Source of the DNA: a virus
Virus record (IMG/VR): IMGVR_UViG_3300032116_001113
Coordinates: 1-26,962 of that record
DNA: 26,962 nt
Strand: one strand, 5' to 3'
Shown: positions 1 through 26,962 of the stretch, piece after piece
Layout of the letters: every line of letters begins with the position of its first letter
Position numbering within the stretch: position 1 is the stretch's first letter
The notes under the pieces: model-generated
Database searches by the model: none
Told to the model about the DNA's origin: nothing
What the model saw: only the letters and a program-made list of their open reading frames with translations
Position numbers and translations under genes: made by a program

Positions 1-86
1 GCTAACATGGTTTTTTCCATTGTTAATGTCTTAACTTGCTCGGCCAAAGTTTGTATATACTTGTTTAAAAACTTCTGTGAATCCAT
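1..86 (-). CDS. Small coiled-coil-like protein, N-terminal fragment (3' end outside window)
   Basis: An ATG at base 86 (minus strand) opens a frame that stays open to the window edge and gives about 28 residues, beginning MDSQKFLNKYIQTLAEQVKT. The visible part is hydrophilic, with Leu/Ile/Val at roughly heptad spacing, which suggests an amphipathic helix or short coiled coil. It starts 20 bases after the stop of the 568-residue fibre gene and has a late-promoter-like AATAAATA 14 bases upstream. A weak GAG Shine-Dalgarno precedes the ATG. Short coiled-coil proteins with a similar opening are, from memory, common beside fibre genes in T4-like marine phages. Function unknown; a structural or assembly role is inferred from position only. 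It is cut by the window end, so length and C-terminus cannot be judged. Confidence 0.6.
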   Translation of the reverse strand, partial: MDSQKFLNKYIQTLAEQVKTLTMEKTML

Positions 87-100
87 GATGTAATCTCAAT

Positions 101-108
101 TATTTATT
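101..108 (-). promoter_or_regulatory. Candidate T4-type late promoter (AATAAATA)
   Basis: The minus strand reads AATAAATA, one mismatch from the T4 late octamer TATAAATA. It overlaps the TAA stop of the 568-residue fibre gene and lies 14 bases before the ATG of the leftmost gene. The same arrangement, with the octamer overlapping a fibre stop codon, recurs at 5021-5028. Confidence 0.5.
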
Positions 109-1813
109 AGTATGTTCCACCGTCAATCACGTTTGTCCAAGCAGGTGTGCCTGAGTTGGAATACAAGAAGTATCCGTTGGTACCTGCTGCTGTGGCTTGG
201 ATGGCACTTGTTCCGTTACCATACAACACACCGTTTGTTGTGAATGTTGAAGCACCTGTACCACCATCTGCCACTGCCAAATCTGTGGCTAATGATGAGA
301 TGGTACCACCTGTCAAGTTGGCAAGAATAGTACCTACACCATAACCGGTACCACCTGTGTTCACTGTGGTTGAAGGTTCTGATTGTAAACCTACGAAGAA
401 CTTGAAGATATTGCTATCTGAAGCATCACGGAACCAACCAGCATATTTTGTGGTTGCTGTTTCAACATATTCAGAGTATACACCTGAGTCAACTGAGTTA
501 CCTGTGTTACCATCAGCCAACTTCAAGATTACGTCATCAATAGAAACTGTTGTTGAGTTAACAATGGTTGATGAACCGTTAACTGTTAAATTACCTGCAA
601 CAGTCACATTGGCACCATCAAGTGTTAAAGCAGTTGTGCCTGATGATGATTTAATGTCATTACCTGTAACAGTCAAATCACCCTTAACTTCAACATCACC
701 TGTTGAATCAGTAAGTGTTAAAGCAGTTGCTCCATTGGCAGTCTTGATGTCATTACCTCCAACTTTCAAATCTCCGGCAATTTCAACGTCACCTGAGCCT
801 GAGAAAGTAATGGCAGTTGTGCCACCTGACATCTTGATATCATTACCACCAACAGTCAAATCACCAACTAAAGCCACATCATTTGTTAAGGCAATAGTGA
901 CTGCTGCTGTTTCTGAACCTGAACCGGATACTGAAATTTGATTAGCAGTGCCTGCAACAGTAGCAACATAATTACCTGTTGTGTCTGTACCTAGAGCAAC
1001 AGAATTTGCAGAGATGGAAACCACACCTGCTTCAGTTACAGTGATGTCACCTGAAAAACCTGCATACACATAATCAGCTACATTTTCAGCTGTGATTTTC
1101 TTGTTGGCAGGTACTGATGCGTCATATACTAGAAATTCATCATCATCAGCAAGAGTTAAAACAGAACCTGTACCTGTGATATCAACCTTAGTACCTTGTA
1201 CTGAGTTGATGACAACATTACCTGTTGTTACTGTAAAATTAGTTGAATTGAAAGATGCAACACCCTTGTTAGTATCAGATGCATCTTCTGCTGAAATTGT
1301 TACTGTGTTGTCTGTAACTGCAGTATCAATACCTTCACCGCCGGTGAATGTTAATGTTTGACCAGTGCTGAATGTGTCAGTACCAGTATCACCAGCCAAT
1401 GTTAATGATGATGAAGCAGGTGCCGCAAATGATAGAACACCTGAACCGTTTGTGGTTAAGATTTGTCCTGCAGAACCGTCAGCAGCAGGAAGTGTGAAGG
1501 CTACGTTGGATGCAATTGTTGCTGCTGCCTTCAATGTAACGGTGTTAGAACCGTCTGCATCTTTTAGAACAACAGCATCACCCACGGTACCATCACGTGG
1601 ATCCAAGAAACTGTCAACAGTATTAGTGTAATATTTACCACCAATCTTGTCAATTACTGCCGTGGTGCCATCTGAAGCTACTGATTCAATGTAAAGAATG
1701 GCATTGGCACCACTACCAGTGCGGTCTTCGGCATATGCCAATTCACCTTCAGCAAGGTCGCTGGTTGTTGGAGCGGTAGAACCTGTTGACCGCTTAATTT
1801 GAATTACTGTCAT
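107..1813 (-). CDS. Modular tail fibre / virion appendage protein (568 aa)
   Basis: The N-terminus (IQIKRSTGSTAPTT, then LAEGELAY and IGGKYYT by about residue 62) matches a module I recall at the start of many cyanophage fibre proteins. The middle (about residues 308-416) holds repeats of the form GDLTVGGNDIK followed by a Gly/Thr/Ala-rich stretch. They end in AGNLTVNGSSTIVNSTT and SIDDVILKLADGN, also present in the S74 fibre at 5020-6975. The extreme C-terminus is VIDGGTY. Composition is Thr/Ser/Gly/Val rich with almost no Cys, as expected for a beta-structured fibre. No enzymatic motif and no S74 chaperone are visible. A strong Shine-Dalgarno (AGGAG, about 8 bases before the ATG) supports the start. 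Role in receptor binding or as a fibre shaft is inferred. Confidence 0.8.
   Translation of the reverse strand: MTVIQIKRSTGSTAPTTSDLAEGELAYAEDRTGSGANAILYIESVASDGTTAVIDKIGGKYYTNTVDSFLDPRDGTVGDAVVLKDADGSNTVTLKAAATIASNVAFTLPAADGSAGQILTTNGSGVLSFAAPASSSLTLAGDTGTDTFSTGQTLTFTGGEGIDTAVTDNTVTISAEDASDTNKGVASFNSTNFTVTTGNVVINSVQGTKVDITGTGSVLTLADDDEFLVYDASVPANKKITAENVADYVYAGFSGDITVTEAGVVSISANSVALGTDTTGNYVATVAGTANQISVSGSGSETAAVTIALTNDVALVGDLTVGGNDIKMSGGTTAITFSGSGDVEIAGDLKVGGNDIKTANGATALTLTDSTGDVEVKGDLTVTGNDIKSSSGTTALTLDGANVTVAGNLTVNGSSTIVNSTTVSIDDVILKLADGNTGNSVDSGVYSEYVETATTKYAGWFRDASDSNIFKFFVGLQSEPSTTVNTGGTGYGVGTILANLTGGTISSLATDLAVADGGTGASTFTTNGVLYGNGTSAIQATAAGTNGYFLYSNSGTPAWTNVIDGGTY
565..890 (-). repeat. 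GDLTVxGNDIK repeat block in the 568-aa fibre
   Basis: Four degenerate units of about 25 residues are visible: GDLTVGGNDIK, GDLKVGGNDIK, GDLTVTGNDIK and a terminal AGNLTVNGSSTIVN. At DNA level the plus strand shows recurring blocks resembling 'tcattacc(a/t)ccaac'. A matching block lies at 5965-6190 in the other fibre gene. Confidence 0.8.
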
Positions 1814-1832
1814 TTACTGCACTCCTGATTTG

Positions 1833-1840
1833 AGTTTATA
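1833..1840 (-). promoter_or_regulatory. Weak late-promoter-like octamer (TATAAACT)
   Basis: TATAAACT lies in the short gap between the 70-residue gene and the 568-residue fibre, 20-27 bases before the fibre ATG. It differs from TATAAATA at two positions, so it is only a possibility. Confidence 0.22.
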
Positions 1841-1849
1841 CTTTGTTAG

Positions 1850-2062
1850 TTAGAATGTTCCACCGTCTATGTTACCAACATTGGTTGTTGCTGCTTGCGC
1901 TACCCATTTTTCTGTTGTAGCATCATATACCAAAGTATAGCCATCCTCTAAATCAGCTGAATCCACATTTTTCAATTGTTCAAGATTAACAGAAGGAATA
2001 TTAACCTTCCGAACTGTTGTATTAATATTGGGTTGTGCAGATGTTGTTACCTTTAATGCCAT
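1850..2062 (-). CDS. Small virion-associated protein with DGGTF C-terminus (70 aa)
   Basis: A 70-residue protein whose start overlaps the stop of the upstream gene by one base (TAATG). A GAGGT Shine-Dalgarno lies about 9 bases before the ATG. The second half contains YDATTEKWVAQ and ends in NIDGGTF. This 'YDAxTxxWVA ... DGGT[YF]' ending is, from memory, typical of short structural proteins and fibre tips in T4-like marine phages. The last residues and the DNA around the stop resemble the end of the adjacent 568-residue fibre. It is too small for a confident fold. A tip or accessory fibre component is inferred from context. Confidence 0.7.
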   Translation of the reverse strand: MALKVTTSAQPNINTTVRKVNIPSVNLEQLKNVDSADLEDGYTLVYDATTEKWVAQAATTNVGNIDGGTF

Positions 2063-2406
2063 TATCGTGTTACCTCAGGTGTTACCGTGATGATACCCTC
2101 TAATACTCGGGTGACTGTGCTACCATCAGCAACAGGTGCGACAATTTCCACATCATAAACATACCGACCAGCTTTCAATGCTGATGTTTGTGTATCTGTT
2201 AAAGAAATTGTCAATACACCTGTTGTGGTATCATCAGCAGCTTCTACGGTGAAAGCTGTGTAGCTTGTGGCTCCGTAACTTTTTCGTAGTTGTGCTCTGA
2301 GTGTGTAACCAGCTAAATCAATCTCATTTCCGTTAGCATCGGAAACTGTGATATCCAAAGAAAATGTTGTTCCTTGGTCAATCACCAAGTTTTTAACTGT
2401 AGCCAT
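2062..2406 (-). CDS. Conserved small beta-sandwich virion protein (114-116 aa)
   Basis: The product begins MATVKNLVIDQGTTFSLDIT and contains IDLAGYTLRAQLRKSY, ALKAGRYVYDVEI and the ending EGIITVTPEVTR. These blocks match, from memory, a small protein family found near fibre genes of T4-like cyanophages and reminiscent of the N-terminal domain of BppU-type baseplate proteins. Alternating hydrophobic residues predict an all-beta fold. An ATG at 2412 is two codons upstream in the same frame. The ATG at 2406 is preferred because GAGA then lies about 7 bases upstream rather than touching the codon. A perfect late promoter at 2439-2446 precedes it, and it heads the leftmost fibre group. Likely a baseplate or fibre adaptor; exact role unknown. 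Confidence 0.78.
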   Translation of the reverse strand: MATVKNLVIDQGTTFSLDITVSDANGNEIDLAGYTLRAQLRKSYGATSYTAFTVEAADDTTTGVLTISLTDTQTSALKAGRYVYDVEIVAPVADGSTVTRVLEGIITVTPEVTR

Positions 2407-2438
2407 GGACATTCTCGTTCATAGGTGATTACTACAGT

Positions 2439-2446
2439 TATTTATA
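2439..2446 (-). promoter_or_regulatory. T4-type late promoter (TATAAATA)
   Basis: An exact TATAAATA on the minus strand lies in the 40-base gap between the stop of the glycosyltransferase-like gene (2453) and the next gene's start (2406). T4 late transcription starts about 6 bases beyond the octamer, which would leave a leader of about 26 bases containing the Shine-Dalgarno. Confidence 0.75.
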
Positions 2447-2452
2447 ATTGTT

Positions 2453-3568
2453 CTATTGTGGACCGTGATTTTCTTCAAAATATGTGTGTAACCAGTTCCA
2501 ATCCACCGTGTTTTTCAATGTTTCTTTATTATCACGATGTTGTTCAGCATACTCATGTCCTTCTTTTGCTCCCTTTAATACCCAATCAGAATATTGCCCT
2601 TCAGCAAATGACAGCCAACGATCCAACCATAAGTGGGCATCATCACCATAGGTCACGGTTAACTTCACTGTTTCACGAAATGCTGTTCTCCAGGCCTCAT
2701 ATTCAGATGTGGCAAACACAGCTTCACTTACTGTTCTTGGCACAGTGATGGTCTTGCTGTATTGAGTGAAATCTAAACCGAAATCTTCTGGTGTATTTAA
2801 CACTAGATTGCTGTTGTAACACACCACACCCATGTGACCATATTGTAATCTATTACTCATGTTTTTTGCATGGAAAATGATATGTGCGTCAGAAATGGTT
2901 TCCACGGGATAATCAAATACAGAAGCATCTGTGATGTAATTTTTACCTGTTACAACAAAGAATTGTGTAGCTTCTCCTGCCAAGTCTACACACCGATGAA
3001 ACATTTTTCTACGTCCATCAATGCCATCAATACGAACAGCACGTGGGCATAATTTCACCAAATGCTTCCAATTCTCATCAGCATTGTTCTCTCCGTTACT
3101 TACAAAAAACACTGGAACTTGATCCTTCTTGGCAGTTCTTCGAACCTTTAAGGTGTGTAGTGCCACGATAGGGTCCACTTCAATAATCATTTTGTCAGAC
3201 CATTCCCACGGATCATCACTTTCTTTCTTCATCTTTTCAATGACTTTCTTTTCTCCGGCCCAGCCCGCAATAAACACTTGTTCAGCATCCTTACGAACCA
3301 CAAATACTACAGGACCAGAGATATGTTCCCATGTAATACCGTTGGAGCATCTGTATAATTTTCTTTCAGAGCCTTTGGCATCAATGATATCAACATAATC
3401 GAACGCTGTTAGCTCTTTGTCACCGGCTTGAGCCCATCCATCTGCATCCTTCACAGTTTGTATGAAATCAGTGAACCATCCTAAACTACGAACCCAATGT
3501 TTTGTTTCTACAATCCAGTGGTGTTTAAACAAATCACTATGAGCCAACCATGTTTCATTATTCAGCAT
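2453..3568 (-). CDS. Glycosyltransferase-like protein lacking the DxD motif (371 aa)
   Basis: The second half contains VFFVSNGENNADENW, CPRAVRIDGIDGRRKMFHRC, FFVVTGKNYITDA, HAKNMSNRLQYGHMGVV and YEAWRTAFRETVKL. From memory this order matches a family in cyanophages and related phages with the pattern 'FxSxxExNADENW ... RxxRxxGxxG ... VVDGDA ... NPxxxLxYGxGGVK ... FNTWKSAFRECVKL', thought to be GT-A-like. Here the position of the acidic VVDGD block reads VVTGKN, so the metal-binding DxD appears lost. The N-terminal 140 residues (several Trp, WAGEKKVIEK) are not recognised. The start overlaps the glycosyltransferase gene by 11 bases. A GAAG-type Shine-Dalgarno is present. It may be a non-catalytic sugar-binding partner of the neighbour; this is inference. 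Confidence 0.7.
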   Translation of the reverse strand: MLNNETWLAHSDLFKHHWIVETKHWVRSLGWFTDFIQTVKDADGWAQAGDKELTAFDYVDIIDAKGSERKLYRCSNGITWEHISGPVVFVVRKDAEQVFIAGWAGEKKVIEKMKKESDDPWEWSDKMIIEVDPIVALHTLKVRRTAKKDQVPVFFVSNGENNADENWKHLVKLCPRAVRIDGIDGRRKMFHRCVDLAGEATQFFVVTGKNYITDASVFDYPVETISDAHIIFHAKNMSNRLQYGHMGVVCYNSNLVLNTPEDFGLDFTQYSKTITVPRTVSEAVFATSEYEAWRTAFRETVKLTVTYGDDAHLWLDRWLSFAEGQYSDWVLKGAKEGHEYAEQHRDNKETLKNTVDWNWLHTYFEENHGPQ

Positions 3569-4274
3569 GCTTCTTCACCTTTTTTAATTTGGTTATCTTC
3601 TTCACTTCATTGTCTACACGTTTTTCTTCATTCACACCAAGATTTGCTCCGAATGCCCATTGTCCAATATGCTTCACTTGGAAACTTAAATTCATGTCAA
3701 TCAAAATCTTATGGCCAGCATCTCGAAGTTTTTGTTGAAAGTAGAAATCTTCTCCGTGCCAATCTCCATCATAATATTCAAAGTTGAAATATGGAGGTTC
3801 AATGTTTTTCAACACTTCCGTTTTCATCATCATACATCCCATACCCACACCTTCCACTTCTTTTAGTTCTTGGTCTCCTTCCAACGGTAACCAATTATCC
3901 CAGTTACCTCGTTCAGGATAGGCAACTGTTTGGAGTGGGACTGACCGTTTCATGTAATTTGAACATACGATATCTACGTTATGTCCCATTAATCGCATGG
4001 CAGTGGTGCTAGGAAACAACATATCTGAATCCAACCAAAGAGCATAATCCGAGCGAATCTTCAAGGCTTGTTTTGCCAAACGTTCACGTTGTGCAAGAAG
4101 AATGGTGCTTTGGTCATACAACACATGAACATCAATACCTGCCATGGTTGTAGTTTTCACCAACTCAACTAATGCAGATGTAAACAAACTATACATGGAC
4201 TCCTTGCAAGGAATCAAAATGGCAAGTTTAGTTGGCCGTGTTTTCCAAATGCTTAAATCATAGATGTTCTTCAT
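3558..4274 (-). CDS. GT-A-fold glycosyltransferase (238 aa)
   Basis: The protein opens with the Rossmann-like strand KLAILIPCKESMYS (about residues 17-30). It carries a typical DxD in YALWLDSDMLFP (D82, D84), which in GT-A enzymes binds the nucleotide-sugar with a divalent metal. Further on are VEGVGMGCMMMKTEVL (about 140-155) and WHGEDFYFQQKLRDAGHKIL (about 172-191), the 'ED' segment usual for the acceptor-side catalytic region. H202 follows in VKHIG. The C-terminus is very Lys-rich. Size fits small phage glycosyltransferases. The start codon overlaps the upstream stop (ATGA), so it is translationally coupled to the 152-residue gene. The substrate cannot be read from sequence. Plausible roles are modifying virion proteins or host surface glycans. 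Confidence 0.85.
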   Translation of the reverse strand: MKNIYDLSIWKTRPTKLAILIPCKESMYSLFTSALVELVKTTTMAGIDVHVLYDQSTILLAQRERLAKQALKIRSDYALWLDSDMLFPSTTAMRLMGHNVDIVCSNYMKRSVPLQTVAYPERGNWDNWLPLEGDQELKEVEGVGMGCMMMKTEVLKNIEPPYFNFEYYDGDWHGEDFYFQQKLRDAGHKILIDMNLSFQVKHIGQWAFGANLGVNEEKRVDNEVKKITKLKKVKKHAE

Positions 4275-4729
4275 ACACCAGCAACTCCAGCTGCCAGAGA
4301 GCTAGATTGTGTGGTGATGTCCTGAATCATCGTTGTGATTTCAAGTACACGCTTCACAAACAATTGATAATCAGCTAGTGGAAATTGTGTGACTGTGTTT
4401 AAAGTTTCGATGCTGTATTTGTCGAAAATTAAAATTTCCATAGCGGCCTGGCGAGCCCATTTTTCCACCATGGCGAAACGAACCGTTTGTGGGTCGTTGT
4501 TTAAAAGATTTAAAAGATGTTCAGGGTCATGTTGAGCCAATACATCTTCCAAAAAGGCAATTCTTTCGGGCCAATCATTTTTTTCTTTTAGGTACTTTAG
4601 CTCGTATAGTAGTTCAGCTAACCTTTTTTTATCATACCCAATGGAAACCCATCGGACATAGCGTTCTTCGTATTCCGATGGGTTATCATTGATAGCGTTA
4701 ATTAATGTATCTAACGTAATGTCGGACAT
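4271..4729 (-). CDS. Unknown helical protein, first gene of the glycosyltransferase cassette (152 aa)
   Basis: Not recognised. The product starts MSDITLDTLINAINDN and is acidic and Leu/Glu-rich, with segments such as RLAELLYELKYLKEKNDW and IAFLEDVLAQHDPEHLLNLL that predict mostly alpha-helix. The C-terminus is small-residue rich (SSSLAAGVAGV). The frame can be extended to a GTG at 4735. The ATG at 4729 is chosen because GGAG lies 5 bases before it. Its stop overlaps the glycosyltransferase start by four bases (ATGA), which argues for a functional link with that enzyme. No catalytic or metal-binding motif is evident. Confidence 0.65.
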   Translation of the reverse strand: MSDITLDTLINAINDNPSEYEERYVRWVSIGYDKKRLAELLYELKYLKEKNDWPERIAFLEDVLAQHDPEHLLNLLNNDPQTVRFAMVEKWARQAAMEILIFDKYSIETLNTVTQFPLADYQLFVKRVLEITTMIQDITTQSSSLAAGVAGV

Positions 4730-4758
4730 AATCACTCCACAAAAAAATAGTATAAAGA

Positions 4759-4787
4759 AATTTATATAGGTACTACAAAATTGTCAA
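4759..4787 (-). promoter_or_regulatory. Candidate sigma70-like and/or late promoter before the glycosyltransferase cassette
   Basis: On the minus strand a perfect -35 hexamer TTGACA (4782-4787) is followed 15 bases later by TATAAA (4761-4766). That spacing is shorter than the usual 17 bases. The same -10 region reads TATAAATT (4759-4766), one mismatch from the late octamer. The 55-base gap between the 67-residue gene and the cassette also has a T-run but no stem that would make a terminator. Confidence 0.45.
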
Positions 4788-4790
4788 GTC

Positions 4791-4994
4791 TTAATATGTG
4801 CTCGGTGTTTGGCGACCACCAAAGTCAATGGATAGTCGAATTTGTCCGGTTAATGAAAGACTGGTACTTCCTAGTAGATTGCTATTTACCGCGGCGGCCA
4901 AGTCAGCACGTAGTCGGGCGGCACCACTAAGTCCGTATGCATTACGCACACGCCCCATCGCAATTGCCGACCCGGTATTTGGAATTACACCCAT
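4791..4994 (-). CDS. Small Gly/Ser-rich virion protein (67 aa)
   Basis: The product starts MGVIPNTGSAIAMGRVRNAY and ends SIDFGGRQTPSTY. Short phage proteins with the pattern 'IPxTGxIxMxxIRxAYGLSGxxxL' are, from memory, frequent next to fibre genes of T4-like aquatic phages and also occur as fibre segments. A strong Shine-Dalgarno (AGGGGAG, about 7 bases before the ATG) indicates high expression, as expected for a structural protein. The late-promoter-like octamer at 5021-5028 lies 26 bases upstream. It follows the S74 fibre with a 25-base gap. No catalytic motifs. Function inferred only as small virion or tail-fibre component. Confidence 0.72.
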   Translation of the reverse strand: MGVIPNTGSAIAMGRVRNAYGLSGAARLRADLAAAVNSNLLGSTSLSLTGQIRLSIDFGGRQTPSTY

Positions 4995-5019
4995 TGTCTA
5001 CTCCCCTAAAGGCCTAAAA

Positions 5020-6975
5020 TTATTTATTACAGTTGCAATTCTTCTTTACTTCATCTAGCTCCAGCTTTAGGGCCTTGATGGCTTCCACGAGCACGGGTAC
5101 TAACTTTTCATACTTCACAGCCAAATATTGGTCATCAATTGGTGCTGGTGCCACGGCTTGTGGGAACACAGCTTGAACTTCTTGTGCACTCAAACCGAGT
5201 TGTACGGCATCATTATTGTAACCAAGTGACTTGGCTAATTCATTTTCAGTGAAGTAGTAGCCATTCAATGATGTCACCTTTTCCAAAGCGTTATCAATGG
5301 TGCCATGGAAATTCTTTAGGCGAGCATCTGAGTAGTAGGCTGTGATTTCATTGGTAGCTCTGATTTCACCGGCAGTGCCAGATGCTGCAGTTCCAATACC
5401 TAATGAATTGAATTGTACGTTGGAACCTGTGGCAACAGCTTGACCAATTGAGAAGGTGACTGCGCCTGTGCCTGCACTAACTGACACACCTGTGCCTGCT
5501 ACTGCAGAAGTTACACCAGCGTTAGTTAATGTTACTGAACTACCAAGAGCAACAGAACCACCACCTGACATACCAGTACCTGCTGTCACAGTGATTGAGC
5601 TATTTACAAGACCACCGTTTGGAAGTCCTGTGCAATTGGTCAATGTACCACTTGATGGTGTGCCAAGTGCTGGTGTTGTTAAAGAAGGACTTGTCGAAAG
5701 AACAACACTTCCTGAACCTGTGGTGCCGTTGCTCAAATTGGATGCAGCAATTTGTGAATTACCGATACGATATTGTTTACCGGCTGCAAGATTCATATGT
5801 TCTGAACTTGACCATGAATCATTACCGTTACTATATGTAAATGTCTTGTTGGTTGCTGTTGTGGCTTCAACGGTGATACCTGCACCATCAGCACCTGCGT
5901 TTGTGGAATTACCCTTGGCAAGAGTGATGTTCACATCATCCACGTCAAGTGTGGTGCTGTTCACCGTGGTTGTTGTACCATTAACAGTTAAATTGCCAGC
6001 AATTGTTACATCGGTATTTGACAGAGAGATGGCAACAGAGCCTGTTGATGATTTAATATCATTACCACTAACTTGTAAATCACCGGCTACAGTAACATCA
6101 GCTGTGTTCAATGAGATTGCTGTGGTACCACCTGAGGACTTGATGTCATTACCACCGATGGTTAAATCACCTACTAATGCAACTTCTGCACCTGTTAAAT
6201 TGATGGCGGCTGTATTGGATGAGCTGCTGGCAATACGAAGTTGACCTGAGTTGTTTACTAACCGTCCAAATTCAGTACCACCATCCTTCAAGATGATGTC
6301 GCCACCGTCAGCATCAAGATTGATGTCTGCGCCTGCGTCAATTGTAAAATCAGCAGTGGCATCAATTTCTGCAATGACAGGTGTTGTTAATGTTGGTGTA
6401 TCGGCAAACACAAGTGAGCCTGTACCTGTTTCATCAGTCATGGCAGCCAACATTTGTGCAGATGTGGCAACCAATGTATTATTGGATAGATTGATGGTCT
6501 TGTTGGTAAGTGTTTGTGATACATCAGTACCAACCATCGTGGTTGTGGCATCAGGGATGGTGATGGTTCTATCTGCTGTTGGGTCAACAACTGTTAGTAA
6601 TGTTTCAAAGGCATCAGCCGTTGCACCTTCAAAATACAAACCATTGGTAACGATGGCAGCATCTAACGTTTTGTTGGTGAGTGTTTGTGCACCGTCCAAT
6701 GTTGTTAGAACGCGTGTTGCTGAACCTGTATAGAACTTGAAGTCACCAGCGTTATTCCAAACGTCGCCAGAAACAGGTGATGTGGGGTCGGCACTACCAG
6801 CTACAACACGAATACTAGCAGTTGAAGAACTACTAGTAACAGTTGTAAGTTTACCGGTCATGGAGTTACTACCATCTTTCTCCAATTTATCGGTATTCAA
6901 ATTACTAAAGTTATCATCAACTTCAGTATTTGTTAGTGGTGTACCTTTTACGTTTCTTAAGGTTAATGTGGACAT
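5020..6975 (-). CDS. Tail fibre with C-terminal S74 intramolecular chaperone (651 aa)
   Basis: The N-terminus LTLRNVKGTPLTNTEVDDNF is a fibre-start module I recall from many phages. Two TLTNKT segments follow, then repeats of GDLTIGGNDIK type (about residues 262-337) ending in AGNLTVNGTTTTVNSTT, then a Gly/Ser/Thr beta region. The last 103 residues form an S74 (endosialidase-type) chaperone. YYSDARLKNFHGTI carries the S549/K554 pair spaced as in the self-cleaving dyad, followed by LGLSAQEVQAVFP, YLAVKYEKLVPVLVEAIK and a terminal coiled coil ending CNCNK. The domain is expected to trimerise the fibre and then cleave itself before S549. AGAGGA lies 5 bases before the ATG. The upstream gene ends 3 bases away and contains an exact late promoter at 7043-7050. 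Confidence 0.88.
   Translation of the reverse strand: MSTLTLRNVKGTPLTNTEVDDNFSNLNTDKLEKDGSNSMTGKLTTVTSSSSTASIRVVAGSADPTSPVSGDVWNNAGDFKFYTGSATRVLTTLDGAQTLTNKTLDAAIVTNGLYFEGATADAFETLLTVVDPTADRTITIPDATTTMVGTDVSQTLTNKTINLSNNTLVATSAQMLAAMTDETGTGSLVFADTPTLTTPVIAEIDATADFTIDAGADINLDADGGDIILKDGGTEFGRLVNNSGQLRIASSSSNTAAINLTGAEVALVGDLTIGGNDIKSSGGTTAISLNTADVTVAGDLQVSGNDIKSSTGSVAISLSNTDVTIAGNLTVNGTTTTVNSTTLDVDDVNITLAKGNSTNAGADGAGITVEATTATNKTFTYSNGNDSWSSSEHMNLAAGKQYRIGNSQIAASNLSNGTTGSGSVVLSTSPSLTTPALGTPSSGTLTNCTGLPNGGLVNSSITVTAGTGMSGGGSVALGSSVTLTNAGVTSAVAGTGVSVSAGTGAVTFSIGQAVATGSNVQFNSLGIGTAASGTAGEIRATNEITAYYSDARLKNFHGTIDNALEKVTSLNGYYFTENELAKSLGYNNDAVQLGLSAQEVQAVFPQAVAPAPIDDQYLAVKYEKLVPVLVEAIKALKLELDEVKKNCNCNK
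5021..5028 (-). promoter_or_regulatory. Candidate late promoter overlapping a stop codon (AATAAATA)
   Basis: The last codons of the S74 fibre (AAT AAA TAA) themselves spell AATAAATA, one mismatch from the late octamer. The site lies 26 bases before the start of the 67-residue gene, which has a strong Shine-Dalgarno. Confidence 0.5.
5965..6190 (-). repeat. GDLTIxGNDIK repeat block in the S74 fibre
   Basis: Units GDLTIGGNDIKSSGGTTAIS, GDLQVSGNDIKSSTGSVAIS and the terminal AGNLTVNGTTTTVNSTT closely match the block at 565-890, giving two fibre genes about 5 kb apart with a shared cassette. Confidence 0.8.
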
Positions 6976-6977
6976 CG

Positions 6978-7175
6978 TTATCCTCTATTTGCAATTAAGA
7001 GTTGTAGCATATTTTTAATATCTGTTAATTCTTGTTTTACACTATTTATATCAGTTTCAAGTTCTTTCATTTTGTCTTTACTGTATCTTCTGGCTTTATA
7101 TGCTGCCAACCCTTCAAAGTCAGTGTTTACTACAGCAGAGCTAGACTTGTCACGTTGAATTTTCGTTTCATCCAT
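6978..7175 (-). CDS. Small coiled-coil protein (65 aa)
   Basis: The product starts MDETKIQRDKSSSAVVNTDF, continues GLAAYKARRYSKDKMKEL and ends in an amphipathic helix with regular Leu/Ile spacing (ETDINSVKQELTDIKNMLQL). The pattern 'AVVNTDxxxLxAYKAxR' followed by a coiled coil is, from memory, conserved in small proteins of T4-like aquatic phages. The frame extends to 7202. The ATG at 7175 is preferred because it comes 4 bases after the stop of the 740-residue gene instead of overlapping it, and because it begins the conserved part. No clear Shine-Dalgarno, so it is probably translated by coupling. Its coding sequence contains the late promoter for the fibre. Function unknown; possibly a virion or assembly factor. 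Confidence 0.68.
   Translation of the reverse strand: MDETKIQRDKSSSAVVNTDFEGLAAYKARRYSKDKMKELETDINSVKQELTDIKNMLQLLIANRG
7043..7050 (-). promoter_or_regulatory. T4-type late promoter inside a coding sequence (TATAAATA)
   Basis: An exact TATAAATA is formed by the codons for Asp-Ile-Asn-Ser of the small coiled-coil gene, about 68 bases before the ATG of the S74 fibre. It could drive that fibre and downstream genes independently of the baseplate transcript. Confidence 0.6.
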
Positions 7176-7179
7176 GAGA

Positions 7180-9402
7180 TTATGCCATAAGTGCCAAAGC
7201 ACGCATACTGTTTATTGTTGGAATATAGTAGGAATCTACACTGGTCATCACAATCTTCACTGCAAACACATGGAATTGAGTGAAGGTTGAACCGTTAGCC
7301 ACATATTCAAACACACCTGAACTATTCAATCCACCCACCACAGTGCCTTCATCATGACCATTTTTGTCAAACTTATATACCAATTCACCTGCTCCTAGAC
7401 TGTTGCTGGCTGCACTTTTAATCATTTGTGTCCAAGGACGATTCTTAGGTTCCGTGGTATCACCTACACCTAGAAGTTTTCCATACACAATTACATCAGT
7501 ACCAGCTGGAATATCGGCATCCAAGAACACCATTAAATCATCTGCTTCAGCGCCTGTTGGAAGTGAGACGAAACGTGTGTGATATTTTGCATTTCCCTTC
7601 ACATCAGCTGCTTCATAATCTACTGTGATGATGTCATCAGTTCCAGAAACAGCAGCATTAGCTGTCAATGTGATACTATCACGGGCTGTGACTGCACGCA
7701 CTACACCTATAACTTTGCCTTCAGAGTTACGAAGCACAGCGCCTGGAATTACTTGGTCAATAAAGGCGGTTTCATCGCCAGAAGTTTTACCTGTGACAGT
7801 TGTACTACCAGTGCTAAATGTTGATGTACCAGACAATGTTCTTCTAGTGCTACGAATCACATTTTCATAACCTACAATTTGTGACTTCGTGATGTCAACA
7901 ACAGGTGAAATGTTGGAGTTGCTGGTTGAGAAATTCACTTTCACCATCACAGAACCTTCTGTGGGGTCAGTGATGTTCAATCCTCCAGCCAATGTTTCAT
8001 ATGAATGTGAGTACACAGTTTTTTCTTCACCCAATGTAAAGACACCTTCTTTCTTCATGGGTGTATATGATACTGGATCCACTTCAGATGAATTGTAGAT
8101 TTTATGTTCAAATGATACAGCTGAATCATTGTACTCAATGTATGAGATGCCAGGTGCCAAACGATGTAGAAGTTTTCCTTCTACATTATCTTCATATGGT
8201 TCCAATGAAATGATGGCAGTACCCGAGCTTGATGCCGTTGATGTTCTCTTGATTGTTACAGTTTCACCATCACTAAATGTTCCAGAAACAATTTCCACAT
8301 GAGCCACTTTGTTGTAGCGGTCAAAGTTTAAAACAGTTCCTATTGCACTGCTAGTTACACCAGTAAGAGTATCTCCTACTAATACTTCAGTTGAGTTGGA
8401 AGAAATACCAAGATAATCAATCTTCTTGTTCTTTAAAATCAATGTTCCACTTGATACATTGAAGTTGGCACGATACACGGTGAACTTCATATCTGCTGAT
8501 TCTGATACGGTCCAATTCACGCTGTTGCTTGAAATGTACAACCGACCAGCAGCGGGTTGTTTGTCAATTTTTTCTTCTGTACCAATTTTGTTTTGTCCAA
8601 GAACTGCTGTCCAAATTTCATATCCTTCACGACCACCTGCTGGCAATAGAACTACGGCATATTCTTCATTGTTCTTCAAATACACAGGAGATTCAAATGT
8701 AAATTGTGTTGGTGCCTCAGCATCAGAGGACACATTCACATCTTTAGGATATAATGTTACTGTACTAAAGGGAAGAATTTCTGTTCCAGGATTTCCATTG
8801 GTTGTGGTTCGAATTTGTAATGTAATGGGTACATTGGCCACAGAAGGCTTTGTCTTGAAGAACACATCAATCTTGGTGATGAAGATACCGTTGTTTTGCC
8901 CAGACACGAAGAAGGTTTGAGCAACTGGATCTTTGAATGATGTTGTAGATGGATTTACTGTTACTGTACGTTCTACAGATAATTCTCTAGGTGATGTTGA
9001 CCGTGCAAATGTGATGTTAGGTGCACGTGTGGATCCTATTTTTCCTGTATCATAAGTGATGGCACCCTTAGATGTATAGGATGTTATAGCCACGCAATCG
9101 GTTTGAGCAGTAGGATCTGAAGGATGATTAATCAATGTGAACAGACGAGTTCCTGTCTTAAATGTTTCAGCAGGAATACGAAATACACCAGATATTTCAC
9201 CGTTGTTATCAGTTACAAGATTTCCTCCAAATACTGTGGCATCAATGTCACGACAATGGTCGGTAACAAGTTGTCCGTCAAAGAAAGGATACACCCGAGT
9301 GTTGGGCTTCAATCCTTTGGCATTGAAGTTCACTGTGGCACTACGCATATAGCTTAGTGGTTCATCAGCAGGTGCTTGTAAATTTGGTGGATTAATGGAC
9401 AT
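7180..9402 (-). CDS. Large beta-rich virion/baseplate-periphery protein (740 aa)
   Basis: The start SYMRSATVNFNAKGLKPNTR (about residues 17-36), followed by VYPFFDGQLVTDHCR, matches the opening of a structural protein family I recall downstream of baseplate genes in T4-like cyanophages. There it is annotated only as virion structural protein or gp10-like. About residues 145-315 look like a jelly-roll/carbohydrate-binding-like beta-sandwich: DPVAQTFFVSGQNNGIFITK, then LYPKDVNVSSDAEAPTQFTF and NNEEYAVVLLPAGGREGYEI. Later parts hold small beta modules such as STGSTTVTGKTSGDE and GAVLRNSEGKVIGVVRAVTA. No enzyme signature, signal peptide or membrane segment. AGGA lies about 7 bases before the ATG, and the preceding gene ends 12 bases upstream. 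A wedge or fibre-attachment role is inferred from position. Confidence 0.75.
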   Translation of the reverse strand: MSINPPNLQAPADEPLSYMRSATVNFNAKGLKPNTRVYPFFDGQLVTDHCRDIDATVFGGNLVTDNNGEISGVFRIPAETFKTGTRLFTLINHPSDPTAQTDCVAITSYTSKGAITYDTGKIGSTRAPNITFARSTSPRELSVERTVTVNPSTTSFKDPVAQTFFVSGQNNGIFITKIDVFFKTKPSVANVPITLQIRTTTNGNPGTEILPFSTVTLYPKDVNVSSDAEAPTQFTFESPVYLKNNEEYAVVLLPAGGREGYEIWTAVLGQNKIGTEEKIDKQPAAGRLYISSNSVNWTVSESADMKFTVYRANFNVSSGTLILKNKKIDYLGISSNSTEVLVGDTLTGVTSSAIGTVLNFDRYNKVAHVEIVSGTFSDGETVTIKRTSTASSSGTAIISLEPYEDNVEGKLLHRLAPGISYIEYNDSAVSFEHKIYNSSEVDPVSYTPMKKEGVFTLGEEKTVYSHSYETLAGGLNITDPTEGSVMVKVNFSTSNSNISPVVDITKSQIVGYENVIRSTRRTLSGTSTFSTGSTTVTGKTSGDETAFIDQVIPGAVLRNSEGKVIGVVRAVTARDSITLTANAAVSGTDDIITVDYEAADVKGNAKYHTRFVSLPTGAEADDLMVFLDADIPAGTDVIVYGKLLGVGDTTEPKNRPWTQMIKSAASNSLGAGELVYKFDKNGHDEGTVVGGLNSSGVFEYVANGSTFTQFHVFAVKIVMTSVDSYYIPTINSMRALALMA

Positions 9403-9414
9403 AATAATTCCTAA

Positions 9415-12400
9415 TTAAATTGCGTTAACGTCTTGGAAACCAAATGACGAGATTGGTTCTATTTCACCACCCTTCCATGTCATGCCGCCACCACCGTATA
9501 TTGAAGCCGGGTCACGTCCAGTTGCACCGCCGCCGCCTCCTCCATACACAGGTGGTGTTTCTTCAGGTGGTGCTGGAGAATCCAATGGCAAGAACACTGG
9601 GAATCCTTCATCAATGATGGTGGGTGTCACTGAGATGATGGCTGGTACTCCTAGAGCGCCACCCACACTATCAATCTTGATGGGCTTCAAGTTCCAATTT
9701 TGTTCCACGAATACAGGAACCACAGGTTTTTCTTTCTTGACTGGAGGTGGCGGAGGTGGTGGAGGAGCTACTTGTTCTACGATAACTGGCATTGGAATAG
9801 AAACTTCAACAATTTTTTCAACTTCACGAATCACTTCTACTTGTTTTTCAACTTCCTTGATGATGACTTCAGTGTTGTAGTGATTGATGATTTGTGGTTG
9901 TGTTCTGTGTTCATACCAGATATCTTCAGCAGGAATTAAACCAATGCTACCTTCATATCCATACACAACATTGTTAGTTACGGATACTGATTCAGAAGCA
10001 TAAGGATTTTCTGTGAATACCACGTGTTCATAAGGTAATGTTGCAATTTCACCATCAGCAGGATAATTCACCAAGTCTGGTCGGAAATCAGCAGCAAGAA
10101 TGGCTGTTGTGATGCCTGTGTATGTGATTAATCCTGTGGTGCTAGTTGTAGTACCGGTTACTGTGTAGGCTGTGTTGGCTACGAAAGTACCTGTGCAATT
10201 CACAAGATATAAACGAACCCACTTGTAATTTCCACCACGTGCAATTTCTACACGATGTTCAACTTCACCGGTTGCACCTGAAGTGGCCTGGCTTACAGTT
10301 TCACCAATACCGAAATTGGTGGCACCTACAGTTTGACGAACAACAATCTTGGCGTCTGTTGGAGCTAACAATACACTGCTGGTGCTAGACACTTCTAAAT
10401 CAATTGGGTCGGCATCTAGGCGAGGGGAAAGCACACCTTGATAAATTAAACAATCATTGGTTTCATTGTTCAAGTTGATTTTTTCAGCTCTATCAAATGA
10501 ATCTACTAGAACACCATTCTTGAATCTTTCTTCACCTGTATCATTATATATCAAGGCATTGATGGTCTTTTGTTCTAGGAAAGAAAGTTTTGTGAATTCT
10601 TCCAATGAACCCAAACGTTTTTCAATGACACCAATATCTGCCATGGTGTAACGGCGTTGTAAATCTGCTTTGCTAAAGCTAGATGCATTCACAGGACGTC
10701 CAGCCAATTTTGCCGCCTTTGGAGAAAGAGCAGGGAATGGAGGAAGTTGTAACACACCTAGGTCCATGCAATTGCTTGGCAACTTAGGTGTTAATGGATT
10801 TTCAGATGCCAATCCTTGAACCACAGTGAAGTTGCCATCTGCGTCCAACACCACTCTGTCCACACGGGGAAGATTCCACTCAATATCAGTGATGAATTCT
10901 TCTTGTGGGTGGGGGATATAGAACGGTGTAAATCCTGTGTATGCCTTGGTGGATGCTGTATATCCTATAGGATTGATGTTGGAAGATGTCAATGTGGTTG
11001 TGGATGTTGCCACGTTGGCTACAGTGACACGGAAATCCACACAATCACGCATTTCATATTTCTTACCATTTGATGCCATGTATACAGGCATCTTGTGCCA
11101 ATCTATTTGTGTAGATGTTGGACTACTGCCTTGTGCAGGCAATGGATATGAATTCACATTGAAAAAGGCACCAGCGTTATGAACAAAATGGTCTACTCGA
11201 ACAACATATCTACGTTCTTCTAGGAAGCCTCCATCAATGGTTCCTAGATTGTAGTGACTGTCTGTTTGTCCATTTTTAATTTTAAATTGTCCGGTGTAAT
11301 CATCGCCTGAAGTGTTGATAGTGGCCCAACTTGTTTCCACATCACCGGCCTTCACATAATCCACAGCGTAAATGTCGTATAATCCAAGTGAAGCGGATGT
11401 TGTGAATCTCTTGGCTACTACATCCCAATTAGGATGAACAACACGCAATGGTGTGGAGCTAGTTGTGGTGATATTTGCAGCTGAATTGCCAGTTAACACC
11501 ACAATAGGTCCAGTAGATGTTCCATCATTTCTTGCTGTTACAGAAGAAACAGTACCAAGCAACACATTGGCGCTAGTGTAAATTTTACTACCAGCTGGAC
11601 AGTCTTCAGATGTAATGGCTACAGAAGCATTATATGAGAAAGCAATATTTGCACTTCCCGTAGATGCTGTTGCTGTTAAGTAGGTACCAGAACTTACATA
11701 TCCCAACTTCTTGGTTGTTTGAATACGAACATAACGGTCGGTGTTCAATGTTTTTGTACGAGGGGTAACATCAGACCGAGAAACAGAAGCCAACACAGAC
11801 ACAGTAGGACTTCCAGTTAAACTACCTGGAGTATAGATGTTGAAGTTAATGGTGTTGGTGCCCGGTGTAACAGTTGCATTAGCACCAACCATGTTGATAA
11901 CTTGTCCAGCTGTGTAAATGGTGCTGCCTGTACTAATGGTAGTTTCAGCAATGACAATGAATTCTGTTAGAATTGTTGCATTAGTTGATGTGGTGAATGC
12001 AAAATTTTCATCACCTGACACGCTAACAGAAGCAGAACCGTTAGCTGCCACTGCTACAGAAGTGAAATGTTTTCTGTAGACAAATGAGTTGTCTAACGTG
12101 TTAGGTTGTAATGTTTTAACGTAATCGTAGGTGGTGGGAATAATGTAAGGTGAAAATGAACTTTCTTTCAATACAGCAGGTGTATCAGCTACGTCTGCAT
12201 GAAAATCTTTTGAAGCGTTGTCAAAATAGATGCCTTGAATATCACTTACACTACCCCCTGTCATTTCAATATCATAAAGATATACACGATAACGAGCAGA
12301 AGCAGCACCAGATGTTCCTGAAATATATTCTACAGTGGCAATACGAGCAGTACCTATTTGTGAACCAGGAGCTGATGTTGATGAATAAGTACCTGCTGTT

Positions 12401-13623
12401 ACTGCTCCTGCTGCGGCGCCACGTAATGATACCAATGAACCATTAGAAGGAATGTTGCCGCACATTTCATCTACAATCAAATAATTTCCATATGCAGTAG
12501 ATAAACGAATAGCGGTTCTTTCATTGGTGTCTGTAGGCTTTACGACATCAAGATATTTTGTGGCAAACAATTCATATTCAAATCCACGAACATATGCCTT
12601 TCCTGGTTCTACACCAAGAGCGAGTTTTCCATTGTCGCCACCTTGCACTGTTGTATAAACACCATCTGTGTCATCATCTACCAAGTGTTCACGAATATGA
12701 TAGTTGAATGGACGTACAACATAATCACCTGATTCATCATAGGTTCTACGTGCCAAAGTTTTATTTAATTCAGCGTATTGTGTTCTATCATATCTACGAC
12801 TGATAGCACCAGCACTTACTTCGTAGAGTACAAAGAATCCTTCCACCGTTTCATTGATAGGATAAGCTACAAGTGTTGTAGATAATTTAAAACGGTCAGC
12901 ACCTGGAGCTGTATAGTTGAAGGCACCTTGTGCAGGGTCCAATAATGTTTCATCATCATCAGATGTGATGACTTCTTCAGATACTAGAAATCCTACTTTT
13001 TTGCTTGGCGTATCACTGTATTTTTCTAGTACAATGGTTTGTGTGTAGTGACGAATGAAGTAACCGTTGGCATACACCACACCGTCACCTACAGAAAATA
13101 AAGAACCTTTTGTGACTGGTGTTTGTGATGCATCTGCAATAATCACTGTTACGTTTTCATCATCATCTTGTGTCAATACTTCATCAGCAACAAATGTTTC
13201 AGTGGTTCCTGAATCACCTTGTGAAATGTATTGTAGAAACACTGCTTTAAATGTGGTTGTTTCACTACCAGTAGCAACTTTCTTCACAACAGCTTTCACA
13301 TTGTCGTTGGCACCTACTAGAATTTTTCCTTCCAATGCTAGTAAAGCCGCATCAGTGATTTCTTGACCAGCTGTATCTGTATCTAAAATTTTAATAACAT
13401 CAACACCAAAATTTGTGGATTCTGGGCAACCAGAAATAACAGAACCTTCCTTGAAGATGTTATCGCCAAATCGTTTAATTTGGTCTTGAAGGATGGTTTG
13501 TAATTGTGTTAGTTCACGAGCTTGTACAGCAAAACCAGGCTTGAACAAAACTCTGTGAAAGTTTTTGTCCAAATCAAAATCATCATAATATGGATAGGTG
13601 TTGAGATTTAGCTTAGTGGCCAT
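9415..13623 (-). CDS. DUF4815-type giant virion structural protein (1402 aa)
   Basis: The N-terminus YPYYDDFDLDKNFHRVLFKP, then GFAVQARELTQLQTILQDQI and FGDNIFKEGSVI (to about residue 70), is the hallmark of DUF4815 proteins, large virion proteins of T4-like phages. A long beta-rich body follows with Thr/Ser/Ala-rich stretches and local repeats. Near residues 1060-1085 there is a conserved-looking helical part (LQRRYTMADIGVIEKRLGSL). The C-terminus is unusual: a charged VEKQVEVIREVEKIVEV segment (about 1255-1275), a run of eight prolines near 1288, then Gly-rich loops (six Gly near 1362) before the end at FQDVNAI. No Shine-Dalgarno is seen; the start is 6 bases after the gp8 stop, suggesting translational coupling. 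Probably a baseplate-periphery protein linking wedges and fibres (inferred). Confidence 0.8.
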   Translation of the reverse strand: MATKLNLNTYPYYDDFDLDKNFHRVLFKPGFAVQARELTQLQTILQDQIKRFGDNIFKEGSVISGCPESTNFGVDVIKILDTDTAGQEITDAALLALEGKILVGANDNVKAVVKKVATGSETTTFKAVFLQYISQGDSGTTETFVADEVLTQDDDENVTVIIADASQTPVTKGSLFSVGDGVVYANGYFIRHYTQTIVLEKYSDTPSKKVGFLVSEEVITSDDDETLLDPAQGAFNYTAPGADRFKLSTTLVAYPINETVEGFFVLYEVSAGAISRRYDRTQYAELNKTLARRTYDESGDYVVRPFNYHIREHLVDDDTDGVYTTVQGGDNGKLALGVEPGKAYVRGFEYELFATKYLDVVKPTDTNERTAIRLSTAYGNYLIVDEMCGNIPSNGSLVSLRGAAAGAVTAGTYSSTSAPGSQIGTARIATVEYISGTSGAASARYRVYLYDIEMTGGSVSDIQGIYFDNASKDFHADVADTPAVLKESSFSPYIIPTTYDYVKTLQPNTLDNSFVYRKHFTSVAVAANGSASVSVSGDENFAFTTSTNATILTEFIVIAETTISTGSTIYTAGQVINMVGANATVTPGTNTINFNIYTPGSLTGSPTVSVLASVSRSDVTPRTKTLNTDRYVRIQTTKKLGYVSSGTYLTATASTGSANIAFSYNASVAITSEDCPAGSKIYTSANVLLGTVSSVTARNDGTSTGPIVVLTGNSAANITTTSSTPLRVVHPNWDVVAKRFTTSASLGLYDIYAVDYVKAGDVETSWATINTSGDDYTGQFKIKNGQTDSHYNLGTIDGGFLEERRYVVRVDHFVHNAGAFFNVNSYPLPAQGSSPTSTQIDWHKMPVYMASNGKKYEMRDCVDFRVTVANVATSTTTLTSSNINPIGYTASTKAYTGFTPFYIPHPQEEFITDIEWNLPRVDRVVLDADGNFTVVQGLASENPLTPKLPSNCMDLGVLQLPPFPALSPKAAKLAGRPVNASSFSKADLQRRYTMADIGVIEKRLGSLEEFTKLSFLEQKTINALIYNDTGEERFKNGVLVDSFDRAEKINLNNETNDCLIYQGVLSPRLDADPIDLEVSSTSSVLLAPTDAKIVVRQTVGATNFGIGETVSQATSGATGEVEHRVEIARGGNYKWVRLYLVNCTGTFVANTAYTVTGTTTSTTGLITYTGITTAILAADFRPDLVNYPADGEIATLPYEHVVFTENPYASESVSVTNNVVYGYEGSIGLIPAEDIWYEHRTQPQIINHYNTEVIIKEVEKQVEVIREVEKIVEVSIPMPVIVEQVAPPPPPPPPVKKEKPVVPVFVEQNWNLKPIKIDSVGGALGVPAIISVTPTIIDEGFPVFLPLDSPAPPEETPPVYGGGGGGATGRDPASIYGGGGMTWKGGEIEPISSFGFQDVNAI
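9739..9880 (-). repeat. Low-complexity Pro tract and Val/Glu repeat in the DUF4815 protein
   Basis: The plus strand 'ggaggtggcggaggtggtgg' encodes eight consecutive prolines. The adjacent codons encode an alternating Glu-Val/Lys segment (VEKQVEVIREVEKIVEV). A second low-complexity block near 9525-9545 encodes six glycines. Confidence 0.75.
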
Positions 13624-13629
13624 GTGTTA

Positions 13630-16290
13630 TTAGAAGTTGATATACAATTTAAATGTTTCAGTTTGTTCAAGTTGTCGAACAAGAGGAGCGATGTTGTTAT
13701 AGTAAATAACTTCACCTGTTCTTTGAGAAATTTCTGGCTGTGTCAACGATGTGATGGTAAGACCAGATGTACCTGTAGTGGTGTTTTCTAATACTGATTC
13801 TTCTGTGATATTATTTATCACAGGTAGCAGATAGATAACGCTATCAGATTCATTGACATAGGCAACCAAATATTTTCCATTACTGTCAGTTGTTACAATA
13901 TCATCAAGATTGTATTGTGATGCATCTGGGACAGTTAAAACAAAACATCCGTTACCTGTGTTGGCAGAGAACAATGTTTCATTGTCGAACGTTTTAATAT
14001 TCTTGATTATTCCATATTGACGAAAATCATTTTCCAAAAAGAAATCTTCTTGGAAATCTTCAATGTTTACTGCGATACCTAGTGTTGTAGCAAACAATTC
14101 TTGTGGAATATTGGAACCATGGCCACCTTGTGGAGAAATGACAGCTCGAAGTTCTCCGTTTGTTCCATCTCCATTAATTGTCAAATCAGCAAACGTGTAC
14201 CCAGTGCCTCGGTCAGTAATAGTGACAGCAGTGATTTCACCATCTACAACTGTAAGTTCAGCAGCAGCACCTTCACCATCTCCATTAATGTTCACAGTGG
14301 TTGTGGCGTTCACATATCCAGTGCCCCCATCTACAATTTCAATGAAATCAATTTGTCCGTTAGTGGCAACGGCATACCCTGCCACGTTTTGATTGATGAT
14401 GTTGGGAAGGTCTGTTGTTTCAATGGTGACAGAACCTGAGGCACCTGTTCCTCCTCCCCCAAGAATCAATACGAAAGCAAAACTATATCCAGAACCGCCG
14501 TTGGTTAAATTCAATTCAGTAACTAAACCACTACCAACTACAGCAGATGCTTCAGCTCCTACACCATCACCCACAATGATGACAGATGGTGTCGTTGTGT
14601 AACCTGATCCTTGGTCTTCCAAAATGATTTCACTAATGGTACCGTTATGGTCAAATCGTGTAGATGTACCATAGAACTTCACAGGAACATAATCAGCAGT
14701 TAAAAATTTCACACGGTCAGCAGCTGGTACTTCGTACAACAATTGCCAGATGTATCCATCTGATAGCGTCTTGGGACCAACTTCTGAGAAACTTGGTTTC
14801 ACAGTGGATGGATTTCCATTATTGTTACTTAAACACTTATATACTCGGAAATTGTCGGAATTGAATACATAGAAATCTAAATCAGACATATCTATTGTAT
14901 CATCATATTGGTCATACACGGTAGCTGTTGTCCAATCAATTCTTCTAGCCAACAATGTGACATCACTTGGATTAACTTTCTTTACACCTAAAATGTTCCG
15001 TTTAATGGAAGAATCATCTGAACGTGCATCTACAGGAGTTGGCGGTGTGGGTTCATTGGCCCATTCCGTTGGTCGTGATAGAAACACATAGAAATAATCA
15101 TGAGGATTTGGATAATTTGTTAATGTAAAGGTGTTGATGGTGACTGTTTGATCCAATGGACCTGTTAGAATCATGTCACCGATGTCAAATGAGGGCTTGA
15201 TGTTGATGGCTGTTCCTGCTTGAGCGTTAGCCAATGTTGTAGCTAGCTTAATGGTGTTGTTGGTCACCTTGATGATGAAATAGTTTGTGGCATCAGTTAA
15301 TGTGGAGATACTTCCTCCATCTTCAGTAAAGATAACTTCTTGACCGGTCACAAATCCGTGTGAGGCAAGATAGAAGGTGTTGTCAATACGCAAAAATGCT
15401 TGATTACTATTTCCTGTTCCAGTAAAATTGATTGCCGATCCGCCGGATGTCAATGACAATTTAAATGTATCTGTTGTGGCATTCACAACATAGTATTCAC
15501 TGTTGTTGGTTAACCCTCCAAGGGTGGTACCACCATTGGAATAATAGGTAACAATTTCACCATTAGATAATCCATGATTCAATGATGTGATGGTTTCAGT
15601 ACCAGTATCAACACCTGTGGTAGGTACTGTGATGCCATGTAAATTCACCAGTTGTGTATCTACAGCTGCACCGTCAATATATTCTTCCATCAATACCAAC
15701 TGAAATGCTGACCCTGATGGAGACCCATCTAGGTTAATGGCAGTAGGAGATGATGCAATGGCATAGGCTCTACTAGTAGCCAACTTAATGGTATCTTCAT
15801 CAATGAAAATCACATAGTAGGATACAGCATTCACCATGTTGGTAATGCCAGTTGTAGCACCATTTTCAAAATATAACACTTGGTCACCTTCATTGAATCC
15901 ATGGTCAACATAAGTGATGGTGTCTTGACTGGTGTTGATTGCTGTATCAGCAAATTCAATACCACGAATGGTCAATGTTGTAACTTCTTCACCAATGGGA
16001 GTTAGAAATTCAATGCTAGTTCCATTGGTGGCAATGTAATCGTCTGTTAAGATTTTATCACCATCAATGTATACTTCCACTCTGCCTGGGGTGTATGCCA
16101 AAGTTTTACCCTTGACATCTTCCCCAGAGAAAGTGGTGTCACCAGCTGTTGCCGAATAGGTGTACATTGTAGTATCTAGTGTGTTCAGAGTGTTCAACTC
16201 TCCACTAGGAACATTCAATGTATTTACAATATCTCGGTGAAAACTGCGTGCTAGTTCCGTCCGGAACCTAATCGGCAATAAAGCTGGCAT
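13630..16290 (-). CDS. gp8: Baseplate wedge subunit gp8, enlarged by inserted modules (886 aa)
   Basis: Both ends and the middle line up with recalled T4 gp8 (334 aa). RFRTELARSFHRDIV near the start matches T4 KFRTEKMLNFYNSI. YFYVFLSRPTEW (about 399-410), ILGVKKVNPSDV and RRIDWTTATVYD (about 433-460) match the gp8 core. SDGYIWQLLYEVPAADRVKF (about 510-529) matches T4 DGYVWEYLFEIP. The C-terminus TGEVIYYNNIAPLVRQLEQT matches T4 SGEMIYMENRPPIIMAMDQT. Two large insertions account for the extra length: about residues 42-385 (a VYIDGDKI-type small domain and three HGF/HGL repeats) and about 560-725 (GSGY-type repeats). gp8 dimers bridge gp6, gp7 and gp10 in T4 wedges. No Shine-Dalgarno is visible; the previous stop is 10 bases upstream. 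Confidence 0.88.
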   Translation of the reverse strand: MPALLPIRFRTELARSFHRDIVNTLNVPSGELNTLNTLDTTMYTYSATAGDTTFSGEDVKGKTLAYTPGRVEVYIDGDKILTDDYIATNGTSIEFLTPIGEEVTTLTIRGIEFADTAINTSQDTITYVDHGFNEGDQVLYFENGATTGITNMVNAVSYYVIFIDEDTIKLATSRAYAIASSPTAINLDGSPSGSAFQLVLMEEYIDGAAVDTQLVNLHGITVPTTGVDTGTETITSLNHGLSNGEIVTYYSNGGTTLGGLTNNSEYYVVNATTDTFKLSLTSGGSAINFTGTGNSNQAFLRIDNTFYLASHGFVTGQEVIFTEDGGSISTLTDATNYFIIKVTNNTIKLATTLANAQAGTAINIKPSFDIGDMILTGPLDQTVTINTFTLTNYPNPHDYFYVFLSRPTEWANEPTPPTPVDARSDDSSIKRNILGVKKVNPSDVTLLARRIDWTTATVYDQYDDTIDMSDLDFYVFNSDNFRVYKCLSNNNGNPSTVKPSFSEVGPKTLSDGYIWQLLYEVPAADRVKFLTADYVPVKFYGTSTRFDHNGTISEIILEDQGSGYTTTPSVIIVGDGVGAEASAVVGSGLVTELNLTNGGSGYSFAFVLILGGGGTGASGSVTIETTDLPNIINQNVAGYAVATNGQIDFIEIVDGGTGYVNATTTVNINGDGEGAAAELTVVDGEITAVTITDRGTGYTFADLTINGDGTNGELRAVISPQGGHGSNIPQELFATTLGIAVNIEDFQEDFFLENDFRQYGIIKNIKTFDNETLFSANTGNGCFVLTVPDASQYNLDDIVTTDSNGKYLVAYVNESDSVIYLLPVINNITEESVLENTTTGTSGLTITSLTQPEISQRTGEVIYYNNIAPLVRQLEQTETFKLYINF
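13812..13819 (-). promoter_or_regulatory. Weak internal late-promoter-like octamer (GATAAATA)
   Basis: GATAAATA, one mismatch from TATAAATA, lies within the 3' part of gp8, about 190 bases before the start of the 1402-residue gene. It may be chance. Confidence 0.25.
14115..14613 (-). repeat. GxGY beta repeats inserted in gp8
   Basis: About residues 560-725 hold four units with GSGYTTTPSVIIVGDGVGA, NGGSGYSFAFVLILGGGGTG, VDGGTGYVNATTTVNINGDG and TDRGTGYTFADLTINGDGT. Two related units occur in the 1026-residue protein at about 18590-18850. Confidence 0.85.
15195..15930 (-). repeat. Three HGF/HGL beta-domain repeats inserted in gp8
   Basis: Residues about 121-200, 229-300 and 303-365 share the pattern 'xHG[FL]xxGxxVxYxxxGGxxxxLTxxxxYYVIxxTxxTIKLATT' (for example VDHGFNEGDQVLYFENGATT and LNHGLSNGEIVTYYSNGGTT). 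The units are strongly diverged in DNA but clearly homologous in protein. Confidence 0.85.
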
Positions 16291-16300
16291 TAGTTTTTAA

Positions 16301-16759
16301 TTATGAAAGTGTGACAGTCCAAGTAATGGTCATAGCGTCAGATGCACCCTTGTTCACTACTGAGAACACAGTGCGGCACAACATGGTACCTGATGATGAA
16401 GCATTGAAGATACCTGCTTCTACAAGAGCGCCAGTACCTGTGCCTGCAGGGAATGTGCAAACATATTGTACTGAGTCGTTGCTGCTTGATGATGTGGTTT
16501 GTGTTGAAGATGTCAAACCTGTACGTGAACCTGATACAGCAGCAATAAGTGCAGTTTGTCCAGCTGATGCTGAAGTATTGTCAGTACCCACTTCCATGTG
16601 TGACATTACGCCTGATGATGTGCCAATCATACGTGATGTGATGTAGGCCTTACCTACAGTAACTACAAGATTGTCGATGTTACGTTCTTCTTTCACGACA
16701 CCATTTTCATCGTGAACAACAATCTTAACCTTACCGGTTGCTTTGATTAATTCTTCCAT
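16301..16759 (-). CDS. Small conserved virion protein (152 aa)
   Basis: The product starts MEELIKATGKVKIVVHDENG. It contains RNIDNLVVTVGKAYITSRMI, SGVMSHMEVGTDNTSASAGQ, GTGTGALVEAGIFNASSSGT and MLCRTVFSVVNKGASDAMTI, ending TWTVTLS. This block order matches, from memory, a small structural protein common in T4-like cyanophages and pelagiphages and in some prophages, usually annotated as tail-fibre or virion protein. It is all-beta in appearance, with no enzyme motif. Expression signals are the best in the window: exact TATAAATA at 16809-16816 and AGAGGA about 6 bases before the ATG. This suggests many copies per virion or strong demand. It lies between the repeat-tailed protein and gp8. Confidence 0.78.
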   Translation of the reverse strand: MEELIKATGKVKIVVHDENGVVKEERNIDNLVVTVGKAYITSRMIGTSSGVMSHMEVGTDNTSASAGQTALIAAVSGSRTGLTSSTQTTSSSSNDSVQYVCTFPAGTGTGALVEAGIFNASSSGTMLCRTVFSVVNKGASDAMTITWTVTLS

Positions 16760-16800
16760 TTTTTCCTCTGGTTGTTTTGGTTGTTGAAAAACTACTAATC

Positions 16801-16816
16801 AATACTAGTATTTATA
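16801..16816 (-). promoter_or_regulatory. T4-type late promoter (TATAAATA) with overlapping palindrome
   Basis: Exact TATAAATA occupies 16809-16816 on the minus strand, just after the stop of the 1026-residue gene and 49 bases before the 152-residue gene. It overlaps the perfect 12-base palindrome AATACTAGTATT (16801-16812), which covers the expected transcription start. The 63-base gap shows no terminator. Confidence 0.72.
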
Positions 16817-16822
16817 CAAAAT

Positions 16823-19800
16823 TTATAAACTATATCCAGTTCCAACATAATCTCCTGCCACATACGGTGATGCAGAGAATCTACCGTTCACGAAATAACT
16901 ATCTACCCAGATGGTTCCACCCGCATCCGTTACAGTTTGTGAGTCAGAAACATTCTTTTGTGGTTCTAGAACATTGGCGTCAGAGACAGTTACCGTGTCT
17001 GTTGGAATTAGGTAATCAATGTCAAATGCTGTTGCGTCTGACAATGTGATTTCTTCCACTAAATCACTGCTTGCGTCATTAAGTTGTGTGAAATCTGTTG
17101 CTATATCATCAACAAGTGTGAACGTATCTGAGAGTCCAAGTGTAATTTCTTTCACAAATGTTTCAGAAGTACTTATACTATCAGTTGCAGTATTGTTTAC
17201 ACTTAATGATACCACATCTACAAGTGGAAGATTTTCAGACAATTCACTGGTGTCATCATGTGTTTGTAGGAATTCAATTTCTGTAACAGTATTTAATGAA
17301 AGTTGTTCTGAGAATGAGAAATCCTTATCTTTTGTAACTGTTTCTGTGATGTTAACACTATCAGACAATTCCACTGGAATTACAATCAACACATCTAAAC
17401 TATCTGAAGATGAAACACTATCTGACAAAGCAATTGTGGTTTCTACTGATAAGTTGTCAATGAAATTTTGTGAATCAGATAATGTGTATTCAATGTTTTT
17501 TGTAAGAACATCGGTTGTAATAATACTATCAGATTTTTCAAGTTCTGTGTTTATTGTATTTACATTATCAGTAATGGATTGTGTATCAGTAAACACATAT
17601 TCAGTATTTAATGCAATGTTATCTACGACACCCACATCTTCTTGTAAATCTGATGTTGCGTCATTTTGTTGATTGAAGTTTACATTGGTAGTATCAGACA
17701 ATGTAATAGTATCTGTGAATACCATGTCAGTCACAAATGTTGTAACGTGTGATGTTGAAACTGAATCAACGTATGCGTTTTCTGTTTCTAGTACTGTATC
17801 ATCTGTTGTCGTGAATGTGTCAGATAAAGATTTTTCTACAGCAAATGATGTGACATCAACTGTAGACACATCTTCTTGTAAATCAGATGTTACGTCATTT
17901 TGTTGGTCAAAATCTTGGAACAAACTATCAGTGATGGTTAAACTATCGGTAAGTGCTATGGTTACACCAAGAATTGCTTCATCCGTTACCGTGGTGCTAT
18001 CACTTAATGGTTTTTCCACATCTTGTGCTAACACATCACCTGTTGTCACAACATCAGTTGCACCAAGACTTGTATCCATTGTCAACACATCTGTTGTGGA
18101 TACGGTGTCTGAAGGAGTTTCAAGATATACAATAGCTACTTGTGCTACATCAGATACAGATACCGTGTCTGTGGTTACGGGGCGACTGATGGCTTTGGCC
18201 ACCACTTCTGATACTGTAACTGTTTCTTCCAATTCACGATATGGCAAATCTTCAATGTCCACTTGATTGAAATCATCATCCACTGTGATTTCTTCTGGTG
18301 TAAGGTTACCAGTCAACAACAAATTGGAGAACATCTTGAAGCCCGCAGGATGTGAGCTCTTTAAATATGTGCTCTTCCAGTTGGATAATTGTTCTGTGGT
18401 TTCAATGACATAAGAATATGGTTGATAATAATCATTGTCTTGAAGTGTGATGATGTCTGACAAGAAGCCGGCATTATCAACATATTCACCAGGTGCATGA
18501 TAGATGTGACCTGTGGCAAACGTGATGGCGGCAGTTGAAGAACCTGAACGACCATTATTGAAGTCCACGGAGAAGGTTTTCACAGGAGTATATCCGGTGG
18601 AAATGTTCACTTCAAACACAGCTCCAGTACCTGAACCCGAGGCGGTCAGCGTTGTTAAAGGAAGTCCTGTGGAGGGATTGATTTCTGTGCTGTAGTTGGA
18701 ACCACCGTTCACCACAGTGACTTGTGTGATTTTACCACCAGACACTAACACACGGAATTCAGCACCTGAACCGTCACCCACAAGATTCACAGCTGTGGCA
18801 CCCACGGCATATCCAGAACCACCGTCCAAGATGGTGACAGATTCAATCACACCTGTCTTACGAACCAAGAACTTCTCACCGCTATCCACGATGGACAACA
18901 ACTTAATTTTACCACGGGTAGGAGCAGATGCATAATCACCGAACAGTGTGTAATCTTCAAGGAAGTATTGTTCAGCAAATGTGTTTTCTGTTTTAACTAC
19001 ACGAACAATGGCGTTGTTTTGCAGTAGTTCATAGGCGTAAGCAGCAGACCCAGCGGTAACTTCTGTATAGTCACCAGCAAAATATAACCCTTCTAGACCT
19101 GTTTCTGAAACGAAGTAGGTATCGTCACGACGGAATCTACTACCTGGTTCATCAACACTTAAAACAGAAGTTAACTGCTTAGAGATGGTACCATACGTAA
19201 TGGTTTCATCTCCAACATATTGTACATAAACGTGAGTGTCGTAGAAACCTAAACTTGGTGCTAATGTAAGGTCAGCAGAAATGTCATCTGGAAATTGATA
19301 GTTGGGATTGATGTCAACTTGCAATTGATAGATGTTGGGACGTGATGTTTCATAGACATCAAGGCATCGTGTAGTAACTGTTCGTGCAAAATTACCAGCA
19401 CCTTCAATGTATTCCAAATAATATAACGTGATGACTTTTTCTTTCAGTTCGTAGATGTTTTCATTTGGAAATAAAGTAGTATCTACCTTGATGAAACGTT
19501 TTCTACTCCAACGACCATCTGAAGCACGAAGAAGATAATCACCTGGATATTTTACTGTGGCTGTATCATTGAACATGAAACGGAAAAACATTTCCGTGGA
19601 TGTTTCTGAACCTTTGGCTTCATAGTATTGATTGATGTATTTTATCAAACGACGGTTATCAAGAACCGTATCGCTTGGCATATCATAAGTGTATTGATTT
19701 CTGAAATATGGAATAAACACATCCAATGTTTCATCAATGTCCATCCAATCCATGTTATTGAGCAATACATCATGAACTTCACCTTGATTTTCTAGAAACT

Positions 19801-19903
19801 TATAATAGTGTTCTAGGAAGGTGACAAACTGCGGGTATTCAACCCGAACAAATTCAGGAATTTGTCCTGAAATTAAATGATGCAGCTTTCTCTTAATCGA
19901 CAT
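16823..19903 (-). CDS. Large baseplate-associated protein with Ser/Thr/Asp repeat tail (1026 aa)
   Basis: The N-terminal 140 residues (LISGQIPEFVRVEYPQFVTF, LEHYYKFLENQGE, YYEAKGSETSTEMFFRFMFN) resemble the opening of large virion proteins encoded next to gp6 in T4-like aquatic phages. By position this is the gp7 slot, but homology to gp7 cannot be shown here. About residues 351-438 hold two GSGY-type beta units. About 440-528 contain LQDNDYYQPYSYVIETTEQL and HPAGFKMFSN, conserved in similar phage proteins. From about residue 558 to 990 the sequence is a run of about 20-residue repeats of the type 'LSDSxTxTDxxxxxxxxxxx', very rich in Ser, Thr, Asp and Val. A short aromatic/Gly C-terminus follows (FVNGRFSASPYVAGDYVGTG). 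The start overlaps the gp6 stop by one base (TAATG). Confidence 0.78.
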   Translation of the reverse strand: MSIKRKLHHLISGQIPEFVRVEYPQFVTFLEHYYKFLENQGEVHDVLLNNMDWMDIDETLDVFIPYFRNQYTYDMPSDTVLDNRRLIKYINQYYEAKGSETSTEMFFRFMFNDTATVKYPGDYLLRASDGRWSRKRFIKVDTTLFPNENIYELKEKVITLYYLEYIEGAGNFARTVTTRCLDVYETSRPNIYQLQVDINPNYQFPDDISADLTLAPSLGFYDTHVYVQYVGDETITYGTISKQLTSVLSVDEPGSRFRRDDTYFVSETGLEGLYFAGDYTEVTAGSAAYAYELLQNNAIVRVVKTENTFAEQYFLEDYTLFGDYASAPTRGKIKLLSIVDSGEKFLVRKTGVIESVTILDGGSGYAVGATAVNLVGDGSGAEFRVLVSGGKITQVTVVNGGSNYSTEINPSTGLPLTTLTASGSGTGAVFEVNISTGYTPVKTFSVDFNNGRSGSSTAAITFATGHIYHAPGEYVDNAGFLSDIITLQDNDYYQPYSYVIETTEQLSNWKSTYLKSSHPAGFKMFSNLLLTGNLTPEEITVDDDFNQVDIEDLPYRELEETVTVSEVVAKAISRPVTTDTVSVSDVAQVAIVYLETPSDTVSTTDVLTMDTSLGATDVVTTGDVLAQDVEKPLSDSTTVTDEAILGVTIALTDSLTITDSLFQDFDQQNDVTSDLQEDVSTVDVTSFAVEKSLSDTFTTTDDTVLETENAYVDSVSTSHVTTFVTDMVFTDTITLSDTTNVNFNQQNDATSDLQEDVGVVDNIALNTEYVFTDTQSITDNVNTINTELEKSDSIITTDVLTKNIEYTLSDSQNFIDNLSVETTIALSDSVSSSDSLDVLIVIPVELSDSVNITETVTKDKDFSFSEQLSLNTVTEIEFLQTHDDTSELSENLPLVDVVSLSVNNTATDSISTSETFVKEITLGLSDTFTLVDDIATDFTQLNDASSDLVEEITLSDATAFDIDYLIPTDTVTVSDANVLEPQKNVSDSQTVTDAGGTIWVDSYFVNGRFSASPYVAGDYVGTGYSL
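16935..18230 (-). repeat. Degenerate tandem repeat encoding the SDSxTxTD tail
   Basis: About 22 units of roughly 19-20 codons encode motifs such as LSDSTTVTDEAIL, LTDSLTITDSL, LSDTFTTTDDT and LSDSVSSSDSL. Four places carry a second, longer motif: DFDQQNDVTSDLQEDV, NFNQQNDATSDLQEDV, EFLQTHDDTSELSENL and DFTQLNDASSDLVEEI. These lie near 17880-17925, 17635-17680, 17230-17280 and 17055-17095. Confidence 0.85.
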
Positions 19904-21789
19904 TATACTTCAGTGAATGGACGGCAAGAAATTGTTAATCCAGCAGAAATGTTAGCTACTGAATTGCTTTGACTATCATCTAATGTTAAAATACTGTTTC
20001 GTGATGGAAGTGCTGCCACGGCAAACGCAGAGGTATCTGATGTTCTTACTACTGCACTTGAAATGTTTTGATATAATGGTTGAGGACGAACTGACAAATA
20101 TAATTCATTGATGTTACCAAGATACCCAGATACAATGACATTTTGTAGTGTTACCAATCCCGCATTGTAATGTACTGTTCCAACTGTGGCTATTGGTAAT
20201 CTAGTTTGTGCTTCAATGAATTTAATGGTGCCATATCCATCATCATTGGCAACAGCATCATCACTGAAATCTTGTAGATATCCTTGATATGTCAATCCAT
20301 TAATGTTAGTTACAAAGTTACTGCTTCGAAATGTTTCAGGATCTATGGCAGTTAAGAAATTCAACTCTTTGGAATATCCTGATGTTGTGCTAATACCCAC
20401 AGGAATTCTTTTTTGTAATCGAAGTTTAAACACAGAACTTACAATAGATGTGTTAGTGTTTTTCACTGTTTCTGTCAATTTAGATAAGAAAAATGTTTTA
20501 TCTAATGTTCCCAATTCCGTGTCAAAATAGTTTTCTATTTCATTTGTCACAAGAACTGATAAATCTGAAGGCTTTAAACTAGTCAACTTAGAATTGTAAT
20601 TCACAATGCCTTCAATACCAAGATAAACATATTCTGGATCCACAAATTCATGTTTAATACTCATTACACTACGCGGACGTAGAATAGATTCTTTAATGAA
20701 ATCTTTGTCTGCATCAGTTAACACAGCATTGGTTACTGGGTCAATGGAGATGAACACGGATCCATATACAGGAGGATCATTTTCTTCTCCGCCCCACACA
20801 GTAACTTCTCTGGCTTTTGTGAAATTTTGCTTGATGAGTGTTCTGTAATCTTCTGCTGTGACTGCTCGATTTCTGTTAGCATTGAATTTAGGTGCATTGA
20901 AACGAATGCTATCAATGCTTTCTCTTGATGCTCCACCAGCTGAGGGTTGAATAATAGTGATGTCTACTTGGTCTTCACCATCAATATCACCAACTAAAGT
21001 GAATACTCGTGCGCCGTTGGCATTGGAACCTTCAGACACAAGATAAGTGATGGTGACAATGTTGCCAGCTATCAATTTAGCGCCAACATTATCATCACCA
21101 AATATCACTTGATATTGACCTGCATTGTTTTCTTCCACCCAAAACACTTTGCTAGTGCTAGTTACATCTACAATGCTAGAGGTTTTCACCCAATCAACAC
21201 TTGTTAAATTAGAGGTGGATGTTTGAACAGAAACTTCTACTGTTGAAGTATCTACGTTACCGTTAGGTATAATGAGCGGTCCAGATAAATTATCTGCACC
21301 AATTAAAAAACTATTAGATAGATATACACCCTCAATCAATTCCACATCAGTAAACACAAACTTGTTTTCATTGTTTACTGTGGCAGTTTGAGATTCATTA
21401 ACATTGAATGTATAAGATGTTCCGTTTATTGCAGCATTAAACTTCACAGCGGGTGTAATAGACAATGTGTTACCTACAGTAACATCTTTTGTTACTGACA
21501 AATCTACACGTGCTTTAGCAGATGTTGTGGAACGTGGGCTATATCCTAACATTTTTGCCAAAGAAACCACAGATGTTCTTTTAATGGCAGTGTCAATGAA
21601 CATTTCATTGGCTTGTAAATTGGCAAGAACTGCATTGTAATGTGTGTTATATGATAACACATCTAAAAGCAAATTCAATGCTGAACCAGTGAAATCATAA
21701 TCTGTGAATTCAGGCTGAGCAGCTAGATAGGTTCGTAAATTATTTTTAATGGTATCAAAATCTAATTCTGTGACGTTAAGTTCTGCCAT
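19903..21789 (-). CDS. gp6: Baseplate wedge subunit gp6 (baseplate J-like, 628 aa)
   Basis: The length is close to T4 gp6 (about 660 aa). The N-terminus ELDFDTIKNNLRTYLAAQPE, then FTDYDFTGSALNLLLDVLSY and NTHYNAVLANLQANEMFIDT, is the characteristic gp6 / baseplate J-like opening. SVVSLAKMLGYSPRSTTSAK follows and is also conserved. About residues 280-320 contain GGASRESIDSIRFNAPKF and RAVTAEDYRTLIKQNF, the hallmark of the family. In T4, gp6 dimers form the inner ring of wedges around the hub and pair with gp25 and gp53, which are encoded nearby here. Start and stop both overlap neighbours by one base (TAATG). Only a weak GAGAG sequence precedes the start. The C-terminus (LTISCRPFTEV) is complete. 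Confidence 0.93.
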   Translation of the reverse strand: MAELNVTELDFDTIKNNLRTYLAAQPEFTDYDFTGSALNLLLDVLSYNTHYNAVLANLQANEMFIDTAIKRTSVVSLAKMLGYSPRSTTSAKARVDLSVTKDVTVGNTLSITPAVKFNAAINGTSYTFNVNESQTATVNNENKFVFTDVELIEGVYLSNSFLIGADNLSGPLIIPNGNVDTSTVEVSVQTSTSNLTSVDWVKTSSIVDVTSTSKVFWVEENNAGQYQVIFGDDNVGAKLIAGNIVTITYLVSEGSNANGARVFTLVGDIDGEDQVDITIIQPSAGGASRESIDSIRFNAPKFNANRNRAVTAEDYRTLIKQNFTKAREVTVWGGEENDPPVYGSVFISIDPVTNAVLTDADKDFIKESILRPRSVMSIKHEFVDPEYVYLGIEGIVNYNSKLTSLKPSDLSVLVTNEIENYFDTELGTLDKTFFLSKLTETVKNTNTSIVSSVFKLRLQKRIPVGISTTSGYSKELNFLTAIDPETFRSSNFVTNINGLTYQGYLQDFSDDAVANDDGYGTIKFIEAQTRLPIATVGTVHYNAGLVTLQNVIVSGYLGNINELYLSVRPQPLYQNISSAVVRTSDTSAFAVAALPSRNSILTLDDSQSNSVANISAGLTISCRPFTEV

Positions 21790-22187
21790 TATCGTAATCT
21801 CTCTAGTGTTACTGTTAGTGATGTAGGTTGATTTATACCTAACACAGTGAAGTAAATGGATACTTCATAACTGTTTTCTTCTTCCACAGGAACCACATCA
21901 ACTAAATCTAAACTCACACGAGGTTCATAGGTTTCAATGGTGTTTTCTATGCTTCGTTTCAATGTTTGTGTCGTGATGGGATCAATAGGCTCAAACAGTA
22001 AACCTTGAATCTTAGAACCCACTTCAGGTTGAAACAATCTTTCTCCCATGTTTGTGAATAATAACGTTTTCAAAGATTGTTTCACGGAATTCACATCAAT
22101 TTTTTTCAGCACATCTTGTGTTTCTGGATGTGCCGAAAATGTGATGTCCAAATCTTTGTATAGTTTGTTAGGAGAAAGAATAGGCAT
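21789..22187 (-). CDS. gp25: Baseplate wedge subunit gp25 (132 aa)
   Basis: The length equals the family norm (T4 gp25 is 132 aa). LYKDLDITFSAHPETQDVLK is followed by VNSVKQSLKTLLFTNMGERL and FQPEVGSKIQGLLFEPID. The strongly conserved EPR motif is present at residues 88-90 (YEPRVSL). In contractile injection systems gp25-family proteins bind gp6 and nucleate the sheath by a handshake-like fold. The stop overlaps the gp6 start by one base. No Shine-Dalgarno is visible (TTCAATAAAA precedes the ATG), and an exact late promoter ends 10 bases upstream, so its own transcript would be almost leaderless. Confidence 0.95.
   Translation of the reverse strand: MPILSPNKLYKDLDITFSAHPETQDVLKKIDVNSVKQSLKTLLFTNMGERLFQPEVGSKIQGLLFEPIDPITTQTLKRSIENTIETYEPRVSLDLVDVVPVEEENSYEVSIYFTVLGINQPTSLTVTLERLR
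21830..21837 (-). promoter_or_regulatory. Weak internal late-promoter-like octamer (TATAAATC)
   Basis: TATAAATC, one mismatch from TATAAATA, lies in the 3' end of gp25, about 41-48 bases before the gp6 start. Not distinguishable from chance without transcript data. Confidence 0.28.
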
Positions 22188-22197
22188 TTTTATTGAA

Positions 22198-22205
22198 TAT
22201 TTATA
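22198..22205 (-). promoter_or_regulatory. T4-type late promoter immediately before gp25 (TATAAATA)
   Basis: Exact TATAAATA on the minus strand lies in the 26-base gap between gp5 and gp25, with only TTCAATAAAA between it and the ATG. Confidence 0.7.
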
Positions 22206-22213
22206 TGGTTACT

Positions 22214-24127
22214 TTAGACGTTACCAAGATTTAACAACGTGCCACGACCCCCAGAAGCATATCTGTGATTCATGAATGTTCCAAATGTGTTTCTACATCC
22301 ATTTCTGTTAAATGTGACATGGATCCATGGCATTCTGCTGCCTGTGGTCTTGTATTCCAAGAGTAATTGGTCAAAATTTATGTTGGCTTTAATCCATTGA
22401 GCCACTTCGTAGTATTTGTCTTTGCTGAATCCCGGGAACTGCAAGTCGGCTGCTTGTCCATATAAGTGTTGAGAATTCAAAGCACCACCCTCAGGAACAA
22501 AGTCTCGGAATCCGCTGGAAATGATGACATTTGGATATTGTTGTTTGATAGGGTCAATGCATTGTTCTGCAAGAGCCTTTAAGTTACACGCCATGTCTTG
22601 AATGGTGTTTCCATTAAAGGCACGTAATTGGGCTCTGGATGCAGCTGCGTTCGTGAAGTTTCCAATGGTGAAGAAATTGGAAATCTTCAAACTATTGCTA
22701 ATGGTTTCTTGATTGTTAATATCACCACAACCAGGAATCACTTGTCGTCTTGATGGAGCTGGTGTGTTGTCTGTAGCTGTGGCAGGAGGTTGAGGACGAT
22801 TCAATTCTTCTCTTGTAATCAATCCTTCATCAATGGCTTGTTCTTGAAGTTTCTTGATAACAGCAGCATTTTCTTCAAAATTTTCACCCAACAAATCCAA
22901 TGTGAATGTAAGAACTTCTTCACGATTTGGAACTATAAGTTCTGAGAATTCTGGAAGTGTTGGTGTTTTTTCATCTACAGGAGTTAAATCACGCACTGTA
23001 GCTGCATCAAATGTAGGTACTGGTGTAGGTGGTGATACAGACAAGGCGCCTTTAAATGTTCCTTGAAAAATATTTCCTTCTGTGATGGGACTACTGATGC
23101 TTGTTTTAGTAGTTCCCCCCAATTTCATAGTACTACCGGCTTTCACTTTCATTTCACCAGATGATTCAATGGCAACATCAGCACTTTTGATGTCAATTTC
23201 TGTTTTTGCATTCACACTTAAATCTTCATTGGTGTATACTGTCATGGCTTTACCTGAGGCGATATCTATTTTACCCGCCACGTTCAACTCGTAATCACCA
23301 TGTACATGAGTTGTTAAATTACCATCCACCTGTAAGTCACAATTGTTCTTCACATAAATTTTGCAATTACCTTCAATGGTAACGTTGCTGTTACCTTTAA
23401 TTAAAATGTTGTTGTGACGAGCATAAATTTCATAATTGTCACCTACAACTTTATGCACCATGGTACCATTTCTATCTACATCAATGAAAGTACCTGCTTT
23501 ATGATACATGGTGATTCTTTCATTGTCTGTGGTATCATCAATTTCAATGGTGTGTCCAGATTCAGATTCAAATACATGATTATAGGGATAGCTGGCATTG
23601 TAGGCAGTTAAAGGTTGGTCCCAGGTGCCTTCTAAAGCCATAGATACACTTTTTTCACGACCATCATCTTTAGTTTTCACAATGGTCTTAGCAATGGATT
23701 GATTTCTTGCTAAACGATTTGTATCAGGTTCGCTAGTTTCTAGATAATCGGATTTAGGGTATACTTTGTCTGGGTCTTGAAATCCTTTATTGGTTCCGCG
23801 CAATCTATCATAGTAACTTTTACCTGGGACACCTGCCATGGTTCCGATGATGATAGGTTCCTGACCATCTTCACCATCTCGAAAATATCCAGTCACCCAA
23901 GTTCCTTCAACTGGGCCCACAGGCGTAGTACCTATGCCAGACATGGCAGCTGAGGTGATGGGTTGTAGGGGATATGCCCATGGCAAATCAGCAGTAGGTA
24001 GTTCTGCCTTGTCAGCAGTATGATATCCTACAATGCGAACACGACAACGACCCAAGAACATTGGGTCCTTTCTATCTTCAACAACACCTATCCACCAATA
24101 AAATCCGTTACCGTAAATGTTTTCCAT
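22214..24127 (-). CDS. gp5: Baseplate hub/spike gp5 with C-terminal M15-type peptidase (637 aa)
   Basis: About residues 1-130 form the gp5 OB-fold: GNGFYWWIGVVEDRKDPMFL, GRCRVRIVGYHT, LPTADLPWAYPLQPITSAAM, GTWVTGYFRDGED. About 190-350 is a repetitive beta region (IKGNSNVTIEGNCKIYVKNN, LQVDGNLTTHVHGDYELNV) expected to form the trimeric needle-like beta-helix. A Pro-rich linker follows (about 350-465). About 469-620 is a D,D-/L,D-peptidase-like M15 domain: ISNFFTIGNFTNAAASR, IISSGFRD, SQHLYGQAADLQF (H554, D561), FDQLLLE (E591) and WIHVTF (H603). These are the expected zinc ligands and catalytic acid. The T4 lysozyme domain between OB fold and helix is not seen. The enzyme probably cuts peptidoglycan peptide during injection. 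The start follows the hub gene by 5 bases and lacks a Shine-Dalgarno. Confidence 0.92.
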   Translation of the reverse strand: MENIYGNGFYWWIGVVEDRKDPMFLGRCRVRIVGYHTADKAELPTADLPWAYPLQPITSAAMSGIGTTPVGPVEGTWVTGYFRDGEDGQEPIIIGTMAGVPGKSYYDRLRGTNKGFQDPDKVYPKSDYLETSEPDTNRLARNQSIAKTIVKTKDDGREKSVSMALEGTWDQPLTAYNASYPYNHVFESESGHTIEIDDTTDNERITMYHKAGTFIDVDRNGTMVHKVVGDNYEIYARHNNILIKGNSNVTIEGNCKIYVKNNCDLQVDGNLTTHVHGDYELNVAGKIDIASGKAMTVYTNEDLSVNAKTEIDIKSADVAIESSGEMKVKAGSTMKLGGTTKTSISSPITEGNIFQGTFKGALSVSPPTPVPTFDAATVRDLTPVDEKTPTLPEFSELIVPNREEVLTFTLDLLGENFEENAAVIKKLQEQAIDEGLITREELNRPQPPATATDNTPAPSRRQVIPGCGDINNQETISNSLKISNFFTIGNFTNAAASRAQLRAFNGNTIQDMACNLKALAEQCIDPIKQQYPNVIISSGFRDFVPEGGALNSQHLYGQAADLQFPGFSKDKYYEVAQWIKANINFDQLLLEYKTTGSRMPWIHVTFNRNGCRNTFGTFMNHRYASGGRGTLLNLGNV

Positions 24128-24132
24128 AATTA

Positions 24133-25389
24133 TTATAATGGTTGCTTGAATGAATCTTTCATGATTTCCATCGTCATTTCATGTTTGTTAATTGTGAATT
24201 GATGACGAATGCTAGTAATTAAATATTTTCCAGATAGATAAGGATCAAGATAATCCGCAGTGCTAGCATTACCTTCCAACGCTTTGGCAATAGGCTTTGG
24301 AATCAACACATCAATGACTTTACCTACTTCAATGTCAGTTCTACCAGGCACTTCAATGCTAAATCGTAAATTGCTTGCTTCATACATTAAACTATTTCTT
24401 TGCATAACCCAAGTTTCATACATAGGGTCTTTGTTTTCTTCAAACATATTATATTGTTTTGTTCTTACACGACGATAAGCATCTGCATTTTTAGGGATGG
24501 TTTTCGGGAACGTTTGTGTATCACCACGTTCATGTAAGTTGTATACTTTTTTATGATACTCATATTGGTCATGACTGAATTCTTGATATTGCTTCAATGT
24601 AATGTCATGAGTTATCAACTTACTTGTATAATACCCATAATCTTGCGCACGAAACACATCCATGTATGGAATAACACTCATTCTGGTGATGCTTTTATAC
24701 TTGTTGGACACATTTAAATCTGTATTGCCTTTTGGTAGGAAAGAGTATGTGTCAAACACAGTATCACCGTCACGGATCAATCCTTCAATACTTGCCAAAT
24801 AGAAATTTTTGTTGCCTTCAAAAAACAATACATTAGGTGCTTGTTTGTAACTTCTATTACAAATCCAATTGATGAATTTCAAAGGTGACCAAAATGTAGG
24901 TACTGCTGATAAACTAGTGACATGATTTTCTTTGATAACAAGATTTTTCTTGTCTTTTAGATAATCATCAAACACCTTTTTCACGATGCTATGTGTGGTA
25001 CCAGAAAACTTTTTACTGATACGAAGAACATTATCAGATACAGCTTCCACAGAAATGAAGTTGATTACATATCCTTGTTCTTTTTCTGCTATTGCACGTT
25101 CTGAAACAGATGTGACATAAAATGTTCTTTGAATACGTTCTGTTCTGAAACCAGGTGTACGGAATGATAATGTAATTTGTTCTAGACCAGAAAAAGGAAC
25201 TTTGTTGATGAAGTTAGTGGCGTCAGAAACCACAATATATCCAGTCATCATGTTGGAAAAAATATCTTCGTAAATCACGGTTTGTATAGCTAAGGTACGA
25301 ATATCATAGCTTTTACCACGCGATGTTACAATGATTTTCTCCGTGATTACTTCAGACGGATCTTTTAATAGTTCAGAATTTTCAGACAT
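24133..25389 (-). CDS. gp27: Baseplate hub subunit, gp27-like (418 aa)
   Basis: A complete 418-residue protein, close in size to T4 gp27 (391 aa), immediately upstream of gp5, its expected partner. It contains YDIRTLAIQTVIYEDIFSNM, MTGYIVVSDATNFINKVPFS, GLEQITLSFRTPGF, FYVTSVSERAIAEKEQGYVI, NFISVEAVSDN, then VPTFWSPLKFINWICNRSYK, and the C-terminal LITSIRHQFTINKHEMTMEI. This order (two tube-like beta domains with a helical insert) is that of phage hub proteins of the gp27/gpD class, which form the trimeric ring carrying the gp5 spike. The start overlaps the gp53 stop by one base, with GGTGA just upstream. The assignment to gp27 rests on layout and recalled pattern rather than on a strong single motif. 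Confidence 0.78.
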   Translation of the reverse strand: MSENSELLKDPSEVITEKIIVTSRGKSYDIRTLAIQTVIYEDIFSNMMTGYIVVSDATNFINKVPFSGLEQITLSFRTPGFRTERIQRTFYVTSVSERAIAEKEQGYVINFISVEAVSDNVLRISKKFSGTTHSIVKKVFDDYLKDKKNLVIKENHVTSLSAVPTFWSPLKFINWICNRSYKQAPNVLFFEGNKNFYLASIEGLIRDGDTVFDTYSFLPKGNTDLNVSNKYKSITRMSVIPYMDVFRAQDYGYYTSKLITHDITLKQYQEFSHDQYEYHKKVYNLHERGDTQTFPKTIPKNADAYRRVRTKQYNMFEENKDPMYETWVMQRNSLMYEASNLRFSIEVPGRTDIEVGKVIDVLIPKPIAKALEGNASTADYLDPYLSGKYLITSIRHQFTINKHEMTMEIMKDSFKQPL

Positions 25390-26090
25390 TATTCACCACG
25401 AATTAAACTATCAAATTCTTGTTCAATAGTAGGTATCAAAGCAGGATCTAAAACTTTTATTGTTCTTTTAGCATCATTTTCTTCCACTTCATATGTGTAG
25501 TTGGTGACAGGAACGGTGTTCATAGAATAATCTTCATCAACAATATATCCAAGTTCTGTGTCATAGTAATGATGAACATCTTCTTCTGGGTCAATAATGG
25601 ATGTTATAGTTAAATCTTCAGTTTCTGTTGTTACATTAGTTAACGTGTTCGATGTTGTCAATAGAATTTTTCCAACTTGAGAACGCATATGAACCACATC
25701 ATCCACAACCTTACTTACTAGAAATTTTCCATCATTATCTGATGTAATGACATCATTGGCAGTATATTCAGTTCCATCAGGAACTGTGATTTTGAAATCA
25801 TATTTCAAGTACACTAAATCTGTCACCTTGGCATCTAAAATAGGCCATTCTTCGCGTGGGTTTGTGATGTCATTCACCATGAGAATCACCCAATGATAGG
25901 CAGGTGTGCCATATAATTTATAACTTACTTGTTCAGGTGTTTCTCCATCTTGAGTGAAGTAATCTTCCAATACCACAGAGTTTTCACGAAATTTATCTGA
26001 GATGGAAACACGACGAAGAAAATCTGTGATGATAACAGGACGACTGTTACTTGTCACAATCATGTTGGGAAATTTAGAAAAATATTTCAT
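25389..26090 (-). CDS. gp53: Baseplate wedge subunit gp53 (233 aa)
   Basis: MKYFSKFPNMIVTSNSRPVI is followed by ITDFLRRVSISDKFRENSVV and YFTQDGETPEQVSYKLYGTP. AYHWVILMVNDITNPREEWP (about residues 64-83) matches the T4 gp53 block 'YGNPQLYWVLLMCNDNYDPYYGW', a LysM-like part that binds gp6/gp25. Total length is a little over T4 gp53 (196 aa). The extra C-terminal half includes NDVITSDNDGKFLVSKVVDD, a short beta module also echoed near the end of gp8 (IVTTDSNGKYLVAYVNESD). AAGGA lies 5 bases before the ATG, and the start overlaps the preceding stop (TAATG), so it is co-translated with the gp48-type gene. Confidence 0.92.
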   Translation of the reverse strand: MKYFSKFPNMIVTSNSRPVIITDFLRRVSISDKFRENSVVLEDYFTQDGETPEQVSYKLYGTPAYHWVILMVNDITNPREEWPILDAKVTDLVYLKYDFKITVPDGTEYTANDVITSDNDGKFLVSKVVDDVVHMRSQVGKILLTTSNTLTNVTTETEDLTITSIIDPEEDVHHYYDTELGYIVDEDYSMNTVPVTNYTYEVEENDAKRTIKVLDPALIPTIEQEFDSLIRGE

Positions 26091-26962
26091 TAGAATCCTT
26101 GTTCCACACGTTCTTCTGTAAGAACTTCTAGTTCTGTGAATGAAAGTGTCATGGAAATTTCTGCAGGTGCACCATTGGTGCCTTTAAAGGTGACGAAATC
26201 ACTACCACCATACTCAATCTTTAAATTGGTTAAGGCGCAACTACTGATTTGCGGTAGATAGGTGTTTCTTCCATTTTCTCTGTAATGATATTCAATGTTG
26301 AACTCAGCAGGATAACTTAAGAAAAACTTATCAGTTCCTTGCTTGGGGTGCATGTATTTTCTAAATGTTTTAATGATGTTTTGTATTTGAGTAAGTTCTG
26401 CCACATTTTTAGGAAGAAATGTATAATCGAAACTGAAGGTTCTGAATCCCATGCTTTTAAACAATTGTGCCTTGTAGGGATTCACAGCTTGTCCTGTTGC
26501 AGAACTGATAAGACCTGCTGCATCACCAAACTTTCCAAGAACACTATCATTGGCATTTTTAATACCTAAGGCAGCTGTGGCAGCTCCCAATCCCACCAAT
26601 GTTTCTTTGGCAGCATCAATTCTTCCAGAAATGGCACCTTCACCTTCTCTACCAGTGAACACTTCTTTCAAATCAGATGCAATTTCTGGAGCTCCACCCA
26701 ACACACCCAGTTCTGTGTCTTGCCAATTGGCTGTGTATGACACTGAAGGTTTGTTGTTCAAATATAATGCAATGGCGGTTTTCAATGTCACTTTGTCACG
26801 GTTGTTGGCCAACACGGCACCTGCTGCTCCACCGGCCACGGCTCCAGTGACAGCTCCCGCCACTTCAACTTTGCGCGTGACTTGTGATGGGATTCCACCT
26901 TTATTTAAAATGTTACTACCCTTGTCTACCACATCAGCCAATGCTTCAGCACCTGCAATTGC
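26090..26962 (-). CDS. gp48: Tail-tube-associated baseplate protein, gp48/gp54 type (5' end outside window)
   Basis: The C-terminal half carries the family pattern: GFRTFSFDYTFLPKNVAELT, QIQNIIKTFRKYMHPKQG, FLSYPAEFNIEYHYR, LPQISSCALTNLKIEYGGSD and ISMTLSFTELEVLTEERVEQ. In T4, gp48 and gp54 cap the hub and start the tail tube. gp48 is preferred because cyanophage relatives of this form are usually called gp48, but gp54 is possible. The frame has no stop up to the window edge. The only early start candidate is a TTG at 26941, and the residues before it (IAGAEALADVV) look like coding sequence, so the real start is probably beyond 26962. An Ala/Gly-rich segment (about 20 residues around VAGAVTGAVAGGAAGAVLA) near the visible N-terminus could be a flexible or membrane-like stretch. 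Confidence 0.85.
   Translation of the reverse strand, partial: AIAGAEALADVVDKGSNILNKGGIPSQVTRKVEVAGAVTGAVAGGAAGAVLANNRDKVTLKTAIALYLNNKPSVSYTANWQDTELGVLGGAPEIASDLKEVFTGREGEGAISGRIDAAKETLVGLGAATAALGIKNANDSVLGKFGDAAGLISSATGQAVNPYKAQLFKSMGFRTFSFDYTFLPKNVAELTQIQNIIKTFRKYMHPKQGTDKFFLSYPAEFNIEYHYRENGRNTYLPQISSCALTNLKIEYGGSDFVTFKGTNGAPAEISMTLSFTELEVLTEERVEQGF

What the first reader, a model, noticed from the sequence alone, without database searches (positions are those of the whole stretch)
16935..18230. 430-residue Ser/Thr/Asp repeat tail on a baseplate-adjacent protein
The sequence shows about 22 degenerate units of about 19-20 residues with a core like LSDSxTxTD, fused to a conserved phage N-terminal domain next to gp6. 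The composition is strongly acidic with little Lys or Arg. This suggests an extended beta-fibrous or metal-binding rod rather than a globular wedge protein. It could be a fibre-like arm on the baseplate or a surface-binding element.
Basis: partly seen in the sequence, partly recalled or inferred. Interest (0 to 1): 0.72.

Follow-up and report, generated by a model that had tools for sequence, protein, structure and literature searches.

The report
Repeat arm on phage baseplate wedge
A phage baseplate protein (the counterpart of T4 gp7) ends in about 23 copies of an 18-residue repeat plus a conserved tip; the same repeat, usually with the tip, sits beside the same small fibre-type gene in many unrelated phages, so it looks like a swappable, length-adjustable arm for host attachment, although its shape is still unknown.

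Summary
Residues 558-1002 of the 1026-aa ORF 16823-19903(-) carry 22 clear units and one degenerate unit. The true period is 18 residues (some units are 24), consensus [LF][ST]D[ST][VI][TS]x[ST]D..., far above shuffles. The N-terminal 545 residues match the C-terminal third of T4 gp7, and the gene sits in the gp7 slot (gp25-gp6-HERE-small ORF-gp8). Homologues carry 0 to about 39 units; one clade (L052/L053/L163) has none. New here: the tail ends in a conserved cap (SYF...YVG, elsewhere YFAEDYVG), and the next gene, orf152 (16301-16759), belongs to a family related to Pfam Gp80 (podophage GP4 fibre I). In 51 of 52 clusters of orf152-family loci from IMG/VR, the gene just upstream carries the same 18-residue repeat; 45 of 52 carry the YFAEDYVG-type cap (controls 2/228 and 3/228). 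The anchors differ: gp7-like wedges, siphophage tail proteins, prophage tail genes. Best reading: a transferable adsorption cassette, in which a variable-length arm on a baseplate or tail-tip protein presents a cap that docks the small fibre protein. AlphaFold2 gave no confident fold (pLDDT 34 and 54), so rod, solenoid or flexible tether is undecided, and metal binding is unsupported.

The parts
16823..19903 (-). gp7-like baseplate wedge protein with C-terminal repeat arm, 1026 aa
   Evidence: ORF; PF23786 Baseplate_wedge E 8e-16; phrog_17744 baseplate wedge subunit; gene slot gp25-gp6-HERE-gp8
18269..19903 (-). conserved N-terminal domain, aa 1-545, equivalent to the C-terminal third of T4 gp7 (about 643-905)
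   Evidence: hhalign to T4 gp7 643-786 E 5e-4 (though HH-suite probability only 31%); profile vs PDB: top hit gp7 9f4a, E 0.014, two collinear blocks
18596..18859 (-). GGSGY-type domain inserted in the N-domain, aa 349-436, absent in L022/L047/L053 and with a paralogous copy in gp8
   Evidence: alignments; self-hit to gp8
16898..18232 (-). repeat arm, aa 558-1002: 22 units of 18 (some 24) residues plus one degenerate unit
   Evidence: unit scan against shuffles, autocorrelation
16826..16897 (-). C-terminal cap, aa 1003-1026 (YFVNGRFSASPYVAGDYVGTGYSL; family consensus YFAEDYVGxSRTF)
   Evidence: alignments; cap in 45 of 52 cassette clusters against 3 of 228 control ORFs
16301..16759 (-). orf152, small fibre-type protein (phrog_5417; family matches Pfam PF23140 Gp80 fibre I), partner gene of the repeat arm
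13630..16290 (-). gp8-like wedge protein; aa about 94-378 (15157-16011) is an insertion absent from the tailless relatives
   Evidence: PF09215, phrog_438, comparison with L052-54
19903..21789 (-). gp6 baseplate wedge subunit, partner of the N-domain in the wedge
   Evidence: PF21379, phrog_219 E 1e-155

Best explanation
The protein is the gp7-type wedge subunit of a T4-like baseplate. Its N-terminal domain packs with gp6 in the wedge (inferred from homology and gene order). Its C-terminus has been extended by a variable-length arm of 18-residue repeats that ends in a conserved cap. The arm holds the cap away from the baseplate and the cap docks the product of the next gene (orf152, a small GP4-fibre-I-like protein), which is itself, or carries, a receptor-binding fibre (inferred). 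Arm, cap and small gene form a cassette that occurs on unrelated tail and baseplate anchors (shown by gene linkage), and arm length changes by gain and loss of units (shown by comparison). That the arm is a stiff rod is not shown.
For: N-domain = gp7 C-terminal third in the gp7 slot. Every tailed close relative has orf152 directly downstream; tailless L052-54 lack orf152 and also the gp8 insertion. Starting from orf152, not from gp7: in 51 of 52 clusters the gene directly upstream has the 18-residue repeat pattern and in 45 the cap, against 2 and 3 of 228 control ORFs (Fisher 2e-52 and 8e-41). Starting from the gp7 domain: 38 complete clusters give 16 with both, 16 with neither, 5 with orf152 only, 1 with repeat only (p 1.3e-5). 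Same linkage in cultured phages (BcepGomr gp17/gp18, Achromobacter ART and LB7, phage Simon) and in bacterial genomes (14 of 15 loci), including lambda-like regions ordered hub - orf152 - repeat ORF. Neighbours elsewhere are BppU_N, tail-fibre chaperone and tail spike. orf152 family hits Pfam Gp80 (6 of 10 members) and a solved baseplate hub. Precedent: XM1 gp17, the gp7 orthologue, binds spikes through regions including its C-terminus (PMC10457771). Amphipathic pattern: hydrophobics favour odd unit positions, Asp at 3 and 9.
Against: No structure: two AlphaFold2 models are of low confidence. No direct evidence that cap and orf152 bind; adjacency and correlated divergence (Mantel r 0.42) can also come from co-inheritance. 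On the gp7 tree the linkage has only 4-5 independent concordant pairs and 0 discordant ones (p 0.06-0.125). In BUCT-ZZ01 the repeat-bearing gp7 and orf152 lie apart, with orf152 next to gp8. A few orf152 neighbours have other C-termini. Several orf152 hits are weak (E 1e-4 to 1e-8).
Confidence: 0.55

Rival explanations
1. The repeat is a flexible, largely disordered acidic linker or brush without defined repeat geometry; only cap and orf152 matter for attachment.
For: AlphaFold2 gives no confident structure; low-complexity acidic composition; unit number varies from 0 to about 39; Hardies et al. report a similarly unpredictable region beside a GP4-fibril-like protein in LSH1 (PMC13243795).
Against: Asp3 and Asp9, Lys17 and hydrophobic odd positions are kept across 52 clusters and 709 units, mostly in an 18-residue phase; a mere linker would not be expected to keep phase.
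Confidence: 0.25
2. The arm is an oligomeric (for example trimeric) beta-fibre or solenoid shaft that itself carries receptor or polysaccharide contacts, and orf152 is an assembly chaperone for it, like gp38 or Tfa, rather than a structural partner.
For: A small gene directly downstream of a fibre shaft with conserved tip is the classic layout of fibre plus chaperone or adhesin (established knowledge of gp37/gp38 and Tfa); single-chain prediction would fail for an obligate oligomer.
Against: orf152 relatives resemble structural fibre and hub proteins (Gp80, PDB 9h4p), not chaperones; in one cassette group (L146) a separate tail-fibre assembly chaperone gene lies nearby; gp7 is one copy per wedge (established for T4), which does not favour a trimeric shaft.
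Confidence: 0.15
3. Chance or hitch-hiking: the repeat is a neutral expansion at a permissive C-terminus, and its link to orf152 reflects inheritance of one block.
For: A clade without the tail exists (L052-54, L163); phylogeny-corrected pairs are few.
Against: The same pair recurs on unrelated anchors and in either gene order.
Confidence: 0.05

Closest known systems
T4 gp7 (baseplate wedge)
   Same: N-domain homologous to gp7 residues about 643-905; same gene slot between gp6 and gp8
   Different: Lacks gp7's N-terminal domains; has a repeat arm and cap that T4 gp7 lacks
Vibrio phage XM1 gp17 (short gp7 orthologue, PMC10457771)
   Same: Compact wedge protein, one per wedge; its C-terminus and one loop are where tail spikes attach
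   Different: XM1 has only a short unresolved C-terminus, no 18-residue repeat, no orf152-type partner reported
Podophage GP4 fibre I gp80 (PF23140)
   Same: orf152 family members match this Pfam model; GP4 protein forms a fibril linking an adhesin to the nozzle collar (as described in PMC13243795)
   Different: orf152 of the window itself scores below threshold; in GP4 the anchor is a podophage nozzle; no repeat partner was checked there
Alishewanella phage LSH1 gp34-gp36 virion module (PMC13243795)
   Same: GP4-fibril-like small protein travelling with a large protein that has a badly predicted, possibly repetitive region; detected in virions by mass spectrometry
BcepGomr gp17 family (phrog_384, virion structural protein)
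   Same: C-terminus carries weak 18-19 residue repeats and the YxxxDYVG cap, followed by an orf152 homologue
   Different: Siphophage tail anchor, only a few units

Membership tests
T4 gp7 family (baseplate wedge) | Sequence similarity to gp7 | tested here: met
   hhalign E 5e-4 (HH-suite probability 31%) and PDB profile search with gp7 as top hit in two collinear blocks; PF23786 E 8e-16; weak individually, consistent together
T4 gp7 family (baseplate wedge) | Gene position between gp6 and gp8 | tested here: met
T4 gp7 family (baseplate wedge) | One copy per wedge in complex with two gp6 | not testable with these tools
   needs cryo-EM or biochemistry
GP4 fibre I (Pfam Gp80), for orf152 | Match to PF23140 | tested here: inconclusive
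   6 of 10 family members match, best E 6.6e-5; the window protein itself has no Pfam hit at E 0.1
GP4 fibre I (Pfam Gp80), for orf152 | Dimeric fibril structure | not tested
RTX-type or other calcium-binding beta-roll | Gly-rich GGxGxDxUx nonapeptides | tested here: not met
   arm has about 1% Gly and one LSDSxTxTD core per 18 residues
Known repeat families of Pfam | Pfam match to aa 558-1026 | tested here: not met
   no family at E 0.1 in the tail; no family at its curated cut-off in the arms of other cassette proteins
Trimeric beta-fibre shaft | Repeating beta geometry | tested here: inconclusive
   AlphaFold2 single chain pLDDT 34 and 54

The most novel reading that the evidence does not exclude
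A previously undescribed, widely shared adsorption module: a length-adjustable arm of 18-residue Asp/Ser/Thr repeats with a common YFAEDYVG docking tip and a dedicated small fibre partner, plugged onto contractile wedges, siphophage tail tips and prophage hubs alike, letting phages change fibre reach without changing the anchor or receptor part.
Probability: 0.45. Interest if true: 0.75.

Novelty: new variant of a known kind. Interest (0 to 1): 0.58.

Why it matters
Phage fibres are usually recognised by the tip or by known shaft families. It gives a sequence signature (18-residue repeat with Asp at 3 and 9, YFAEDYVG cap, orf152) to find candidate receptor-binding arms in uncultured phages. 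It says that a core wedge protein can carry the fibre attachment arm itself, and it makes a testable prediction about cap and orf152 binding.

Tried and rejected
Full-length and C-terminal AlphaFold2 models were too poor to use, so no fold search was made. tblastn of the tail alone against cultured phages found nothing (low-complexity filter is on). Phage A-1(L) gp80 (PMC10966104) only shares a name. Slicko01, a relative of part of the LSH1 module, was fetched over its first 99 kb; the scan shows no repeats or orf152 in it. LSH1 and GP4 records are not held. psbA was sought in six relatives' contigs to name a cyanobacterial host: none, so the host stays unknown. A Mantel test of cap against orf152 divergence is positive but cannot separate binding from co-inheritance. 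The long + strand ORFs opposite the repeat (17019-17672, 17673-18266) are taken as an artefact of Ser/Thr/Asp-rich codons. Literature searches for the motif strings found nothing.

Full report
OBSERVATION. The finding lies in the 1026-aa ORF 16823-19903 on the minus strand; 16935-18230 is aa 558-990. A position-specific profile of the repeat finds 22 units between aa 558 and 1002 plus a degenerate one at 864-887, 442 bits in all against 2.3 +/- 4.0 for shuffled tails, and none in the N-domain. The period is 18 residues; the six strongest autocorrelation lags are all multiples of six, and some units are 24 long with a conserved NFNQQNDATSDLQEDV stretch. The composition is acidic as described (86 D/E, 11 K/R of 435). 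The repeat is not repetitive at DNA level here, but is in the relative L092.

WHAT IT IS FUSED TO. The order on the minus strand is gp5, gp25, gp6, this gene, a 152-aa ORF (orf152), gp8, then large proteins. The first 545 residues match PF23786 Baseplate_wedge. A profile of them aligns with T4 gp7 643-786 (E 5e-4, probability 31%), and in the PDB its top hit is gp7 with two collinear blocks, 647-764 and 860-902 (E 0.014). Each is modest; with the gene slot (T4 order) they make this the gp7 counterpart, without gp7's N-terminal two thirds. The authors of DLP6 also call the orthologous gene gp7 (PMC5349666).

COMPARISON ACROSS HOMOLOGUES. Close relatives carry 20-24 strict units, others about 10-23 with the general profile, one 39, and the clade L052/L053/L163 none: there the protein is 442-453 aa and stops right after the conserved domain. 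In L052-54 gp8 follows directly, orf152 is missing, and gp8 lacks about 285 residues (aa 94-378) that tailed relatives have. The cultured cyanophage BUCT-ZZ01 has about 9 units in the same slot and an orf152 homologue next to gp8.

THE CASSETTE. orf152 homologues turned up in unrelated siphophages, and the protein encoded just upstream there (BcepGomr gp17, ART_126, LB7 WNO48986, phage Simon) ends in similar 18-19-residue repeats and a YFAEDYVG-like cap (read by eye, and BcepGomr by profile). After clustering to 52, 51 upstream proteins have the spaced D/E pattern of the repeat and 45 the cap, against 2 and 3 of 228 other ORFs in the same loci. A unit profile over these proteins gives 709 units, mode spacing 18, Asp at positions 3 and 9, Lys at 17 (the profile was trained on these proteins, shuffles give 0.8 units per protein), and hydrophobics preferring odd positions. 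The opposite test, sampling by the gp7 N-domain alone, gives 16 clusters with both, 16 with neither, 5 with orf152 only (most still capped), and 1 with repeat only; Fisher 1.3e-5. Some orf152 hits in that set are weak (E 1e-4 to 1e-8) and their neighbours have few units. Corrected for descent the gp7 set yields only 4-5 independent concordant pairs and no discordant ones, so within gp7 the correlation is suggestive; its recurrence on unrelated anchors carries the argument. In bacterial genomes 14 of 15 orf152 loci have the repeat next door; in Limnohabitans-type loci the order is tail-hub gene, orf152, repeat ORF with a different C-terminal domain.

FUNCTION. orf152's family matches PHROG tail-fibre models and Pfam Gp80, podophage GP4 fibre I (6 of 10 members, best E 6.6e-5), and a solved baseplate hub (E 2.6e-5). 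The GP4 protein is described as a fibril linking an adhesin to the nozzle collar (PMC13243795). Cassette neighbours elsewhere are BppU_N, tail-fibre chaperone and tail spike. In XM1 the gp7 orthologue's helix-turn-helix forms the core bundle, and its unresolved loop and C-terminus hold the tail spikes (PMC10457771). I therefore propose wedge, arm, cap, orf152, receptor. Shown: repeat, cap, anchor homology, linkage, length variation. Inferred: cap-orf152 binding, orf152 as fibre or adaptor, role in adsorption. Unknown: shape of the arm, oligomeric state, metal binding, host.

STRUCTURE. AlphaFold2 of the full protein with 13 sequences: pLDDT 33.6. The last 140 residues with 65 sequences: pLDDT 54, no secondary structure assigned. 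This neither supports nor excludes a rod; an obligate oligomer or a disordered chain would both give it.

NOVELTY. No Pfam family covers the repeat, PHROGs that match are mostly of unknown function, and motif searches of the open literature returned nothing; subscription papers were not searched. The nearest published case is the LSH1 module, whose authors found a region they could not explain; whether it is the same repeat is untested.

Noticed in passing
window 15157-16011 (-), gp8 aa about 94-378: gp8 carries an insertion with three HGxxxGD...GLTNxTxYYV-type repeats that is absent in tailless relatives L052-54, as if gained or lost together with the gp7 arm and orf152.
   Followed up: partly
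window 18596-18859 (-) and 14194-14652 (-): A GGSGY domain inserted in the gp7-like protein has paralogous copies in gp8 of the same phage (35-42% identity) and is missing from some relatives: domain shuffling between wedge proteins.
   Followed up: partly
window 7180-9402 and 9415-13623 (-): The large phrog_358 (VrlC-like) protein is split into two adjacent ORFs of 740 and 1402 aa.
   Followed up: no
L028:5001-8867 (DLP6 AMQ65900): The gp7-like protein of Stenotrophomonas phage DLP6 has an unrelated long Thr/Tyr/Asn/Arg repeat tail, so long repetitive C-termini arose more than once in this slot.
   Followed up: no
L242, L245-L252 (Comamonadaceae and related genomes): Lambda-like regions with order tail-hub gene, orf152 homologue, repeat ORF ending in a HPPGY...FRDFIQGDYTY domain: the repeat here lies downstream and bears a different tip.
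   Followed up: partly
L092:2446-3296: A gp7-like protein with near-identical FGKTLSDSITAPTDAAA units that are still tandem at DNA level, a good place to watch unit gain and loss.
   Followed up: partly
window 17019-17672 and 17673-18266 (+): Two long open frames opposite the repeat, probably an artefact of its codon composition.
   Followed up: no

Follow-up and report, generated by a model that had tools for sequence, protein, structure and literature searches.

An 18-residue repeat arm with in-register long units on a gp7-type baseplate wedge protein and its linkage to a small fibre-like neighbour gene

The window, i.e., the whole stretch of 26,962 bases analysed here, comes from a T4-like phage genome and carries a baseplate operon on the minus strand (Table 1). 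The genes are ordered gp5, gp25, gp6, a gene for a 1026-aa protein, p152 and gp8, and two large structural proteins lie beyond the gp8-like gene. The closest gp6 sequences among isolates, with 35-38% identity, belong to Pelagibacter phage HTVC008M, Synechococcus phage BUCT-ZZ01 and Methylophilales phages. A search for psbA, which would have hinted at a cyanobacterial host, found none; this says little because the cyanophage BUCT-ZZ01 is also without psbA. Within the gp5-like hub gene, a 24-bp tandem repeat is located at 23356-23415.

Table 1. Features of the baseplate operon and of the repeat arm (window positions).
Feature	Position	Strand	Basis or remark
gp8-like	13630-16290	-	
gp8-like insert, aa 61-394 (~330 aa)	15109..16110	-	co-varies with the motif
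p152, small fibre-like protein (phrog_5417), 152 aa, probable partner gene of the arm	16301..16759	-	family match and linkage
Baseplate wedge protein with repeat arm, 1026 aa	16823..19903	-	ORF; PF23786; PHROG baseplate wedge families
C-terminal cap, SYF...PYVAGDYVGTGYSL	16826..16924	-	conserved end of the 1026-aa protein
Repeat arm, 23 units, aa 559-993	16925..18229	-	unit parse
Long unit 21, DIATDFTQLNDASSDLVEEITLSD	17036..17107	-	
Long unit 18, VTEIEFLQTHDDTSELSENLPLVD	17216..17287	-	most degenerate copy
20-aa unit 16, linker SLDVLIVIPVEL	17342..17401	-	VIP invariant in alignment A3
Long unit 11, TTNVNFNQQNDATSDLQEDVGVVD	17621..17692	-	
Long unit 7, SLFQDFDQQNDVTSDLQEDVSTVD	17855..17926	-	
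20-aa unit 3, linker VAQVAIVYLETP	18089..18148	-	most relatives also have a 20-aa unit here
Globular gp7-type domain, aa 1-540	18284..19903	-	PF23786
gp6	19903-21789	-	
gp25-like	21789-22187	-	
gp5-like hub protein	22214-24127	-	M15 peptidase-like domain

The 1026-aa protein matches PF23786 (Baseplate_wedge) with 58.7 bits against a cut-off of 27 (8e-16), and its gene occupies the position of a T4-type gp7 between gp6 and gp8. Its globular domain is 83-96% identical among close relatives, and ends of the YF..DYVG type, resembling its cap, are also found on the arms of other phages. Searches with the protein or its profile gave no PDB match to the solved gp7 structures. A GGSGY-type module is common to the wedge protein (18596-18871, aa 345-436) and gp8 (14194-14652) with 41-42% identity; it is missing from the relatives L019, L063 and L068 and so seems to move between baseplate proteins. 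Some gp7-type proteins with arm and motif are very long (1157-1442 aa; L136:758-4942, L171:1480-4953, L134:610-4938), and the C-termini of L171 and L136 have, by eye, the look of LamG-type sugar-binding domains, which Pfam did not confirm at E<=0.01.

The arm could be parsed completely into units. An ordinary unit comprises 18 aa, namely an 8-aa core (consensus SDSVTVSD) and a 10-aa linker. Its residues are alternately hydrophobic and polar, and core positions 2 and 8 are Asp or Glu in 98-99%. The 23 units contain four copies of an FxQxxDxxSDL motif, which had already been noticed in the earlier note; the pattern F.Q..D..S[DE]L is seen four times in the tail, compared to 0.0003 expected in a shuffled tail. 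The copies start at aa 665, 743, 878 and 938 (window positions 17911, 17677, 17272 and 17092, minus strand) and belong to units 7, 11, 18 and 21. While the earlier note had estimated distances of 82, 133 and 62 residues, the measured values are 78, 135 and 60 aa, and its equivalents of 4, 7 and 3 units hold with all units aligned. Its description of the motif as an interruption of the repeat was wrong: the motif is housed in a 16-aa linker that replaces the 10-aa one, the register is kept, and the copies are thus in-register long units of 24 aa. Generally, changes of unit length (19, 20 and 24 aa) are confined to the linker. Of 35 instances parsed across relatives, 33 have the F 13 aa past the preceding core; in the remaining two, a single copy represented by two near-identical sequences, this distance is 14 aa. 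From F to the next core it is 29-30 aa in all parsed instances. Where the globular domain adjoins the arm, DFNQVDIEDLPYREL at aa 545 was a candidate for a fifth copy but was rejected, as its F lies 14 aa instead of 11 aa before the next core. Antisense to the arm, the plus strand carries two long back-to-back ORFs (17019-17672 and 17673-18266), which probably arise as a side effect of the repeated codons.

Relatives of the 1026-aa protein were taken from IMG/VR, and long units were present in all eight lineages having such tails. Their number is four in the window, L004, L063 and L064, three in L006 and in the group of L007, L009, L012 and L040, two in L019, and one in L060 and L061; L130, L134, L136 and L171 are further carriers. 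Across 23 copies of 24 aa from the eight lineages, there is no variation at F, Q, D and S and hardly any at the following D, and the L position is always L or F. The same four residues are the sole invariant columns of a 33-row alignment. Motif-type long units were seen on gp7-type arms only. Arms on other proteins (L140, L137, L152, L159; L143, L178) have acidic longer units of their own, e.g., DGVAMNDGADTTDG and YALDDSASASDDLST, some of which comprise about 24 aa, so that longer units may be common to such arms in general.

Domain and arm differ strongly in their evolutionary rate. Compared with L004, the N-domain has a dN of 0.027 and a dS of 0.34, and the arm a dN of 0.249 and a dS of 0.76, meaning that the dN of the arm is about nine times that of the wedge domain. 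Identity to L006 is 95% in the N-domain and 96% in the last 26 residues, the cap, but just 38% in the arm. With regard to these figures, it can be concluded that the arm varies fast between two conserved ends.

The gene following the arm encodes p152, which matches phrog_5417 over its full length (1.5e-28, residues 10-150 of 152) and phrog_4176 (tail fibre protein) weakly; a homologue of p152 touches PF23140 (GP4 fibre I gp80) at 0.0012, below the cut-off of that family. In the window and in every close relative with sufficient downstream DNA, p152 stands immediately after the arm gene. Neither p152 nor the arm is present in L068, L069 and L070, which are near-identical and represent one lineage; there, the gp7-type protein stops at aa 442. 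For a broader view, IMG/VR was scanned with a p152 alignment, giving 80 loci of 154 relatives, and the gene upstream of p152 was scored with a unit profile whose training set consisted solely of close relatives of the window protein, z>6 being taken as a pass. Among distinct, not closely related upstream ORFs, 36 of 39 passed and three fell below this score, compared to a single pass among 159 other ORFs of the same loci (Fisher 8e-35, which is not a true probability since the loci are interrelated). A gp7-type domain was detectable in 13 of the 39 upstream ORFs and in none of the other 26, yet all 26 passed the arm score. An independent check, the autocorrelation of D and E at lag 18, exceeded 0.2 in 21 of the 39 upstream ORFs and in 2 of the 159 controls.

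Among isolates, p152 homologues were found in only one T4-like phage, BUCT-ZZ01, and it is also the one having the arm. Ten isolates whose gp7-type protein was fully read (X1, Moby, pf16, DLP6, RHph_I1_18, Cr30, HTVC008M, OspM_OC, phiM12, Melnitz-3) contain no arm, and their records contain no phrog_5417 match anywhere; S-RIM44 and S-SCSM1, where this protein was read in part and which are counted outside the ten, are also without p152. Other isolates with p152 homologues include BcepGomr, Achromobacter phages and phiA008. Among siphophage isolates, BcepGomr, ESV1 and Simon had high arm scores, and those of phiA008, ART, AMA1, CF418P1 and Nvie1 were weak or absent; most of the latter retain a YF..DYVG-type end. 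A second, shorter p152-like protein of BUCT-ZZ01 (ON615601.1 27428-27814) is encoded distant from the baseplate genes. As the arm is found nearly always just before p152 in many unrelated phages, the two probably work together. This tie between the arm and the next gene is new here, and no account of the arm or of its link to p152 was found in the open-licence literature.

On these grounds, we consider it rather probable that the gp7-type wedge protein, its beta-rich arm and p152 form a short, fast-evolving adhesion or sensing fibre, in which the motif marks in-register long units. The C-terminus of a T4-gp7-type wedge protein would be extended into a long, beta-rich repeat arm with a conserved cap, and the arm would be a transferable module that travels with p152, the latter being bound to the arm or to its end. 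In T4, gp7 is a monomer present in six copies per tail; it is adjacent to gp8 at the outer edge of the baseplate and bears gp9, the fibre attachment protein (PMC3004832). If this stoichiometry holds, each wedge would have one arm and each baseplate six, reaching outwards. We infer the adhesion role from this location, from the variability and from the fibre-like family of p152; hypervariability between conserved ends would fit contact with a varying host surface. All length variation falls into one turn of the linker, where the extra six residues would form a conserved acidic loop. Most likely, this loop is a docking or rigidifying site of T4-like arms and not a break in the rod.

In a second, more tentative reading, which we regard as possible, arm and p152 are a so far unrecognised two-gene system that moved between contractile and non-contractile tails. 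The arm, i.e., the 18-aa repeat with its cap, would have been joined to gp7 in the T4-like phages and to different tail proteins in other phages, p152 would serve as adhesive head or cap, and the long units added in T4-like arms would dock onto an enlarged gp8 or another peripheral baseplate protein. Docking of the motif onto p152 itself was rejected, as p152 is also found where the arm has no motif (BUCT-ZZ01 and many others). The gp8-like protein has a large insert in the motif-bearing relatives, which is far shorter or absent in the armless L068-L070, BUCT-ZZ01, L153 and L163. A large insert occurs in 11 of 11 phages with the motif versus 2 of 8 without (Fisher 0.001). Since the lineages are related, this association is kept only as a lead, according to which the long units may dock to the T4-like baseplate.

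Whether the arm is folded at all was considered as well. It consists of approximately 20% D+E and 2% K+R and has no Cys, and AlphaFold reached a pLDDT of 29.5 for the whole arm (alignment A3), with values of 22-39 along the tail, and 46.1 for a five-unit motif segment (A4, 33 rows), where only a weak hairpin was predicted around the motif. Together with a conserved motif in a hypervariable arm, these values would suit a largely disordered acidic tether whose motif is a short linear peptide that repeatedly binds another virion protein. However, AlphaFold often fails on fibres. Furthermore, the strict 18-aa periodicity, the alternating hydrophobics and the fixed Asp are typical of beta repeats, and indels come in whole units or in one turn, which renders the tether unlikely. 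Comparisons of the arm with Pfam, PHROGs, NCBIfam and PDB gave nothing convincing: no repeat model (adenovirus shaft, RTX, hexapeptide, EF-hand) was among the Pfam matches at E<=1, and phrog_12240 matched the arm at 3.5e-6 in 6 of 13 relatives. Among phage isolates, tblastn with the low-complexity filter on found no match to either the window arm or that of L063.

It was also suggested in the earlier note that the arm had grown by block duplication, in which case the motifs could be mere seams of blocks without function. Parts of the data point in this direction. The spacing is in whole units, and in a unit tree the long units form one clade (18/18, support 0.93, to which the shared insert itself adds). 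Motif copies 7 and 11 share 69% DNA identity. In the group of L007, L009, L012 and L040, exactly the 60-aa, 3-unit block between motifs 18 and 21 is missing. Units 18, 19 and 20 of the L007 type thus correspond to window units 21, 22 and 23, and block gain or loss at motifs therefore does occur in the family. Furthermore, the copies of L006 and L063 look homogenised: L006 has an ordinary 18-aa unit in place of the motif at position 7, and the TDTQANTD shared by many of its units appears to be a sign of homogenisation. In the window, however, two units equidistant from different motifs resemble each other no more than a random pair of ordinary units does (permutation p=0.73); the same test comes nearest in L006 (p=0.06). 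Moreover, 21 of the 23 window units have their match in L004 at the same index, most motif copies match those of L004 by position, and the motif residues are invariant while adjoining units diverge. The window motifs are old and not recent block copies, and the order of the units is old as well, so seams without function are an already weakened and improbable explanation. Even less probable is a metal-binding loop that stiffens the rod (the earlier note had named a calcium site as something to look for), for although D and S are invariant, the second D is nearly so and the surroundings are acidic, Pfam gave no match to EF-hand, RTX or another calcium-binding family, and the spacing of the acidic residues is, by eye, unlike that of EF-hand or RTX.

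The first host contact of T4-like phages outside the enteric group is poorly known, and both genes are mostly annotated as 'hypothetical'. An arm that varies fast between conserved ends, sits on several kinds of tail proteins and is coupled to one small gene would be a likely host-recognition part, and it can be found by a simple rule, an arm gene followed by p152.

For comparison with known systems, T4 gp7 shares the position between gp6 and gp8 and the wedge-type N-terminal domain (PF23786), whereas the C-terminal half of the window protein is a repeat arm, and no sequence match to solved structures was found. The sole isolate found with such an arm on a gp7-type protein is BUCT-ZZ01 (UTS51997.1, 607 aa), which has 18-aa units with the same core (SDTQGLSD) and p152 in its genome, and whose laboratory host is Synechococcus elongatus PCC 7942. 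However, it has only eight units and no FxQxxDxxSDL long unit, and its p152 is not adjacent to the arm gene but stands directly before the gp8-like gene. Some phrog_384 tail proteins of siphophages, e.g., gp17 of BcepGomr, carry C-terminal repeats of the same type, and proteins of this family share the YF..DYVG-type cap followed by a p152 homologue. They differ in their unrelated N-terminal domain, in the location of their gene after the tape measure gene, and in having no FxQxxDxxSDL motif.
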